Shown: piece by piece, positions 1-64,000 of the stretch
How the letters are laid out: each line of letters starts with the position of its first letter
Position numbering within the stretch: position 1 is the stretch's first letter
Assembly (NCBI GenBank): GCA_015059095.1
Contig: SVBA01000003.1
Location: 50,738-114,737, forward strand
From: Erysipelotrichaceae bacterium
GTDB taxonomy: Bacteria > Bacillota_I > Bacilli_A > RFN20 > CAG-449
Direction of reading: 5' to 3'
DNA length: 64,000 bases
Notes under the pieces: generated by a model
Seen by the model: the letters and a program-made list of their open reading frames with translations, nothing else
What the model was told of the DNA's origin: nothing
The model's database searches: none
Translations under genes and position numbers: made by a program

Positions 1-28
1 TTATTTTTCCTTTATTTTTAAAATATAT

Positions 29-724
29 TCAGATTAATGTCTTTAATTTCTCTAATATTTTTGTTTCTAATCTAGAAATTTGAACTTGTGAATAATTTAA
101 TCTCTCACTTACCTCTTGTTGACTTAATCCATCAAAGTATCTTAATTCAATAATTAGTCTTTCTTTTTTTTCTAATTTTTCCAATGCTAATTTTATACTA
201 ACTTGATCAAATATAGATATACCTTTATCACTAACATTATTTATTAGTGTATTGTCATTATCATCACTTATTTCTTCATCTAAGGAAAACACTTTATTAT
301 TACTATCTAAAGCTTCAATAATATCTTCTCTAGTCTCATTAATATGATTTGCGATTTCATCAAGAGTAGGTGATCTTAATAGTAATGATTCTAATTCATC
401 AATTGCCTTATTTATTTTTAAATATAACTCTTTTTTGCTTCTTGAAACTCGCAATAAAGAAGAATCTCTAAAATGTCTTTTTATTTCTCCTAATATTAGT
501 GGAACTGCATATGTAGAAAAATTCACACCATAAGAAAAATCAAATTTAGAAATTGCCATTAATAAACCATAATTTGCATCACTTAAAACATCTTCATATT
601 CATTTTTATGAATATTATATCTTTTTAATAAAGAGTAAACTAATTTTTGATTCTCTTTATAAAATTCTTCAAATGCTTCTTTATCTCCTTCTTTTGCCTT
701 TTTTAATAATTCTAAATTATCCAT
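29..724 (-). CDS. sigF: RNA polymerase sporulation sigma factor SigF
   Basis: Sigma-70 family factor of 231 aa. It directs early forespore transcription and is held inactive by SpoIIAB. The protein has the usual region 2 in the N-terminal third (the '..EDVLSDANYGLLMAISKFD' stretch) and a C-terminal region 4 helix-turn-helix at about 200-225, including 'LSQQEVSERLNYS'. Its length fits SigF/SigG-type factors, which lack region 1. The start codon overlaps the end of spoIIAB by a few bases, so the two are translationally coupled. It is the last gene of the spoIIA operon seen here, and the operon order is what separates SigF from SigG or SigB-like paralogues. Confidence 0.93.
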   Translation of the reverse strand: MDNLELLKKAKEGDKEAFEEFYKENQKLVYSLLKRYNIHKNEYEDVLSDANYGLLMAISKFDFSYGVNFSTYAVPLILGEIKRHFRDSSLLRVSRSKKELYLKINKAIDELESLLLRSPTLDEIANHINETREDIIEALDSNNKVFSLDEEISDDNDNTLINNVSDKGISIFDQVSIKLALEKLEKKERLIIELRYFDGLSQQEVSERLNYSQVQISRLETKILEKLKTLI

Positions 725-1154
725 TTATAACTACCGGATGGAACTTCTTTTTGATAATTAGTTTTACTCCAACACCTACAATAGAAGTAATATTAAAAGA
801 ATCAGATAAAGAATCAATAATTGTTAGTCCCATACCTGCTCTTTCTAAATCAGGACGAGATGTATAATGAGGAACTCTTGCCTCTTTTACATTTTCAATA
901 CCTACTCCATAATCTTTAATAATAATTTCTACTTCATCTTCAAAAATAGTTGCTTTCATATAAACATATTTGTTTGAGTCAAATTTATATCCATGAATTA
1001 TCGCATTTGATACTGCTTCTGATACAATTGTTTTAAATTCCGATATCTCATCTAGTCCTAAATTATAAGGACTTAAAAATGATGTCAAAGAATTTCTTGC
1101 TAATAATTCATTAGATAATGTTGCTTTAAATTTTAATTCAAAACTGTTACTCAT
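717..1154 (-). CDS. spoIIAB: Anti-sigma F factor SpoIIAB (serine kinase)
   Basis: GHKL-type ATPase/kinase of 145 aa that binds SigF and phosphorylates SpoIIAA. The N box is 'EAVSNAIIHGY' at about 46-56, the G1 box 'DYGVGI' at about 81-86, and the G2 region 'GMGLTIID' near 107-114, so the ATP pocket looks intact. Length matches the family (about 146 aa). It overlaps spoIIAA by 4 bases upstream and sigF by 8 bases downstream, which is the tight coupling expected for this partner-switch module. Confidence 0.94.
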   Translation of the reverse strand: MSNSFELKFKATLSNELLARNSLTSFLSPYNLGLDEISEFKTIVSEAVSNAIIHGYKFDSNKYVYMKATIFEDEVEIIIKDYGVGIENVKEARVPHYTSRPDLERAGMGLTIIDSLSDSFNITSIVGVGVKLIIKKKFHPVVING

Positions 1155-1504
1155 AGTGTTATTCTTTCCTCCTTCATAAATGCTTTTAAAGAACTATACT
1201 CTTTCATAATTGAAAATAACCCTGATATTTGGATTACTTTTCTAGAGTAAGAATTAAGTCCAATTAGACCCATAATACCTTTTACTCTTTCAATTTCATT
1301 AAATCTTCCTAAGATTAGGCCAATCCCTGCACTATCAATAAACGTAAGATCCTTAAAGTCCCATATAATATATTTAGGACCATACTCTCTCATATACTGA
1401 TGAATTTTTTCCTTATATAAGAACGTTTTACTAGAATCTAGATCTCCTGAAATTTTAATTACCAGTCCTTCATCAAAGGAGGTTATTTTTATCTTGCTTT
1501 CCAT
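1151..1504 (-). CDS. spoIIAA: Anti-anti-sigma factor SpoIIAA (STAS domain)
   Basis: STAS-domain protein of 117 aa that releases SigF by binding SpoIIAB. The phosphorylated serine lies in 'FIDSAGIGLILGR' and, with the start chosen here, is residue 58, the same position as in B. subtilis SpoIIAA. The ORF track starts 12 codons earlier, but a strong GGAGGAAA site sits just before the ATG at 1504, so MESKIKI is preferred. It is the first gene of the spoIIAA-spoIIAB-sigF unit. A terminator separates it from dacF upstream. Confidence 0.94.
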   Translation of the reverse strand: MESKIKITSFDEGLVIKISGDLDSSKTFLYKEKIHQYMREYGPKYIIWDFKDLTFIDSAGIGLILGRFNEIERVKGIMGLIGLNSYSRKVIQISGLFSIMKEYSSLKAFMKEERITL

Positions 1505-1595
1505 ATACTTTCCTCCACGCATATAGTCTACTAAAGACAAAATAAAAAAAATCGCATACTATGTCGAATACATTAATTTATTTTATAAAAGAAAA

Positions 1596-1616
1596 AAACT
1601 TCACTATGTGAAGTTT
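1596..1616 (-). terminator. Rho-independent terminator after dacF
   Basis: Stem ACTTCAC/GTGAAGT with a 3-base loop and flanking A/T pairs, followed on the minus strand by a T run. It overlaps the dacF stop codon and lies about 90 bp before spoIIAA, so dacF can end its own transcript and spoIIA probably has its own promoter in 1505-1595. I could not identify a clear SigH or SigF box there. Confidence 0.75.
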
Positions 1617-2769
1617 ATACAATACTTTTTATAATATTGTTAATCCATAATTTGAATAAATTCATTTTTTCAACTTTTTCTTTAATAATTAAATCATAAT
1701 GTAAATAACAATTTTCACTTATTTCTACAACAAGTTTTCCAACAATATCATTTTCCTTTAAAGGTAACTTATTATCTAATAATTCAATTCGATAATTAAA
1801 GTCCTTAATATCTTCATTTTCTAGATGAACTATATCAACATTTTCATTCAAATACAAATCAACTTCTTTCCCCATTGAATTTTCAAAAATATACTTTGAT
1901 AAAATATCATCTTTAGAAAATAATCGATCTACTTTTAATTTTGAAAAGGCATAATTTACTAATTTAATAGTATCTTGACTTCTTTCTTGTATCGACTTCT
2001 CATTCATAACTACACTAATAACTCTAATACCGTTTCTTTTAACAGTTGAAGCTAGATTATATCCAGCTTTAGAAGTATATCCAGTTTTTAAACCATCCAT
2101 CCCATCACAATGCTTTAATAATTTGTTCGTATTAACTAACCAAAACTCTTCATTTCTATTACCTTTAATATAATCTTCAGTTAATGAAGAATACTCTAAT
2201 ACCTCTTGATAATCTAACACTAATCTCCTAGCAATTATTCCCATATCATACGGTGTTGTATAATGATTTTCATCATCAAATCCTGTCGCATTAACAAAAT
2301 TTGTATTCTCCATTTTTAATTCTTTTGCTTTTTTATTCATCTTATCCACAAATGCCTCATTGCTGCCAAAAAGATGTTCTCCTAAGCAAACTATCGCATC
2401 ATTAGCAGAATTGATTGCTACAGCCTTAAAAAGGTCATTTACTGACATTTGTTCACCTTCTTCTAGAAAGATTTGAGTTCCACCCATACTAGAAGCAAAA
2501 CTAGAACAAGTTACCATATCTTCAAAAGATAATTTGTTATTATTGATTGCCTCTAAAACTAAATACATCCCCATCATTTTTGTCATAGATGCAGGATAAG
2601 CTTTACTATGTTCATTACTTGCATAAAGAATTCTTCCAGTAGTCACTTCCATTACTAAACTCTTATCTCCATTTAAAGATAATGTTTCTTCTGCTGATAC
2701 TTTACTATATTTAAATAAACTTATGATATTACAAAATAAAATCATTAATAAAATCAGTATTTTTTTCAT
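1615..2769 (-). CDS. dacF: D-alanyl-D-alanine carboxypeptidase DacF (PBP5-type)
   Basis: Serine peptidase of the S11 family, 384 aa, which trims the terminal D-Ala from peptidoglycan pentapeptides and so limits cross-linking. An N-terminal signal peptide (about 1-26) is followed by the three penicillin-binding motifs: SxxK 'SMTK' at 61-64, 'SAN' at 121-123 and 'KTG' at 228-230. The C-terminal domain ends in an amphipathic helix ('NLFKLWINNIIK'), the usual peripheral membrane anchor. It lies upstream of spoIIAA as in B. subtilis, where DacF acts in the developing spore. Assignment to DacF rather than DacA/DacB rests mainly on that context. Confidence 0.9.
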   Translation of the reverse strand: MKKILILLMILFCNIISLFKYSKVSAEETLSLNGDKSLVMEVTTGRILYASNEHSKAYPASMTKMMGMYLVLEAINNNKLSFEDMVTCSSFASSMGGTQIFLEEGEQMSVNDLFKAVAINSANDAIVCLGEHLFGSNEAFVDKMNKKAKELKMENTNFVNATGFDDENHYTTPYDMGIIARRLVLDYQEVLEYSSLTEDYIKGNRNEEFWLVNTNKLLKHCDGMDGLKTGYTSKAGYNLASTVKRNGIRVISVVMNEKSIQERSQDTIKLVNYAFSKLKVDRLFSKDDILSKYIFENSMGKEVDLYLNENVDIVHLENEDIKDFNYRIELLDNKLPLKENDIVGKLVVEISENCYLHYDLIIKEKVEKMNLFKLWINNIIKSIV

Positions 2770-2826
2770 TATTTAATCTCCTTATTTTAAAATATGAGAT
2801 TTCTAATAATCATAGAACAAAATAAA

Positions 2827-2853
2827 AGACCCATTTACTAAGTAAACAGGTCT
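2827..2853 (-). terminator. Terminator after the RDD protein gene
   Basis: Imperfect stem AGACC..GTTTAC/GTAAAT..GGTCT read on the minus strand, followed by TTTATTTTG. It lies just past the stop codon of the RDD-family gene. Confidence 0.65.
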
Positions 2854-2859
2854 AAATTA

Positions 2860-3813
2860 CTATTTTTTATTACCATTAATAGAATTTAATACTTGGAATG
2901 GATCTACTCTTGATTTTAAAATAACCATACTTTGAGAGGCATAATCATGAGGACCTATATTATTCTTAGTAATACATATCATCGCGACAGAAATAATAAT
3001 TGTTAATGGTACAAAATAATCATATTGTAAATAAAGCATTAAAGGCATACAGTAATTAAATAAGAATAAAATTAAATATCTTACAATAATTTGCCATCTT
3101 TTAATAGTTGAAATATCTCTAACATCTACAATACAAATACGATGAATTATTTGAGAAGGTGTTTCACCTTCTTTTCTAATAAGTGGAATTACTAAATAAA
3201 TAATTGAAGTTCCAACAAACAAAGAAAGAACAAAAGAAATAACTACAAGCGATTCAACTTTATTTACTTTAGAATAGTAATCAGGATTAGAAGAAAAGAA
3301 ATTCAATGCATCTTGATATTCATCCTCATAAAATGCTTTTAAATCTTCTTCTTTTGCATCTAACTTCTCAACATATTGATTATTATCTAGAACAAAACAC
3401 TTATTATTTTGTTTTTCATTATTGTACTTATCGATCATATTCTTACTTGAAGCATATTGATCATTAGTATAATAATCAATAATTACTTTATCCATTTGTT
3501 TATAATCATCATATTCAACATAATTATTATTTTCATCTAAATAATATAATCCAGATTCTTCATACATAGTATGAATGTTATCTATTAAAGTATTATATCC
3601 AGCTTTTTCAGAAAACAAATTAACTAAAGCAATTTCAACTCCTACAGAAATAATTAAAACAAAGAAAATATCTAATAAACCTGCCCAAATACGCTTTAAT
3701 AGTGATGGTTTTGCTAGTTTATTAACCTTTTCTCTATGTTTGTCTTTTTCCATTTTTTGCATCTCTATTTCCATTTGTTCAACTAGAGACATTTCTTTCA
3801 TTTTTTTACTCAT
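2860..3813 (-). CDS. RDD-family membrane protein, function unknown
   Basis: 317 aa. A charged, probably cytoplasmic N-terminus (1-40) leads into the RDD-type first helix 'RIWAGLLDIFFVLI' at about 41-56. A hydrophilic, Asp/Tyr/Asn-rich stretch (about 75-185) follows, predicted outside, and then three more hydrophobic segments (about 188-210, 240-262, 264-282). The 'GETPSQIIHRICIVD' segment is also typical of RDD proteins. The family is broadly distributed without an agreed function; some members are linked to ion transport. It has its own terminator and is separate from the ABC operon upstream. Confidence 0.7.
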   Translation of the reverse strand: MSKKMKEMSLVEQMEIEMQKMEKDKHREKVNKLAKPSLLKRIWAGLLDIFFVLIISVGVEIALVNLFSEKAGYNTLIDNIHTMYEESGLYYLDENNNYVEYDDYKQMDKVIIDYYTNDQYASSKNMIDKYNNEKQNNKCFVLDNNQYVEKLDAKEEDLKAFYEDEYQDALNFFSSNPDYYSKVNKVESLVVISFVLSLFVGTSIIYLVIPLIRKEGETPSQIIHRICIVDVRDISTIKRWQIIVRYLILFLFNYCMPLMLYLQYDYFVPLTIIISVAMICITKNNIGPHDYASQSMVILKSRVDPFQVLNSINGNKK

Positions 3814-3835
3814 AATTTGTTCTCCTAATAAAGAA

Positions 3836-3856
3836 ATAGGCTGATGACCAGCCTAT
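3836..3856 (-). terminator. Terminator of the sugar-type ABC importer operon
   Basis: Perfect 8-bp stem ATAGGCTG/CAGCCTAT with a 5-base loop, followed on the minus strand by TTCTTTATT. It overlaps the end of the ABC ATPase region and precedes the RDD gene. Confidence 0.65.
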
Positions 3857-3863
3857 CTTTAAA

Positions 3864-4979
3864 TTATTTAATGACTTGTACTGAACCTAATGTAACTTGA
3901 TTTTTTGTAGTAGCATCAAATAAAACAATACCATTACCTACAATATCAAATGTAATTTTTTCATCTACATCATAATCGATAGATCCAAATACTACTGAAG
4001 ATAAAATTTCTTCTCCTATTTTAATCTTAACAGTAGTTTCCATACCTGCTGGTAAAGTCGAATATGCTAAACCATGAATTGCTCCACCTTCTTTAATTGG
4101 TAAGAATTCAGGTCTAATACCAATAACAACTTTTTCATCAGTTAAAGAAATATCTTTTTCTCCAGTATATTTAACTCTAATTCCTAAGAATTCTAATTCG
4201 CATTCTTTACCATTGACTTTAGAAGCTGTAGCTTCAATAAAGTTCATAGTAGGATTTCCTACGAAATCAGCGACGAATAAGTTATTAGGACGGTTATAAA
4301 CATATAATGGTGGATCATATTGTTGTAAGATACCTTTGTCAATTAAGCAAACTCTAGTTGCTAAAGTCATAGCTTCTAATTGGTCATGAGTAACATAAAC
4401 AAATGTAGAGTTAGTGTCAGAATGAAGACGTTTTAATTCAGTTCTCATTTCACCACGTAACTTAGCATCTAAGTTCGATAATGGTTCATCCATGAATAAA
4501 ACCTTTGGTTCTGGTGCTAAAGTTCTTGCAATCGCAACACGTTGTTGTTGACCACCAGATAATTCTGCTGGATAACGATCTTTAAATTCTTCGATTTTTA
4601 ACATTTTCATGACTTCGACAACTCTAGCTTGAATTTTATCTCTCGGCCATTTTAAGTTTTCAAGACCAAATGAAATATTTTTCCAAACTGTCATATGTGG
4701 CCATAAAGCATAGTTTTGGAATAAGAAACCAACATCACGTTTAGCAGGTGAAACATTAATTCCTGATTCTGAATCAAACACTACTTGGTCACCAATAATA
4801 ATTTTTCCTTCAGTTGGAGTTTCTAAGCCAGCGATCATTCTTAAAGTTGTTGTTTTACCACATCCTGATGGACCTAATAAAGTAACAAATTCACGATCTT
4901 CAATAACCATATTTAAATGGTCAACTGCCACGAAATTACCCCAACGTTTAGAAACGTTAATTAATTCAATTCTTGGCAT
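3864..4979 (-). CDS. ABC transporter ATP-binding protein (CUT1/FbpC/AfuC-like)
   Basis: 371 aa. ATPase of a solute importer, acting on the cytoplasmic face with the fused permease encoded just upstream. Visible motifs: Walker A 'GPSGCGKTT', signature 'LSGGQQQRVA', Walker B 'VLFMDEP' and a switch His in 'VYVTHDQ'. The C-terminal 130 residues look like the TOBE regulatory domain of the MalK/FbpC/PotA group. The ORF track adds nine codons, but GGAGG lies before the ATG at 4979 (MPRIEL), which makes the gene start about 4 bases after the permease stop. The substrate is not readable from the ATPase; see the operon context with aldolases and RpiR. Confidence 0.88.
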   Translation of the reverse strand: MPRIELINVSKRWGNFVAVDHLNMVIEDREFVTLLGPSGCGKTTTLRMIAGLETPTEGKIIIGDQVVFDSESGINVSPAKRDVGFLFQNYALWPHMTVWKNISFGLENLKWPRDKIQARVVEVMKMLKIEEFKDRYPAELSGGQQQRVAIARTLAPEPKVLFMDEPLSNLDAKLRGEMRTELKRLHSDTNSTFVYVTHDQLEAMTLATRVCLIDKGILQQYDPPLYVYNRPNNLFVADFVGNPTMNFIEATASKVNGKECELEFLGIRVKYTGEKDISLTDEKVVIGIRPEFLPIKEGGAIHGLAYSTLPAGMETTVKIKIGEEILSSVVFGSIDYDVDEKITFDIVGNGIVLFDATTKNQVTLGSVQVIK

Positions 4980-4983
4980 ATAA

Positions 4984-6861
4984 TTATCCTCCGATTCCTT
5001 TGTCAATAGATGCGCCTGTTAAAGCGTTGACTAATAAGTTAGCTCCAATTACAAATACAACGATTAATAAGTTAATTGCATTACTAATTTGTCCTAAACC
5101 ATAAGTGTCATAGAATTGCAATGTATTAGTAATTAAAGAGAAATTGTCTGTTAATAATGTAAATAGTGTTAATTCACGCATACATGATATGAATGGTAGT
5201 AAATAACCACTAATAAAGCTTGATTTTTGAATTGGGAATAAGATCTTAGTCATACGTTTTCCCCATGGACATCCAGTAATAATTGCAGCTTCTTCAATTT
5301 CACCAGATAATTGTAGCATTGCGTTTGTTCCACTTCTTGAAGCGAAAGGTAAGAATTTAATACTACCTGCAATGATACAAATTGCAATTGCAGACCATTG
5401 ATTATTTGTATTAGCAACATTTAACCAGTTAAATTGTGGCATTGTAATTAATGCAAAGAATACCGCACCAAAGCTTAATGCTGGGATTAAATATGGTAAG
5501 AATGCTAAACTTGAAACAAAGTTAGCTAATTTACCACGTCTATTTTTACTTACTGCGTAACCAATTAAAATACCGAATGTACCTGCGAATAGTGCAACTA
5601 CTGTCGAAACAAGAATACTTCTACCAAAAGCATTCCAAATTGTAAAGTTATGTAATACACCTTGAGAAGATTGTAATTGTGATGTAATACGAACATCTAA
5701 GTCTTCTGTAGTAGTCCAATATTTTAATGTTAAGGTTGATAAGTCACCAGATTTTGCACACAAACTTTCTAGTACGAAAGTAACTAATGGGAATACTGCA
5801 AAGAATCCAACAAATGCGATTAATAAAGCAGTAATAGGCCACTTAAATTTTCCTAAATTTGCTTTAGAAATTTGTCCTGATTTACCAGAAACAGTAGTAA
5901 AGTTTCTTCTACTCTTAGTAAACCAGTTATTAATTGTTAAGATTAACATACTGAACACAAGTAAGATAACAGCAATTACATAACCTTTACCCTTTTGACC
6001 AGTAGTTAACATTGATCTCATTGTGATTGAAATTGAGTTAAATGAACCATTTGCATTTAAGAAATGTGGAACAGTATAACTTGAAATCGAACTTGCAAAT
6101 ACTAATAAGACTGTAGAAATTAAAGCTGGAGCAACAATAGGAAGAGTAATTCTTCTTAAAATTTTAAATCTTGAAGCTTTTAAAATTGTTGCAGCTTCTT
6201 CTAAGTTAGCATCCATATTTCTTAGAATACCACCGATTAAAATATAAGCAAATGGCATATAGTGGATACCAAGAACAAAAGCAGTAGGCCAGAATCCATA
6301 TAATAAAGATTCTGGAACACAAATCCCAGTCATACTCTCTAATAAACCAACTTCATTGTAACAAGAGGTTATTTGTGAGTTTTTAAAGAAGTTTTCCCAG
6401 AACATCGCAATAGACCAAGAAGGCATAATGTATGGGAATACGAATACTGTAGAAATAAACTTTTTACAAGGCATGTTACTTCTTGTAATAAACCAAGCAA
6501 TAACTCCACCACCCAGTACTGCAACTAAGCAAGCAATTAATGACATTAAGACTGATTTCCAAAGAGGATCCCAGAAGTTAGTTTGCGAAAAACCTTCTAC
6601 TTCAGAATTGAACATTAATAATAACCAGTGCCCAAAAGTCAAATCACCTTTTTTTAAAGTTGTTTCTAATACTTCATTAATTTCTTTTGCTTCTCTTAAT
6701 GAATGAATAGTAAATGCATCAAAAGCTAATATAATCAAAGGATAGATAACTGCAATTGATAATATTACCGCAAATACTACTAAAATAATATTTGCAGGAT
6801 TAGAGAAAAAAGTCTTAAGATTTCTAAGTATTCTTTTAAAAGAAATATTTTTTAAAGTCAT
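4984..6861 (-). CDS. ABC importer permease, two fused membrane domains (FbpB/AfuB-like)
   Basis: 625 aa with two binding-protein-dependent permease domains in one chain (about 1-315 and 330-625), roughly 12 membrane segments. Each half has an EAA-like loop: 'EEAATILKASRFKILRRITLPI' in the first, cut to its core here as 'LEEAATILKASRF', and 'EEAAIITGCPWGKRM' in the second. The fused layout is known for iron(III), thiamine and phosphonate importers and for the AfuB hexose-phosphate permease. A neighbouring aldolase/RpiR/manA set makes a phosphorylated sugar or related ligand more attractive than iron, but this is inference. Confidence 0.85.
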   Translation of the reverse strand: MTLKNISFKRILRNLKTFFSNPANIILVVFAVILSIAVIYPLIILAFDAFTIHSLREAKEINEVLETTLKKGDLTFGHWLLLMFNSEVEGFSQTNFWDPLWKSVLMSLIACLVAVLGGGVIAWFITRSNMPCKKFISTVFVFPYIMPSWSIAMFWENFFKNSQITSCYNEVGLLESMTGICVPESLLYGFWPTAFVLGIHYMPFAYILIGGILRNMDANLEEAATILKASRFKILRRITLPIVAPALISTVLLVFASSISSYTVPHFLNANGSFNSISITMRSMLTTGQKGKGYVIAVILLVFSMLILTINNWFTKSRRNFTTVSGKSGQISKANLGKFKWPITALLIAFVGFFAVFPLVTFVLESLCAKSGDLSTLTLKYWTTTEDLDVRITSQLQSSQGVLHNFTIWNAFGRSILVSTVVALFAGTFGILIGYAVSKNRRGKLANFVSSLAFLPYLIPALSFGAVFFALITMPQFNWLNVANTNNQWSAIAICIIAGSIKFLPFASRSGTNAMLQLSGEIEEAAIITGCPWGKRMTKILFPIQKSSFISGYLLPFISCMRELTLFTLLTDNFSLITNTLQFYDTYGLGQISNAINLLIVVFVIGANLLVNALTGASIDKGIGG

Positions 6862-6881
6862 AATTTTCTCCTAGATTTTGA

Positions 6882-6905
6882 AAGAAGGAGATTTCTCTCC
6901 TTCTT
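6882..6905 (-). other. Stable intergenic hairpin between binding protein and permease genes
   Basis: Perfect 10-bp stem AAGAAGGAGA/TCTCCTTCTT with a 4-base loop. No strong T run follows on the minus strand, so it more likely stabilises the upstream binding-protein mRNA or attenuates readthrough than fully terminates. Such hairpins commonly raise binding-protein levels over permease levels. Confidence 0.55.
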
Positions 6906-6931
6906 AATTAAATATAGCTATTAGTAATTAA

Positions 6932-8287
6932 TTATTTCATTACTTCAGCTTTACTACTGTTAACCCAAGTTAAGATTGTGTTAACTTGACCAGTTTTAAC
7001 TTTTGCTAAGTAAGCATAATCTTCAATAATAGATTTTTCCATCCATTGATCTTTAGTTAAATCATTGTCATTAACGCCTACTGTTGTAGAAGCACATGGA
7101 TAGTAATAACCATACATATTAGATTTTTCGCCAGCTTTGTTTGGAGTTGATTTGTTATAACACATAGCTTCATAACATTCTGGAAGTAATAAGTGACGAG
7201 CATATAAACATGCTGTATATGGATGTTTAGCGTTGTTAACGATTTGGCTATACATTGTGTACATGAATCCGTTGAAACCTTCGATTTCTAAGTTCCAATC
7301 AACAAGTGACATTACAGTTGTATCATCTACATTATCACCATCTGAGTCATAAGGATAACCAGCAGCGTCTTTCATTTTTGCAAATGCACCATAGAATACT
7401 GTATCTTTAGCATTAACGATAGTTTTCTTCATAGAGTCACCATCTGATTTATGCCATGTAGTAACATTATCAACCATTTCTTTAACTAATTGTTCACCAA
7501 CAGTTGCATAATCATCACTTGCTTGCCAATCTTTACCATAATATTTTTTGTAAGCTTCAAGAATTCTTGGAGCATTTTCTTCAGCTTGTAAGCATAATAA
7601 GAATGACATATTGATTTGTTCAGTAACTGGAGATTGGAATGAGAATTTTGAAATATGTCCTTCATCTTCTGCACTACCAGCTAATTGCCAGATATTCTTT
7701 AATTCTGGTCCTGTATAATCTTTATGATGATAGAAAATTTTGTTGAAGTGGATACCTTTTAATGGATATGTATCTTCTTCAGCTAAACCTAATGAAGCAT
7801 AGTCAGATGGTACATAGTTATGAGTAATACCTGATTCTAAGTAGTCTGCTAAACCTCTAGCGTCTTGTACTAATGCAAAGTCAGCAAAGTAAGATTCGTC
7901 TGCTGATTCTAATGCTGTTAATAAAGCATAGTCTTTATAACCATTGTTAACGAAAGTATTAACTTTTAATTCTGGATTTGCTTCTGCTTCTGCTTCAGAA
8001 ACTACCCAATCATAAGCTTCACAGAATTGAGTTAAAGCTTTTGCTAAAGTTGAAGTTAAACCAACAACTTTGAAAGTATCATTTGATGCTTCCATTTCAG
8101 CTTTAGAAGCAGCTTTTAATTCTTCTAAAGTCATGTCAGATGCTTTTGCAACTGCTAATGCAGTACCTTCTAGTCCAGCATATTTATCATCTGGTCCTGG
8201 TTCAGATGAAGATCCTGGATTGCCACAGCCAATAGCGCCAACCAACGTAGCAGCCATTAATAATGTGACTAATAAATTCTTTTTCAT
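6932..8287 (-). CDS. Extracellular solute-binding lipoprotein of the ABC importer
   Basis: 451 aa. It has a lipoprotein signal peptide with lipobox 'GAIGC' (Cys 21) and then a Gly/Ser/Pro/Glu-rich linker. The mature part has the mixed composition of a large type II binding protein of the iron/hexose-phosphate/polyamine-like group and is rich in Tyr and Trp. As first gene of the operon it is preceded by AGGAGGATAAATAATTT and by a promoter with a cre-like box in the spacer. I cannot assign its ligand: no known signature is readable. Confidence 0.82.
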   Translation of the reverse strand: MKKNLLVTLLMAATLVGAIGCGNPGSSSEPGPDDKYAGLEGTALAVAKASDMTLEELKAASKAEMEASNDTFKVVGLTSTLAKALTQFCEAYDWVVSEAEAEANPELKVNTFVNNGYKDYALLTALESADESYFADFALVQDARGLADYLESGITHNYVPSDYASLGLAEEDTYPLKGIHFNKIFYHHKDYTGPELKNIWQLAGSAEDEGHISKFSFQSPVTEQINMSFLLCLQAEENAPRILEAYKKYYGKDWQASDDYATVGEQLVKEMVDNVTTWHKSDGDSMKKTIVNAKDTVFYGAFAKMKDAAGYPYDSDGDNVDDTTVMSLVDWNLEIEGFNGFMYTMYSQIVNNAKHPYTACLYARHLLLPECYEAMCYNKSTPNKAGEKSNMYGYYYPCASTTVGVNDNDLTKDQWMEKSIIEDYAYLAKVKTGQVNTILTWVNSSKAEVMK

Positions 8288-8391
8288 AAATTATTTATCC
8301 TCCTTTTATGAAATTTTGAAAATAAATTAAGTGGGCATTTTTATTATCTTTGCCCGATTGAATTTAAACATTAATCCCTTTTCATACTAAT

Positions 8392-8420
8392 ATTTTAAAT
8401 GTAAGCACTTACAAAATCAA
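8392..8420 (-). promoter_or_regulatory. Promoter of the ABC importer operon
   Basis: Minus-strand TTGATT (8415-8420), exactly 17 bp, TAAAAT (8392-8397). A start site near 8385 would give a leader of about 100 nt. The spacer is filled by the cre-like palindrome. Confidence 0.7.
8400..8413. promoter_or_regulatory. cre-like operator (CcpA box) inside the importer promoter
   Basis: TGTAAGCACTTACA differs from the cre consensus TGWNANCGNTNWCA only at the central G. It lies wholly in the -35/-10 spacer of the importer promoter, a position where CcpA would repress. The ccpA gene is not in this window. Confidence 0.65.
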
Positions 8421-8456
8421 TATTTTTTTCATTTTTCTTCAAAAGATATTCAAAAT

Positions 8457-8476
8457 TTGCAATTTTTTTTCATTTT
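8457..8476. promoter_or_regulatory. Candidate RpiR operator, copy 1
   Basis: TTGCAA, 8 A/T bases, CATTTT. It shares an identical 22-base core with copy 2, whose first base is 63 bp further on (six helical turns). It lies between the two divergent promoters. A weaker relative has its CATTTT at 8430-8435, against the importer -35. Confidence 0.5.
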
Positions 8477-8519
8477 CTACTTAATATATAAACATAGTTT
8501 ATATAAAGCTATTATGGTT

Positions 8520-8539
8520 TTGCAATTTTTTTTCATTTT
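8520..8539. promoter_or_regulatory. Candidate RpiR operator, copy 2
   Basis: Same TTGCAA-N8-CATTTT element as copy 1. It ends 22 bp upstream of the aldolase -35, a position typical of an activator site. The embedded TG(C)AA...TTTCA resembles the TGAAA-Nx-TTTCA palindromes known for several RpiR-family regulators. Confidence 0.5.
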
Positions 8540-8561
8540 CCAAAATTGAGTTGAAAAAGTT

Positions 8562-8590
8562 TTGATTTTTTTATTTCCATATTGTAGAAT
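8562..8590 (+). promoter_or_regulatory. Promoter of the triple aldolase operon
   Basis: TTGATT (8562-8567), 17 bp, TAGAAT (8585-8590). The predicted start near 8597 leaves a leader of about 48 nt before the first aldolase ATG at 8645, with AAAGGAG correctly placed. Confidence 0.7.
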
Positions 8591-8644
8591 AAAGTCGAAT
8601 TTAAACATATAATCTCTATTTTCAAATAATGAAAGGAGATGGAA

Positions 8645-9547
8645 ATGCCATTAGTTAATACTAAAGAAATGTTCCTAGATGCTTATAATAATCACTATGC
8701 AGTAGGTGCTTTTAATGTTGATTCAATCGCAATGATTCAAGCCGTACTTCAAGCTGCAGAAAACTGCTCTTCCCCTGTCATCATATCTTTATCTAAGGGT
8801 TCAAGAGAGTTTATGCATCCAGGTAACATAAAAGAACAAATATTAACTGTTTCTAAAGATATTACTATTCCTTTTGCGATACATTTGGATCATGGTAAAT
8901 CAATTGAATTATGTAAAGATTGTATTGATGAAGGTTTTACTTCTGTTATGATTGATGCTTCTAAGTATGATTTTGAAGAAAATATTCGAATAACCAAAGA
9001 AGTTGTTGATTATGCTCATGAAAGAAATGTAAGTGTTGAAGGAGAATTATCAATCTTAACTGGTGAAGAAGATTACCCTAGACTAATTGAAGAATTTGTC
9101 AAAAGAACAAATGTTGATAGCTTAGCAATTTCAATAGGAACAGGTCATGGAACAACTAAATTCAAAAAAGGAGAAATTCCAAAACTTAAGTTTCATATTT
9201 TAGAAGAACTTGAAAGAAGACTTCCATCATACCCTTTCGTTTTACATGGTTCTAGTAGTATCTTAAAGAAAGATATAGATATATTTAATGAATACGGAGG
9301 AGATATTAAAGATCCAATTGGAATCCCTGAAGATCTTTTAAGAAAAGCTAGTCATGGTCCAATTTGCAAAATTAATATCGGTACAGATTTTAGAGTCGCT
9401 TATGTTGGAGCCTTAAGAAAGTCTCTTTCATTAATAAAAGATAAATATGAACCAAGAAATTTCTTGGTACCTGCTAAACAAGCAGCACAAGAATTAGTTG
9501 AATACAAATTAAAAAATGTATTTAACAGTGCATATAAGATTAAATAG
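8645..9547 (+). CDS. Class II fructose-bisphosphate aldolase family, divergent paralogue 1
   Basis: 300 aa, zinc-dependent TIM-barrel aldolase. Zinc ligand region 'IHLDHGKSIELC', 'IDASKYDFEENI', 'GTGHGTTKF', 'LHGSSS' and the phosphate-binding 'NIGTDFRVAY' are present. Compared with the two genes downstream it lacks about ten residues in the flexible loop (ELSILTGEEDYP then directly LIEEFV) and has GTGHGTT instead of GTAHGAY at a catalytic-site segment, so its substrate may differ. The track ATG at 8639 abuts the AAAGGAG site; the ATG at 8645 has proper spacing. First gene of a three-aldolase operon. Confidence 0.85.
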   Translation: MPLVNTKEMFLDAYNNHYAVGAFNVDSIAMIQAVLQAAENCSSPVIISLSKGSREFMHPGNIKEQILTVSKDITIPFAIHLDHGKSIELCKDCIDEGFTSVMIDASKYDFEENIRITKEVVDYAHERNVSVEGELSILTGEEDYPRLIEEFVKRTNVDSLAISIGTGHGTTKFKKGEIPKLKFHILEELERRLPSYPFVLHGSSSILKKDIDIFNEYGGDIKDPIGIPEDLLRKASHGPICKINIGTDFRVAYVGALRKSLSLIKDKYEPRNFLVPAKQAAQELVEYKLKNVFNSAYKIK

Positions 9548-9559
9548 GAGGAAATAAAT

Positions 9560-10495
9560 ATGCCAATTGTTACAACAAAAGAAATGTTTAAAAAAGCATA
9601 TGAAAAAGGTTACGCTATCGGCGCATTTAATGTTGATAATGTCGACATTATGAAAGCAGTACTAAGAGCTGCTGAAAATAAAAAAGCTCCTGTAATTATC
9701 GCTATTTCAAGCGGAGCTCTAAAATTTATTGGAATTAACTATGTTCGTCAAGTTTTAGAATGTGCTATGAAAGAAATTACAGTTCCAGTAGCTTTACATT
9801 TGGATCACGGTAAAGAAGTTGAATTATGTAAACAATGTATCGACATCGGTTTTACTTCAGTAATGATTGATGCTTCAAGTTATGATTTTGAAGAAAATAT
9901 TAGAATGACTAAAGAAGTAGTTGAATATGCTCACGCTAGAGGTGTAGTAGTTGAAAGTGAATTAGGCGCTATTGCTGGTATTGAAGATGATGTAGTAGTT
10001 GATGATAAATATGGCAACTTCACTCACCCTTCTGATGTAGTTGAATTCGTATCTAGAACTGGTATTGACTCACTTGCAATTGCAATTGGAACTGCTCATG
10101 GAGCATATAAATTTAAACCAGGTCAAAAACCGCAATTAAGATTTGATATTTTAGATGAAATTCAAGAAAAACTTCCAGGATTCCCTCTTGTTCTACATGG
10201 AGCAAGCTCTGTTCCTCAAGAATCATTAAAAATCCTTAATACATATGGAGGCAAAATGCCTGAAGCAATCGGTATTCCAGAAGCTATGTTAAGAGAAGCA
10301 GCATCAAAAGCAGTTTGTAAAATTAATGTAGGTACTGATTTAAGAGTTGCTTATGTTGGTGCATTTAGAAAAGCATTACATGAAAACCCAGAAAAATTTG
10401 ATGCTAGAGTATTCATTACTCCTGCAATGGATGCTATTACAAAACTTGTAGAAGATAAAATTGAAAATGTATTTGGTTCAGCAAACCAAGCTTAA
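9560..10495 (+). CDS. Class II fructose-bisphosphate aldolase family, paralogue 2
   Basis: 311 aa. Canonical zinc aldolase motifs: 'LHLDHGKEVELC', 'VVESELGAIAGIEDD', 'AIGTAHGAYKF', 'LHGASSVP' and 'NVGTDLRVAY'. The 'GxEDD' loop is intact. It should cleave or form a ketose 1,6-bisphosphate to dihydroxyacetone phosphate plus an aldehyde, either in glycolysis or as a tagatose/other-ketose aldolase. It starts 12 bp after paralogue 1 with GGAGG upstream and is far closer to paralogue 3 than to 1. Which of the three serves central glycolysis cannot be told from sequence alone. Confidence 0.88.
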   Translation: MPIVTTKEMFKKAYEKGYAIGAFNVDNVDIMKAVLRAAENKKAPVIIAISSGALKFIGINYVRQVLECAMKEITVPVALHLDHGKEVELCKQCIDIGFTSVMIDASSYDFEENIRMTKEVVEYAHARGVVVESELGAIAGIEDDVVVDDKYGNFTHPSDVVEFVSRTGIDSLAIAIGTAHGAYKFKPGQKPQLRFDILDEIQEKLPGFPLVLHGASSVPQESLKILNTYGGKMPEAIGIPEAMLREAASKAVCKINVGTDLRVAYVGAFRKALHENPEKFDARVFITPAMDAITKLVEDKIENVFGSANQA

Positions 10496-10507
10496 TAAGG
10501 AGATATT

Positions 10508-11455
10508 ATGGCATTAGTTACAACAAAAGAAATGTTTGAAAGAGCTTATAAAGGTAATTACTCTATCGGCGCTTTCAACGTAGATAATTTAGAAACATTC
10601 CAAGCTGTTATTGCAGCAGCTAATGAAACTAAATCTCCAGTAATCATCGCAATTACAGAAAACGTAATTAAATATTTTGGAATTAGTTATTTAAGACACA
10701 TTATTGAAGCAGCAGTAGAAGAAACTGGTGTAGAAGTAGCATTACATCTTGACCATGGTAAATCTATTGAAATATGTAAATATTGTATCGATAATGGTTT
10801 CACTTCTGTAATGATTGATGCAAGTGCAAAGGATTTTGAAGAAAACATCAAAATTACTAAAGAAGTTGTTGAATATGCTCACGCTAAAGGTGTTGTAGTT
10901 GAAAGTGAACTTGGTGCAATCGCAGGAATTGAAGATGATCTTGACGTCAATGACAAATATGGTCAATTCACTCACCCAGATGATGTAGTCGAATTTGTTA
11001 CTAGAACTAATATTGACTCACTTGCAATTGCTATTGGTACAGCTCATGGTGCATATAAATTTAAACCAGGACAAATCCCACATTTAAGATTTGATATTTT
11101 AGATGAAATTGAAGAAAAATTACCTGGATTCCCTCTTGTTTTACACGGTTCTTCATCAGTCCCTCAAGATAGATTAGCTTTAATTAATCAATATGGAGGC
11201 AAAATGAAAGAAGCAATTGGTATTCCTGAAGATTTATTAAATAAAGCATCTAAAAAGTCAGTTTGTAAAATTAATGTTGGATCAGATTTAAGAGTCGCTT
11301 TCACAGGTGAAATTAGAAAATTCTTCTTCACTCAACCTGAAGAATTTGAAATTAGAAAATACACTACTCCTGCTAGAAACGCTGTTAAAGAAATGGTAAA
11401 AGACAAAATGATTAATGTATTCTGCTGTGCAGGACATGGAGTTTATTCTAAATAA
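10508..11455 (+). CDS. Class II fructose-bisphosphate aldolase family, paralogue 3
   Basis: 315 aa, same fold and motifs as paralogue 2: 'LHLDHGKSIEIC', 'VVESELGAIAGIEDD', 'AIGTAHGAYKF', 'LHGSSSVP', 'NVGSDLRVAF'. Last gene of the operon, 12 bp after the previous stop, followed by a bidirectional terminator. It differs from 2 mainly in the C-terminal third and tail ('NVFCCAGHGVYSK'), where the partner subunit and substrate edge are usually formed. The three genes look like successive tandem duplications. Confidence 0.88.
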   Translation: MALVTTKEMFERAYKGNYSIGAFNVDNLETFQAVIAAANETKSPVIIAITENVIKYFGISYLRHIIEAAVEETGVEVALHLDHGKSIEICKYCIDNGFTSVMIDASAKDFEENIKITKEVVEYAHAKGVVVESELGAIAGIEDDLDVNDKYGQFTHPDDVVEFVTRTNIDSLAIAIGTAHGAYKFKPGQIPHLRFDILDEIEEKLPGFPLVLHGSSSVPQDRLALINQYGGKMKEAIGIPEDLLNKASKKSVCKINVGSDLRVAFTGEIRKFFFTQPEEFEIRKYTTPARNAVKEMVKDKMINVFCCAGHGVYSK

Positions 11456-11467
11456 TTTTATGTAATA

Positions 11468-11493
11468 AAATAATCCTCATTTGAGGATTATTT
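11468..11493. terminator. Bidirectional terminator between aldolase operon and rpiR
   Basis: Stem AAATAATCCTCA/TGAGGATTATTT with a very short loop and T runs on both sides. It serves the aldolases on the plus strand and the RpiR gene on the minus strand. Confidence 0.8.
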
Positions 11494-12255
11494 TTTTAAT
11501 GATTTTAAAATATTTTGAACAATTACATCTAAGATAAATGTTTGAGAAACTATAGAAGAAGCTTCTCCTCCACTAAATTCATTTTCTTTAGAAGACGAAA
11601 TAAATAAATAATTAGCATAGCTTGCAAGTTCGGAAGTATTTTGATTAGTAATAACTGCTAATGAGATACCATATTTTTTACATAATTTTGCAATATTTAT
11701 CATTTCTAAAGTTTTACCTGAAGAAGATAATAAAATAACAAAATCATCTTTAGTCAAATTAAGTGCAAGCATATTTCTAATATGAGAATCTGTAGAAATC
11801 CAGATATTAATTCCTTCTTTAACTAATGCATTATAAAAATACATAGTAGGAACATATGAATTCCCAATTCCAAATATACAAATTTTCTTTGCTCTCAAAA
11901 TATGTTCTCCTACTTCTTTTACTTGACTCATATTTAAATTTGAGATAGTAAAATCCAATGCAGAAGTAAAACGATTATACGATTTTTCAACCGTAGAATT
12001 TTTCATATCTTTTCTTCTATAAGCAACTTCTTGGCTCAACGAAATTTTAAAGTCTTGAAATCCTTTGTAGCCTATTTTTTTACAAAATCTTAAAATAGTT
12101 GCTTCAGTTATATCAATTCTAGAAGCAAGTTCCGTGATAGACATATGAATTAATTCACTTGAATCAACATCTTTAATTCTATCGATTAATATTTTTTCTT
12201 TTTTAGTCGCTGAAGAACGAAAACCAGCGATTTTTTCAATAACTTTACCTTCCAT
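11488..12255 (-). CDS. MurR/RpiR-family transcriptional regulator with SIS domain
   Basis: 255 aa. An N-terminal HTH (about 1-75, 'SITELASRIDITEATILRFC') is joined to a C-terminal SIS sugar-phosphate-binding domain (about 110-250, with 'IFGIGNS' and 'ILLSSSGKTLEMI'). Such proteins respond to phosphorylated sugars. It lies convergent to the aldolase operon, and its own promoter carries the same TTGCAA-N8-CATTTT element that occurs twice between the ABC and aldolase promoters, so it is the best candidate regulator of this island and of itself. Confidence 0.85.
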   Translation of the reverse strand: MEGKVIEKIAGFRSSATKKEKILIDRIKDVDSSELIHMSITELASRIDITEATILRFCKKIGYKGFQDFKISLSQEVAYRRKDMKNSTVEKSYNRFTSALDFTISNLNMSQVKEVGEHILRAKKICIFGIGNSYVPTMYFYNALVKEGINIWISTDSHIRNMLALNLTKDDFVILLSSSGKTLEMINIAKLCKKYGISLAVITNQNTSELASYANYLFISSSKENEFSGGEASSIVSQTFILDVIVQNILKSLKK

Positions 12256-12279
12256 AAAATCACACTCTTCTTTGAATTA

Positions 12280-12308
12280 ATTTTACTATATGAAAAATAA
12301 AATTGCAA
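12280..12308 (-). promoter_or_regulatory. Promoter of rpiR
   Basis: Minus-strand TTGCAA (12303-12308), 17 bp, TAAAAT (12280-12285). The -35 coincides with the TTGCAA half of the shared regulatory element, which would suit autoregulation. Confidence 0.6.
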
Positions 12309-12322
12309 AATATTTTCATTTT
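12303..12322. promoter_or_regulatory. Candidate RpiR operator, copy 3
   Basis: TTGCAA, AATATTTT, CATTTT: the same element and the same 8-base spacing as the two copies at 8457 and 8520, here over the rpiR -35. It also contains the near-palindrome TGCAAAATATTTTCA. Confidence 0.5.
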
Positions 12323-12995
12323 ACAGAATTGTTAATAATTCATCAAAATTATTAATAATATAGTCTGGTTTAACATCATTAATTACAATGTTTTCTTTTC
12401 TATCAATTAAAATAGTAGTCATGCCTAATGTCTTAGGACCTTTGATATCATCTAAAAGAGTATCACCAATGAAAATAGAATTCTCAGGAGCACATTTTTC
12501 TTTTTCTAAAATATATCTATAAAAATCTAAATCAGGTTTATACTTTTTCATCATTTCTGAAGTATATACTTCATCTACTATTAAATTATTATCTTCTAGA
12601 TTCTTAATTAGAGGATAAGTATCAGCAGTTGAACCAATAACTACTCGATATTTCTTTTTTAATTCATCTATCACTTCTTTAACATCATCAAATAATCTTC
12701 TATTAAATTGAGATTCTAACATTAATTTAACATCTTCTTTATAAGGTCTATTAATATTGTATCTTTCATACATAATTTTTAAATCAAGACTAAAAATTTC
12801 CCACTCAGTTAAAAAGATAGAAGTTTTTATACAATTAAGTATTTGTTCTTTATGTAATTTTTTCCATTCAGCATAAAAACTTACTGGATCAATATCTTTA
12901 TCTTGAAGTGCTAAAATTTTTTTAGTTGAATCTAAAGAACCTGTTCCAGTAGAAATTAAAGTACCATATGCATCAAAAATAATTAATTTTTTCAT
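12321..12995 (-). CDS. HAD-superfamily phosphatase (subfamily IA)
   Basis: 224 aa. HAD hydrolase with nucleophile motif 'FDAYGTL', motif II around 'VVIGSTADT', motif III Lys in 'MKKYKPD' and motif IV 'FIGDTLLDDIKGP'. The insertion between the first and second motif is the helical C1 cap of subfamily IA. It overlaps manA by 4 bases (ATGA), so the pair is coupled, and a sugar-phosphate substrate is plausible. The 'DAYGT' form also occurs in haloacid-dehalogenase and YjjG-like members, so the exact substrate is open. Confidence 0.8.
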   Translation of the reverse strand: MKKLIIFDAYGTLISTGTGSLDSTKKILALQDKDIDPVSFYAEWKKLHKEQILNCIKTSIFLTEWEIFSLDLKIMYERYNINRPYKEDVKLMLESQFNRRLFDDVKEVIDELKKKYRVVIGSTADTYPLIKNLEDNNLIVDEVYTSEMMKKYKPDLDFYRYILEKEKCAPENSIFIGDTLLDDIKGPKTLGMTTILIDRKENIVINDVKPDYIINNFDELLTIL

Positions 12996-13906
12996 TTTGA
13001 TTTCGTAATTACTATCTTTCCCTTTCCTTTAATTTCTATTTCATTACAATAAGAAGTTAAAATAAAACTCTCACCAAAATTAATAGTTCTATCATTTACT
13101 CTTATAGTTCCTTCAATAACAGTTACAATTAAATAATTACTATCTTTCTTAAGAACATAAGAATCATTAATATCCTCATAAATCACATTAAAATATTTAT
13201 TGTCCCAAACTAAATTACTAGAAGACTCAAATACATTTAAAATATTATTATCGTACTCATCATAATTAGTAACATCTAACGCTTTATTTAAATGTAATTC
13301 TCTTATATTACCATTTTTATCTTTTCGATTATAATCATAAAATCTATATGTAACATCCGATGATTGTTGAACTTCTAGTAAAACAATATTTTTTCCAATC
13401 GCATGAATCGTGCCAGGTAAAATAGGATAAAACTCACCACGTTTTACAATTCTTCTATTAAGTAAATGTTCATAATCATTATTTTTAATATAGTTAGCTA
13501 GTTCATCTTTATTTTTAGCATTGTGTCCAACTACAATACTAGATTCATTACTATCTAAAATTAACCACCCTTCAGTTTTACCTAGTTTATTTTCTACTGA
13601 TCTAGCATATTTATCATCTGGGTGCACTTGAACTGATAAATCATCCTTAGTTGCAATTAATTTAATTAATATTGGAAATTGAGTATCTTTAGTATTAAAT
13701 AAATCTTTATGCTCATTAAAAAGATCGTATAAAGTCATTCCTTTATACTTTCCATTTAAAATAATAGATGAACACTCTTTTAAGCCAGAGACACTCCACA
13801 TTTCACCAATTGAATCATTATCTGTCAAATGTAAATTATCTTTAAAATAAGATCCACCCCATATTCTTTCTACTAAAGGTGCTGATAAAAATAAAACTTT
13901 TTCCAT
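12992..13906 (-). CDS. manA: Mannose-6-phosphate isomerase, class I
   Basis: 304 aa cupin-type zinc isomerase interconverting mannose-6-phosphate and fructose-6-phosphate. Family motifs include 'RIWGG' near the N-terminus, 'VQVHPDD' (zinc ligands) at about residue 95, 'KTEGWLIL', and 'PGTIHAIG' at about 165. Length fits the short Bacillota form (about 315 aa). It is translationally coupled to the HAD phosphatase. With the aldolases and RpiR regulator it supports a sugar-phosphate island, and the product feeds directly to fructose-6-phosphate. Confidence 0.9.
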   Translation of the reverse strand: MEKVLFLSAPLVERIWGGSYFKDNLHLTDNDSIGEMWSVSGLKECSSIILNGKYKGMTLYDLFNEHKDLFNTKDTQFPILIKLIATKDDLSVQVHPDDKYARSVENKLGKTEGWLILDSNESSIVVGHNAKNKDELANYIKNNDYEHLLNRRIVKRGEFYPILPGTIHAIGKNIVLLEVQQSSDVTYRFYDYNRKDKNGNIRELHLNKALDVTNYDEYDNNILNVFESSSNLVWDNKYFNVIYEDINDSYVLKKDSNYLIVTVIEGTIRVNDRTINFGESFILTSYCNEIEIKGKGKIVITKSK

Positions 13907-14027
13907 AATAGATTTCCTTATATTTCCATTTTAATATATTATTGAAAATATTTAAAGTAATTTCATTAAAACAGTGGAGTTTTTAGCGTAAATCTAGCAT
14001 TTATTTCCTTTTTATACATCAAAAAAA

Positions 14028-14042
14028 AGGAACTAGTTTCCT
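14028..14042 (-). terminator. Terminator after pdp
   Basis: Short stem AGGAA/TTCCT with a 5-base loop followed on the minus strand by eight T residues. Confidence 0.6.
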
Positions 14043-14061
14043 AATTCCTTAATTAATCTAT

Positions 14062-15363
14062 TTATTCAACAATTTCATAAATAATAGGAAGAGTTTTTAA
14101 TTCTTCATTTGTAATTTTAAATGATTCAACAACTTCTAATAGAATAGATTCAACATGTTCTTTATTTGAATATACTTTACAAAGAGTATCTCCTTTATTA
14201 ACCTTTGATCCAACCTTTTTTTCTAAAACTATACCTGTTGCAAAATCTATGATATCTTCTTTTGTCGCTCTACCTGCTCCTAGTTTCATCGCAGCCTCAC
14301 CAATTTCTAAGGCATTAATTTCTTTTATGTATCCATCTTTATTTGATTTTACATCAATAATATATTTTGCTTTTTCAAATTTAGAAGGGTCTTTAATATA
14401 AGAAGCATCTCCACCTTGAGCTTCAACCATTTCACATAATTTATTAAGTGCAGATTTATTATTAATATTTTCTTCAAGTAATTCTTTTCCTTCTTCAATA
14501 GTTTTAACTCTACCTGCTTGAACTAGCATAATAGCACCTGCACTCACACATAATTCAACTAAATCACTTGGTCCATGTCCATTAAGAGTGTTGATTGCTT
14601 CTATTACTTCTAACGAGTTACCAATTGCAAGCCCTAAAGGTTGATTCATATCAGTTAATATTGCTCTAGTATCTCTATTTAATTCATCACCAATATCTAC
14701 CATAGTTCTCGCTAGTTCTCTAGCAGAATCTAAATCTTTCATAAATGCTCCAGAACCAAATTTAACATCTAATAAGATAGTATCAGATCCAGATGCTAAC
14801 TTTTTAGACATTATTGAAGAAGCAATTAATGGAATAGAATTAACCGTTCCAGTAACATCTCTTAAAGCATATAATTTTTTATCACATGGTACTAAACTTC
14901 CAGTTTGACCAACAATAGCGATACCAATATCATTAACTTGTTTAAAGAATCTATCTTTTTCAATATCAATAGTAACTCCTGGAATTGATTCTAATTTATC
15001 TAATGTTCCTCCAGTATGTCCTAAACCTCTACCAGACATCTTAGCAAGTTTAACTCCACAAGAAGCGACTAATGGACCTAATACTAAACTTGTCTTATCA
15101 CCTACTCCACCTGTAGAATGTTTATCAACCTTTTTTCCTTCAATAGAAGATAAATCAATTGTATCTCCACTATGAAGCATTTCATCAGTCAAAATACCTA
15201 TCTCTTTTTTGTTCATTCCATTAAAACAAATAGCCATAGCTAATGCAGAAGCTTGATAATCAGGAATACTACCATTAGTAAAACCTTTAACAAAGAAAGA
15301 TATTTCTTCTCTTGTTAATTCTTTATTTTCTTTCTTCTTTATAATTATATCTACCATTCTCAT
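14062..15363 (-). CDS. pdp: Pyrimidine-nucleoside phosphorylase
   Basis: 433 aa, full family length. It splits uridine, deoxyuridine or thymidine with phosphate to the base and (deoxy)ribose-1-phosphate in the cytoplasm. The phosphate-binding signature 'KHSTGGVGDKTSL' is at about 81-93, followed by 'KMSGRGLGHTGGTLDKLE' (here 18 residues of a longer conserved run). A C-terminal biotinyl-like swivelling domain starts near 345. AGGAGG precedes the ATG. It is transcribed with the isomerase-like gene upstream, only 37 bp away. Thymidine phosphorylase DeoA is the alternative; Bacillota usually have the broader Pdp. Confidence 0.9.
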   Translation of the reverse strand: MRMVDIIIKKKENKELTREEISFFVKGFTNGSIPDYQASALAMAICFNGMNKKEIGILTDEMLHSGDTIDLSSIEGKKVDKHSTGGVGDKTSLVLGPLVASCGVKLAKMSGRGLGHTGGTLDKLESIPGVTIDIEKDRFFKQVNDIGIAIVGQTGSLVPCDKKLYALRDVTGTVNSIPLIASSIMSKKLASGSDTILLDVKFGSGAFMKDLDSARELARTMVDIGDELNRDTRAILTDMNQPLGLAIGNSLEVIEAINTLNGHGPSDLVELCVSAGAIMLVQAGRVKTIEEGKELLEENINNKSALNKLCEMVEAQGGDASYIKDPSKFEKAKYIIDVKSNKDGYIKEINALEIGEAAMKLGAGRATKEDIIDFATGIVLEKKVGSKVNKGDTLCKVYSNKEHVESILLEVVESFKITNEELKTLPIIYEIVE

Positions 15364-15400
15364 AGAGAAACCTCCTATATATTGGTTATTATATAATAAC

Positions 15401-16561
15401 CTATTTTTCTAAAAAGTCAATAAGTGCTTTTTTGTGATCACCATATATTATCACATGATGATTTCCTTTTGGATTAGTTAAAAATGATTCTAAATTATCC
15501 ATTTTAATTTTTATTTGAGTTCTACATAAATTATCTTCTTGTAAATTTTCTACTATTTCTCCAGTTTCAACAAAATATGATTTTAAATCTGAACCCAATT
15601 TAAATATAGTAACTTTTGTTAAATCAAGATCTCCTCTTAAAGCAACTCCAATTCCAGATTCAAAATGAGTCATAAATCTAGGAGAAGAAATCATATTTAA
15701 CGGAATTGTACAATGTGCAAACACAATTTCATTTTTTTCTAAATCTATTCTTGATGGATTAGCTTGGAATCCCGGATTACCCATTACCATATTACAAATA
15801 TGCATTGATAACATAGTTGGAATATCTCCTTCACATGTTGCAGTTATACCTTCTTTATTTAATAATGCCAAACCTAAACATCCAGTAGTCTTAATCTTAT
15901 TTAATAAAGAGAAACATCTTAATGTTAATCCATTTAATGAATAATCCTCTTTAATTTTAACTAATGCTTTATGTAAATCTAAAGCTTTATCAACCTCTAC
16001 TTTTGAAAAAGATGAATCAAATTCAATTTTATCTCCTTCAACATTTTTATAATTATCAATTAACTCATTTAATGAAATATTAACTAATTCAATACCTAGT
16101 TTCTCTTTTACATAATTATAATCTACATTACTTGAAATTAACCAATCACTTGGTCTACCTATAACTCCTAATCGATGATATACTTTCTTTTTAGAATCTA
16201 AATGATGTTTAATTCTTTTAACAATATAAGAAGTAGATCCATGTAAAATTTCCCCTTCAAGACGATTATTATGTAAAAAAGAAAGAATTTCCATAGAAGC
16301 CGCTAAAGAATTATTAGATCCATATGTTAATAATAAATATGGTTTTGGTAATTCCTTATAAATCTTTTTAAATTGATTTTCACTACCACCTGATTGAATT
16401 AATACTAGTACTAAATCAAAATCTTTTATTTGTTCTTTATTAATAAAACTAAAAGATTTCCCCAACTCTTCTTCAATAGAAGAAATAAAAACTTTTGTAT
16501 TAACATCAATAATATTTTGATCATGTAATGAAGAAACAATTTTATATATTCCTATTTTCAT
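15401..16561 (-). CDS. L-fucose/L-arabinose isomerase-like protein
   Basis: 386 aa, shorter than true fucose isomerases (about 590) but like the compact 'fucose isomerase family' proteins. Supporting motifs in the C-terminal half: 'GCLGLALLNKEGI', 'TATCEGDIPTMLSMHICN' (18 of a longer conserved run; the Glu-Gly-Asp is a metal/substrate site in these isomerases) and 'IVFAHCTIPL'. The N-terminal half has a Rossmann-like 'DLVLVLIQSGGSE' pattern. It may act on a sugar upstream of Pdp or the manA island, but no substrate is readable and the Pdp neighbour may be coincidental. Confidence 0.65.
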   Translation of the reverse strand: MKIGIYKIVSSLHDQNIIDVNTKVFISSIEEELGKSFSFINKEQIKDFDLVLVLIQSGGSENQFKKIYKELPKPYLLLTYGSNNSLAASMEILSFLHNNRLEGEILHGSTSYIVKRIKHHLDSKKKVYHRLGVIGRPSDWLISSNVDYNYVKEKLGIELVNISLNELIDNYKNVEGDKIEFDSSFSKVEVDKALDLHKALVKIKEDYSLNGLTLRCFSLLNKIKTTGCLGLALLNKEGITATCEGDIPTMLSMHICNMVMGNPGFQANPSRIDLEKNEIVFAHCTIPLNMISSPRFMTHFESGIGVALRGDLDLTKVTIFKLGSDLKSYFVETGEIVENLQEDNLCRTQIKIKMDNLESFLTNPKGNHHVIIYGDHKKALIDFLEK

Positions 16562-16617
16562 AATAAATCCCTATTAATCAACAAAACTAAATTTAAGTTA
16601 ATTACTTTCTATAGTTT

Positions 16618-16641
16618 AATTATAACAGTTTTGTTATAATT
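16618..16641. repeat. Perfect 10-bp inverted repeat over the -10 of the RsmF-like gene
   Basis: AATTATAACA, GTTT, TGTTATAATT. The right arm contains the extended -10 TGTTATAAT (16632-16640). It could be an operator, or simply reflect an AT-rich promoter. The leader would be only about 10 nt. Confidence 0.6.
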
Positions 16642-16657
16642 TAAAAAGGTGGTAATC

Positions 16658-17941
16658 ATGGATTTTAGAACTCATTTAAAAAAATATTTACTAGACGATC
16701 AAATTGAAGCATTAATAAAATCATTAGAAAATAAAGAAGTAAAACATGCTTTAGTTTTAAATGATGAAAAAATATCAGTTGATTCTTTTAAAAAAGAATT
16801 TCCTAATATCATCCCTCATCCAATAGTCCCTAATGTCTTTATTTATGATTCTAATGATTATTCATTTGGTAAACACATTTATCATGAAATGGGGTATTAC
16901 TATATTTTTGAGCCATGTTCAAGTATTGTTTCTCATCTATTAAATCCTAATGAAAATGATATTGTTTTAGATATTGCTGCTGCTCCTGGAGGTAAATCAA
17001 TCCACACTTCTTTATTAATGAAAAACCAAGGGATTTTAGTATCAAACGAAATACAACAAGCTCGTGCATTTGTTCTTTCTAGTAATGTAGAAAGAATGGG
17101 TAGGAAGAATATTATTGTTACAAATAATAATATTGATGATTTAGTTAGTAAGTATCAAAACTACTTCAGTAAAATAATTTTAGATGCCCCATGTTCAGGA
17201 AGCGGAATGTTTAGAAAAATGGATGCAATGAAAGAAGATTGGACTTATCAAAAAGTTCTATCCTTATCATCATTACAAAAAGAATTAATCACTAAAGCTT
17301 ACTCTATGCTTCAAGAAGGAGGAAAACTTGTTTATTCAACTTGTTCCTTTTCATATGAAGAAGACGAAGAAGTAATTATTCATTTACTAAATAATACCGA
17401 TGCTCAACTTCTCCCTATTGAAAACCAAAATGGATTCTATTATTCAAAAGAAAAAATTGGAATTCACCTACTCCCTCATCTTTTTGGAGGTGAAGGACAT
17501 TATATTTGTTTAATTGAAAAACCAATTAAAAACCTAGCAATACCTAGTTATAAATCACTTAAAGATAAATTTAATGACATTAGAAAAATCACTCATTTAG
17601 ATGAAGGATATATCTATAAATTTGATGATACATATTACTATTTAAACAAATATATCGATACAAAAGGACTTCATATTATTCGTGGTGGTTTAAAACTAGG
17701 TGTTCAAGAAAAATATGGTTTTGTCTTTGATCACGCTTTATCACACTACTCTAAAAATATTAACTCATTAGAATTAACTCTAGAAGAAGCTAAATCTTAT
17801 ATAGAAGGAAATCAAATTACTAAAAATTGTAAAGACGGATATGTATTATTAACATATCAAAGTAATGGGATTGGATTTGGTAAAGCAAGCAAAAATAAAA
17901 TTAACAATAAATATCCAAAAGGACTAAGAATTAAACTATAA
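16658..17941 (+). CDS. RsmF-like rRNA (cytosine-5-)-methyltransferase
   Basis: 427 aa NOL1/NOP2/Sun-family enzyme. The SAM pocket 'DIAAAPGGKSIH' at about 105, catalytic motif IV 'LDAPCSGSGMF' at about 180 and motif VI 'LVYSTCSFS' at about 225 are all intact, so both cysteines needed for m5C chemistry are present. The C-terminal 150 residues match the RsmF/YebU-type RNA-binding extension ('IIRGGLKLGV', 'YVLLTYQSNGIGFGKA'). The track starts at a GTG, but AAGGTGG is followed by the ATG at 16658. It is monocistronic and divergent from the isomerase gene. Confidence 0.85.
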   Translation: MDFRTHLKKYLLDDQIEALIKSLENKEVKHALVLNDEKISVDSFKKEFPNIIPHPIVPNVFIYDSNDYSFGKHIYHEMGYYYIFEPCSSIVSHLLNPNENDIVLDIAAAPGGKSIHTSLLMKNQGILVSNEIQQARAFVLSSNVERMGRKNIIVTNNNIDDLVSKYQNYFSKIILDAPCSGSGMFRKMDAMKEDWTYQKVLSLSSLQKELITKAYSMLQEGGKLVYSTCSFSYEEDEEVIIHLLNNTDAQLLPIENQNGFYYSKEKIGIHLLPHLFGGEGHYICLIEKPIKNLAIPSYKSLKDKFNDIRKITHLDEGYIYKFDDTYYYLNKYIDTKGLHIIRGGLKLGVQEKYGFVFDHALSHYSKNINSLELTLEEAKSYIEGNQITKNCKDGYVLLTYQSNGIGFGKASKNKINNKYPKGLRIKL

Positions 17942-18015
17942 TACTTTTAAAAGTAAATTATTTTTGTTAAAATAATAAAGCAAGTCGTTTTTTTATCAAA
18001 ACTATCAAAAATTGT

Positions 18016-18044
18016 TTGCAATATAGTTAATAGTTTGATAATAT
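18016..18044 (+). promoter_or_regulatory. Promoter of rpmB
   Basis: TTGCAA, 17 bp, TAATAT. An imperfect inverted repeat, TATCAAAACTAT (near 17993) and ATAGTTTGATA (near 18030), brackets the -35. The leader contains a small AAGCG/CGCTT hairpin before the AAGGAGG site. Confidence 0.55.
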
Positions 18045-18091
18045 ACTAGAGGTAAGCGAATCGCTTCTCTTGATTAAGGAGGTTGAAAACT

Positions 18092-18289
18092 ATGTCAGCA
18101 AGAGTATGTCCAGTCACAGGTAAAGCACCACTAAGTGGTAACAAACGTTCCCACTCCTTAAGAGCTACACGTAGAACATGGAATGTAAATTTACAAAAAG
18201 TTAAAGTTAATCTTGATGGTAAAGTAGTTACTTTAAGATTATCTGCACGTGCTATTAAGACTTTACGTAAGACAGCAAAATCAGCTTAA
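18092..18289 (+). CDS. rpmB: Large-subunit ribosomal protein L28 (bL28)
   Basis: 65 aa, the normal size for Bacillota. It has the conserved start 'ARVCPVTGKAPLSGNKRSHS', quoted at 20 residues, and the 'KVVTLRLSARAIKTLRK' C-terminal helix. The ORF track begins three codons earlier at a TTG; AAGGAGG sits nine bases before the ATG at 18092, so that is the start. It lies at the end of the conserved prkC/rsgA/rpe block but on the opposite strand, as in B. subtilis, where spoVM lies nearby. I found no SpoVM-like 26-residue ORF here. Confidence 0.97.
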   Translation: MSARVCPVTGKAPLSGNKRSHSLRATRRTWNVNLQKVKVNLDGKVVTLRLSARAIKTLRKTAKSA

Positions 18290-18312
18290 TTTAAGCTAAA
18301 CTAAAAAAAATA

Positions 18313-18337
18313 AAACTCGGTAAACCCGAGTTTTTTT
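18313..18337. terminator. Bidirectional terminator between rpmB and the membrane protein gene
   Basis: Stem AAACTCGG/CCGAGTTT with a 5-base loop. A T run follows on the plus strand and an A-rich stretch precedes it, so it can also work on the minus strand. Confidence 0.85.
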
Positions 18338-18339
18338 GT

Positions 18340-18975
18340 TTATAAATATATAGTTGTATATAATATTAATAAGATAATAACTAAAACAATATTAATCCAT
18401 TCATTAAAAACTAATAAGTTAAACTTTTTTCTAGAAGTAATGTAATTCTCTTCACTACTTTCTACTTCTAATTTAAATCCTTCTTTTAAAAGAGGTAAAA
18501 ATATTACTATTAATAATAAACTTCCTACTACAAAACTAATAATGGTAACATACAAAGGTTTTTCATTCACTATCGATATATATCCTAACATCAAATAGCC
18601 AATACTAGTTAAAACAAAAATAGAAGAGCTAACAAAGATATGACCTTTATATAATCTACCATTTATTATAAATAAACCAAAAAGCAATAATGCATCTAAT
18701 AATAATACTCCACCTAAAAATCTAGTATTTAATGCTGAATCAAAATGAAAAATAAATAGATAAAGAATATCTATACAGGTTAATACAATAAATAATCCAA
18801 GTAGTATTCTAAATAATAAAGTAAAACCATTATTCTTTTTACTTTCCATTTCAAAAGGAAAAGTATTTAGATAATTAAATACTTTTTTATTTTCAATTTT
18901 ATACATATAGTTTCCTATAATCATTGAAATAAGAAAACTTGTAATAACTAATATTAAAATAACTAATTCTGTCAT
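18340..18975 (-). CDS. Hypothetical integral membrane protein
   Basis: 211 aa, not recognised. It shows six likely membrane helices (about 2-22, 50-72, 82-105, 113-133, 140-163, 188-210) and a short basic loop 'ITSRKKFNLLVFNEW' before the last helix. It starts 1 base after the rpe stop on the same strand, so it is the distal gene of the rlmN-prpC-prkC-rsgA-rpe series, at the place where B. subtilis has thiN. It shows no thiamine-pyrophosphokinase features, so it is a positional but not a homologous replacement. Confidence 0.6.
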   Translation of the reverse strand: MTELVILILVITSFLISMIIGNYMYKIENKKVFNYLNTFPFEMESKKNNGFTLLFRILLGLFIVLTCIDILYLFIFHFDSALNTRFLGGVLLLDALLLFGLFIINGRLYKGHIFVSSSIFVLTSIGYLMLGYISIVNEKPLYVTIISFVVGSLLLIVIFLPLLKEGFKLEVESSEENYITSRKKFNLLVFNEWINIVLVIILLILYTTIYL

Positions 18976-18976
18976 A

Positions 18977-19633
18977 CTATTTTAGTTTATTAATTTGAGT
19001 TTTATAATCACTAGACTTAATAATAAAAGAACCTGCGACCAAAATATCAACATTTCTATTTTTAACTAATTTAGAAGTTTCTTCATTAATTCCTCCATCA
19101 ACTTCAATTAAATAAGATAAATTATTATCTTTTCTATAATTATCTAAATAAGAAATTTTATCTAATGAAATATCCATAAAAGATTGTCCACCTTTACCAG
19201 GAACTACAGACATAACTAAAACTAAATCTAGATCTTTTAAATATGGATTTAAAACTTTTACATCAGTATTTGGACAAATTGAAATACCTGCTTTTACATT
19301 TAAAAAATGAATTAAAGAAATTAAATCTTCAATCTTATGTTCTTCAATAGCCTCATAATGAAAAGTAATGTAACTTGCACCATTAGAATATTTTTTGATA
19401 TTATCAACTAAATCATAAGTCATCAAATGAACATCAAAAATAACATTTGAATCAACATTCTTTTTATGATATTCAAATTCTTCAATAGGAAAAGAAGTAT
19501 TACTAACAAATCTTCCATCCATTACATCATAATGAATAAGATCTGCACCATCTAAAAGTAATTTTTTTATAACACCAGGTGTTTCTAAACAAGGAACTCC
19601 TAAAATTGAAGGAGCAATCTTTACATCTTTCAT
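18977..19633 (-). CDS. rpe: Ribulose-phosphate 3-epimerase
   Basis: 218 aa TIM-barrel metalloenzyme of the pentose phosphate pathway, interconverting ribulose-5-P and xylulose-5-P. Family motifs: 'APSILG', 'IHYDVMDGRFVSN' near 34-46, 'FDVHLMT', 'VMSVVPGKGGQSF' near 140, and 'EVDGGINEET' near 175 holding the catalytic Asp. The canonical His/Phe in 'IHFDVMD' is His-Tyr here, a mild change. It abuts rsgA and belongs to the conserved B. subtilis-like block. Confidence 0.93.
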   Translation of the reverse strand: MKDVKIAPSILGVPCLETPGVIKKLLLDGADLIHYDVMDGRFVSNTSFPIEEFEYHKKNVDSNVIFDVHLMTYDLVDNIKKYSNGASYITFHYEAIEEHKIEDLISLIHFLNVKAGISICPNTDVKVLNPYLKDLDLVLVMSVVPGKGGQSFMDISLDKISYLDNYRKDNNLSYLIEVDGGINEETSKLVKNRNVDILVAGSFIIKSSDYKTQINKLK

Positions 19634-20496
19634 TAATAACGATCCTTTCTAAACTTTAATTCTTTAATAATATCTAAATAATTTTGATAACTTTCTTTTG
19701 AAAGTTTTCCATTTTCTATCGCTTCTTTCACTTTACATTCTTTTTCAGAAATATGGAGACAATTTGTATATTTACATTCTTCTTTTAGTTCCATAAATCC
19801 TGGGAAGAACAATGATAAATCTTCTTTAAAAATTGGTAATTCTAAACTAGAAAATCCTGGAGTATCTGCAATAAACCCATTTTCATAAGGTAATAATATA
19901 ACTTCTTTAGTTTGATGTTTTCCTCTTCCTAATGCGATTGAATACTCACCAATATCTCTTTCAAAATTTGGATCAAGGACATTAATCAAACTAGATTTAC
20001 CAACACCAGTTTGACCCATAAATGCTATTACTTTCCCTTTAACTTCTTCTTTAATTTCTTCTAAACCTAATTTAGTTCTCTTTGAAAAAGGAATTGCCTT
20101 AATCCCGATTAAAGCATAATTAGAAACTATTTCTTGTATTCTATTTTTATCCTCCATTAAGTCTTCTTTTGTTAATACAATTAAAGGTTTAATATTACTC
20201 ATATTTAATAATGTTAAGAATTTATCTAATAGATAACTTGAAAAACTCGGAGTCATTAAACTAACAACTACTACTCCTAAATCAATATTTGCAATTCTAG
20301 GTCTAAATAAAGAATTGTTTCTTTCCAATACATCTTCAATCATTAATTCTTCTTCATTAATAAGAACTTTATCACCAATTAATAACTTAATCTTTTTATG
20401 TCTAAAAATTCCTCGAGGTTTTACTTCAAGAATTTTATTCTCACAATATACTTTATATACACCACCAATAGTAGATAAAATTAATGCTTCTTTCAT
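19633..20496 (-). CDS. rsgA: Ribosome small subunit-dependent GTPase A (RsgA/CpgA)
   Basis: 287 aa circularly permuted GTPase that helps mature the 30S subunit. An N-terminal OB domain (1-75) is followed by G motifs in the permuted order: G4 'VLTKEDLM' near 110, G1 'GQTGVGKSSL' near 160, G3 'DTPGFSS' near 205. The C-terminal zinc knuckle 'CKYTNCLHISEKEC' completes the family signature. The track start is a TTG one codon before the ATG at 20496; the ATG is preferred. It sits next to prkC, whose product phosphorylates this GTPase in B. subtilis. Confidence 0.94.
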   Translation of the reverse strand: MKEALILSTIGGVYKVYCENKILEVKPRGIFRHKKIKLLIGDKVLINEEELMIEDVLERNNSLFRPRIANIDLGVVVVSLMTPSFSSYLLDKFLTLLNMSNIKPLIVLTKEDLMEDKNRIQEIVSNYALIGIKAIPFSKRTKLGLEEIKEEVKGKVIAFMGQTGVGKSSLINVLDPNFERDIGEYSIALGRGKHQTKEVILLPYENGFIADTPGFSSLELPIFKEDLSLFFPGFMELKEECKYTNCLHISEKECKVKEAIENGKLSKESYQNYLDIIKELKFRKDRY

Positions 20497-20499
20497 CAA

Positions 20500-21381
20500 T
20501 TAATTTTTCTCCTTTTTAGAAAATAATTTTGCAAAGAAAGATTTCTTCTTAATTAATTCTGGATCTCTTAAAATTCGATCAATATCTTTTCTCATATCAA
20601 AACAAGAATGATATCTATTATAAGGATTTTTTTCTGTCGCTTTAGAAATAATTTTTTCTACAATAGCAGGAACTTTTGGATTTAATTTTCTAACTGAAGG
20701 CATCTTATCTTTTATATGCATTAATGCAACTGTAACAGGAGATTCATCATCATATGGTACTTTACCAGTCAATAATTCATAAAAAGTAATTCCTAAAGCA
20801 TAAATATCTGATTCAATATTAGCTTGATTACCTTGAGAAATTTCAGGAGCTAAATAATGAACTGAACCAATAACAACTTCACTTCTAGTAACTCTACTAG
20901 CATTAGTAAAAGTAGCAATACCAAAATCACCTAATTTAACACTACCATCAGAACTCATATAAACGTTTTGTGGTTTAATATCACGATGAATAACATTATG
21001 TTGATGAGCATTTAATACTGCAGAACACAATTGATACATAATGTCACATGCTTCTAATACAGAAAATTTTCCTCTAACATTTAATACATCTCTTACTGTT
21101 TGACCTTTAACTAGTTCAGTAACCATATATGGTCTACCTTCTGCAGTACCTAAATTGATAACTCTAACAATATTTTGATGATTTAATGATGCTGCTGCTC
21201 TTGCTTCTCTTTCAAATCTAGTAAGATTGATTGGATTTTTCATTGTTTCTTCTTTAATTATTTTAAGAGCAACATCTTTTCTTGCTATCAAATCAGAAGC
21301 AAGATAAACAGTAGCCATTCCTCCTTCACCTAGAACTGACTTTAATTTATATCTTTCATCAATAATGTCACCTAATCTCAT
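20500..21381 (-). CDS. prkC: Serine/threonine protein kinase, PrkC-like but without PASTA domains
   Basis: 293 aa. Complete Hanks-type kinase domain: 'GEGGMATVYLA' glycine loop near 19-29, catalytic 'IHRDIKPQN' near 132-140, 'DFG' near 152-154, and the 'APE' region as 'LAPEIS'. After residue 275 only a basic tail remains ('KKSFFAKLFSKKEK'). The membrane helix and extracellular PASTA repeats that make B. subtilis PrkC about 648 aa are absent, and rsgA starts immediately, so there is no room for a split gene. It is coupled to prpC by a 4-base overlap. This kinase cannot sense muropeptides directly. Confidence 0.88.
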   Translation of the reverse strand: MRLGDIIDERYKLKSVLGEGGMATVYLASDLIARKDVALKIIKEETMKNPINLTRFEREARAAASLNHQNIVRVINLGTAEGRPYMVTELVKGQTVRDVLNVRGKFSVLEACDIMYQLCSAVLNAHQHNVIHRDIKPQNVYMSSDGSVKLGDFGIATFTNASRVTRSEVVIGSVHYLAPEISQGNQANIESDIYALGITFYELLTGKVPYDDESPVTVALMHIKDKMPSVRKLNPKVPAIVEKIISKATEKNPYNRYHSCFDMRKDIDRILRDPELIKKKSFFAKLFSKKEKN

Positions 21382-22112
21382 AATAATTCCTCCAACAATC
21401 CAACTGCTATATTATCTAATCCACCATTTTGATTTGCTTTTTCAATTAGTAAATCTATTTTAATTTTACTTTCGACTCGTAATTTTAAAATTTCTAACAA
21501 TTCATCTTCTTCAACCATATTATAAAGACCATCTGAACAAATCATAATGTTTTTAGGAACTTCATTAAATACTTTCGAAGCGATACTTAAACTAGGATAA
21601 GTACCTAAAGCATTCATTAATACATTCTTTTTTGGATGAATTTTCATGTCTTCTTTTTTTATTTTTCCAGTCTTATATAAAAATTGTACATAGGTTTGAT
21701 CTTCACTCAATTGTTCAATTGAGGTATCAGAATATGAATACATTCTAGAATCACCAACATTACACATTAACATTTTATTTTTTCTAATATATCCAAGGAT
21801 AAGAGTTGTACCCATTCCATAATATTGCATATTATTTGAACCCAATATATTAACTTCTTTATTTGCTTTTTTAATTGTTTTAACGATGTAACTTTTACAT
21901 TCAATCATACTATTAAAACTATTTTTCTTTTCTAAATTTTCTAAAATGATACTCATTGCAATTTTAGAAGCTTTTTCACCTTTAGAATGACCACCCATTC
22001 CATCAAGAACCATAAAAACAATATCACCAGAATTTAATCTAGTAATATTTACATTATCTTCATTTATTGGACGGACAAGTCCAGTATCACTTCCAAAAGA
22101 AAAATCTATCAT
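21378..22112 (-). CDS. prpC: PP2C-family protein phosphatase PrpC
   Basis: 244 aa metal-dependent Ser/Thr phosphatase that opposes PrkC. The metal-binding motifs of PPM enzymes are visible: 'NEDN' near 18-21, 'VLDGMGGHSKGE' near 34-45, 'CNVGDSRMY' near 116-124, 'CSDGLYN' near 192 and 'GLDNIAV' near 233. Length equals the usual form (about 254). It overlaps rlmN and prkC by 4 bases on each side, the same order as B. subtilis. Confidence 0.93.
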   Translation of the reverse strand: MIDFSFGSDTGLVRPINEDNVNITRLNSGDIVFMVLDGMGGHSKGEKASKIAMSIILENLEKKNSFNSMIECKSYIVKTIKKANKEVNILGSNNMQYYGMGTTLILGYIRKNKMLMCNVGDSRMYSYSDTSIEQLSEDQTYVQFLYKTGKIKKEDMKIHPKKNVLMNALGTYPSLSIASKVFNEVPKNIMICSDGLYNMVEEDELLEILKLRVESKIKIDLLIEKANQNGGLDNIAVGLLEELL

Positions 22113-23149
22113 TTCAATAATCCTTCTTGTTTAGCACGTAATTGACCACAAGCCGCATCAATATCTGTGCCAAATTCCTTTCTAATAGTAGTATTTACAC
22201 CATGCTTAATACAATAATCCATAAAAGCCTTTACCTTTGTAGATTCTGCTCTTTGGTAACCATGTTCATCAACTGGATTATATGGAATCAAATTGACATA
22301 GGCATAAGTTGGTCTAATTAATTCTAATAACTCTTTAGCATGTTCTAAAGAATCATTAACATCTTTTAACATAATGTATTCATAAGTAACTCTTCTATTT
22401 GCAGACTCAATATATTCTGCAATAGCAGGAATCAATACTTCTAAAGGATAAGCCCTATTAATTGGCATAATTTTACTTCTTAATTCATTATTAGGAGCAT
22501 GTAAAGAAATTGCCAAATTAACTTGTAATCCTTCTTTACCATATTGAATAATTTTATCTGGAATTCCACATGTAGAAACAGTGATATGTCTAGCGCCAAT
22601 TGCTAAGGCTTTTTGATCATTAATAATTCTTACAAAATCAATGACATTATCATAATTATCAAACGGTTCACCAGTACCCATAACTACAACATGAGTTACT
22701 CTTTGATTTTCTTCTTTTAATAAATCATTCATCACTAAAATTTGACCTACCATTTCATATACTTCTAAATTTCTTTGTTTTTTTAATAATCCAGAAGCAC
22801 AAAATGAGCAGCCCATATTACAACCAACTTGAGATGTGACACAAACTACATTTCCATAATTATATCTCATTAGAACCGTTTCAACTTTACTACCATCTTC
22901 CATCTCTAAAAGAAGTTTAATAGTTCCATCACTAGCGACTTGTTTTAAATATATCGATGGTTTAATTAAACAATATTTCTCTTTTAAAACTTCACGAAAA
23001 GATTTTGATATATCACTCATATTATCAAAATCAGTTTCTTCTTTTTCATATATCCAAGTGAATAGTTGTTTTGCTCTAAACTTAGATTGATTCTCATCAA
23101 GCATTAACTTTTCAAGTTTATTTAATGGTATTCCATAAAGATTTATCAT
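22109..23149 (-). CDS. rlmN: Dual-specificity 23S rRNA/tRNA adenine-C2 methyltransferase RlmN
   Basis: 346 aa radical SAM enzyme making m2A2503 in 23S rRNA and m2A37 in some tRNAs. The cluster motif CxxxCxxC is 'CNMGCSFC' near 115-122. 'GTGEPFDNYDNV' and 'LAISLHAP' are also typical, and the C-terminal Cys in 'DAACGQLR' completes the methyl-transfer pair. Length is normal. It overlaps both the RsmB-like gene and prpC. Confidence 0.95.
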   Translation of the reverse strand: MINLYGIPLNKLEKLMLDENQSKFRAKQLFTWIYEKEETDFDNMSDISKSFREVLKEKYCLIKPSIYLKQVASDGTIKLLLEMEDGSKVETVLMRYNYGNVVCVTSQVGCNMGCSFCASGLLKKQRNLEVYEMVGQILVMNDLLKEENQRVTHVVVMGTGEPFDNYDNVIDFVRIINDQKALAIGARHITVSTCGIPDKIIQYGKEGLQVNLAISLHAPNNELRSKIMPINRAYPLEVLIPAIAEYIESANRRVTYEYIMLKDVNDSLEHAKELLELIRPTYAYVNLIPYNPVDEHGYQRAESTKVKAFMDYCIKHGVNTTIRKEFGTDIDAACGQLRAKQEGLLK

Positions 23150-24429
23150 TCTTTAATTTCCTCCAAATCGTAAGTTTTCTTTCTAATAAGTGCATAATAC
23201 ATTCCTGTTGTTTGATGCATGTATGGGAAAATTAATTCTTCTTTTTCCACCTCAAAATCAGGATTTTCTTCAATAAATAATCTAACAATGTTAAATGATT
23301 CTTTAATGTTTAAAGTAGGAACAGCATACATCAATACTCCATCATCTTTAATAAATTTTGAAGCCTCTTGAAGATATTTCCTTTGATTTTCAATTAGTGA
23401 ATCTAGACTATCTTGTTTAAAGTTAATCGCAATTTCAGGTTTTCTTCTAATTAATCCAAATTCACTATTAGGTGGAATAACTAACACTTTATCTAAACTC
23501 TTTTCTTCAGCATGAGTACATGCTAAAGTAACATCCCCTTCAAAAGGAATAACAGTTTTAATTTTATATAAATCAATTGCTTTTCTCATACTAAAATATG
23601 AATCTTGATTAGCGCATGCATAATATACTTTACCAAAATCAAACATCTTTAATGCAATTGTAGACACAAGCATAGATTTATTATCACCAATAACTAAAAC
23701 TTGATCACCTTGGAAAGGATTTAGTTTTTCAACCAATAATAATTCCATTGCATCCATTACATATATTTTCTTTTCTCTAAACAATGCATTTTCGATTAGA
23801 GGTGTTTTTCCAACATATTCATAACCTGAATCAGTAATTTCAATCTTTTTAAAATTCTCACCAGTCAAACTAAGTAATTCACAATTAGGATTAATAGTAA
23901 CATTGATAGGAGAATTTCTTCTACTTGAAGCAATAGATTTAAAAGTATTCTTTCCTCCAAAATGTTTTTTCATCATCTTTACTAACCATTCAGGATATGA
24001 ATAAAGAATACTAACTTTCTTTGCAAAATTATTTTCGTATTTTTCAGGAATTGGTGTGACATTATCTTTTAAAGAAGTATAAACATCTTTTACTTTTTCT
24101 AAATCTAATTCTTTTAACTTTTCATTTTCAGACTCAATAATGAAATTAATTACATCTTCAACTGTTACTTTAGAAACATATCTAACAAAAGATAAACCTA
24201 AAACTAAATAATCTAGAATATCTTCTTCAATATTTCCATAAGAATGAGTCAATTCAAATCTTAAATAAAAATAGCGATTAATGACTCCTTTTAAACACGC
24301 TTTTACTGTATTTAGTTCTAAAGAAGAAAGACTTAATTCTTGGATTTTTTTGTTAACTCCATAACTAAATGTATATTCATTATCTTTAATGCCTTTAAAT
24401 AATGTATGAGAATAGTCTAATAATGTCAT
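23146..24429 (-). CDS. RsmB-like protein lacking catalytic residues (probable pseudo-methyltransferase)
   Basis: 427 aa, in the genomic position of rsmB (Bacillus yloM) before rlmN. The N-terminal NusB-like helical domain (1-140), linker 'SYPEWLVKMMKKHFGG' and C-terminal Rossmann domain can be followed along RsmB. The catalytic motifs are gone. The PCSxxGxIRR motif reads 'PPNSEFGLIRR' (Cys to Asn, near 321). The YATCS motif reads 'YAVPT' (Cys to Pro, near 371). The SAM loop DxCAAPGGKT reads 'VIGDNKSMLVS'. The frame is open and coupled to rlmN, so it is expressed but probably not an m5C methyltransferase. GAGGTGA supports the ATG at 24429. Confidence 0.8.
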   Translation of the reverse strand: MTLLDYSHTLFKGIKDNEYTFSYGVNKKIQELSLSSLELNTVKACLKGVINRYFYLRFELTHSYGNIEEDILDYLVLGLSFVRYVSKVTVEDVINFIIESENEKLKELDLEKVKDVYTSLKDNVTPIPEKYENNFAKKVSILYSYPEWLVKMMKKHFGGKNTFKSIASSRRNSPINVTINPNCELLSLTGENFKKIEITDSGYEYVGKTPLIENALFREKKIYVMDAMELLLVEKLNPFQGDQVLVIGDNKSMLVSTIALKMFDFGKVYYACANQDSYFSMRKAIDLYKIKTVIPFEGDVTLACTHAEEKSLDKVLVIPPNSEFGLIRRKPEIAINFKQDSLDSLIENQRKYLQEASKFIKDDGVLMYAVPTLNIKESFNIVRLFIEENPDFEVEKEELIFPYMHQTTGMYYALIRKKTYDLEEIKE

Positions 24430-24512
24430 ATGTGTCACCTCACTTATAATTTTATCAAAAATATATTTTTAGTAAATATATTTATTAACATAATTTTCTA
24501 ATTTAAAATAAA

Positions 24513-24542
24513 AAATCACTCTTCTAGAGAGAAAAGTGATTT
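24513..24542 (-). terminator. Terminator after the tandem ABC transporter genes
   Basis: Stem AAATCACT/AGTGATTT with an interrupted inner stem (TCTC..GAGA), followed on the minus strand by TTTTATTTT. It separates the transporters from the rsmB-like gene series. Confidence 0.75.
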
Positions 24543-24543
24543 A

Positions 24544-27225
24544 TTAGATTTCTTTTTCTTTAATAATGTTAATTGGTTTTATTTTTCTTAACCTTAATAA
24601 ACTAATTATTGAGGTAATTAAAGCAAGTAAAATGATTAATCCATTGACAATTGCCATTAAAGATAACTCAAATTTAACAATAATGACATCTTTAATCAAA
24701 TCAATTTTTAGATAGTTCACTAAATTAGTAACCAAAATGTTATTTATTGGTGTATCAAGTAAAATCATTCCACCTATTGAGAAGAAGAAAATAAGAATTG
24801 TAATCAAAAGTATTTGATAGAAAAATATCCAGAACAAGTGTATATTTTTACCGCCAATTGCCCTTAAAATACCAATTTCATATTTCTTATGATCAATATT
24901 TTTCTTCATATAACTAACCATCAAAATAACACATACAACAACTAAGACTAAGAAAATAATAATAAATATATCATTAAATATTGCGACGATATCTTGAATT
25001 TTATATATTGCCCTATAATATTCGTTTGTGGAAAAGAATCCATTTCCTTCCTGATTTGACGCATTATGTATAGAAGTAATACTTTCAACATCATCAAAAT
25101 ATAAGGCATAAGGGACAATCAGATTTTTAGATAAATCTTTTAAGTCATTATTAGAGACACACATAACTACTTTAGTTTTTTTAGACAAAACTTTTGTAAT
25201 TTTAAATGTTTTTGTGACAATTGGATTTTCTTTATCAATATCATCGATATCATAAGTCTTAATGGTAATAGTTCTTTCTTTAAAATCAGGAGAATCTTCG
25301 GATTCTAAATTTGTACCAAATAATGAATTATAAATATTTATACCCATATGCATTTCTCCATCTGGAGCTGTAGAATAATGACCTTCTGCAACTGCAGAAT
25401 ATCTAGTAGTTAATGCTAATTCATTATTATTTTCATCAAAGTATGAAGTATTATTTAAATAAGTCTGACAATGAGTATTAGTAGCGTCTTCTAACATTGC
25501 ATCTAATACTGGTTTATCACCAATATAATAACCAATTGAGAAATAATCAGTAAGTTCATTAGCAAATAAATAAAACTCTTTTGACTTTTTCAATTCTTCA
25601 TATTTTGAAGCAAAATCTACTGCACCATCAATATTATTTTTAGACATCATAATATCGACTAAATTTTTATATCTAGATAAATAAGCTGTAGAAATAATTG
25701 CCTTAACTGTAAATCTATTGTTGATATGAGCTTGTTCTACTATTGATTCATAAGCTTTATCTTTACCCAACAATAAATACTGAGGATTATGATAAATTAT
25801 TGCATCCGCGAAATAATCCGTAATTACAATCCCGTTATCTTTAAAGCCTTCTTCTAGTGATCCTGCTAAAACATTAAGTTTTCCATTTTCAGCGTACTTT
25901 TTCGCTAAAAATTCGATATCACAGTCTAGAACCCCTCTACCATATTTAATATATAAATCATCTGTTGTTGCATAGTTTACATTTACTAGAGAATCTGCAT
26001 TAGATGTATATACTTTATTAGAAAATGGTAAAGTCTTATTGTATAATTTATAAATTTTTCCCTTGTAGCCTTTATCATAGAATTCTTGAATTTCTTCTTC
26101 ATCAATTCTTACATGATAATTTTGAACTAAACTAGGATAAATTACTCCATCATAATATCCTTTTCTTAATACATATGCTGTTTCTTCATTATAAGCAATC
26201 GCCTCTTCTTTTAATCCTCCACCTGTAAAAGTAGCAAAGGTTTGACATATACATAATAAAATTACAATACAACCAATAATAAGTGAAGTGATAAAAGAAT
26301 TCACATAGGTTCCTTTAGCAAATTTCTTTGCTAGTTTTACTACCTTATTGTATTTCATTCTACCAGGTCGTAATTTAATAAATTTCCCTTTTTCAAAGAA
26401 TCTTCTAGAGTCTTTAAATAATTCATTCTTTTGTGAGATTTTATATCCACCTAGTTTAACTGCCTCATTTATTTTATTTAATTCATTTTGAGTTAATCTA
26501 ACATTATGAGGAAAATTAATCACATCATTTTCTATTAATTGAAAATCAACATTACTCTTTCTTTCAACATTTCTAATGATTTCTCCATCGCTTAATTCAA
26601 TTATTCTATCCGCATAATTATTCGCATCATCTTTATTATGAGAAACTATCACTACCAAAGTATTCTTAGCTAATTTCTTTAAAACATCTAAAATCTGTTT
26701 AGATGTTTTACTATCTAAATTACCTGTAGGTTCATCAGCTAAAACTAGTCTTGGCTTTTTAATAATTGCTCTAGCAATCGCGACTCTTTGTTGTTGACCT
26801 CCACTTAATTCACTAGGATATCTTTTTTCAAAACCTACTAGATCTACTTGTTCTAACACTTCTTTTAAAGCTTTTTTATTTTTCTTTCCTTGAAGTTCTA
26901 ATGCCAAATTAATATTTTCTTTTACATTAAGATTTTCAATTAAATGGAAATTTTGAAATACGAAACCTAAATATGTATTTCGGTAGTTATCAAAATCTTT
27001 ATCTTCAAACTTAGAAAAATAATTTCCATCAACAATAATTTCTCCATCTGTTTGATAATCTAACCCACCTAATATATTTAATAAAGTTGATTTTCCACTA
27101 CCTGATTTACCAATAATGAAAACCATTCCTCTACTAGGCAAATCAAAAGATACATCTTTTAAAGCTATTTGAGATGTTTTATTTTCTGAAAAATACTCTT
27201 TTGTCAAATTCCTTACTTGTATCAT
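24544..27225 (-). CDS. MacB-type ABC transporter, fused ATPase and FtsX-like permease (copy B)
   Basis: 893 aa. N-terminal ABC ATPase (1-225) with Walker A 'GKSGSGKSTLL', signature 'LSGGQQQRVA' and Walker B 'LVLADEPTGNLD'. One membrane helix follows at about 310-332, then a large extracellular domain (about 335-740), then three helices (about 750-775, 805-830, 850-880) with the FtsX-type 'LRAIGGKN' turn. This is the topology of mechanotransmitting MacB/Lol-like exporters rather than importers, probably working on envelope substrates, peptides or antibiotics. It lies directly after its paralogue (1 bp gap). Confidence 0.85.
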   Translation of the reverse strand: MIQVRNLTKEYFSENKTSQIALKDVSFDLPSRGMVFIIGKSGSGKSTLLNILGGLDYQTDGEIIVDGNYFSKFEDKDFDNYRNTYLGFVFQNFHLIENLNVKENINLALELQGKKNKKALKEVLEQVDLVGFEKRYPSELSGGQQQRVAIARAIIKKPRLVLADEPTGNLDSKTSKQILDVLKKLAKNTLVVIVSHNKDDANNYADRIIELSDGEIIRNVERKSNVDFQLIENDVINFPHNVRLTQNELNKINEAVKLGGYKISQKNELFKDSRRFFEKGKFIKLRPGRMKYNKVVKLAKKFAKGTYVNSFITSLIIGCIVILLCICQTFATFTGGGLKEEAIAYNEETAYVLRKGYYDGVIYPSLVQNYHVRIDEEEIQEFYDKGYKGKIYKLYNKTLPFSNKVYTSNADSLVNVNYATTDDLYIKYGRGVLDCDIEFLAKKYAENGKLNVLAGSLEEGFKDNGIVITDYFADAIIYHNPQYLLLGKDKAYESIVEQAHINNRFTVKAIISTAYLSRYKNLVDIMMSKNNIDGAVDFASKYEELKKSKEFYLFANELTDYFSIGYYIGDKPVLDAMLEDATNTHCQTYLNNTSYFDENNNELALTTRYSAVAEGHYSTAPDGEMHMGINIYNSLFGTNLESEDSPDFKERTITIKTYDIDDIDKENPIVTKTFKITKVLSKKTKVVMCVSNNDLKDLSKNLIVPYALYFDDVESITSIHNASNQEGNGFFSTNEYYRAIYKIQDIVAIFNDIFIIIFLVLVVVCVILMVSYMKKNIDHKKYEIGILRAIGGKNIHLFWIFFYQILLITILIFFFSIGGMILLDTPINNILVTNLVNYLKIDLIKDVIIVKFELSLMAIVNGLIILLALITSIISLLRLRKIKPINIIKEKEI

Positions 27226-27226
27226 A

Positions 27227-29932
27227 TTACTTGTCTAATAGTCCTTTATCTTTATTTCTAATAATATTAATTGGTTTTAATCTTTTAAGAATGGAAATAA
27301 TTGAAGTAGAAGTAATTAATGTAATAACTGCAATTATTCCATTAATAATAATCATCGGTTGTAATTTAAATTCAATAATAACCATATTTTGAATTAAATT
27401 TGTATTTAAATATCTCATTAAACTCTCTATTAAAAGCATATTAATCAAATCATCGAATAGGATCATTCCAATCGAAGATACAATTCCTATTATAATAACC
27501 ATTGTTAAAGTCTGAACAAAGAATATTTGATATACATGCTTATTCTTTCCACCAATTGCCCTAAAAATGCCAATATCTAATTGTTTACGTTTTACATTTT
27601 TTCTACTGTAACTAGTCATTAAAAACCCTGCGATTAATGCTAATCCTACAACGATAATAATAAATAGTTCATTAAAAATAACTACCATATCTAATATTTT
27701 ATAGATAGTATCATAGTATTTATTATTAGAATAAAATACATTAAATTTATCATCATTTGGATTATAAATAGATGTAATACTGTCAATATTATCAAAATAT
27801 AAAGCACTAGGATACAAAAATAAATCATATAATTTTTTATGTTCTTCTTCATCGATATAAATATAATCTTCACTATAATCTGTAAATGACAAACCGACTA
27901 TTTTATATGTTTTTTGAATCATTACTTTTTCTTTATATTCATCTAAATGATCATAAATATTAATAACTATATTTTGCTCCTTAAATTCCGATTGATCAGC
28001 TTTAGAAATATTTGTTCCAAAAATCCTATTATAAGTTTTAAATGGTAATATAGTTTCTCCTTTATTTACTTGATAATCATTTCTTTCACTAGCCAATCTA
28101 AATTGTTCATCTTCTAGAACAATTTCTTTTCCATTTTTTATTAGACGATAGTTAGTTAACAATATTGCATGATGATTATTTTCTTGATCCTTATTAATCG
28201 CATCATAATAACTATCTTCTCCAATATAATAACCTATTGATAAATATTGATTAATTTCATTATCGAATCTAACATAATCATCAGTTAATTTCATTTTTCT
28301 AATTTCTTCGTTTTTTTGAGATTTATTAGTTATTTTTCGAATTTCATTATATTTACTAATTAAATCCGCATATCTTTCTTCATAATTAGTATTGATAATA
28401 GCCTTAACTTGATATCGATTATTAAATGTTGGTTTATCAATAATATTTTGATAAGTTTCTTCTCTATTTTCTCCTTTTATTTTTAAAAAGTTTTTTTCTA
28501 AGCAATGAGCAGCGTAATCAGTAATAATAATAGATCCATTATCTTTAAAAGAAGGATCTAACGAACCTGCTAAAACATCTATTTTTCCATCAATACCATA
28601 TTTATTTAACAAAAATTCCTCATCACAATCTAAAACACCTCGTCCTTGATAAGTATAAAAATATGTCGAAAGTATATTTGTATAAATTTTATTTTTACAG
28701 CTATTTCCATGATAATAGGATGAATGAAATGGTAAGAATTTATTGTACAATTTATAAACTTTACCTTTATATCCCTTTTCATAAAAGTCATCAATTTCTT
28801 CATCAGTAATTTCTATACTATCTGTTTTTGTTAACACAGGATAAATATCGTTACTATAATATCCCTTATTTAAAACATAATAACTATCTTTGTTAAATTC
28901 TTTAGCATCATCTAACATAAAATCACCGTTAAAAGAAGAAAATATTTGACAAATAGATAGTAAAATTACAATAAAAGACATCATTAAAGAAGTTATTAAG
29001 GTGTGAGATTTATTCCCTTTTTTAAACTTACTTGATAATTTTAAAATGTTAAAAAATCCCATCCTTTTAGATTTGATTTTAACTTTTTCATTTCTATCAA
29101 TTATTCTTTTTGTCTTAGTAAAAGAATCAGATTGTTGATTGAGTTTATATTTTCCAGTTTTTAATGCATTATTAACAATAATTTGTTCTTCATGATTTAA
29201 TTTTCGATTATATGGAATATTAATAATATTTCCACTAATTAATTGAGTTTCTTCTTCACTCTTTCTTTCAACATCTCGAATTACTCTTCCATCACTAAGT
29301 TCAATAATTCGATCAGCATAAAATTGAGCATCTTCATCATTATGTGAGACAATAACTACTAATGTTTCTTTAGAAATTCTTTTTAATACTTTTAAAATAT
29401 TACGAGAGATTTTACTATCCAAATTACCCGTAGGTTCATCTGCTAAAATTAATTTAGGTTTTTTAACAATCGCTCTAGCAATCGCTACTCGTTGTTGTTG
29501 ACCTCCACTTAATTCTCTAGGATATCTATTCTCATAACCATCTAATTCAACAATTTCTAAAACTTCCTTTATTCTTTTTTTAGTATTTCTAATTCCTTGA
29601 AGATCAAGAGCTAACTTAATATTTTCCTTAATTGTTAAGCTTTCAATAAGATGATAATCTTGGAAAATAAATCCAAGATAATTGTTCCTATAATTATCTA
29701 AATCATTTTCACTAAAAGAAGAAAAATCATTACCATCAATAATAATATTTCCTCCACTAGATGTATCAAGCCCACCTAAAATATTTAACAAAGTAGATTT
29801 ACCACTACCAGATTTACCAACTACAAATACCATTCCTTTTGAAGGCAAAGTAAAAGTGACGTGATATAACCCTACAGAACTAGAACTCTTATCTGGATTA
29901 TAAATTTTTCTTAAGTTTTCTACTTTTATCAT
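27227..29932 (-). CDS. MacB-type ABC transporter, fused ATPase and FtsX-like permease (copy A)
   Basis: 901 aa paralogue of the following gene, with the same domain order: ATPase 1-225 ('GKSGSGKSTLL', 'LSGGQQQRVA', 'LILADEPTGNLD'), a helix near 310-330, an external domain of about 410 residues, and three C-terminal helices with 'FRAIGGKN'. The external domains have diverged much more than the ATPases, so the two may form a heterodimer or handle different ligands. AAGGTGAC precedes the ATG. The pair occupies the place of coaBC/def/fmt in the B. subtilis block, bounded by terminators at both ends. Confidence 0.85.
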   Translation of the reverse strand: MIKVENLRKIYNPDKSSSSVGLYHVTFTLPSKGMVFVVGKSGSGKSTLLNILGGLDTSSGGNIIIDGNDFSSFSENDLDNYRNNYLGFIFQDYHLIESLTIKENIKLALDLQGIRNTKKRIKEVLEIVELDGYENRYPRELSGGQQQRVAIARAIVKKPKLILADEPTGNLDSKISRNILKVLKRISKETLVVIVSHNDEDAQFYADRIIELSDGRVIRDVERKSEEETQLISGNIINIPYNRKLNHEEQIIVNNALKTGKYKLNQQSDSFTKTKRIIDRNEKVKIKSKRMGFFNILKLSSKFKKGNKSHTLITSLMMSFIVILLSICQIFSSFNGDFMLDDAKEFNKDSYYVLNKGYYSNDIYPVLTKTDSIEITDEEIDDFYEKGYKGKVYKLYNKFLPFHSSYYHGNSCKNKIYTNILSTYFYTYQGRGVLDCDEEFLLNKYGIDGKIDVLAGSLDPSFKDNGSIIITDYAAHCLEKNFLKIKGENREETYQNIIDKPTFNNRYQVKAIINTNYEERYADLISKYNEIRKITNKSQKNEEIRKMKLTDDYVRFDNEINQYLSIGYYIGEDSYYDAINKDQENNHHAILLTNYRLIKNGKEIVLEDEQFRLASERNDYQVNKGETILPFKTYNRIFGTNISKADQSEFKEQNIVINIYDHLDEYKEKVMIQKTYKIVGLSFTDYSEDYIYIDEEEHKKLYDLFLYPSALYFDNIDSITSIYNPNDDKFNVFYSNNKYYDTIYKILDMVVIFNELFIIIVVGLALIAGFLMTSYSRKNVKRKQLDIGIFRAIGGKNKHVYQIFFVQTLTMVIIIGIVSSIGMILFDDLINMLLIESLMRYLNTNLIQNMVIIEFKLQPMIIINGIIAVITLITSTSIISILKRLKPINIIRNKDKGLLDK

Positions 29933-29983
29933 CTATTTGTCACCTTAATATAATTATATTTTATCTATTATATAGGTGCAAGA

Positions 29984-30011
29984 AAAAATCCTCTTTTAAA
30001 AGAGGATTTTT
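29984..30011. terminator. Perfectly palindromic terminator between 30024 gene and ABC pair
   Basis: AAAAATCCTCTTTT and its exact complement, 28 bp in all. It works on the minus strand for the priA-30024 unit and isolates the ABC pair transcriptionally. Confidence 0.8.
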
Positions 30012-30023
30012 AGAACTAATTAT

Positions 30024-30515
30024 TTATTTTCTTTTGAAAAAATCATTTAATGTAACTGGTTTTTCATCTTCATCTTCTAAATCTTCAAAGACATTACCAG
30101 TATATAATTCTTCTTCACTATAATCATTATCTTCATCATATTCTGAATCATCAACTTCTACTTCTTGATTATCAATAATATATTCAGGATAATCTTTATT
30201 AATTCTTTCATAGTAGTGACCAGCTTCATAATAAGAGAAAAGAATTCTTACATGAACCGAATAATTTTTACTTGCTTCCATTAAAATCGAAGCAACTGTT
30301 TCTTCACTATCAATATAATCTTCAGGAGCATCTACTTTAATTAATAAATTGAATGAAGTTTGTTCACTTCCTTTATAGAAAAGAAAAGAATCTGAAGCTT
30401 GAAAAATTACATCTTCATCATCAATACCATATGCACTAGCAATACGAGAATGGATTTCTTTATTTAGTTCACCTACTAAAAATATATCTAAACCACTAAA
30501 ATTTACAATTACCAT
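30024..30515 (-). CDS. Hypothetical acidic protein downstream of priA
   Basis: 163 aa, not recognised. The first 105 residues look like a small alpha/beta domain with 'IVNFSGLDIFLVGELNKEIH' and alternating hydrophobic strands, vaguely like the tautomerase fold (not convincing). Residues 115-150 are almost all Asp, Glu, Ser and Tyr, and the end is basic ('LNDFFKRK'). No signal peptide or membrane helix. AGGAGGAAATT precedes the start, and it is 9 bp from priA, so the two are co-transcribed. The position corresponds to that of def/fmt in Bacillus, but it is not related to them. Confidence 0.55.
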   Translation of the reverse strand: MVIVNFSGLDIFLVGELNKEIHSRIASAYGIDDEDVIFQASDSFLFYKGSEQTSFNLLIKVDAPEDYIDSEETVASILMEASKNYSVHVRILFSYYEAGHYYERINKDYPEYIIDNQEVEVDDSEYDEDNDYSEEELYTGNVFEDLEDEDEKPVTLNDFFKRK

Positions 30516-30524
30516 AATTTCCTC

Positions 30525-32723
30525 CTAATAATCATCCATTGGATCGACATTAATTATAACATCAATTGAACTACTTTTATTAACATTTTCTTTAATTTCT
30601 TTTAAAACTGGACTAATATCATTATAGTTTTTGTATTTCAAAAGAATTTTTCTTCTATACTTATCATTAACTCTCACTAAAAATGGTTCACTAGGACCAA
30701 TTACCTCTACTTTTTTAGAAGCAAATTTTGCAATCAATAAATCTTTGAAGTAATAAGATTTATCTATTACTTCTTTTTCATTATTAGAAGCAAAAGTAAT
30801 CATTGTTAAATAAGTATATGGTGGATTTTGTGCTTCTTTTCTATAAACCATTTCTTCATTAAAGAAGCGATTATAATCTTGAATTGAACTATCATAAATA
30901 ACATAATGTTTCGGCATATATGTTTGAATAATCGCTTTACCTCTCTTTTCATGACGACCTGCTCTTCCAATCGCTTGAGTAATTAAATTAAATGTTCTTT
31001 CACTCGCCTTATATGAAGGAATATTTAATCCTAAATCTGCTAAAACAATACCAACTAATGTAACATTTTTAAAATCATGACCTTTAGCAATCATTTGTGT
31101 GCCAATTAATATATCAGCCTCTTCATTTTCAAAAGTGGTAATAACTTTTCCTACTGCACTTCTAATAGAGGCTACATCACTATCCAATCTTAAAACTCGA
31201 CTATTTGGGAATAATCTCTTTATTTCTTCTTCTACTTTTTCTGTTCCAAATCCAGTTTTTGTAAACATAGTAGATTGACATTTTGAACAACTAAAAGGCA
31301 TTTTATCTACTAATCCACAATGATGGCACTTCAACAAGTTATCTTTCTTATGGTAAGAAAGAGGTAATCCACAAGTAGGACATTTTAATACCTTTCCACA
31401 TTTTCTACAAGAAATAAAAGGAGAAAAACCTCTTCTATTTACAAGTAATAATACTTGTTCTTTTTTATCTAATCTTTCTTTAATTTCATGTCTAAGAGAT
31501 AAAGAAAACATACTTGATTCATTATCAAGATTTTTCCAATCTAACATATCAACAATTTCAGTTTCTGGTAAAGAAGAATCATTAAATCTTTTAGTAAGAT
31601 AAAGTTGCTTATATACTCCTTTAAGTGCTCTAGTTTTAGTTTCCAAACTTGGAGTAGCACTTCCTAAAACAATTTTACAATTTTCATTATATTTTTGACG
31701 CATTTTAGCAACTTCTAATGCGTGATAAAATGGACTTACATCTTGCTTATATGTTTCAGAATGTTCTTCATCAATAATAATTAAACCAATATTAGTTAAA
31801 GGAGCAAATATTGCAGATCTAGCACCTATTACTAAATCTACTTCACCTCTAGAAATTCTTCTATATTCATCATATCTTTCTGCTGGAGTTAATTCTCCAT
31901 GTAATATTGCAACATTAGAAAAACAGGCTCTAAATCTTTTAACCATTTGGACTGTTAGTGATATTTCAGGAACTAACATTAATACAGTTTTTCCTTCTTC
32001 AATCATCTTCTTTGAAGATTGGATATAAACTTCAGTTTTTCCACTTCCAGTTACACCTTCTAATAAATAAACTTTATCATTTTGTGTAGTTATTTCTTCC
32101 ACAGCTTTTCTTTGCTCAAGAGTCAAATCTTTGTCTTGAATTTGTTCAACATCTTCTAAAACTAGTCGCATCTTTTCTTTTAAAACCAATCTAATTTTTT
32201 TCTTTTTAAGAAGCGTTGGTACTAATGATGATTTAATATCACTTTTCAAAACTAATCCTTCATCTTTAATTTTCAAATATAATTCTAATTGTTTAGGAGT
32301 TAAATCATTTGTATTTTCATCACATACTTCTACATAAGTATCGTATGCAATTTTAGGTTTATTTAAAGATGATAATTTAGGTTTTAAAGAAGGAGGTAAC
32401 ATCGTTTGATAAACACTAATTAATGGTGAAAAATAATAAGATGCAATATCATTAGACAACATCATTAATTCTTCATTTAATATTGGTTCTTTATCAATGA
32501 TAGATATAATTTCTTTAATTTTAAATCCCGTGTTTTCTTCTAATTCTTCTAAAGTGTCATCAGTCTTTTCAATACTGGTTACATATCCAACTACTTTTCT
32601 ATTATTAAATGGTACTACCACTCTAACGCCAATTTTAACATCTAAATCACCATTATAAGCATAAGAAAAAGGACGGTCCAAACTATTAGCTGCATACTCA
32701 ATAATAACTCCTAATAGTAGCAT
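30525..32723 (-). CDS. priA: Primosomal protein N' (replication restart helicase PriA)
   Basis: 732 aa superfamily 2 helicase that reloads the replisome at stalled forks. N-terminal DNA-binding domain (1-190), Walker A 'GVTGSGKTEVY' near 220, 'DEEH' near 318, and 'GSATPS' near 352. Eight zinc-binding cysteines lie in two knots around 435-480 ('CRKCGKVLKCPTC', 'CHHC', 'CSKC'), and helicase motifs V and VI ('GTQMIAKGHDF', 'QAIGRAGR') follow. Length is normal for the family. It follows gmk on the same strand, as in B. subtilis apart from the loss of rpoZ and coaBC. Confidence 0.95.
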   Translation of the reverse strand: MLLLGVIIEYAANSLDRPFSYAYNGDLDVKIGVRVVVPFNNRKVVGYVTSIEKTDDTLEELEENTGFKIKEIISIIDKEPILNEELMMLSNDIASYYFSPLISVYQTMLPPSLKPKLSSLNKPKIAYDTYVEVCDENTNDLTPKQLELYLKIKDEGLVLKSDIKSSLVPTLLKKKKIRLVLKEKMRLVLEDVEQIQDKDLTLEQRKAVEEITTQNDKVYLLEGVTGSGKTEVYIQSSKKMIEEGKTVLMLVPEISLTVQMVKRFRACFSNVAILHGELTPAERYDEYRRISRGEVDLVIGARSAIFAPLTNIGLIIIDEEHSETYKQDVSPFYHALEVAKMRQKYNENCKIVLGSATPSLETKTRALKGVYKQLYLTKRFNDSSLPETEIVDMLDWKNLDNESSMFSLSLRHEIKERLDKKEQVLLLVNRRGFSPFISCRKCGKVLKCPTCGLPLSYHKKDNLLKCHHCGLVDKMPFSCSKCQSTMFTKTGFGTEKVEEEIKRLFPNSRVLRLDSDVASIRSAVGKVITTFENEEADILIGTQMIAKGHDFKNVTLVGIVLADLGLNIPSYKASERTFNLITQAIGRAGRHEKRGKAIIQTYMPKHYVIYDSSIQDYNRFFNEEMVYRKEAQNPPYTYLTMITFASNNEKEVIDKSYYFKDLLIAKFASKKVEVIGPSEPFLVRVNDKYRRKILLKYKNYNDISPVLKEIKENVNKSSSIDVIINVDPMDDY

Positions 32724-32740
32724 AAACCCTCCTTTAATAA

Positions 32741-33331
32741 TTAATCTTCAACTTTATTTGCTTTGATTTTTAAATCGATAATTCTAGCGATTTCTTGACT
32801 TGATCTATTGATATTATCATTAAGGACATTGAATTGATAATTTTTCTTTAGACCCATTTCTCTTTTTGCTTTTCCTAAGCGTTCTTGGATTATTTCTTCA
32901 GGTTCTGATCTTCTACCTCTAATTCTTTTTTCTAATTCTCTTAAAGATGGTGGAAGTAAGAAAATAGAGAGTACACCTTTATCTTCTTTATATTCTTCTA
33001 AAACCTTTTTAGCACCTTCAACTTCAATTTCTAAGAATACATTTTTTCCTTCTTCTCTTAGTTTTTCAACATAAGCTTTAGGAGTACCATAGTAATTTCC
33101 TACAAATCTAGCATATTCTAATAATTCTTCATTTTTGATTGCCTCTTCAAATCTTTCTTCACTTACAAAGAAATAATCTTGTCCATCTACCTCACCTTCT
33201 CTAGGTTTACGAGTAGTCATTGAAATTGAATAAGCTAAATTTAAATCAGTATTTTTAAAAATTTGTTTTCTAACAGTACCTTTACCTACGCCACTTGGAC
33301 CAGATAAAAGTATTAATAATCCTTTTTTCAT
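32741..33331 (-). CDS. gmk: Guanylate kinase
   Basis: 196 aa. Phosphorylates GMP to GDP with ATP. P-loop 'LSGPSGVGKGTV' near 8-19, GMP-binding 'SMTTRKPREGEVDGQDY' near 37-53 and lid 'RIRGRRSEPEEII' near 135-147. Length is standard (about 205). In the conserved gmk-priA order, with rpoZ absent between them. Confidence 0.96.
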   Translation of the reverse strand: MKKGLLILLSGPSGVGKGTVRKQIFKNTDLNLAYSISMTTRKPREGEVDGQDYFFVSEERFEEAIKNEELLEYARFVGNYYGTPKAYVEKLREEGKNVFLEIEVEGAKKVLEEYKEDKGVLSIFLLPPSLRELEKRIRGRRSEPEEIIQERLGKAKREMGLKKNYQFNVLNDNINRSSQEIARIIDLKIKANKVED

Positions 33332-33412
33332 AATATCATGTCCTTTAATTTAAATACATTTTACTGATTAACGTCTAAAAAAGCAACATAGAATTAAAAA
33401 TAATTAATATTA

Positions 33413-33440
33413 TTTACTCTTTATGTTATTTTAGTATAAA
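33413..33440 (+). promoter_or_regulatory. Promoter of rqcH
   Basis: TTTACT, 16 bp, TATAAA, followed by a short leader with GGTGAT before the ATG at 33459. Confidence 0.5.
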
Positions 33441-33458
33441 ATAAATGTGGTGATTTTT

Positions 33459-35042
33459 ATGGGAATGTCAAATTTTACTTTAGGAAGAATTATTAATGAT
33501 TTAACCCCTAGAATGCTAGGAGCTCGAATCTCTAAAATAGTAAAAATCTCAAATAACGATTTTTCTTTCTTTTTATATGCAAAAAAACAAGAAAGTTTAA
33601 TTATTTCTTTAGATAATAATCATCCATATATGTTACTTTCTTCTTCATATTTTAAAATGATTTCAGAAAGTAATGGCTTTGTCGCATCTTTAAAAAAATA
33701 TTTTGAAGGTGGAACTATTATAAACTTTGAAAAAATACCAAATGATAAAGTAGTCATTTTTAAAATTAAAAAAATAACTCAAACCTATCAAACTATAATT
33801 AACAATTTAATTATCGAATTAATCCCATATCGACCAAACGCTATTATTACCGATGAAAATAATATCATCATTGATGCATTAAAAAAAGCTAGTTCATTAG
33901 ATGAAACTAGACCAGTATTTAAAGGAATGAGATATACTCCATATCAAAATGAAATCAAAGAGTTAAATGAAAATGATACCCTAGAATCCATTAAAGAAAA
34001 AGTAACTAAAACTATTTATAATGAATTTGTTTATCGAATTAATAATAATGAAAATATTAAAGATATTATTTTAGAAAAAAAGAATTCTAACAAATATTAT
34101 TCATATAAATATGATATTCTTTCTTTACCATTAAAATCTGTGGAAGGATGTCAAGAAATTACTTTAGATAAACTATCTTCTCTTTATCAAGAAAAAGAAG
34201 AAGAAAAATATAAAAAATCTCATTATGAACTTGCTTTACACACAGTATCTCATAAATTAAAAGGCTTAAAAAATAAATTAATTAACCTAGAAAATGACTT
34301 AAAAAAGGCAAAAAATAAAATTAATTATGTAGAAATAGGTAATTTATTATTTATGAATCAAGAATTATATCATAGAGGCATGAAAGAAATCGTTATTGAT
34401 GGTATTAATATCCCACTAGATGATAAATTAGATTTGGTTGGTAATGCTAATAAATATTTTAAACAATATCAAAAATCAAAAACTGCCTTAGAACAAATAA
34501 AAATCCAACAAGATATAACTAAAGAAAAAATTTCTTATTTCGAAAAAATAGATTCACAAATAAAATTTGCTTCAGTAACAGATATGGAAGATATTCTTCT
34601 AGAACTAAAAAAAGATGGATACCTTCCAAAAGAAAAAAATCAAAATAACAAAAAGAATAAACCAAAAGTCTACACTCCTCATTACATTACTTCAAGTGAT
34701 GGATATAAAATCGGATTTGGTATTTCATCTTATCAAAATGAAACTTTAACTTTTGAACTTGCTAGAAAAGATGATTACTTCTTACATATTAAAGATAGTC
34801 ATGGTCCACATGTAATTATCTTCTCTTCTGATCCAAGTAAAGAAGCAATAACTCTTGCCTGTGAAATTGCAGTTTATTTTGCAAATAAATCATCTGGAGA
34901 AGTTATTTTATTAGATAAAAAAGATGTAAAGAAAGTTCCTGGAAAAATAGGAATGGTAACTTTTTCTTCTCATCAAACAATCAATCTTTCTTCAATTAGA
35001 GAAAGTTCAATTGAACTTTTTAAAGAAACAATGAAAAAGTAG
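33459..35042 (+). CDS. rqcH: NFACT-family protein, RqcH-like (ribosome-associated quality control)
   Basis: 527 aa. In Bacillota RqcH binds split 60S subunits and recruits Ala-tRNA to add C-terminal alanine tails to stalled peptides. The N-terminal NFACT-N domain (1-200), helical coiled-coil region (about 255-395, Lys-rich) and C-terminal NFACT-R domain can be seen; the latter includes 'YITSSDGYKIGFG' and 'DYFLHIKDSHGPHVII'. The NFACT-R core is more diverged than usual: FGISSYQNE replaces the usual VGRNNRQND. GGTGAT before the ATG at 33459 is favoured over the upstream GTG. It is divergent from gmk, matching yloA next to gmk in Bacillus. Confidence 0.85.
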   Translation: MGMSNFTLGRIINDLTPRMLGARISKIVKISNNDFSFFLYAKKQESLIISLDNNHPYMLLSSSYFKMISESNGFVASLKKYFEGGTIINFEKIPNDKVVIFKIKKITQTYQTIINNLIIELIPYRPNAIITDENNIIIDALKKASSLDETRPVFKGMRYTPYQNEIKELNENDTLESIKEKVTKTIYNEFVYRINNNENIKDIILEKKNSNKYYSYKYDILSLPLKSVEGCQEITLDKLSSLYQEKEEEKYKKSHYELALHTVSHKLKGLKNKLINLENDLKKAKNKINYVEIGNLLFMNQELYHRGMKEIVIDGINIPLDDKLDLVGNANKYFKQYQKSKTALEQIKIQQDITKEKISYFEKIDSQIKFASVTDMEDILLELKKDGYLPKEKNQNNKKNKPKVYTPHYITSSDGYKIGFGISSYQNETLTFELARKDDYFLHIKDSHGPHVIIFSSDPSKEAITLACEIAVYFANKSSGEVILLDKKDVKKVPGKIGMVTFSSHQTINLSSIRESSIELFKETMKK

Positions 35043-35056
35043 GTCGCCTACTTTTT
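35034..35056. terminator. Bidirectional terminator between rqcH and the thioredoxin-like lipoprotein gene
   Basis: Stem AAAAAGTAGG/CCTACTTTTT with a 3-base loop and T/A runs on both sides. It includes the rqcH stop codon. Confidence 0.8.
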
Positions 35057-35551
35057 TTCTTTAATAATATATGCTTCTATTAAATTTTCACAATTAATAC
35101 TGTATCCTACTTCATAATCAATTACTATTCCATCATTAATTATTTGTATAACTGGTCTAGATATAAAAACAGTTGAGTTTTTCGCTGAAAAATAGTTGTT
35201 TGCTATAGGCTGATACTTTTGTATTTGATCAATTTTTTTATAATTATTTTCTTTATACACATTTAAACCATATATTATATTTTCACTTTTTTGGATATAT
35301 GGATTTATTATATTATTTATTAACTTATGACAATAAGAACAATCTAAAGAATAAAAAAAGCAGATAAAACTTTCTTTATTCTCAAACTTAAAAATATATT
35401 CTTCAATTTCAATTTCTTTAAATTCTTTTAAAGTTGTTTTTTCTACTTCTATAAATGGAGTTAATTTGTCATACTTATTAACTTCTACTACATTACTACA
35501 ATTAACTAAACAAAATAATAATACTACAAGTACAATTATTCTTTTAGTCAT
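35048..35551 (-). CDS. Putative lipoprotein with thioredoxin-like CxxC motif
   Basis: 167 aa. Lipoprotein signal with lipobox-like 'CLVNC' (Cys 18). A short thioredoxin-fold core follows: hydrophobic strand 'FICFFYSLDCSYCHKLI' with the redox pair CSYC near 69-72, and a later cis-Pro segment 'SRPVIQIINDGIVIDYEVGY' around 130-149. It may work as an extracytoplasmic thiol-disulfide enzyme tethered to the membrane. It overlaps trmL by 8 bases, so the two are co-transcribed. No partner such as CcdA or DsbD is in the window. Confidence 0.7.
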   Translation of the reverse strand: MTKRIIVLVVLLFCLVNCSNVVEVNKYDKLTPFIEVEKTTLKEFKEIEIEEYIFKFENKESFICFFYSLDCSYCHKLINNIINPYIQKSENIIYGLNVYKENNYKKIDQIQKYQPIANNYFSAKNSTVFISRPVIQIINDGIVIDYEVGYSINCENLIEAYIIKEKK

Positions 35552-36068
35552 CTTTTATCTCACTTTCTAGGAAATCTTCTCCTTTAATTGCTTCAAATGT
35601 TGATAAATCAAAATACTCTTGTTGTCTACATGCTTCATAAGCTACAATTGCAACACTATTTGATAAATTCAAGCTTCTTGCATTCATACTCATTGGGATA
35701 CGCATTAATTTATCTTTGTTCCCTCTTAATAATTCATGAGGTATACCACTAGATTCTTTTCCAAACATAAAATAATAATCCTTTGTAACTTTTGATAAAT
35801 CAAAACTAGAATGAGGTCTTGAAGCATATCTAGTTACATAATATATGTCCGCATCTTCATTCTTTTGATAAAATTCTTCTACACTTTCATATACTTCTAA
35901 TTCAACATCATTAATATAGTCCATCCCTGCTCTTTTTAAAGACTTTTCATCTAAAGAGAAACCAAGAGGCTTAATTAAATGTAATGTTGCATTAATCGCC
36001 ATACAAGTTCTAATAATGTTACCTGTATTTTGAGGTATTTCTGGTTGGTAAAGCACAATATGAATCAT
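35544..36068 (-). CDS. trmL: tRNA (cytidine/uridine-34-2'-O)-methyltransferase TrmL
   Basis: 174 aa SPOUT (trefoil-knot) enzyme that methylates the ribose at the wobble base of some Leu tRNAs. N-terminal 'PEIPQNTGNIIRTCMA' near 9-24, 'FGKESSGIP' near 97-105, and 'IPMSMNARSLNLSNSVAIV' near 122-140 form the knot and SAM pocket. Length is normal (about 160-170). AAGGAG precedes the ATG. Confidence 0.93.
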   Translation of the reverse strand: MIHIVLYQPEIPQNTGNIIRTCMAINATLHLIKPLGFSLDEKSLKRAGMDYINDVELEVYESVEEFYQKNEDADIYYVTRYASRPHSSFDLSKVTKDYYFMFGKESSGIPHELLRGNKDKLMRIPMSMNARSLNLSNSVAIVAYEACRQQEYFDLSTFEAIKGEDFLESEIKDD

Positions 36069-36144
36069 AATATTTTTTCTCCTTTAAAAAATTATACCAT
36101 TTTTAATAAAAAAATATATAATATTTTTATAGGAGTATTATACT

Positions 36145-36969
36145 ATGAAAAATATTATAGAAATATGTAGTAAGAAATTAAATGTTACAGTAAATAAAAT
36201 TGAATATTATGAAGGTGGAGTTTCAAATGAGAATTTTTTAATCAATAATAAATATATTTATCGTAGAAAAAAATCATTTCCTCAACCTTTTTATTCTTCC
36301 TTTTGTGAAAAAGAAATTGAAGAATTTATAAAAGACAAAAACATAACTGTTCCATTAGTCTCTATTTTTTCTGATGGAACAAAAATAACTGAATATGTTA
36401 ATGATGCTACAGACTTATCACATACACCAATTACTGATGAACTATTAATAAAAATTGCAAAAAAATTAAAACAATTACATTCATATAATTTCAAAGCATC
36501 AAATGATTTTGATCCTTTTACTAGATTATCATACTATATGGAAAGTAACAAAAATCCATATCGTGAAATAACTGATTTAATTGTTAGTAAAATGAAAAAG
36601 TACTATGAAAACAATGAGTTAGTTTTGTGCCATAATGATTTAGTACCTGGAAACATATTAGTTGTTAATGATGAAGTCAAAATCATTGATTTCGAATATG
36701 CTAGTAATAACCATCCATTCTTCGATGTTATTTCATTCTTAAGTGAAAACAATATTACTGATCCTAAGCAAATTGAATTATTTATTAATACATATTATGA
36801 CAACCAACTTCCTCCGAATATTAGAGAAATGACAGAAGACTTTTATAACTTCCTAGATCTATTATGGTACAATTGGTCTGTTATGATGTACTATAATTTG
36901 CATGAGCCAATTTACTATCAAATTTGTAAAACGAAAGCTTTAAGATTATTAAAATTAGTGAAAGAATAG
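36145..36969 (+). CDS. Choline/ethanolamine kinase-like phosphotransferase (LicA/YtmP type)
   Basis: 274 aa aminoglycoside-phosphotransferase-fold kinase. Catalytic loop 'CHNDLVPGNIL' near 164-174 (HxDxxxxN) and metal-binding 'IIDFEYAS' near 184-191. The N-lobe has 'EGGVSNENFLI'. In Bacillota such proteins include LicA choline kinase and the uncharacterised YtmP. No lic or teichoic-acid choline genes are nearby, so the substrate is unknown. Monocistronic, GGAG before the ATG and a terminator behind. Confidence 0.78.
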   Translation: MKNIIEICSKKLNVTVNKIEYYEGGVSNENFLINNKYIYRRKKSFPQPFYSSFCEKEIEEFIKDKNITVPLVSIFSDGTKITEYVNDATDLSHTPITDELLIKIAKKLKQLHSYNFKASNDFDPFTRLSYYMESNKNPYREITDLIVSKMKKYYENNELVLCHNDLVPGNILVVNDEVKIIDFEYASNNHPFFDVISFLSENNITDPKQIELFINTYYDNQLPPNIREMTEDFYNFLDLLWYNWSVMMYYNLHEPIYYQICKTKALRLLKLVKE

Positions 36970-36992
36970 AGGACTAAATGTTCTCTTTTTTT
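36968..36992 (+). terminator. Terminator after the LicA/YtmP-like kinase gene
   Basis: Stem AGAGGAC/GTTCTCT with one G-U pair and a 5-base loop, followed by a T run. Confidence 0.65.
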
Positions 36993-37413
36993 ATAGTCCG
37001 CATTTTTTAATATTCGGTGGATTATAAAAACAATGTCCCTTGTATCGTCCTACAAAATTTCCATAAAAAGAAGATTTACAGCTATTACCTTTTCCAGGAG
37101 CATAATAATATAAAGCATGAGTTGCTGGATCTGCTCTCCAATAATTAATTGTTCTTAAAGCATATGTTCTTTCTTTTGCATTACTACCACTTTGAAATAA
37201 ATGAGTATTAATACCATCAAACGCGTTTTTAGCGAAAATCACCTCTGTAATTGTTTTTTGTTTTCTAAATTCTTCACATTTTGCAACAACTCTATTTACT
37301 ACAACGTTACCAACTAACTGCATTCCAAATACACCTTCACCTACCGCTTCTGAACGCATTAATCTTGCTAATAAAGAAACTTCTGAAGTAGAATATCTGC
37401 ATCTTAACCCCAT
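36991..37413 (-). CDS. SleB/CwlJ-type cell-wall hydrolase
   Basis: 140 aa, Hydrolase_2 domain only. In the family this domain cleaves spore cortex peptidoglycan. The conserved start 'LLARLMRSEAVGEG' with the catalytic Glu is near 13-26, followed by 'MQLVGNVVVNRV' and 'NAFDGI', and the C-terminal 'HALYYYAPGK' and 'FVGRYKGHCFY'. There is no signal peptide or SPOR/LysM domain, as in CwlJ. The track adds 15 residues; GGTGAT before the ATG at 37413 (MGLRC) fits better. Together with spoIIA it supports a sporulation programme. Confidence 0.82.
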   Translation of the reverse strand: MGLRCRYSTSEVSLLARLMRSEAVGEGVFGMQLVGNVVVNRVVAKCEEFRKQKTITEVIFAKNAFDGINTHLFQSGSNAKERTYALRTINYWRADPATHALYYYAPGKGNSCKSSFYGNFVGRYKGHCFYNPPNIKKCGL

Positions 37414-37463
37414 AATATCACCTATATAAATATATGTAATAAAAATATATTTTTTCACAAAAA

Positions 37464-37483
37464 AAAGTAGGTTTCCCTACTTT
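37464..37483 (-). terminator. Terminator after degV
   Basis: Perfect 8-bp stem AAAGTAGG/CCTACTTT with a 4-base loop and a T run on the minus strand. It contains the degV stop. Confidence 0.85.
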
Positions 37484-38355
37484 AAATATTCATAAATTGA
37501 TTTACCATTAATATTTGGGACAACTAATAATCCAACTGTACCTGGACCACAATGAGCACAAACATTAATTGCTATTGGTTGAACTTTAATTTTATATCCA
37601 GGATACTTTTCTTCGATTTGCTTAATCATAATGTCTAATACTTGCTTATTTGAATCAAAAGCTACAACACTATAATCATATTTTTCAATTGAATGTTCTT
37701 CAAAGAATAAATCTAGCTTTTCAACAAATGCTTTTTTCATATTTCTAGTCATTGTATCTTTTACAAGTTGACCATCTGTTAATGAAATAACCGGCTTTAA
37801 ACCAATCATATTTCCAATTACTGCAATCGCTGGAGAAATTCTACCTCCATTTTTTAAAGCTTTTAGATTCTCAGGTATAAATGAAACTTTAACATTATCA
37901 TTATTTCTTTCATCTACTAATTCTTGTAATTTAAAAATGTCAGTACCCTTCTTAATTTCTTCATAAGCAAATAATACATGAGACAACATTTGAGTACATA
38001 CACTATAAGCATCAATTACAATAATCTTACCTTCAAATTCAGAATTAGAAATATTATTAAACAATTGATTCATTGATGATAATTTACTAGAAATAGTAAA
38101 ATGAACAACATAATCATAACCTTGAGAAAAAATATTATTAAAGTACTCAATTACACTTGAAGGAGGCGGAGTTGAGGTTTTAATAGTTTTTCCTTCTCTC
38201 ATAGCCTTACATAATTCATCTTGATTAATTGTAATGCCATCTAAAAATTCTTCCCCATTAATTATAACGTTTAATGGAAATACAAATATATTTAAGCTAG
38301 AAGCTAATTCTTTACTAATTGTGCATGAAGTGTCAGTTGACAAAGCAATTTTCAT
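37477..38355 (-). CDS. DegV-family fatty-acid-binding protein (FakB-like)
   Basis: 292 aa, full family length. DegV/FakB proteins bind a fatty acid and present it to FakA for phosphorylation. 'STDTSCTIS' at the N-terminus, 'TSTPPPSSVIEYF' (TSxPS lipid-carboxylate motif) near 58-70, 'NGGRIS' near 165-170 and the C-terminal 'HCGPGTVGLL' are all typical. No fakA is in the window. GGTGGTTTT precedes the ATG at 38355, which removes six residues of the track ORF. Confidence 0.9.
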   Translation of the reverse strand: MKIALSTDTSCTISKELASSLNIFVFPLNVIINGEEFLDGITINQDELCKAMREGKTIKTSTPPPSSVIEYFNNIFSQGYDYVVHFTISSKLSSMNQLFNNISNSEFEGKIIVIDAYSVCTQMLSHVLFAYEEIKKGTDIFKLQELVDERNNDNVKVSFIPENLKALKNGGRISPAIAVIGNMIGLKPVISLTDGQLVKDTMTRNMKKAFVEKLDLFFEEHSIEKYDYSVVAFDSNKQVLDIMIKQIEEKYPGYKIKVQPIAINVCAHCGPGTVGLLVVPNINGKSIYEYLK

Positions 38356-38462
38356 ATAAAACCACCATCCCACTTTCTATAAAAAAGTATATCACAAGAT
38401 TTTTTATTTTACAATTTTCTAATCTTTGATTAATAAATAATATTTACTAAGTAAATAAAATA

Positions 38463-39113
38463 TTATCTTTCTAAAATAATATCTAATATTTCCGATGGTT
38501 TTTCTATTAGATAAGTTGGTTTGTTTTCTAAAAACTCTTCTCTAGTAGAATATCCACCATAAAGTACTGCAATTGATTTTAAATTATGGGCTTTGGCTCC
38601 AATAACATCATATTTTCTATCACCAACCATAATTACTTCATCCAAATTGGTTATATTGTTATATTCTAAAGCATGTTTAATTACCTCTTCTTTAGTAATT
38701 CTAACATCTTTTACTGCACCACTAATATAAGTAAAATACTTAGATAAATCAAAATGATCTAGTACAATTTTTGCTAAATGATCAGGTTTGGAAGTGGCAA
38801 CAATTAACTTTATTCCACTTTTAGTTAATTCTTCTAATACTTCTCTTATTCCATCATAAACAGAGTTTTCATAAATCCCTTTTACATTATAATCTTCACG
38901 ATAATACTTAATTGCTAAAGGAACTTGATCTTCAGGAATTCCAAATAAATCTCTAAAAGACTCAGTTAATGGTGGCCCAATAAAAGGAAATAATTGTTTT
39001 CTATCAGTAATAGTAATGCCAAATTTTCCTAATGCATATATAGCAGAGTTAATAATACCAGGACCAGAATCAGTTAAGGTACCATCTAAATCAAATAAAA
39101 CATATTTATACAT
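38463..39113 (-). CDS. HAD phosphatase (Gph/PpaX-like)
   Basis: 216 aa subfamily IA HAD hydrolase with all motifs intact: 'FDLDGTLTDSGP' near 6-17, 'VATSKPDH' near 109, Lys in 'RITKEEV', and 'MVGDRKYDVIGAK' near 163. Similar to phosphoglycolate phosphatase and pyrophosphatase PpaX. AAGGAG supports the ATG at 39113. It is followed immediately upstream in the operon by a degenerate relative. Confidence 0.85.
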   Translation of the reverse strand: MYKYVLFDLDGTLTDSGPGIINSAIYALGKFGITITDRKQLFPFIGPPLTESFRDLFGIPEDQVPLAIKYYREDYNVKGIYENSVYDGIREVLEELTKSGIKLIVATSKPDHLAKIVLDHFDLSKYFTYISGAVKDVRITKEEVIKHALEYNNITNLDEVIMVGDRKYDVIGAKAHNLKSIAVLYGGYSTREEFLENKPTYLIEKPSEILDIILER

Positions 39114-39137
39114 AATATCACTCCTTAACAATAGACA

Positions 39138-39719
39138 TCATAATAAAGATAAAAGATCACAATAATCATTAAAAATATTATCTCCACAATAATCTTTAGA
39201 ATATTCAAAAATTTCTAAATATTCATCATTAAAATCTGTGCTTGAAATTATTAAAACATCTTTAAACGATAAGTTTCTTTCATTTACCAAATGCTCAATT
39301 AGTTTCATTCCATTATGGGGTTCATTATATTTATCTATTCCACTAATTAAATTTGGAGAATAATGATTAACCAAATTATTAACTACATCAATAACTTTAT
39401 TAGCAATAATTCTTACTTCAATATTAAATTCTTTACACTTAAAAAGAAACTCTTGAATGCCATTACTTAAAATACTTTTGTTCATTAATTCTTGTTTATA
39501 GACGCTTTCAAATTTATAAATCTCATCTTCTTCTATCCCTCTAGAAGCACAATCTTCATACAAAGATGAAAGCATTAAAGAAATTGGTTTTCCTAATTCT
39601 AAAGCAATATCATCCTCAGTTACTTCAATATTGAAGGGTTCACTAATTAATATCGACTTAATAATAGAAGTAACATTTATATATTGATCATCAAAATTAA
39701 TAATCACTAATTTTTTCAT
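39138..39719 (-). CDS. Degenerate HAD-like protein, probably catalytically inactive
   Basis: 193 aa, same overall plan as the HAD phosphatase next to it (cap helices, C-terminal Rossmann strands). The catalytic positions are changed. The DxDGTxxD motif reads 'INFDDQYINV' (nucleophile Asp to Asn by alignment), and the GDRxxD motif reads 'ISSTDFNDE'. GGTGATG before the ATG at 39719 shows it has its own ribosome-binding site. It may have become a regulatory or binding partner after duplication; alternatively it is a decaying gene, but the frame is open throughout. Confidence 0.6.
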   Translation of the reverse strand: MKKLVIINFDDQYINVTSIIKSILISEPFNIEVTEDDIALELGKPISLMLSSLYEDCASRGIEEDEIYKFESVYKQELMNKSILSNGIQEFLFKCKEFNIEVRIIANKVIDVVNNLVNHYSPNLISGIDKYNEPHNGMKLIEHLVNERNLSFKDVLIISSTDFNDEYLEIFEYSKDYCGDNIFNDYCDLLSLL

Positions 39720-39819
39720 TATCATCACCTATATTAATATTATATTTATTAAATTAAATTTTAAAGTAAAATCTAAAATATATCTTATTTTAACCTAAAA
39801 ACTCGCTTGTTTTTAAAAA

Positions 39820-39845
39820 AAGACAACTCAAAGATGAGTTGTCTT
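39820..39845 (-). terminator. Terminator at the end of the acyl-CoA/Liv locus
   Basis: Stem AAGACAACTC/GAGTTGTCTT with a 6-base loop, followed on the minus strand by TTTTTTAAAA. Confidence 0.85.
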
Positions 39846-39856
39846 AATAAGTAAAA

Positions 39857-40762
39857 TTATCTTTGAACGTATTCTAAGAAATCTTTTGCTAATTGATCAG
39901 GTAAATCTACTAAGATACTATGAGCACAATCGTCATAATATACTTGTTCAATTTGTTTAATCCAAGTTCTATTTTCACTAGTCATAATTTCTGGAGTAGT
40001 AATATCTTGTCTACCATTAAATGCGATTACAGGGCATTTAATATTCTTAGCAATGTCTTCACCTGGAGCATAGAAAGAAGTTTCTCCTGAAATATTAAAT
40101 CTCATTAATGCCCAGTCAGCATCAACTAAATTTACTTGTTTGCATGTTTCTTCTAAATATACTTCGTTTTCTTCTTCAGAAGGTCTTTTTTTAGATAATG
40201 AAGTATAGATAGTCATGTTCCAAATTGATTCCATGAACTTGTAATTCTTTGTTTGTTGACAAGTGACCATTGGAACAACTGTAACAGGGTCAAGCGCTAA
40301 TTCTTCTTTTGTTTCATAAATTTGACCAACTAAATTTTGGAAAGAAGCATCTTTTTTAAATACTGGATAACCTTTAACAGAACCAGAAGAAATTAGTACC
40401 ATTTTTTCAACTAACGAAGGATATCTAGCTGCAATACTTTGAGATACACAACCACCTAATGACCAACCAGTTAAGATACATTTTTCAACACCTAATTCTT
40501 TTAATAAAGCTACTACATCATCAGCAAGTTCATGTAAAGAATCAATTCTTGTATTGTATGAAGAATCACCATATCCTCTTAAATCTGGAGCAATTACTCT
40601 ATATTCATCAGGAATTCTTTTATATAATGGTTCATAATGATAAGAAGAAGAGAAGTTACCATGAACTAAAACAATAACTTTATCTCCCTTACCTTTTTCA
40701 ACATATGCAATTTTTTCACCATTTGGTAATGTTACATATTTTTTTTCAATTTTTAAAAACAT
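39857..40762 (-). CDS. Alpha/beta-hydrolase fold enzyme 1
   Basis: 301 aa serine hydrolase. Oxyanion 'VHGNFSSSYH' near 33-42, nucleophile elbow 'GWSLGG' near 99-104, acid 'NGRQDITTP' near 250 and His 'CAHSI' near 281. A cap domain lies between about 130 and 230. The nearest general families are enol-lactonases, meta-cleavage hydrolases and esterases. It is the last gene of the leftward acyl-CoA locus, 12 bp after a second hydrolase. Its nucleophile is Ser, not the Cys of PHA synthases. Substrate unknown. Confidence 0.78.
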   Translation of the reverse strand: MFLKIEKKYVTLPNGEKIAYVEKGKGDKVIVLVHGNFSSSYHYEPLYKRIPDEYRVIAPDLRGYGDSSYNTRIDSLHELADDVVALLKELGVEKCILTGWSLGGCVSQSIAARYPSLVEKMVLISSGSVKGYPVFKKDASFQNLVGQIYETKEELALDPVTVVPMVTCQQTKNYKFMESIWNMTIYTSLSKKRPSEEENEVYLEETCKQVNLVDADWALMRFNISGETSFYAPGEDIAKNIKCPVIAFNGRQDITTPEIMTSENRTWIKQIEQVYYDDCAHSILVDLPDQLAKDFLEYVQR

Positions 40763-40773
40763 AATTTTTCTCC

Positions 40774-41595
40774 TTAAATAACAAATTTTGTATCTTTTGC
40801 ATTAGCAAATCCTAATACTAATGAAATAAATAATAATGGATCTTCATACATTGATGCATGACCACAATGAGGTAAAATAACATGATGGGCATTTTTAAGT
40901 TCTTTTACGATTAATTCTTGTTCACAAAGCGGAGTTAAACAATCATATAAAGAAGAAATAACTAATGTTTCATGTTTAATTTTATGAATTTCAGTTCTAA
41001 TATCATGAGATTCAGAACTATTAACTAATCTATTCATTCTTTCTTGGAATGCTTTTGTGCTAAATAAAGGAACTAATACTTTTCTTCTATTTTCCATCCA
41101 TTCTTCTTTTTCTTGATAGAATTTAGAAGAATAAATAACTGGAATTGCTAAATCATAATAAGCATCTCCATCTAAAGTTTTTCCTACTGCATTCCATGCT
41201 CTACCAATATCTCTTAACCAATTACTAGTCCATGCAGCAGCATTAGCTAAAACCAATCTTTCAACATCTTTTGGATAGTATAAAGCATGTCTTAATGCTA
41301 CTTCTCCTCCATAAGAAACACCAACAATTGTTAAATGTTTTAATTCTAAATGTTCAATTAATGCGTGTAAAAGTTCAGCTTGTAAATTATGATCATAAGT
41401 TATTCCATCCATTCTTGATGAATAACCTTGATCCAAAAAATCGACTCTTACTAAAGTGTTTGAACTAATAACAGAATTTTTAAATGTATTCCAAGACGCT
41501 GTAGACATCATAATTCCGTTTAAAAATAGAATTGGTCTACCTTCTCCTTCTATTTCATAATAGACTTCATAGTCTTTAAAATTAAATTTTGGCAT
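40774..41595 (-). CDS. Alpha/beta-hydrolase fold enzyme 2
   Basis: 273 aa. 'FLNGIMMS' takes the oxyanion position (Asn-Gly rather than His-Gly), nucleophile elbow 'GVSYGG' near 93-98, acid 'SSLYDCLTP' near 218, and His 'HCGHASM' near 243. It is only weakly similar to the neighbouring hydrolase. It lies 4 bp after the CoA-transferase gene, so the three are one unit. A lactone, thioester or C-C bond hydrolase of the pathway is possible; nothing in the sequence decides between these. Confidence 0.78.
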   Translation of the reverse strand: MPKFNFKDYEVYYEIEGEGRPILFLNGIMMSTASWNTFKNSVISSNTLVRVDFLDQGYSSRMDGITYDHNLQAELLHALIEHLELKHLTIVGVSYGGEVALRHALYYPKDVERLVLANAAAWTSNWLRDIGRAWNAVGKTLDGDAYYDLAIPVIYSSKFYQEKEEWMENRRKVLVPLFSTKAFQERMNRLVNSSESHDIRTEIHKIKHETLVISSLYDCLTPLCEQELIVKELKNAHHVILPHCGHASMYEDPLLFISLVLGFANAKDTKFVI

Positions 41596-41599
41596 AGTT

Positions 41600-42931
41600 T
41601 TAGCCTCTTGGATAAATAATACCGATTTTAATTGCTTCTTCCATCAATTGTTCACGGAATTTTGGATGAGCAATAGAAATAATTTTTTCAACTCTTTCTC
41701 TAATTGTTGTACCTTTTAAGTTAACACAACCATATTCAGTAACTAAATAATCAATATCATTTCTTGATAATGAAACAGTTGCACCTGGTTTTAATTGACA
41801 TACAATTTTAGAAACTTCTTCTTTTTCACCAGTAGCTGGATTTCTAACCATTGCAGTTGAATATAAAGCAATAAATGATTTACCATTTTTAGACATTTGA
41901 GCACCAATAGCAGTATCAGATTGTCCACCAGTACCACTAAATTGCATTGAACCAATTGATTCAGAACAGCATTGACCAGTAACATCAACTTCTAAAGAAG
42001 TATTAATTGAAACTTGATTATCATTTTGAGCAATAACATAAGGATCATTTACATATGAACCTGCTAAAATAGCACAAGAAGGATTATTATCTAAATAATC
42101 ATACATTTCTCTAGTACCCATAGCAAATGCTGCAACCATCTTTCCTTTATGAGTTTGTTTACATTTACCATTGATTACGCCAGCTTTAGCAAGTTTTACC
42201 ATTTCAGAAGTTAACATTTCAGTATGAATACCTAAATTCTTCTTTCCGTATAATGATTTAGCAACAGCATTTGGAATACCACCAATACCTAATTGTAAAC
42301 AATCTCCGTCTTTGATATGATCAGCAATATATTTACCAATTGCCAAATCTTTTTCATTTGGTTCAGCATCTGGAATTTCAGGAATATCATAATCAACTTC
42401 AATAATATGATCAATATCATTTACATGAATTTCAACATCACCAAATGTTCTAGGACATTTTTTATTACATTCTATAATAACGATATCTGCTGCTTCAATT
42501 GATTCTTTTTCATAAACATTACTTAAAGATAATGAAATATATCCATGTTCATCTGGATAAGTACCATTACCAACATAAATATGTGGTTTAATATGCGCTA
42601 AACGTTTACTTGCAGCAAAGTGTAAGTTATTTGGAATAAATGAAATATTACCTTGCTTATGAGCTTTTCTTAAACCCGGAGCATAGAACCATCCATCAAC
42701 ACCAAAACTTTTACGATATTCTGGATTTTGGAAGAATTCATAAGTGTCCATTGGTAAGCAGTTATTAACTGTAACATTTTCTACTCTATCTGCGATAGTA
42801 TGTAATTGTTTTAAGAAAGCTTTACCTTCTGCAGAACCTAAACCAGTAATAATGTGATCATTACTTCTAACTAGTTTTAATGCTTCCTCTACAGTAATGA
42901 TTTTGTTTTTGTAATCTACCATAATTTTCAC
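41600..42931 (-). CDS. Acetyl-CoA hydrolase/transferase family CoA-transferase (butyryl-CoA:acetate or 4-hydroxybutyrate type)
   Basis: 443 aa, typical of Cat2/But enzymes. Moves CoA between acyl-CoA and acetate or another carboxylate through a glutamyl-CoA intermediate. 'LGIGGIPNAVA' near 212-222, the Glu of 'IHTEMLTSEMV' near 235-245, and 'SGTGGQSDTAIGAQMSKNGK' near 334-353 are family motifs. The N-terminal 'GLGSAEGKAF' is also typical. In this locus it would activate or discharge the acid handled by the acyl-CoA enzymes. Butyryl versus 4-hydroxybutyryl specificity cannot be told by eye. A separate promoter upstream is likely, since a terminator follows livK. Confidence 0.85.
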   Translation of the reverse strand: MKIMVDYKNKIITVEEALKLVRSNDHIITGLGSAEGKAFLKQLHTIADRVENVTVNNCLPMDTYEFFQNPEYRKSFGVDGWFYAPGLRKAHKQGNISFIPNNLHFAASKRLAHIKPHIYVGNGTYPDEHGYISLSLSNVYEKESIEAADIVIIECNKKCPRTFGDVEIHVNDIDHIIEVDYDIPEIPDAEPNEKDLAIGKYIADHIKDGDCLQLGIGGIPNAVAKSLYGKKNLGIHTEMLTSEMVKLAKAGVINGKCKQTHKGKMVAAFAMGTREMYDYLDNNPSCAILAGSYVNDPYVIAQNDNQVSINTSLEVDVTGQCCSESIGSMQFSGTGGQSDTAIGAQMSKNGKSFIALYSTAMVRNPATGEKEEVSKIVCQLKPGATVSLSRNDIDYLVTEYGCVNLKGTTIRERVEKIISIAHPKFREQLMEEAIKIGIIYPRG

Positions 42932-43013
42932 CTAATTTAATATAATATTAAACCCTTTCTTATTATATATACTAAACACCTATTTCTAGATGCATTAATA
43001 TCAACCTTAAACT

Positions 43014-43028
43014 TTCTCTTATAGAGAA
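43014..43028. repeat. Short perfect palindrome upstream of the CoA-transferase gene
   Basis: TTCTCT, TAT, AGAGAA. It lies in the 205-bp gap between livK and the CoA-transferase gene, upstream of a minus-strand TATAAT at about 42970. Possible operator; no other copy noticed. Confidence 0.35.
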
Positions 43029-43064
43029 TTAACTACTATTTATTTGTTTTTTAAAATGAGATAA

Positions 43065-43094
43065 ATCCAATGGGAGAAAAATCCCCCATTGGAT
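43065..43094 (-). terminator. Terminator after livK-like gene
   Basis: Stem ATCCAATGGG/CCCATTGGAT around a short loop, followed on the minus strand by TTATCTCATTTT. The T run is weak, so readthrough into the CoA-transferase gene is possible. Confidence 0.6.
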
Positions 43095-43136
43095 AATAGT
43101 TTTATTTACTAATAATGATATTAATAAATTAATTAA

Positions 43137-44621
43137 TTATTTTGCAGCTTCAACAGCTTTTAATGTAGTGATGCCTGAATAAACTTCTAATGCACCAGCA
43201 CCTAATGCGTTTTTAGTTAATTTGTTTAATGCTAAGTCTTGGATACCATATCTAGCACCATTTGCTAAATCAATAGCACCACCCATTGGGAAGTCATATG
43301 GAGCAGATTCCATAGCATCAATGTAGTTTTTCCAGTTTAGAACTTTACCAGCTTCTTCAACTCTATCTAAACCTTCAATGAACATATGACCAGCAATATA
43401 TCCTGCTAATGCATATGAGTTGAATGATAATGCCCAAGCAGCAGTTGGATCATTTTCTAATCCCCAAGCAAAGATTGCTTCTGCAACTGTCCAATATTCT
43501 TCAGAGAATCCTGGAACACCAGCATCATAGAATGTAGGAAGACCTAAAGTATCATCATAGATTTTATATCCAGCCCATAAACCAGTACCTACTGTATTAC
43601 TTGCATCTGGAGCATAAACATATGTGTCAGCGATATCTAACCATGCAGTAGCATAAGCTTCTCTAGTTTCAGTAATTGCACCAGAGTCAACTAAAGATTT
43701 TGCTAAATCTGTGTTAGCAGAAACATAAGATGTAATAACTTTAACATTGTCATAACCACCTGTTTTGAAGTATGACATAATTTCAGCAAATGGAGCTTGG
43801 TTAGCAGCGATAATTACAACGTCACAACCAGCATTCTTTAATGCTTGAACTGGAGTACCATGGTTAGTACCAGGAGTAGAAGCTGTAGTTACATAAGTAA
43901 TATCAGAAATACCTAATTTAGTTGCTTCTAATTTAATACCATTTAACATACCTTTACCAGCATCATCAGTAGTTGAGATGACACCAATTTTTTTACCACC
44001 TAGACCCATGTTGCCTTCAGTTTTAGCAACTGCTCTAGCTAATAATACTTGACCTTCAGCGTCATAAATTGGTTGAACAGACATAACTGCTTTATCATTA
44101 CCTTCTGCTTTTTGGTTAAATAAACCAGAAACACCAGTAGCAGCATATACCATTGGAATACCTTTTTCTTTAATTGTATCTAATGTAGCTTCTACAGTTG
44201 GAGTACCGAAGTGACCAACAAGAGCGAATACTTCATCTTCTTCAATTAATTTTTCAGTATAAGTAGCACCTTTTGCACCATCGAAACCATCATCATAATG
44301 TTTTAATTCGATTTTTAAACCTTCTTCGCCGAAACCGCCAGCATCATTATATGCTTTGAATGCAGCTTCTAAACCAGCGTTGAATGGACCACCAACAGTA
44401 GCAAATGCACCTGAAGTAGCAGCAGCGTTTCCAACTAAAATTTTTCCTTCACCAACACCTTGAGAAACTTCTTCTTTTACTTCTTCAGATTTTTCACTTG
44501 ATGGTGCGTCAGAAGATCCTGGACCTGGAGCAGGTTCACTAGAAGATGGATTACCAATTCCACATCCTACTAAGCTACCAACTAATGCTAGACTAGCTAA
44601 TAATAATTTATTTTTTTTCAT
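43137..44621 (-). CDS. Branched-chain amino acid-type ABC substrate-binding lipoprotein (LivK-like)
   Basis: 494 aa, longer than LivK of E. coli (369). Lipobox 'SLVGC' (Cys 20) and a Ser/Pro/Glu-rich linker of about 40 residues precede a periplasmic-binding-protein type I domain with the family start 'ILVGNAAATSGAFATVGGPF' at about 61. 'ALVGHFGTPTVEA' and 'VGTGLWAGYKIYDD' are typical of amide/urea/BCAA binders. The domain has insertions in the C-terminal lobe. The family also binds aromatic and dicarboxylic acids, so amino acids are not the only candidates. Confidence 0.85.
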   Translation of the reverse strand: MKKNKLLLASLALVGSLVGCGIGNPSSSEPAPGPGSSDAPSSEKSEEVKEEVSQGVGEGKILVGNAAATSGAFATVGGPFNAGLEAAFKAYNDAGGFGEEGLKIELKHYDDGFDGAKGATYTEKLIEEDEVFALVGHFGTPTVEATLDTIKEKGIPMVYAATGVSGLFNQKAEGNDKAVMSVQPIYDAEGQVLLARAVAKTEGNMGLGGKKIGVISTTDDAGKGMLNGIKLEATKLGISDITYVTTASTPGTNHGTPVQALKNAGCDVVIIAANQAPFAEIMSYFKTGGYDNVKVITSYVSANTDLAKSLVDSGAITETREAYATAWLDIADTYVYAPDASNTVGTGLWAGYKIYDDTLGLPTFYDAGVPGFSEEYWTVAEAIFAWGLENDPTAAWALSFNSYALAGYIAGHMFIEGLDRVEEAGKVLNWKNYIDAMESAPYDFPMGGAIDLANGARYGIQDLALNKLTKNALGAGALEVYSGITTLKAVEAAK

Positions 44622-44689
44622 CTTTTTTCTCCTTTCATTATCATTGTATTATAGATGATTATATTAAATTGCTTGATAGCAATATTAAC

Positions 44690-45544
44690 CTATTTTTTTC
44701 CGCCCAAATAAGCTTCTACTAAACGCTTATCATTAATCAATTCACTAGCAGGGCCTTCTAGTGAAATAGAACCAAGTTCTAATACATATGCATAATCTGC
44801 GATTTTTAATGTTTGCAATGCATTTTGTTCTACAATTAGGATTGTAGTACCTTCTTTTTGAATTTCTTTTAATGTATTAAAGATATCTTTAATAATTAAT
44901 GGAGCTAAACCAAGAGATGGTTCATCAAGAAGTAATAATTTTGGGGATGCCATTAATGCTCTACCAATTGCAAGCATTTGTTGTTCACCACCTGAAAGAG
45001 TATTTGCTTGTTGTTTTCTTCTTTCCTTTAAAATTGGGAATAGACGATATACTCTATCAAAATTTTCTTTTTGTTGTTGACTAGCAGTTATTTTAACTTT
45101 TTGACCATCTTTTTCGATAATTTTGGTTTTTAATCCATAAGCACCAGCTTTTAAATTATCTTCTACATTTAATCCATTAAATACCAATCTACCTTCTGGA
45201 GATTGAGTTAAACCTCTTTTTGCAATATCGAATGCTTTTCTATTAGTAATATTTTCACCATTGAAAATAACTTGACCACCATTTGATTTAATAACACCAC
45301 TAATAGTTCTTAATGTAGTTGTTTTTCCAGCACCATTGGCACCTAATAATGCAACAATTTGGCCTTCAGATATTTTTAAATTAATACCTTTTACAGCTTG
45401 AATAGGACCATAATTAACTTTTAATCCATTGACAAGTAATACTTTATCTTGATCTTCGTCTGCAATTTCTACTTTAGATCCAATAAATTTAGATTTAATC
45501 TTATTTAGAACATTAGCGAAGAAATTTACTTTTTTATTTTCCAT
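44690..45544 (-). CDS. ABC ATP-binding protein LivF-like, with N-terminal extension
   Basis: 284 aa. ATPase domain from about 32 with Walker A 'GANGAGKTTTL', signature 'LSGGEQQML', Walker B 'LLLLDEPSLGLAP' and the C-terminal 'YLGGKK' of LivF. It has an extra 30-residue basic head ('FFANVLNKIKSKFIG') and a 16-residue Lys-rich insertion ('GLKTKIIEKDGQKVKI') before the signature that LivF usually lacks. Works with LivG on the cytoplasmic face of LivHM; 2 bp from livG. Confidence 0.88.
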   Translation of the reverse strand: MENKKVNFFANVLNKIKSKFIGSKVEIADEDQDKVLLVNGLKVNYGPIQAVKGINLKISEGQIVALLGANGAGKTTTLRTISGVIKSNGGQVIFNGENITNRKAFDIAKRGLTQSPEGRLVFNGLNVEDNLKAGAYGLKTKIIEKDGQKVKITASQQQKENFDRVYRLFPILKERRKQQANTLSGGEQQMLAIGRALMASPKLLLLDEPSLGLAPLIIKDIFNTLKEIQKEGTTILIVEQNALQTLKIADYAYVLELGSISLEGPASELINDKRLVEAYLGGKK

Positions 45545-45546
45545 TT

Positions 45547-46974
45547 TTATTCCTCCTCTTGTGTTCCTAAATATGCTGCTTGAACTTCTTTATTCTTTTG
45601 AATTTCTTCAGTAGTTCCAATAGCAAGTAATTTACCAAATGAGATAGCACATACTGTATCACAGATATCCATTACAAGTCCCATATCATGTTCAACTAAT
45701 AAGATAGTACAACCATATTTATCTTGAATTTTTCTAATTAACTTAGTTAATTCAGCAGTTTCAGTATCATTTAAACCTGCTGCAGGTTCATCTAAGATAA
45801 TTAATTGAGGATTGTTCATTAATGTACGAGCAATTTCAATTTTCTTTAATATACCATAAGGTAATCCCCAAGCTAACCAATCTTTATATAAAGATAATCC
45901 CATAAATTCAAGAACTTCTTCTGCTTTTTTTCTCATCGCTAATTCTTCTTTCTTAAGTGAAGGAAGATGTAAGAATTGAGTGAATAATGAAGAACGATAT
46001 TGAGAATGAGCTGCAACTAATAAGTTATCAATTACAGAAATTTCTTTAACTACTTCTACGTTTTGGAAAGTTCTAACAATTCCTTTTTTAACAATATCAT
46101 GAACTACATAATCAGTTAATGTAATTGTATTACCAGATTTTTCTTGAAATAATAATTTACCTTTTGTTGGTTTGTAGAATTGAGTAATACAGTTAAATAC
46201 AGTTGTTTTACCTGCACCATTTGGTCCAATTAAACCAAAGATTTCACCTTTTTTAACTTCAAATGATAAATTATCAACTGCTTTTAATCCACCAAATTGC
46301 ATCGTTAGATTTTCTACTTTTAAAACGATATTTTCATCTAATAATTCTTCATCATTTTTAAGTGTTTTTAATACCTCTTTATATTTTTCTATATTCATTT
46401 GAGGTTTAATAATACGTTTAGATAATTTTTCTTCAATTGCAGAAATTTTTTCTTCTTCAATTTTTCTAATATCTTTTGTATATTTTTCAATTTCTACTTT
46501 GCTACTTTCTTTTAAAGAAACTAAGCTTTTTCTAATTTCTTCTTTTTGGGCTTCATCAGTAACAATGTATTTAGATAGTTGTTTAGTTAAGCAATTTCTA
46601 ATTTTACTTTCAAACCACCATTTATGTTTATTTAGTTTTTCTAATCTAGTTTCATATTTAGAAACTGAAGATTCAGAATATTTTCTTAAGCGCATTCTTT
46701 GAATAATAAATCTTCTAGCCCAATAATCAAATTTATTGTAGATACGCATTTTAGATACCAATCTAGAACCTACTTCCTCATTTAAATCTAAGATAGCAAA
46801 TTCTAAGCGATTAATTTCTAATTCCTTACTTTTAATAAAGTTATTAATCTTTTTATCACATCTTTTAGAAACAACACTTTTATCATAAATTGCCATTTCT
46901 TTTAGGTGATGTATTTTTTCTGAATTTTTTTCTACTAAAGAAGAGTAGATACCATATTTATTAATAAGACCCAT
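45547..46974 (-). CDS. ABC ATP-binding protein LivG-like with a large N-terminal coiled-coil extension
   Basis: 475 aa, against about 255 for ordinary LivG. The ATPase begins near 217 ('[20 protein letters not shown]'), with Walker A '[11 protein letters not shown]', Walker B '[13 protein letters not shown]' and the LivG-type 'RTFQNVEV'. Residues 1-215 are Lys/Glu-rich helices without Gly/Pro, probably coiled coil, with a basic patch '[12 protein letters not shown]' near 88-99. AAGGAG lies 10 bases before the ATG, inside the end of livM, so the extension is translated. An internal Met at 193 might give a short form, but I see no clear site for it. Confidence 0.82.
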
Positions 46975-48103
46975 ACATTCTCTCCTTTATTTTTTTGAAT
47001 AATCTCTTAACTTTTAATTTTAATTCTAAGAATAATTGAGATAATCCTCCTGGGAAGAACATAACAATTACAACGATTAAGATACCACTAACAAGTCCCA
47101 TGAAACTTGGGTTCTTTTCAAAGAATTCAATTTCGTTTAAGAATAATGGTTGAATACCAAATAGAATCATTACTCCAAGTATTACTCCCCACAAAGATTT
47201 TGATCCACCAATAATTACTGCTCCAAGAATATTAAGTGAAGTATTTAAACTTAATAGAGGGTCATCAGTTGTACTTAATGAACTTGTTACACAAGTAATG
47301 TATAACAAACCACCAATAGCAGCATATACAGTTGAGATAACGAATGCTAATAAACGATATTTAATTAATGAAATACCCATTGCTTGAGCAGCACTTGTTG
47401 AGTTTTTCATAGTTACCATTGCTCTACCTGTAGGCGAATTAATTAAGTTTTGAGTCAAAACTAATAAGATAACAAAGATTACTGTTACTAATGCACACTT
47501 ACTCGCATTATCTAATTTAGTTAACCATAATATTGCATTTGAACTACTTACTTTAATAGTTGCAGTACCATTTAAGATTGATGCGATATTTTCTAATAAT
47601 TGGAAGATGATTTCTGCTAATCCTAATGTTAAGATAGCTAAATACATACCTTCAATTCTTAACGAGATAAACCCGACAAACATACCTAGAATTATCGATA
47701 CTATTATTGCCCCTAATAAAGCAATAAAGATTGATACATTAATTGCTTGTCCTCCTAGATACAAATAGAAAGGATATTTTTCTATGATGATATGAGCAAC
47801 CATTGCTCCTACCCCAACAAATCCTGCTGTACCTAAAGATGCCAATCCTGAATAACCAAGTAATAAACAGAATCCAATTGATATAATTCCATAAACGACT
47901 AATGTAGCTAATGTTTTAGACATTGAATATGGAATTATTTTTTTATTTGCCAAATTACCTAATACGATTAACACTATTCCCATTAATACGAAATAGATAA
48001 TTGGACTTTTTAAGAAATTAATTATTTTTCTTAAAACTTGTTTAATGATGTTGTCCTTTTTAAACATCATAGAAGGTGCTTTATTATATTGTTTCATTTC
48101 CAT
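46961..48103 (-). CDS. Branched-chain amino acid-type ABC permease LivM-like
   Basis: 380 aa. A basic N-terminus of about 33 residues is followed by eight or nine membrane helices. The LivM signature regions are present: 'LLGYSGLASLGTAGFVGVGA' near 83-102, 'RIEGMYLAILTLGLAEI' near 150, and the cytoplasmic loop 'GRAMVTMKNSTSAAQAMGIS' near 231-250. It follows livH by 2 bp and overlaps livG by 14 bp. Confidence 0.88.
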   Translation of the reverse strand: MEMKQYNKAPSMMFKKDNIIKQVLRKIINFLKSPIIYFVLMGIVLIVLGNLANKKIIPYSMSKTLATLVVYGIISIGFCLLLGYSGLASLGTAGFVGVGAMVAHIIIEKYPFYLYLGGQAINVSIFIALLGAIIVSIILGMFVGFISLRIEGMYLAILTLGLAEIIFQLLENIASILNGTATIKVSSSNAILWLTKLDNASKCALVTVIFVILLVLTQNLINSPTGRAMVTMKNSTSAAQAMGISLIKYRLLAFVISTVYAAIGGLLYITCVTSSLSTTDDPLLSLNTSLNILGAVIIGGSKSLWGVILGVMILFGIQPLFLNEIEFFEKNPSFMGLVSGILIVVIVMFFPGGLSQLFLELKLKVKRLFKKIKERMYGSY

Positions 48104-48105
48104 AA

Positions 48106-49038
48106 CTATACCTTCTTGACTACTTTCTTACCAAATAAACCATTTGGTCTAATATAAATAACAATCATTACTACAACATAGGAAATTACTTTAATCCATG
48201 AAGTAATACCTCTTAAAGATTCCACATTTGCAAAGAAGCCAACACAAGTTTCAAATACTGGAATAATAACTGCAGCAACTACTGGACCAACAAATGATCC
48301 AAATCCTCCAAGAATACCTGCTAAGAATGCATTAACTTGGAATTCTGTCATAATAAATGGATTAGTTAACGTACCATTTTCTCCAACAAACATTACACAC
48401 GCAAGAGCACCAAGCCCGCCTGCAATACCCCATGAAATAGCTGTAATTGCATATGTATTAACTCCCATCATTTGAGCAACATATTCATTTGATGCTGTTG
48501 TTCTTACTCCAAGTCCCCATTTTGAGAATTTTAATAAAACAAACAATACTCCAATAATAGCAATGGTTAATCCTAAACAAATTAATGAATGAACCGTAAT
48601 TGTTAATGATTTACCAGCAATATCTAAGACAATAGGTGGTGTATTTAATTGGTTAGTTAATCCTGGGAAAGTTGGAGGAGCTAAATACTTCCAAATCATT
48701 GGGATACCATTACCTAATATTGATACGATACCCATAGTAATAATCTGTTTACCTACCAAATTTACATTTCGTCCATTTCTAAAGATAACTAAATCAATAA
48801 ATAAACCAATCAAGATACCAAAGACAATGCCCATTAATAAACTTAACCAAATATTCCATTGCTTAGAAATTAAGAATGTTGAAGCAACATAACATCCAAG
48901 AGCAGCTACTGTTCCTTGAGCAAAGTTTGTTGTTGCAGATGTCTTAAATATCAAAGTAATTGCAAATGTTGCTAAGACTAAAACACAAATGTAAGTAAGA
49001 GAAGAAGCGAATGGCTGTAAGAAATCAGCTATTCCCAT
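48106..49038 (-). CDS. Branched-chain amino acid-type ABC permease LivH-like
   Basis: 310 aa, eight predicted helices. LivH markers: 'TSATTNFAQGTVAALGCYVA' near 33-52, the cytoplasmic loop 'GLGVRTTASNEYVAQMMGVN' near 175-194, and 'NAFLAGILGGFGSFVGPVVA' near 236-255. It starts 3 bp after the FabH-like gene ends, tying the transporter to the acyl-CoA genes in one transcript. Confidence 0.88.
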   Translation of the reverse strand: MGIADFLQPFASSLTYICVLVLATFAITLIFKTSATTNFAQGTVAALGCYVASTFLISKQWNIWLSLLMGIVFGILIGLFIDLVIFRNGRNVNLVGKQIITMGIVSILGNGIPMIWKYLAPPTFPGLTNQLNTPPIVLDIAGKSLTITVHSLICLGLTIAIIGVLFVLLKFSKWGLGVRTTASNEYVAQMMGVNTYAITAISWGIAGGLGALACVMFVGENGTLTNPFIMTEFQVNAFLAGILGGFGSFVGPVVAAVIIPVFETCVGFFANVESLRGITSWIKVISYVVVMIVIYIRPNGLFGKKVVKKV

Positions 49039-49040
49039 AA

Positions 49041-50063
49041 CTATTCACCCCACTTAATAATGTTTGCTGCCCAAGCATAACCAATACCAGCAGCGATCAT
49101 ACAAACTACTGATCCGTCTTTAACTTTACCTTCTTTTAATGCTAATTCTAAAGATAAGATTTGATCAATTTGTCCAACATGACCATAATTTTCTAGATAG
49201 ATTGATTGATGCTCTTCTAAACCTAATTCTTTTAACATTGCATAATGTCCAGAACGTTTCATATGTAATACATCTAAATAATCGATGTCAGCTCTAGTCA
49301 TACCTGCTCTTCTACAAGCTTCATCAATACAATGATACCAGTTAGGCATTGAAACTTCGTTTAAACGATCTTTCATTTTCTTAGGTTCCATTAATCTTAA
49401 TGATTTTCTAGATTCTTCTAAATTTTCATGAGTAATTGGATTATTAATACCACCAATTTCAACACCTGCAGTTCTAGAAATTGAACCATCAGACATAATC
49501 TTTGTACCTAATAACAAGTTTTTATTGTAATTTTTCTTTAATATGATTGCGCCACCACCAGCAGCTAGATTAAACATCATTGACATATTTGTATCTGAAT
49601 AATCAACAAAGTCACCATTTCTATAACCACCAACAACCATGATTGTATCAATTTCATCATCAGCGATTAACATAGATTTAGCAATCTCCATAGCTGCTAC
49701 ACAAGTACAACATCTATTTTGAACATCAATACCCCAAGCATTAACTGCTCCAATTTGATCTTGGATATAAATAGCAGATGTAGTTAATGGATATTCTTTC
49801 CATTCTTCACCAATACATAAGATAACATCGATGTCTTTTGGATCAACACCTGTGTTTTCTAAACAAGCTTTAGCAGCTCTAACACCCATTTCTTGAGTAC
49901 CATCATCATCTCCTGGAACTGGTTTTTGATTGATACCTAATTTGTTTCTAACTGCATCTTCACTCCAAATACCATTAGTAGCATCAGAAATTTCTTTAGC
50001 AGTCATAATCTTTTTTGGTAAGTAAGTACCTACACCAACAATACCAACATTAACTTTTGACAT
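49041..50063 (-). CDS. FabH-like thiolase-fold protein with altered active site
   Basis: 340 aa, 3-oxoacyl-ACP synthase III family. The fold can be followed end to end ('VGIVGVGTYLPKKIM', 'CIGEEWKEYPLTTSA', 'AGIGYAWAANIIKWG'). By alignment to FabH the catalytic Cys is 118 in 'DVQNRCCTCVAAM', with two extra cysteines beside it. His is 267 in 'VLHMKRSGH' (usual VPHQAN). The Asn of HGNTSAAS is replaced by His 295 in 'YGHVGQID'. So the triad would be Cys-His-His, not Cys-His-Asn. It lies between the acyl-CoA enzymes and the Liv permeases and is unlikely to be the housekeeping fatty-acid initiator. Reaction unknown. Confidence 0.75.
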   Translation of the reverse strand: MSKVNVGIVGVGTYLPKKIMTAKEISDATNGIWSEDAVRNKLGINQKPVPGDDDGTQEMGVRAAKACLENTGVDPKDIDVILCIGEEWKEYPLTTSAIYIQDQIGAVNAWGIDVQNRCCTCVAAMEIAKSMLIADDEIDTIMVVGGYRNGDFVDYSDTNMSMMFNLAAGGGAIILKKNYNKNLLLGTKIMSDGSISRTAGVEIGGINNPITHENLEESRKSLRLMEPKKMKDRLNEVSMPNWYHCIDEACRRAGMTRADIDYLDVLHMKRSGHYAMLKELGLEEHQSIYLENYGHVGQIDQILSLELALKEGKVKDGSVVCMIAAGIGYAWAANIIKWGE

Positions 50064-50085
50064 ATAAGATTCCTCCTTTACTATA

Positions 50086-50805
50086 TTATAATCTCATACC
50101 ACCATTAACTTCTAATACTTGACCTGTAACATATGAAGATTCATCACACGCTAAGAATAAAGCAGCATTAGCAATTTCATGAGGTTGTCCTAATCTCTTT
50201 AACATTGTTAATTTAGCAAAATCATCTAATAAATTTTGAGGTACTGTTTTTAACATATCTGTCATGATGTAACCAGGAGCGATTGCATTACAGCGAACGT
50301 TAGCACCTTTTCTTGCAAATTCTTTTGCCCATGTTTTTGTCATACCAATTACACCAGCTTTAGATGCTGCATAATTAGCTTGACCAATATTACCAAATAC
50401 GCCTACAACACTAGAAATATTGATAATAGAACCATAACCATTATTTTCCATTTGAGGACCAAATAATCTAGTCATGTTGAATACGCCTTTTAAGTTAACT
50501 GCGATAACTGCATCAAACATATCATCAGTCATTTTTCTTGTCATAGCGTCTTTTGTAATACCTGCATTGTTAACTAAAATATCAACTTTGCCATATTTTT
50601 CTACTGCATAATTATAGAATTCTTGACAAGCAGCAGAATCTGTAATGTTTAATTTGTATAATTCAATATTTGGATTTTCAAATGTAGCGTCACCTAAATC
50701 AACTGCGATACATTTTGCTCCTTCACGTGCGAATAATTCACACATTGCTGCGCCTAATCCTCTAGCGCCACCAGTAACAACTGCAACTTTTCCTTCTAAT
50801 CTCAT
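50086..50805 (-). CDS. SDR 3-oxoacyl-(CoA/ACP) reductase (FabG/PhaB-like)
   Basis: 239 aa short-chain dehydrogenase. NAD(P) loop 'TGGARGLGAAM' near 11-21, 'NNAGITKDAM' near 79-88, catalytic Ser in 'INISSVVG' and YxxxK 'YAASKAG' near 144-150, and C-terminal 'YVTGQVLEVNGGM'. FabG/PhaB enzymes act on (R)-3-hydroxyacyl thioesters. With the MaoC-type hydratase and thiolase of the same operon this gives a stereochemically consistent (R)-route between acetoacetyl-CoA and crotonyl-CoA. Confidence 0.88.
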   Translation of the reverse strand: MRLEGKVAVVTGGARGLGAAMCELFAREGAKCIAVDLGDATFENPNIELYKLNITDSAACQEFYNYAVEKYGKVDILVNNAGITKDAMTRKMTDDMFDAVIAVNLKGVFNMTRLFGPQMENNGYGSIINISSVVGVFGNIGQANYAASKAGVIGMTKTWAKEFARKGANVRCNAIAPGYIMTDMLKTVPQNLLDDFAKLTMLKRLGQPHEIANAALFLACDESSYVTGQVLEVNGGMRL

Positions 50806-50838
50806 AAATTTTCCTCCTTATTATATATATTTATTTAA

Positions 50839-52047
50839 TTATTGAACTTTTTTTAATACTACTGCTGTACCCATGCCTCCACCGATACATAACGAAGCAA
50901 GACCTGTATTGAAGTTATCATTATGTTTCATTAAATGAATTAATGTAACAACAATTCTTGCTCCTGAAGCACCAACTGGATGACCTAAAGCAATAGCGCC
51001 ACCATTTAAGTTAGTCTTATTAAGAATAGATTCTGGAGTTACATTATGTTGAGATGATAACTCTTTTACTACTCCTAATGATTGAGCAGCAAACGCTTCA
51101 TTTAATTCTAAAACATCTAAATCATTAATTGATAAACCTGTTCTAGAAAGAACATCATTAACTGCTGCAACTGGACCTAAACCCATTAATTGAGGATCAA
51201 CTCCTCCTTGACCAACTCCAATGATTTCACAAAGGATTGGGAGATTATGTTCTTTAACTGCTTCTTCACTAGCGACGATAACATAAGCTGCGCCATCATT
51301 AATTCCTGAAGCATTACCTGCAGTTACACTACCTTGAGGATCAAATGCAGGTCTTAAAGTAGATAATTTTTCTAAAGAAGTTGTTCTATTTGGATATTCA
51401 TCTGTATCAAAAACAATTTCTTTTTTACGTTCTTTAATAATTATTGGAACAATTTCTTCTTTAAATGCACCTGAATCAACTGCTCTAATAGCTTTCTCTT
51501 GAGAATTAATTGCAAATGCATCTTGTTCTTCTCTAGTAATACCATATTTTTTATTAATGTTTTCAGCTGTAATACCCATGTGAACTCCACTATAAGCATC
51601 AGTTAAAGCATCATATACCATATGGTCGATTGCTTTAAATCCTCCCATCTTAACTCCTTGTCTAGTAGATTCTGGAATTAAGTATGGAGCAGATGACATA
51701 TTTTCAGCACCACCTGCTATAACGATTTTACTAAATCCTGCTTGGATAGAAACATAAGCATTGATAATAGCTTTCATACCACTACCACATACCATATTAA
51801 TTGCATAAGCTGGAACTTCTTGTGGAATTCCTGCTTTAATAGCAACTTGTCTAGCAAATCCTTGGCCTCTACCCGCGCTTAATACATTACCTGAAATTAA
51901 TTCATCGACATATTTTGGATCTAATTTTGTTTCTTCTAATAATTTTTTTACTACTACAGAGGCGAAATCAGCTGGATGGACATTTTTTAATGTTCCAAGC
52001 ATCGAGCCAATTGCGGTTCTTTTAGCTGCACAAATATAAATTTTCAT
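50839..52047 (-). CDS. Acetyl-CoA acetyltransferase (thiolase)
   Basis: 402 aa. Condenses two acetyl-CoA, or cleaves 3-oxoacyl-CoA. Nucleophilic Cys in 'INMVCGSGMKA' near 88, 'NEAFAAQSLG', 'LGHPVGASGARI' near 355 with the catalytic His, and the second Cys in 'SLCIGGGMG' near 387. Length is typical of biosynthetic thiolases (about 393). It is in the middle of the operon between etfA and the SDR gene. Confidence 0.92.
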   Translation of the reverse strand: MKIYICAAKRTAIGSMLGTLKNVHPADFASVVVKKLLEETKLDPKYVDELISGNVLSAGRGQGFARQVAIKAGIPQEVPAYAINMVCGSGMKAIINAYVSIQAGFSKIVIAGGAENMSSAPYLIPESTRQGVKMGGFKAIDHMVYDALTDAYSGVHMGITAENINKKYGITREEQDAFAINSQEKAIRAVDSGAFKEEIVPIIIKERKKEIVFDTDEYPNRTTSLEKLSTLRPAFDPQGSVTAGNASGINDGAAYVIVASEEAVKEHNLPILCEIIGVGQGGVDPQLMGLGPVAAVNDVLSRTGLSINDLDVLELNEAFAAQSLGVVKELSSQHNVTPESILNKTNLNGGAIALGHPVGASGARIVVTLIHLMKHNDNFNTGLASLCIGGGMGTAVVLKKVQ

Positions 52048-52073
52048 TTCTCGTCTCCTTATTATTTAATAAT

Positions 52074-53057
52074 TTATTTTTGTAAATTTTTAATTTCTTC
52101 AATAACTAGAGGTAAGATAGCATTACCATCACCAACGATACCTAAATCTGCAACATTGAAGATTGAAGCACCTTTATCTTTATTAATAGCGATAATATAA
52201 TCTGAATCTTCCATACCTGCTAAATGTTGAACTGCACCTGAGATACCAAATGCTAAATATAAATCTGGTCTAACTGTTTTACCTGTTTGACCTACTTGTT
52301 TATCTTGAGGTAATTTACCTTCATCAACTAAAGATCTAGCAGTTGCAACTGAACCACCTAGTAAATCAGCTAATACTTTAGCGTTTTCTAATGATTCATC
52401 ATTACCACAACCTCTACCAACAGCTACAAGATGTTTAGCATCTTCAATCTTACCAACTTCTTGTTTTTGTTTTACATCTTCTAAAACTTCTACTTTTGGA
52501 GTATCAAATTTAACTTTTAATTCTCTTACTTCTACTACTTCTGGAACTGAATCAGTTCTTTTCATAACCCCAGGTCTAACTGTAGACATTTGTGGGCGAT
52601 GATTTGGACAAATAATAGTAGCAAATAAGTTACCACCAAATGCAGGTCTAGTTGAATATAAACTTCCATCAGCATCCATTTCAAGTTTTGTACAGTCTGC
52701 TGTTAAACCTGTATTAATTCTTGCTGATAATCTAGGAGCTAAATCTCTACCAATTGAAGAAGCACCAATTAATACTGCATTAGGATTAACTTCCTTAACT
52801 GCTTCTTCAAATGCTTTTGTATAAGTTTCATTTAAATAATGTTTCAAACATTTATCTTCTACATAGTAGATAATGTCTGCTCCACTTTTTCTTAATTCTT
52901 CAGCTTGTTTACTAGAAGTATCACCGATTACTAAAGCAACAACTTTAGCACCTTCGACATTTGAAGCTAATCTTCTAGCTTCACCACATAATTCATAGCC
53001 AACATTTTGAATAACGCCAGCTCTTTGTTCTACATATACTAAAATATCTTTACTCAT
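52074..53057 (-). CDS. etfA: Electron transfer flavoprotein subunit alpha
   Basis: 327 aa. With EtfB it takes electrons from the acyl-CoA dehydrogenase, or drives it in bifurcating butyryl-CoA systems. The C-terminal FAD domain shows 'VAVGRGCGNDESLE', 'GQTGKTVRPDLYLAFGISGA' and 'AINKDKGASIFNVADLGIVG' near 295-314. The start is the ATG at 53057 after GGTGAT; the track begins at an upstream GTG. The gene is 9 bp from etfB. Confidence 0.93.
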   Translation of the reverse strand: MSKDILVYVEQRAGVIQNVGYELCGEARRLASNVEGAKVVALVIGDTSSKQAEELRKSGADIIYYVEDKCLKHYLNETYTKAFEEAVKEVNPNAVLIGASSIGRDLAPRLSARINTGLTADCTKLEMDADGSLYSTRPAFGGNLFATIICPNHRPQMSTVRPGVMKRTDSVPEVVEVRELKVKFDTPKVEVLEDVKQKQEVGKIEDAKHLVAVGRGCGNDESLENAKVLADLLGGSVATARSLVDEGKLPQDKQVGQTGKTVRPDLYLAFGISGAVQHLAGMEDSDYIIAINKDKGASIFNVADLGIVGDGNAILPLVIEEIKNLQK

Positions 53058-53066
53058 ACTAATCAC

Positions 53067-53858
53067 CTATAAAATATGTCTTTCTTGTAATTTTTCAACG
53101 ATTAATTTAGCTGCTTCTCTAGAATCTAAATTATCTCTAACATCATGATTAGCACTAAATTCTTTATTACGAGTTTCTTTAACTCTAGTTGGAGAACCTT
53201 TTAAACCCATTTCGTTAGCGTCAACTTGAATATCATTAAATCCAATAACTGAAAGAGGTTCCTCTTCACAATTTGAAGTAACATTCATAATACCTTTAAC
53301 TCTCATATAACGAGCTTTAGTAGCACTACTTAAACAAGTTAATAATGCAGGACTTGGTACTTTTAATACTTGATGACCATCTTCAAATTGTCTAGTTACT
53401 TTATATCCACCATCAACTACTTCAACATTTGTAACATAAGATACTTGAGGTAAATCTAAATGTTCTGCAATTTGAGGACCAACTTGAGCAGTATCACCAT
53501 CAATTGCTTGTCTACCTGCAATAATTAAATCATATTCCATTGTTCTAATTGCTGCTGCTAGAGCTTTTGAAGTAGCTAATGTATCTGCACCTGCAAATTC
53601 TCTACCAGAAAGTAAGACACCTTTATCAGCACCCATAGCAACTGCTTCTGCTAATACTTTGTTAGCTTGCATAGGTCCCATAGAAATTACTGTAACATGA
53701 GCACCATGAGCTTCTTTTAATCTTAATGCGAATTCTAAACCTGCTTTATCATCAGGATTCATGATTGATGGAACACCATCTCTTTTTAAAGTACCATCTG
53801 GATTAATTTTAACTTCAGATGTATTTGGTACTTGTTTAATACAAACAATAATCTTCAT
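53067..53858 (-). CDS. etfB: Electron transfer flavoprotein subunit beta
   Basis: 263 aa. 'CIKQVPNTSEVKINPDGTLK' at the start, 'VISMGPMQANKVLAEAVAMG' near 58-77 and 'GRQAIDGDTAQVGPQIAEHL' near 115-134 are typical. Bcd-linked bifurcating EtfB from clostridia shares this general pattern with respiratory ones, so bifurcation cannot be claimed from sequence by eye. The genes run bcd, etfB, etfA as in butyrate producers. Confidence 0.93.
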   Translation of the reverse strand: MKIIVCIKQVPNTSEVKINPDGTLKRDGVPSIMNPDDKAGLEFALRLKEAHGAHVTVISMGPMQANKVLAEAVAMGADKGVLLSGREFAGADTLATSKALAAAIRTMEYDLIIAGRQAIDGDTAQVGPQIAEHLDLPQVSYVTNVEVVDGGYKVTRQFEDGHQVLKVPSPALLTCLSSATKARYMRVKGIMNVTSNCEEEPLSVIGFNDIQVDANEMGLKGSPTRVKETRNKEFSANHDVRDNLDSREAAKLIVEKLQERHIL

Positions 53859-53872
53859 CTTTCATTCCCTCC

Positions 53873-55012
53873 TTATTTTAATAAAGCACCAGAGATGACC
53901 ATTCTTTGAACTTCTGAAGTACCTTCATAGATTTCAGTGATCTTAGCATCTCTCATCATTCTTTCAACTGGATAATCTCTTGTATATCCATAACCACCAT
54001 GTAATTGAACACATTTTGTAGTTACTTCCATAGCAGTTTCAGCTGCAAATAATTTTGCCATTGCTGCTGCTACTGAGACATCTTTTGCTTTATTTTGTTT
54101 CTTTTCAGCTGCTTGATAAACTAATAATTTAGTAGCTTCCACTCTAGCTTTTAAATCAGCTAAAATGAATTGAGTGTTTTGGAAAGCTGAAATTGGACGC
54201 CCAAATTGTTTTCTTTCTTTAACATAAGCGATTGTTTCTTCTAAAGCACCTTCAGCAATACCTAAAGCTTGAGCTGCAATACCAATACGACCACCATCTA
54301 AAGTTTTCATTGCAATTTTGAAACCTTCACCGATTCTTCCTAAAACATTGCATTCAGGAACGAAACAATTTGTAAAGATTAATTCACAAGTAGATGATCC
54401 TCTAATACCCATCTTTGCTTCTTTTTTACCAACTCTGAAACCTTCATAAGTTGATTCAACGATAAATCCAGTAATACCTCTAGTACCTTGAGATTTATCT
54501 GTCATTGCAAAGATGATATAAACATTTGCATAACCTGCATTAGTAATAAAGATTTTAGTACCATTTAATACATAACCACCTTCAACCTTTGTTGCAGTTG
54601 TTTGTTGATATGAAGCATCAGTACCAGCGTTAGGTTCAGTTAAACCAAATGCTCCTAACCATTCACCACTAGCAAGTTTTGGAACATATTGAGCTTTTTG
54701 AGCTGGTGTACCAAACTCTAAGATAGGTGAAACGCATAAAGAAGTATGTGCAGATAATACTACCCCAGTAGTACCACATACCTTCGATAATTCTTCAACA
54801 GCAGAGATGTACATTTTCATATCTCCACCTGCTCCACCTAATTCAGTAGGAACATTAATTCCCATTAATCCACATTCTGCCATTTTCTTAACAGTTTCAG
54901 CTGGGAATCTTTCTTCTTCGTCTACTTCTTTAGCTAAAGGTTTAACTTCATTTAACGCAAACTCTTTAATTAAATCAGCGAATAATTCATAACGTAAATT
55001 AATATTTTCCAT
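53873..55012 (-). CDS. Short-chain acyl-CoA dehydrogenase (Bcd-like)
   Basis: 379 aa, normal length. FAD/substrate motifs: 'AFGLTEPNAGTDASYQQTTA' near 135-154, 'MGIRGSSTCELIF' near 200, 'LHGGYGYTRDYPVERMMRDA' near 339-358. The catalytic Glu lies in 'IYEGTSEVQRM' near 364. Most like butyryl-CoA dehydrogenase of anaerobic Bacillota; it would interconvert crotonyl- and butyryl-CoA (or a branched analogue) with EtfAB. It is 5 bp after the MaoC gene. Confidence 0.9.
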   Translation of the reverse strand: MENINLRYELFADLIKEFALNEVKPLAKEVDEEERFPAETVKKMAECGLMGINVPTELGGAGGDMKMYISAVEELSKVCGTTGVVLSAHTSLCVSPILEFGTPAQKAQYVPKLASGEWLGAFGLTEPNAGTDASYQQTTATKVEGGYVLNGTKIFITNAGYANVYIIFAMTDKSQGTRGITGFIVESTYEGFRVGKKEAKMGIRGSSTCELIFTNCFVPECNVLGRIGEGFKIAMKTLDGGRIGIAAQALGIAEGALEETIAYVKERKQFGRPISAFQNTQFILADLKARVEATKLLVYQAAEKKQNKAKDVSVAAAMAKLFAAETAMEVTTKCVQLHGGYGYTRDYPVERMMRDAKITEIYEGTSEVQRMVISGALLK

Positions 55013-55017
55013 AGATA

Positions 55018-55428
55018 TTAACCTCTATTCATAATTGTTGCTTTACCAGTAATTACAACTTTACCTTCTTGGTTAGTACAAACTGTTGAAAGAATGATTC
55101 TACTCTTTTCTGGAATAGTTTCAATAATTTCACAAGTAGCAGTAATTGTATCACCAATATAAACTGGTGCAGTAAATCTTAATTCTTGCCCCATATAGAT
55201 AGAGCCAGGTCCAGGAAGTTTATTTCCTAATACTGCAGAGATAAGCCCACTAACTAAAATTCCGTGAGCAACTCTCTTACCAAAGATACCTTGTTTAGCT
55301 GCTTCTTCATCAATGTGAACTGGATTGATGTCTGTAGATACGCCTGCAAATAAAATTACATCAGTTTCTGTAATTGTTTTGCTTGTAGAAGCTTTCATAC
55401 CTACTTGAAATTTTTCTTCAAATGCCAT
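55018..55428 (-). CDS. MaoC-like (R)-specific enoyl-CoA hydratase (PhaJ-like)
   Basis: 136 aa hot-dog fold protein. The hydratase 2 signature 'FAGVSTDINPVHIDEEAA' (catalytic Asp and His) is near 27-44, followed by 'FGKRVAHGILVSGLISAVLG'. Size equals PhaJ (about 134). It adds water to crotonyl-CoA to give (R)-3-hydroxybutyryl-CoA, whereas the usual clostridial Crt gives the (S)-form. First gene of the leftward operon, with TAGGAGG before the ATG and a regulated region in front. Confidence 0.88.
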   Translation of the reverse strand: MAFEEKFQVGMKASTSKTITETDVILFAGVSTDINPVHIDEEAAKQGIFGKRVAHGILVSGLISAVLGNKLPGPGSIYMGQELRFTAPVYIGDTITATCEIIETIPEKSRIILSTVCTNQEGKVVITGKATIMNRG

Positions 55429-55476
55429 AATTCTTTATCCTCCTAACTATGTATATTGAACTAATTGTGGTTAAAC

Positions 55477-55490
55477 TGAATTTGTATTCA
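55477..55490. promoter_or_regulatory. Candidate TetR operator, site 1
   Basis: TGAAT, TTGT, ATTCA. It lies in the 5' leader region of the acyl-CoA operon. The 24-base surroundings AAACTGAAT-N4-ATTCATTTTTT are identical to site 2 except for the four spacer bases. Confidence 0.6.
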
Positions 55491-55532
55491 TTTTTTTGTG
55501 ACATTAATATACATCTACCATATTTTACAAAA

Positions 55533-55538
55533 ATTATA
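55533..55538 (-). promoter_or_regulatory. Possible -10 of the acyl-CoA operon
   Basis: TATAAT on the minus strand, between the two candidate TetR sites. The best-spaced -35 is only TTATTA at 17 bp, so the call is weak. Confidence 0.3.
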
Positions 55539-55565
55539 ATTGTTTAATGCTTAATTAATAAAAAC

Positions 55566-55579
55566 TGAATACCAATTCA
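55566..55579. promoter_or_regulatory. Candidate TetR operator, site 2
   Basis: TGAAT, ACCA, ATTCA, 89 bp from site 1. Half-sites recall the TGAATGA/TCATTCA arms of B. subtilis FadR (a TetR-type regulator of fatty-acid degradation), but the spacing is shorter. Confidence 0.6.
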
Positions 55580-55616
55580 TTTTTTAAAGAAAAAAAATAA
55601 TTTTTCCTTTTTTTCA

Positions 55617-55635
55617 ACGTTTATCTTATAAACGT
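55617..55635. repeat. Perfect 8-bp palindrome between maoC and tetR
   Basis: ACGTTTAT, CTT, ATAAACGT. Unrelated to the TGAAT sites, so it may be an operator for a second regulator. Confidence 0.5.
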
Positions 55636-55664
55636 AATTATATCGAACCTAAGTTCATTTTAAT

Positions 55665-55678
55665 TGTAAACGCTTTCC
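55665..55678. promoter_or_regulatory. cre-like site upstream of tetR and the acyl-CoA operon
   Basis: TGTAAACGCTTTCC matches the cre consensus TGWNANCGNTNWCA at all but the last position and has the central CG. It would bring the locus under CcpA control. Confidence 0.6.
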
Positions 55679-55784
55679 TTGTCAATATAGAATTTATATA
55701 TATTTTAATTTTTTTTATCTTTTTTCGATTATTTCCATTATAATATAATTATATTACTGAAATTTCGACTATTAGGAGGCTAAT

Positions 55785-56381
55785 ATGGAGTTCATTTTAC
55801 CAAAAACAAAGAAAGCACGTGAAAAGTTTGATAGAATTATTCAAGCAGCAGATTATCATATTTATACATATGGTTTTGAAAAAGCAAGTATTGCTAATAT
55901 AACTGCTTCTGCAGATGTAGCAACAGGAACTTTTTATTTATATTTCAAAGATAAATTAGAACTTTATCACTACTTACTAGATGATTATCAAAGACGTATC
56001 AAAGAGCACATCAAATTTAGAAGTATTGGTTGTAAAACGCGTGAAGAAAAAGAAAGAATTGGTCTAATCGCATGGTTAGAATTCGTCAACGAAAATCCAC
56101 ACACTTATTCCATTATTTGGCAATCTTTAGCAATTAATAAAGAATTATTTATTAACTATTATAAAAAATTCGTTTCTTCATATGAAAAAGGTCTAAATAG
56201 AGATGCATCGCAAGTCATTGATATGGACTTAGAAGACCTTTCTTTAATGTTAATGGGCATTTCTTCTTTCCTTGGATTAAAAGGTATGATAAATGATGAA
56301 ATTGTACTTTCTCAAGAAGAAATCGAAAAAACAGCTGATCAAATAATGGCTGCATTAAATTCAGGAATATTTAAAAAATAA
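55785..56381 (+). CDS. TetR/AcrR-family transcriptional regulator
   Basis: 198 aa. N-terminal HTH at about 15-62 with 'IANITASADVATGTFYLYFKDK'-type recognition region (quoted in part: 'ADVATGTFYLYFKDK'). The C-terminal ligand domain is aromatic-rich near 85-125. It is divergent from the acyl-CoA operon across a 356-bp region with two TGAAT-N4-ATTCA palindromes, so it is the likely local repressor with an acyl-CoA or imported acid as inducer. TAGGAGG precedes the ATG. Followed by a long hairpin terminator. Confidence 0.87.
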   Translation: MEFILPKTKKAREKFDRIIQAADYHIYTYGFEKASIANITASADVATGTFYLYFKDKLELYHYLLDDYQRRIKEHIKFRSIGCKTREEKERIGLIAWLEFVNENPHTYSIIWQSLAINKELFINYYKKFVSSYEKGLNRDASQVIDMDLEDLSLMLMGISSFLGLKGMINDEIVLSQEEIEKTADQIMAALNSGIFKK

Positions 56382-56450
56382 AAGAGGCAAATGAACTTAA
56401 TGTTTTAGTTAGTCCAACTTTTGGGGTTAAGTTCAATAGCCTCTTTTTTT
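56381..56450. terminator. Long bidirectional terminator hairpin after tetR, with IS-like loop
   Basis: Outer stem AAAGAGGC/GCCTCTTT, symmetric 3-base internal loop, inner stem TGAACTTAA/TTAAGTTCA and a 26-base loop; T runs on both strands. It lies between convergent tetR and a lipoprotein gene. The inner part read on the minus strand, TGAACTTAACCCCAAAAGTT, resembles IS3-family terminal repeats. Confidence 0.75.
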
Positions 56451-56462
56451 ATGATTGAAAAT

Positions 56463-57317
56463 TTATGAAATAATTAAATACGGAGTTACTTGATAACACC
56501 AAAGAGGTGGAATAAGAACATCTAAAATTTTGTGTCCTCTTTCATCCATTTTTTCTCCATCCCACTTATCTACATATAAATATAATGTACCATAGATTCC
56601 AGTATTCATAAAACATGCTCCTACGTAATATGAAGATAAATCTTCTTTAACCCCGTTAATATATAATTCTTTCGCGTCAAAATTGATATAACTATTAAAT
56701 TCACCCATTAATTTATATGTATTTTCTTCATATGTAAATTCAATTTCTTTTTGATTTACATTAATTATCATATCTTCACACTCATATTCACCAATGTATG
56801 CAACATTATAAACATATCTTGCACATACCCTTCGAACATGAATTTCTTTTAAACTTTCATCAACGTTTTTTAATTTATTTTCTTCTATTAAATTAGTAAA
56901 TGTTGAATCTGTGTATAAACCAACTAAGACTGGAGAATTACCTACTCCTGTCCAATAATTATCACTTTCAATTGTATAATTAATAAATTTTCTATCTAGC
57001 CCAGTATAATCTTCTCCTTTAAGTAAATATTGATAATTTGCAATTTCAAAAGAATCATTTTCATAAATATATACTGCTACTTTAACCTCGTTTTCTAATG
57101 GTTCTCTATCATTCTTTATTATTACATTTGAAATATTATTTGGTTCAAAATTATTAATTTTTCCACTTTCAACATCTCTATAATCAACATTTAAGTAATC
57201 TTCTATAGTCATTGTCCTTGGATCTAGATTTTGAATTTCTTCACTACTTGTCGAAATATTGCACGATACTAAATTTAATAAAACTAAAGATGCAACTATT
57301 ATTTTAATAAATTTCAT
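56463..57317 (-). CDS. Hypothetical lipoprotein
   Basis: 284 aa, not recognised. Lipobox 'NLVSC' (Cys 19) with a short Ser/Glu linker, then an extracytoplasmic domain rich in Tyr, Asn, Glu and Asp ('YENDSFEIANYQYLLKGEDY' is representative). No repeats or catalytic motif were seen. It is convergent with tetR and stands alone, with no partner genes. Confidence 0.65.
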   Translation of the reverse strand: MKFIKIIVASLVLLNLVSCNISTSSEEIQNLDPRTMTIEDYLNVDYRDVESGKINNFEPNNISNVIIKNDREPLENEVKVAVYIYENDSFEIANYQYLLKGEDYTGLDRKFINYTIESDNYWTGVGNSPVLVGLYTDSTFTNLIEENKLKNVDESLKEIHVRRVCARYVYNVAYIGEYECEDMIINVNQKEIEFTYEENTYKLMGEFNSYINFDAKELYINGVKEDLSSYYVGACFMNTGIYGTLYLYVDKWDGEKMDERGHKILDVLIPPLWCYQVTPYLIIS

Positions 57318-57402
57318 ATAAGTCCCTCCTTAAGATTAGTGTAATCAAAACAATTAAAAAAATAAAGATACTTTTCTGACACTTTAATAATCGAAACGAA
57401 AA

Positions 57403-57422
57403 AAGTAGCTATTAAGCTACTT
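57403..57422 (-). terminator. Terminator after ytpR
   Basis: Perfect 8-bp stem AAGTAGCT/AGCTACTT with a 4-base loop and TTTTCG on the minus strand. Confidence 0.75.
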
Positions 57423-57429
57423 ATATTAA

Positions 57430-58047
57430 TTAAATTTCTTTTAATGAGAAGAAGTCTTGTCCTACTTCAACTTTATCTTCTTCAAGTTCTAATAAATGAT
57501 GTGGTGGATATTCAATTTTAATACCCAATTCACGCGGAGAACAACACATACCATTAGATACTTCTCCTAATAATTTTCCTGGTTTAATGACCGTTCCATC
57601 CATCATTGTAGTTCCTACTGTAGCAACTACAACAAGCATATTTTCTTTTACATTTAATGCACCACATACAATATCTAATACTTCATCTTTAACATCAACT
57701 GTTAAACAATGTAAATGTGATGATTCAGGATGTTCTTCTACAGTTAAAATTCTACCTACTTTAAATCCAGTTTCTTTAACATAATCAAGTTTTTCAATTC
57801 CAAATTGTGTTAATCTATTATTGATAATATCAATAACTGTATCAGGAGGAAGAATGATTCTACCTTCGTTTTTAAATTTTACAACTTCAGAAATATTAAA
57901 TACATTAATACCAATTACTCTATCATTATTATATATAACACAGATATCATTTTTAGTTTCAATATGTGTTGCTTGTGCATCATTATCAATAACAATTAAT
58001 AAGACATCTCCAATTAATTTACGATTATAAAAATAAGTAGCTTTCAT
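57430..58047 (-). CDS. ytpR: YtpR-family tRNA-binding domain protein
   Basis: 205 aa, the size of B. subtilis YtpR (about 200). The N-terminal half is family-specific; the C-terminal EMAP/Trbp111-type OB fold (about 95-200) shows 'VGRILTVEEHPESSHLHCLT', 'DIVCGALNVKENMLVVVA' and 'SNGMCCSPRELGI', as in the N-terminal domain of PheT. It probably binds structured tRNA, but its role is unknown. Located 2 bp after trmB, as part of a Bacillus-like pepV/trmB/ytpR neighbourhood. Confidence 0.87.
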   Translation of the reverse strand: MKATYFYNRKLIGDVLLIVIDNDAQATHIETKNDICVIYNNDRVIGINVFNISEVVKFKNEGRIILPPDTVIDIINNRLTQFGIEKLDYVKETGFKVGRILTVEEHPESSHLHCLTVDVKDEVLDIVCGALNVKENMLVVVATVGTTMMDGTVIKPGKLLGEVSNGMCCSPRELGIKIEYPPHHLLELEEDKVEVGQDFFSLKEI

Positions 58048-58049
58048 AA

Positions 58050-58688
58050 TTAATTCTCCTTTAATTTAGCAACCAATCTTTTAATTGGTGTACCTAAATT
58101 TCTAAATCTAGTTTCATATTCCGTTGTAGCATCATAAGAATCACTACCATCATAATTATATGTAATAGATTCAATAATAAATGGTGATTGTTCAATATAC
58201 TCCACTGAATCATTAAATAGTATATCATTATCGGATTTAAAAATCAATTTTCCATCTTTTTGAAGGATTTTTGAGTATTTTTCTAACATTGTTGGATAAG
58301 TAAGTCTTCTTTTATGATGTCTTTTTTTAGGCCATGGATCAGAATGATTTAAAAAGATTGTTTTAAACTTTTTATCACCAAATTTTTCAAATAAATAAGT
58401 TGCATCTGCATTAATAAATAAAACATTTTTTATATCTTCATCTTGCATTTTTCTAATCGCATATGCTAGAGCCATAGATTGCATTTCAACAGCCAAAAAA
58501 TGGATATGAGGATATTTTTTTGCCATTGTAATTACAAAATCTCCTTTGCCTGAACCTATCTCTAACACAAGTTCATCATGATTAATAAAATTAATAAATA
58601 TTTCTTTTTCTAAATCTTCTGGAAGCATTACTAAATCAGTATTTTCACTTAATAAAGTATCGCCCCAAGGTTTCTTTTTCATTCTCAT
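58050..58688 (-). CDS. trmB: tRNA (guanine-46-N7)-methyltransferase TrmB
   Basis: 212 aa. SAM-binding 'LEIGSGKGDFVITMA' near 41-55 and 'FLAVEMQSMALAYAIRKM'. The catalytic region 'LNHSDPWPKKRHHKRRLTYP' near 113-132 is diagnostic, as is 'TEYETRFRNLGTPIKRL' near the end. Length is normal. It begins 1 base after the pepV stop, giving tight coupling. Confidence 0.95.
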   Translation of the reverse strand: MRMKKKPWGDTLLSENTDLVMLPEDLEKEIFINFINHDELVLEIGSGKGDFVITMAKKYPHIHFLAVEMQSMALAYAIRKMQDEDIKNVLFINADATYLFEKFGDKKFKTIFLNHSDPWPKKRHHKRRLTYPTMLEKYSKILQKDGKLIFKSDNDILFNDSVEYIEQSPFIIESITYNYDGSDSYDATTEYETRFRNLGTPIKRLVAKLKEN

Positions 58689-58689
58689 A

Positions 58690-60057
58690 CTACTTTAACT
58701 TTCCTAACTCATAAATTGCTCTTGCATAAATACTTTGACTATTTAAATAATCTTCTAAATGAATTTTTTCATTTGGAGAATGGATATTATCTTCTCTTCC
58801 TGGGAAGTGAGATCCAAAAGCAATTGTATTTTTACTTTCTCTAGCGTAAGTACCTCCTCCAATTGTTAATTTTGGAGTAGTATAATCACCAGTTTCTTCT
58901 TGATAAATTTTATATAATGTTTGAATCATCTTAGAATTAGGATCAACTAATAATGGTTCCCCATAACCAAAGAATTTAACTTGGCCTAATTCTAATTCAT
59001 TCATTTTTAATTCTACATCTCTAGGATTACAATTTTCTGGATATCTAAAATTAACCACTAAAGTTAATTTATTTTGTTCAAAATTAATTAATCCTACATT
59101 GTATGTAGTTTCATGTAAATGTTCTCCTTCATAGAAACAATCAAACATTCTTCCAGTAGGTTCTAAATACCATGAAGCTATCTTACTAACATCATTATCA
59201 TGATAATACCAACCTAAAAACTTTAATAAATGTAAACCAGCATTTACTCCAAGTTGAGGCAAAGAACCATGTGCAGATTTACCATAGACAACTAATTCAT
59301 CTAAATCTGATCCACTAATGAATTGATATTTTATATTGATTAAACTAAAGAATTTTTCGCATGCTTTAGACAATTTATAATCATGTTTAAATATACATCT
59401 AGCTTCATCAATAACTGAGTTAACTGCTTGTCCACCTTTAATAGATACTACTTGAGGTAAATCTACTAATAAGTTATGTATAAATCCAGTTATTCCTTTT
59501 TCTCCATAGATAAGTGGAAAATCACCATCAGGAGTAAATCCATATTTAGGATAAGGCTTATGTAATTTATGGAAATAGTGTTCTAAACATTGAGATCCAC
59601 TTTCTTCATTCCCCCCAATTACTAACGATACCTTATATCCATCAATTAAGTTATTTTCTTTTAATGCTTTTAATGCATAGAAAGCTGCCATAGCAGGACC
59701 TTTATCATCAGAAGTTCCTCTTCCATACATAATCTCATTAACAATTTCTCCTCCAAAAGCTTCATAATCCCATTTACCTGTAACAGGAACTACATCAGCA
59801 TGAGCATAAATTGCAATCAATTCACCTTCACCGAAACTAATTTCAGTACAATAATTATCACATCTATCTACATTGAAACCTTCTTTTTCTGCTATAGTAG
59901 CAATATATTCTAATGCATCATAGACTCCTTGACCAAAAGGTTTTTCATTTGTTTTAGTTGTCTCATCATAAACAGAATCTATCTTAATCCAATTTTGTAA
60001 AGAAATTATAGACTCATCTTTATAAGGTTTTAATAACTTTTTAAAATCAATGTTCAT
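58690..60057 (-). CDS. pepV: M20 dipeptidase PepV
   Basis: 455 aa zinc dipeptidase in the cytoplasm. Metal ligands: 'YAHADVVPVTGKWDY' near 84, 'YGRGTSDDKGPAMAAF' near 111-126, 'GGNEESGSQ' near 148, 'TPDGDFPLIYGEKG' and 'GSHFPGREDNIHSPNEKI' near 423-440. The lid domain and length match PepV/Sapep. AGGAG precedes the ATG. It heads the pepV-trmB-ytpR unit. Confidence 0.92.
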   Translation of the reverse strand: MNIDFKKLLKPYKDESIISLQNWIKIDSVYDETTKTNEKPFGQGVYDALEYIATIAEKEGFNVDRCDNYCTEISFGEGELIAIYAHADVVPVTGKWDYEAFGGEIVNEIMYGRGTSDDKGPAMAAFYALKALKENNLIDGYKVSLVIGGNEESGSQCLEHYFHKLHKPYPKYGFTPDGDFPLIYGEKGITGFIHNLLVDLPQVVSIKGGQAVNSVIDEARCIFKHDYKLSKACEKFFSLINIKYQFISGSDLDELVVYGKSAHGSLPQLGVNAGLHLLKFLGWYYHDNDVSKIASWYLEPTGRMFDCFYEGEHLHETTYNVGLINFEQNKLTLVVNFRYPENCNPRDVELKMNELELGQVKFFGYGEPLLVDPNSKMIQTLYKIYQEETGDYTTPKLTIGGGTYARESKNTIAFGSHFPGREDNIHSPNEKIHLEDYLNSQSIYARAIYELGKLK

Positions 60058-60201
60058 AAAAATTACTCCTTTTTAGACTACTTAATTATAAATAAATTGA
60101 TTTATAATTTATACAAATTTTTAATAGCAAAATAGAAAATTATTTAAGTAAGCCTTTACATTTTAATTTAGACAATAATATTCTACCCAGAAAAGAAAAA
60201 A

Positions 60202-60220
60202 ACCTAGAAATTTTCTAGGT
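60202..60220 (-). terminator. Terminator after the ECF S-component gene
   Basis: Stem ACCTAGAAA/TTTCTAGGT with a 1-base centre, followed on the minus strand by a T run. Confidence 0.8.
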
Positions 60221-60234
60221 CTTAATTCAATTAT

Positions 60235-60804
60235 TTATTCTTCATCAGGTAATAATTTTTTACCATATATTTTTAATATTCTTTCAAATACAGGTACTAA
60301 GATTCCCATAACTATAATTTCAATTAAGAAATTAAGAGTTAAAGTACCTACAATTAATGCACTTACTGAATTACCATATACTTCTAAGAAAAATATTAAT
60401 ACACCACAAATATATGTACCAGTGTTAATGATTGGAGATACAATTGAACTAACTCCTACACCTAATAAACTATTCTTTTTACTTAGTGCACGATAAATCC
60501 ATCCAGAAGCTAAACCCGCTAAACCTGTTTTTAAGATACATAAAATAATAGTTGCAATTGGATTAACTGGCATAAATGCCGCTAAAGTTGCAGGTGAAAG
60601 CATAATTACAATACCTTGAGCAGCACCCAATAAAAATCCTGCTGCAGGTCCATAAATACATGCCCCTAAAATCATTGGAATTAATCCTAAAGCAATCTCC
60701 ACTGTTCCAAATTTAATATAAGATGAAACAATTTGTAAAACGATAGTTAAAGCAAGCATTACACCTACTCCAGTTATCTTTTTAATCTTTTTATTTCTAT
60801 TCAT
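60235..60804 (-). CDS. panT: ECF transporter substrate-binding (S) component, probably pantothenate
   Basis: 189 aa with six membrane helices (about 8-30, 36-55, 58-80, 83-110, 118-140, 150-178). The family start 'VGVMLALTIVLQIV' and the 'YGPAAGFLLGAAQGIVIML' loop are typical of S components (FolT/PanT/RibU class), which share a common EcfAA'T module encoded elsewhere. It begins 1-2 bases after the coaX stop, so the two are one operon; a pantothenate (PanT) assignment rests on this link and is not readable from the protein itself. Confidence 0.72.
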   Translation of the reverse strand: MNRNKKIKKITGVGVMLALTIVLQIVSSYIKFGTVEIALGLIPMILGACIYGPAAGFLLGAAQGIVIMLSPATLAAFMPVNPIATIILCILKTGLAGLASGWIYRALSKKNSLLGVGVSSIVSPIINTGTYICGVLIFFLEVYGNSVSALIVGTLTLNFLIEIIVMGILVPVFERILKIYGKKLLPDEE

Positions 60805-60805
60805 T

Positions 60806-61579
60806 TTAATCTTCTCCTCCGTTTTTTAGATAAATTTGATATAATCCTTCCAAAATCAAAGTAGGATCGTGCACAAATTCTTTATCAATGTGCTCCTTTA
60901 ATAAATTAGAATATCCACCTGTAATAACTTTCTTACATGAATAGCCTAATTCTTTTTCCATCATCTTATTCATTCCTTCAATCATCGCAATATTGCCATA
61001 AATTGAACCCGAATTTAAAGAATCTGGAGAGTTTTTACCAATAACTTTCTCTGGTGCTACTAAATCAATATCCATCAATTGAGCTGATTTCTTAGTTAAA
61101 GCCATCATTGCGACCTTAATTCCAGGAGCAATCACACAACCAACAAAATTACCATTTTTATCAATGGCAAGTATCTTAGTTGCAGTTCCCATATCTGTAA
61201 TTAATAATGGATAACCATATTTAGCTTTACCCCCAACTGAATCTGCTACTAAATCAGTACCTAATTCATTTGGATTGTCGATTCTTATTGATAAACCACT
61301 CTTTAACGATTTCCCTACTATCATACATTTGACATTTAAAAGCTTATTTACCATCCTTGCTAAAACTTGTGTTAATGATGGAATAACACTTGCAAGTATC
61401 GCACCTCTAAATTCGCTTGGATCTAAGAAATTCGCTATAAAAAAAGCTCTGATGATATCACTATACTCATCGGAAGACTTATTAACGTCACTATTTGTTC
61501 GATATTCTTTTACTAGTGACCCATTACGATATACCCCAACATAAAGATTGGTGTTACCTAAATCAAGTAATAATACCAT
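60806..61579 (-). CDS. coaX: Type III pantothenate kinase
   Basis: 257 aa ASKHA-fold kinase for the first step of CoA synthesis. 'LLDLGNTNLYVGVYRNG' at the N-terminus, 'GTDLVADSVGGKAKYGYPLL' near 107-126 (catalytic Asp), 'DMGTATKI' near 129, 'PGIKVAMMALTKKSAQL' and 'VITGGYSNLL' near 219. Length is standard. Type III enzymes are not inhibited by CoA. A CoA-heavy metabolism such as the acyl-CoA locus would use its product. Confidence 0.94.
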   Translation of the reverse strand: MVLLLDLGNTNLYVGVYRNGSLVKEYRTNSDVNKSSDEYSDIIRAFFIANFLDPSEFRGAILASVIPSLTQVLARMVNKLLNVKCMIVGKSLKSGLSIRIDNPNELGTDLVADSVGGKAKYGYPLLITDMGTATKILAIDKNGNFVGCVIAPGIKVAMMALTKKSAQLMDIDLVAPEKVIGKNSPDSLNSGSIYGNIAMIEGMNKMMEKELGYSCKKVITGGYSNLLKEHIDKEFVHDPTLILEGLYQIYLKNGGED

Positions 61580-61662
61580 ATATATTCCTTTCTGCTACAG
61601 TCTATAAAAAGTACCGTGCTAAATTTATTATAAATAACAAGAAATTTTTTTTCCATAATTTA

Positions 61663-61690
61663 TTGAAATATGATTTTAAAGTAGTAAAAT
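61663..61690 (+). promoter_or_regulatory. Promoter of the 61723 membrane protein gene
   Basis: TTGAAA, 16 bp, TAAAAT, then a leader of about 27 nt with AAGGCG before the ATG. Confidence 0.5.
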
Positions 61691-61722
61691 TGTTTTTATA
61701 CAAAGAAAAGAAGGCGATTTAA

Positions 61723-62334
61723 ATGAAAAAAAATGATTCTATTTATCAATTAGTTCTTTCGTTAGCATTTATCATTTTAGGTGGTATTTGTTTTATTCCC
61801 AATGTTAATTTTCTTCAACAATTAATATGTTTTACAGGAATTGTAATTACTGTTATTGGATTAATATTTTTTATTAAAGGCGTGACTAAAGAATATGATA
61901 TGCATAGTAGAAAAATTTTAGTAATCGTTGGATTAGTAATTGCGTTACTTGGAATTTCTTTTTCAACTTTAGTATGGGTATTATTTGAAATATTTGCTAT
62001 TGCTCTTGGAATTATTTTTATTCTCTATTCAATCATTGGTTTATTTATTGTAGTAAAAGATAAGTATGGACTTAAAAAAGTAAGAATTTTATCTACAACT
62101 AAGAACATTATATATTTATCTATCGGTATACTATTAATAGTAGATTGTATTACTCATCACCTTTCCATTGATTTTACTCTAGGAGGTTTACTAATTCTAG
62201 ATGGAACTATAGGTATCATTACTTACATTTCTTCATATAAAAATTATCACCAAGTTATAGATGTCGATCATTATGAATCAGAAGAAATTGACAGCAAACA
62301 ACATATAAATGATGATTATATAGAAATTGATTAG
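61723..62334 (+). CDS. Hypothetical membrane protein
   Basis: 203 aa, not firmly recognised. Five or six helices in pairs (about 10-28, 33-52, 64-82, 85-108, 126-144, 148-168) recall DUF308/HdeD-like proteins ('LSLAFIILGGICFI', 'GLVIALLGISFSTLVWVLF'). The C-terminal 35 residues are acidic and hydrophilic. It is monocistronic, with its own promoter and a terminator that overlaps the stop codon. Confidence 0.6.
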   Translation: MKKNDSIYQLVLSLAFIILGGICFIPNVNFLQQLICFTGIVITVIGLIFFIKGVTKEYDMHSRKILVIVGLVIALLGISFSTLVWVLFEIFAIALGIIFILYSIIGLFIVVKDKYGLKKVRILSTTKNIIYLSIGILLIVDCITHHLSIDFTLGGLLILDGTIGIITYISSYKNYHQVIDVDHYESEEIDSKQHINDDYIEID

Positions 62335-62354
62335 TCTCGAACTAATCTTTTTTT
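62329..62354 (+). terminator. Terminator after the 61723 gene
   Basis: Stem GATTAGT/ACTAATC with a 5-base loop followed by TTTTTTT. The stop codon lies in the left arm. Confidence 0.8.
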
Positions 62355-62363
62355 ATTTATTAC

Positions 62364-62392
62364 TTGCTTTTTGGGTAAAATAGATATAAAAT
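62364..62392 (+). promoter_or_regulatory. Promoter of the O-antigen-ligase-like gene
   Basis: TTGCTT (62364-62369), 17 bp, TAAAAT (62387-62392). The expected start site is at or next to the ATG at 62400, and there is no ribosome-binding site, so the mRNA may be leaderless. Confidence 0.5.
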
Positions 62393-62399
62393 ATAGAAT

Positions 62400-63821
62400 A
62401 TGTTAAGTTATGTATTAAAAAGAAAAATAGAAAATAAATTTGTTATAAAAATGAGAGAATATTTGGATTCCAAATGGACTCTTTTTGGCATATTGTTATT
62501 AGCACTAATATCAAATGTTTTCTCTATGGAAATTCCTGTTTTCTATATTTATACAATACTAATTGCTTTAGTGTGTCTGTTCTGTGATGATTTATTACCT
62601 TTACTTCCGATAGCTTGTGCAGGATATATGACATTCTCTAAACCAAACAATCCATTATCTGAAGATCAAACATCAATTTTTATCAAACCTGTTGGTAAAA
62701 TTAATATGATTATTATTGGAGTATTAATTGCAATATTTGTTATTACTAGATTAGTATTTGATATCATTAACCATAAAGAAAGATTAAAAGTTCCTAAACT
62801 ATTAATCGGATATGTTGCATTAGGCATTAGTTACATTTTCGCTGGACTTTTTAGCGGAGAATACGAATTTAGGTCTTCATTTTTTGGATTAGTTGAAATA
62901 CTTACTTTATCATTCTGTTACTTCATTTTTTACTTCACTGTAGATTGGAAAAAAGTTAATAAAGATTACTTCGCATTATTATTCACTTCCTTAAGCGTGA
63001 TGATTTCTTTTGAAATAATTGGTATGTTAATTCACAGCGGTTTCTTTTCTACTACTGGTGATTTTGATAGACGTTTATTATTCACCGGTTGGGGAATTAA
63101 TAATAATGTAGGTGGACAAGCTTGTATTTGTTTACCAGCAGCATTCTATTTTTCTTGCACAAAAAAGAATGGATGGATATTTACTTTACTTGGAACATTT
63201 AATTATCTTTGCTTATTATGTACTCAAAGTAGAGCTTCAATGTTATGCGGAAGCTTTTTCTACTTATGTTGTTTAGTAATTGTTATGATTAAGTCAGTTA
63301 ATAGAAAAGCAAATATTATAGTTTACATTTCTTTATTATTATCTATAACTGCATTTGCTTTTATCTTTAAAACAAAAATAGAAGAATTATTCTCTTCGGT
63401 CATTGATAAAGGTCTAGATGATAATGGTAGATTTGAAATATATGAAATTGGAATCAATAATTTCAAAGAATCTTGGGTATTAGGTAAAGGTTGGTATTGT
63501 TCTGGAACTTTCCAATGGGGTGTTTATGATCCTGATGATTTCCTTCCTCCTAGATATCATAATACTATTATTCAATTGATTGCTAGTGGTGGAATTGTTA
63601 TGTTAGGTGCATATAGTTATCACCGTTTTGAAACTCTCAAACTCTTCTTTAAAAACTTTTCATTAGAAAAATTATTTATGGGATTATGTATCGGTGGATT
63701 ATTATCTACAAGTTTATTAGATTGTCATTTCTTTAACCTAGGACCTGGATTTTTATACTCTGCTCTCCTACTATTAATGGAGATTAGTGACAATAATAAT
63801 TTGGTTAAAGTTAATAATTAA
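62400..63821 (+). CDS. O-antigen ligase/polymerase-family membrane protein (Wzy/WaaL-like)
   Basis: 473 aa with about ten to twelve helices. The long loop between about 335 and 390 shows the family pattern 'GLDDNGRFEIYEIGINNFKE' and then 'GWYCSGTFQWG...RYHNTIIQLIASGG' (His-Asn in the loop, Gly-rich helix after). Such proteins polymerise or ligate surface glycans from lipid carriers. Helix regions also include 'LCTQSRASMLCGSFFYLCC', the QSRAS part of which is common in this family. No glycosyltransferases are in the window. The start lacks a ribosome-binding site; a later Met (about residue 18) has none either. Confidence 0.75.
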   Translation: MLSYVLKRKIENKFVIKMREYLDSKWTLFGILLLALISNVFSMEIPVFYIYTILIALVCLFCDDLLPLLPIACAGYMTFSKPNNPLSEDQTSIFIKPVGKINMIIIGVLIAIFVITRLVFDIINHKERLKVPKLLIGYVALGISYIFAGLFSGEYEFRSSFFGLVEILTLSFCYFIFYFTVDWKKVNKDYFALLFTSLSVMISFEIIGMLIHSGFFSTTGDFDRRLLFTGWGINNNVGGQACICLPAAFYFSCTKKNGWIFTLLGTFNYLCLLCTQSRASMLCGSFFYLCCLVIVMIKSVNRKANIIVYISLLLSITAFAFIFKTKIEELFSSVIDKGLDDNGRFEIYEIGINNFKESWVLGKGWYCSGTFQWGVYDPDDFLPPRYHNTIIQLIASGGIVMLGAYSYHRFETLKLFFKNFSLEKLFMGLCIGGLLSTSLLDCHFFNLGPGFLYSALLLLMEISDNNNLVKVNN

Positions 63822-63844
63822 TTAAATATAAAAAGTGCGAATAA

Positions 63845-64000
63845 TGAACTGATATCTGTCAAGTAGACAAGTATAAAAATTAAAAATAAATATAATTACA
63901 AGAGGAATGATACGTAAATTCATTGGCTCTATAAATAATTTTAGGGTTTTGTAGGGTCAAGCCAAACAAAAAAGTAATGGCAGTCATAGGGTAGATGAGA
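63845..64000. other. Possible terminal end of an insertion sequence (window edge)
   Basis: No gene is visible after 63821. The bases from TGAACTGATATCTGTCAAGT onward have more G and unlike local composition ('GTAGGGTCAAGCC', 'GGGTAGATGAGA'), and TGAACTGATATCTGTC resembles IS3-type ends. No transposase frame is long enough to confirm this before the window stops. Confidence 0.3.

Follow-up and report, generated by a model that had tools for sequence, protein, structure and literature searches.

Which reaction is catalyzed by a KASIII-fold protein when its gene is embedded in an operon for import and acyl-CoA oxidation and reduction? The question is raised by the protein designated KASX in this report, which is encoded in a window of 64,000 nucleotides (the whole stretch of DNA analyzed) from an Erysipelotrichaceae bacterium. 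An earlier note, made from the sequence, had pointed to a FabH-like ORF with unusual active-site residues at 49041-50063. This ORF was found to be intact, with 340 codons encoding a protein of 340 aa, and it lies on the minus strand, a detail left unstated in that note.

KASX gene and family

KASX is a full-length member of the NCBIfam family NF005308/PRK06840, which it matches over residues 4-340 with 487.3 bits for a cut-off of 315. The family is functionally uncharacterised and bears the name '3-oxoacyl-ACP synthase'; the role in fatty acid synthesis conveyed by this name is unsupported by the sequence and the context of KASX. No paper naming PRK06840 was found in the literature searched, and searches devoted to the KASX family or to its operon gave no paper on either. 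KASX is not new as a sequence, since its family is already numbered and named. What appears to be new, judging from sequence comparisons, is the combination of a CerJ-like triad with an uptake and catabolic setting.

The Pfam domains ACP_syn_III and ACP_syn_III_C of the KASIII fold are both recognized above their cut-offs. The AlphaFold2 model displays a mean pLDDT of 84.5 and a pTM of 0.87, and FabH structures rank first when this model is submitted to Foldseek. The scores obtained with families of assigned function are all below the corresponding cut-offs: 126.7 bits for fabH (cut-off 292.1), 15.6 bits for Thiolase_N (26.4), and 54.7 and 68.2 bits for the HMG-CoA synthase families TIGR00748 and PRK04262 (353 and 244); PF01154 (HMG_CoA_synt_N) gave no match. 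In a tree computed without CerJ, the Bacillota, Maledivibacter and haloarchaeal KASX proteins form a single clade apart from FabH with a support of 100/99. At least 540 candidate stretches with KASX relatives were retrieved across bacterial and archaeal genomes, cultured carriers including Peloplasma aerotolerans and Clostridium rhizosphaerae. The distribution is patchy: none of the seven genomes of the same genus that were examined contains the gene.

Operon and genomic context

The KASX gene belongs to an operon of fifteen minus-strand genes extending from 55428 to 39857, with intergenic gaps of mostly 0-35 bp (Table 1, first fifteen rows, in operon order).

Table 1. Features of the KASX operon and its surroundings in the window.
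Feature	Position	Strand	Basis or remark
MaoC-type dehydratase, (R)-specific enoyl-CoA hydratase-like	55018..55428	-	family match
Short-chain acyl-CoA dehydrogenase / enoyl-CoA reductase	53873..55012	-	family match
EtfB-like electron transfer flavoprotein subunit	53067..53858	-	sequence and synteny
EtfA-like electron transfer flavoprotein subunit	52074..53066	-	
Thiolase, acetyl-CoA C-acyltransferase	50839..52047	-	TIGR01930
SDR, FabG/PhaB-like 3-oxoacyl or acetoacetyl-CoA reductase	50086..50805	-	
KASX, NF005308/PRK06840	49041..50063	-	proposed triad Cys118, His295, Asp300
LivH-type permease	48106..49038	-	
LivM-type permease	46961..48103	-	
LivG-type ATPase with N-terminal extension	45547..46974	-	
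LivF-type ATPase	44690..45544	-	
Substrate-binding lipoprotein	43137..44621	-	Peripla_BP_6
Carboxylate CoA-transferase	41600..42931	-	AcetylCoA_hydro / AcetylCoA_hyd_C
ab2, alpha/beta serine hydrolase	40774..41595	-	motif NGIMMSTxSW
ab1, alpha/beta hydrolase	39857..40762	-	NF050089 match
TetR-family regulator, divergent, weakly FadR-like	55785..56381	+	
Promoter-like site upstream of MaoC	55657..55685	-	11/12 consensus match only
Perfect 8+8 inverted repeat ACGTTTAT-CTT-ATAAACGT	55617-55635		between divergent TetR gene and operon
Terminator-like hairpin after ab1	39820..39845	-	11 pairs and T-run

The ab1 protein scores above the cut-off of the intracellular short-chain-length PHA depolymerase family NF050089 (314.6 for 300), and the scl-PHA depolymerase family was likewise recognized, at E<=1e-20, in each of the 12 orthologues that were scanned. 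The ab2 motif of Table 1 is that of the Bacillota, a similar one (NGVMMSTASW) being present in Chloroflexota. The hairpin downstream of ab1 is the probable end of the operon. The inverted repeat might serve as a TetR operator, a proposal that stays a guess because the exact palindrome was found in no other locus.

To measure how far this arrangement is conserved, genes were counted in the 34 related loci that had 10 kb of flanking sequence at both ends. LivM, LivG and LivF are present in 34/34 of these loci, LivH, the binding protein and the CoA-transferase in 33, the SDR and ab2 in 32, and ab1 and TetR in 31. Lower counts were obtained for thiolase (24/34), MaoC (13/34), acyl-CoA dehydrogenase (12/34) and the EtfA and EtfB pair (11/34), while two neighbouring genes of the window used as negative controls gave 0/34. 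In 76 of 80 related loci, KASX is immediately flanked by the SDR gene on its upstream side and by LivH on its downstream side. The transporter/acyl-CoA operon described in the earlier note is borne out, and it is much more conserved than that note could know, recurring in many anaerobic bacteria.

The context is reduced or rearranged in several lineages. On haloarchaeal plasmids, KASX (32-36% identity) directly follows LIV permease genes, and an alpha/beta hydrolase, an acyl-CoA ligase and a MaoC gene are found nearby in most loci; the ligase replaces the CoA-transferase, and no PHA-depolymerase-like gene is annotated at these haloarchaeal loci. At the Maledivibacter locus L163, KASX adjoins a CoA-transferase gene and no Liv genes occur within the stretch examined. 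Locus L056 comprises only TetR, thiolase, SDR, KASX and ab1, the transporter genes being missing. The Chloroflexota plasmid CP069395 keeps the operon order with a different KASIII paralogue.

A number of further observations were made at these loci. The CP069395 paralogue (L149:7983-8990) has Thr-Gln where the catalytic His would be expected and Tyr instead of Asn274, and its operon includes an added thiolase and a DUF35-type OB-fold protein. A Clostridia operon from water-buffalo caecum carries, in addition to KASX, a second KASIII designated KASY with Tyr at the Asn274 position (L075:18535-19509). A PAS/sigma-54 activator replaces TetR at two KASX loci (L133:8373-9830 and L163:7853-9292), the assignment being Pfam-confirmed for L133 only. 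In Maledivibacter halophilus (L161 and L162, G424:C16), about six KASIII-fold genes are clustered with SDR, HADH-like, SCP2, aldehyde-dehydrogenase/LuxC-like and ABC export genes, and this group looks like an uncharacterised biosynthetic cluster. Its KAS2 and KAS3 proteins contain GHMGPVD or AHMGPVD, i.e. the His-x4-Asp spacing once more.

Active-site residues

Cys118, His267, His295 and Asp300 showed no variation in any of three sequence sets: 22 Bacilli sequences, 102 distinct close homologues, and an alignment of ten rows that covers Bacilli, Clostridia (Maledivibacter) and haloarchaea, the last with 32-36% identity. These residues belong to the motifs 'RCCTC' (117-121), 'VLHMKRSGH' (265-273) and 'YGHVGQID' (293-300). 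Cys118 aligns with the nucleophile Cys of FabH. All the alignments made agree in placing His295 on Asn274 of FabH, as the earlier note had proposed; the conservation of this His in 102/102 close homologues and in 10/10 rows of the alignment reaching haloarchaea indicates that the Asn-to-His change is not due to chance. Asp300, five residues past His295 in the motif 'GHVGxxDQ', had been missed.

The other histidine is more difficult to place. His267 aligns with FabH Gln245, one residue beyond His244, in ungapped MAFFT, HMMER-profile and HHalign alignments, and it falls on His244 only in a single-sequence phmmer alignment with two compensating gaps. The His244 column itself is occupied in profile-level alignments by Leu266 in 102/102 close homologues and by Thr, Asn or Val in distant members. 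The Cys-His-Asn triad of FabH is consequently absent from KASX, Asn274 being His295 and His244 being, by profile, Leu266.

The cysteine cluster (CCTC) to which the earlier note had drawn attention did not survive comparison. Only Cys118 is invariant. Position 119 is Cys in 101/102 close Bacillota homologues, certain other sequences (L035, L056, L057) carry Ser there and the haloarchaeal ones Ala or Gly, and position 121 is Thr, Cys, Ala, Ser or Gly, with Cys in 35/102 close homologues. A metal or redox site was ruled out in view of this variation. Invariance in Bacillota extends to His267, Lys269, His273 and Glu86/Glu87, but in the ten-row alignment position 86 is Ser in haloarchaea and position 87 is Thr in one Maledivibacter copy. 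The position of the HMG-CoA synthase catalytic Glu79 corresponds to E86 with HHalign and to E87 in the ungapped alignment, depending on gap placement. The presence of an OleA-like Glu seems unlikely in view of the position of this residue in OleA.

To judge from these alignments, the described active site nearest to that of KASX is that of CerJ and ChlB3, rather than that of KAS I/II. In a C-terminal profile alignment, GHVGAGDQ...GGGAGYT of CerJ (PDB 3s3l) is matched by GHVGQIDQ...AAGIGYA of KASX, where FabH shows GNTSxAS; CerJ is devoid of His in the FabH His244 column, as is KASX in the profile register. Full-length similarity between the two proteins is weak (phmmer E 1.1e-8). CerJ and ChlB3 are KASIII-fold acyltransferases with a Cys-His-Asp triad, in which a His stands at the FabH Asn position with an Asp beyond it, the ChlB3 residues H296 and D301 lying at the corresponding positions (PMC9573744). 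Activity of CerJ is lost in the C116A, C116S and H295N mutants, and the Asp mutant retains 0.3% (PMC9573744).

Proposed function

We propose, with a probability of about one half and by analogy with CerJ, that KASX is a CoA-dependent acyltransferase of CerJ-like chemistry operating in catabolism. The mechanism can be briefly summarized as follows. Asp300 would orient His295 for the activation of Cys118; this Cys would be acylated, and the resulting acyl-enzyme would then pass its acyl group on to a second acceptor. The importer, the CoA-transferase and ab1 suggest both direction and substrate: the productive direction would be thiolytic, Cys118 splitting an imported short acyl ester and CoA receiving the acyl group. 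The ester might be a 3-hydroxybutyrate-type oligomer or similar, although a 3-hydroxybutyrate ester taken by itself is a rather doubtful choice of substrate. The acyl-CoA would then be converted through SDR, thiolase, MaoC and acyl-CoA dehydrogenase into acetyl-CoA and butyrate, while the CoA-transferase would recycle CoA and the two hydrolases, ab1 and ab2, would deal with other ester bonds.

Several observations speak against the acyltransferase. His267, His273, Lys269 and Glu86/87, invariant in Bacillota, are unexplained by CerJ chemistry, and CerJ itself is biosynthetic. A catalytic 'GH' His is placed in thiolases as His295 is in KASX. A step of ester thiolysis looks redundant because the operon already contains two hydrolases. 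The haloarchaeal loci, with an acyl-CoA ligase for the CoA-transferase and no annotated PHA-depolymerase-like gene, also count against it.

Beyond the precise chemistry, KASX may tentatively be regarded as the hallmark enzyme of a catabolic pathway that is coupled to uptake and has so far gone unrecognised. This pathway would be shared by many Bacillota and, in a reduced version, by haloarchaea, and its KASIII-fold protein would act in breakdown instead of biosynthesis, using CoA for the cleavage of a C-C bond or the thiolysis of an ester. The earlier note had allowed for a new condensing or cleaving reaction, and a cleavage or transfer to which no enzyme of this family has been assigned is plausible. 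Members of NF005308 bear a name taken from fatty acid synthesis, and both bacteria and archaea have KASX beside a LIV-type importer. Should KASX be a catabolic acyltransferase, these genomes are wrongly annotated, and the assigned pathways leave out a widespread anaerobic carbon source.

Alternative readings and the host genome

The main rival to the acyltransferase is a thiolase-like, non-decarboxylating C-C enzyme cleaving or forming a 3-oxoacyl-CoA or a beta-keto acid with CoA or acetyl-CoA, which we consider less likely. Cys118 would act as nucleophile and His295 in the manner of the 'GH' His of thiolases, the acid/base for the carbanion being His267 or Glu86/87. The Glu-Glu pair at 86-87 lies near the catalytic Glu of HMG-CoA synthase. 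The adjoining SDR could supply or consume 3-oxoacyl-CoA, and CoA-transferase partners, typical of CoA-dependent cleavage pathways, fit such a reaction. SDR, KASX and CoA-transferase persist together in the 10/34 loci where thiolase was not found, but 24/34 loci have a thiolase already. Moreover, Asp300 at the CerJ position is no thiolase feature, and distant members do not retain the full E86-E87 pair, given Ser86 in haloarchaea and Thr87 in the one Maledivibacter copy. A BKACE-like cleavage of beta-keto acids was considered by analogy (PMC10470551, PMC6365646) and set aside, there being no direct evidence for it.

The remaining readings depend on the contents of the host genome (G000; 1.76 Mb, estimated 95% complete), in which absences rest on family searches. 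No match was obtained for PF00109 (ketoacyl synthase, FabF), PF01039 (acetyl-CoA-carboxylase carboxyltransferase) or PhaC_N; no FabH was found at E<=1e-40 and no HMG-CoA synthase at E<=1e-20. One carrier-protein-like gene is present. The search method works, since it did recover each of the missing families from known genomes. This genome with a butyrate-type operon is apparently devoid of de novo type II fatty acid synthesis.

KASX could also make 3-hydroxyacyl esters as a substitute for PhaC, forming oligo-3-hydroxybutyrate together with thiolase and reductase, with ab1 as the depolymerase. The order thiolase-SDR-KASX resembles PhaA-PhaB-PhaC, the transporter-free locus L056 retains just TetR, thiolase, SDR, KASX and ab1, and PhaC_N is missing from the host genome, but KASX is consistently linked to an importer and a CoA-transferase, which points to uptake, and no phasin or granule gene was noticed among those of the operon; ester synthesis is considered improbable. 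A PHB storage pathway with PhaC proper was ruled out by the lack of a PhaC_N match in the host genome.

The reading suggested by the earlier note was a decarboxylating condensing enzyme, in which a Cys-His-His arrangement of the KAS I/II type would extend an acyl-CoA with malonyl-CoA. The KASIII fold and the two invariant His residues are compatible with it, and His295 fits the arrangement. The analogy is nevertheless doubtful because the first His, His267, is out of register with FabH His244 by one residue in profile alignments and because FabF, carboxyltransferase and, at E<=1e-40, FabH were undetected in the genome. Malonyl-CoA-dependent condensation is therefore unlikely in this host; no link to type II fatty acid synthesis was found there, FabF and carboxyltransferase being absent from the search results. 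The operon, devoted to transport and acyl-CoA oxidation and reduction, is a further argument against condensation, which we hold to be quite improbable.

Finally, despite its fold and its automatic annotation as '3-oxoacyl-ACP synthase', KASX can hardly be the ordinary FabH of fatty acid synthesis, in line with the earlier note, since it scores far below the fabH cut-off, has lost Asn274 to an invariant His and probably His244 as well, falls with its haloarchaeal and Maledivibacter members in a clade of its own, and coexists with a separate FabH or FabH-like gene in G079, G082, G424-G427 and G430.

Comparison with known systems

FabH (KASIII) shares with KASX the fold, the nucleophile Cys and a glycine-rich C-terminal motif. 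KASX differs from it by the replacement of Asn274 by His, by Leu, Thr, Asn or Val in the His244 column, by the added Asp300 and by a context unrelated to fatty acid synthesis. PqsC is likewise a FabH-like enzyme without the Asn: it carries Val299 in its place, keeps the FabH-type His269 and performs decarboxylative condensation, so that loss of the Asn is evidently tolerated (PMC4807248). HMG-CoA synthase has a related fold, and a Glu of KASX lies near its catalytic Glu79 position, but HMG-CoA synthase retains the Asn, and KASX neither matches PF01154 nor reaches the TIGR00748 and PRK04262 cut-offs.

CerJ and ChlB3 transfer acyl groups and make no C-C bonds, whereas DpsC, a Ser-His-His protein of the same structural group as CerJ, is described as catalyzing a Claisen condensation (PMC9573744). 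A CerJ-type motif thus does not by itself exclude C-C chemistry. CerJ and ChlB3 (PDB 3s3l, 7eqi) resemble KASX in the KASIII fold, in the nucleophile Cys (C118), in the His and Asp (H295, D300) and in the GHVGxxDQ motif. They differ from it in serving natural-product biosynthesis with sugar hydroxyl or ACP acceptors, where KASX belongs to an uptake and catabolic operon and possesses in Bacillota the extra invariant His267, Lys269, His273 and Glu86/87.
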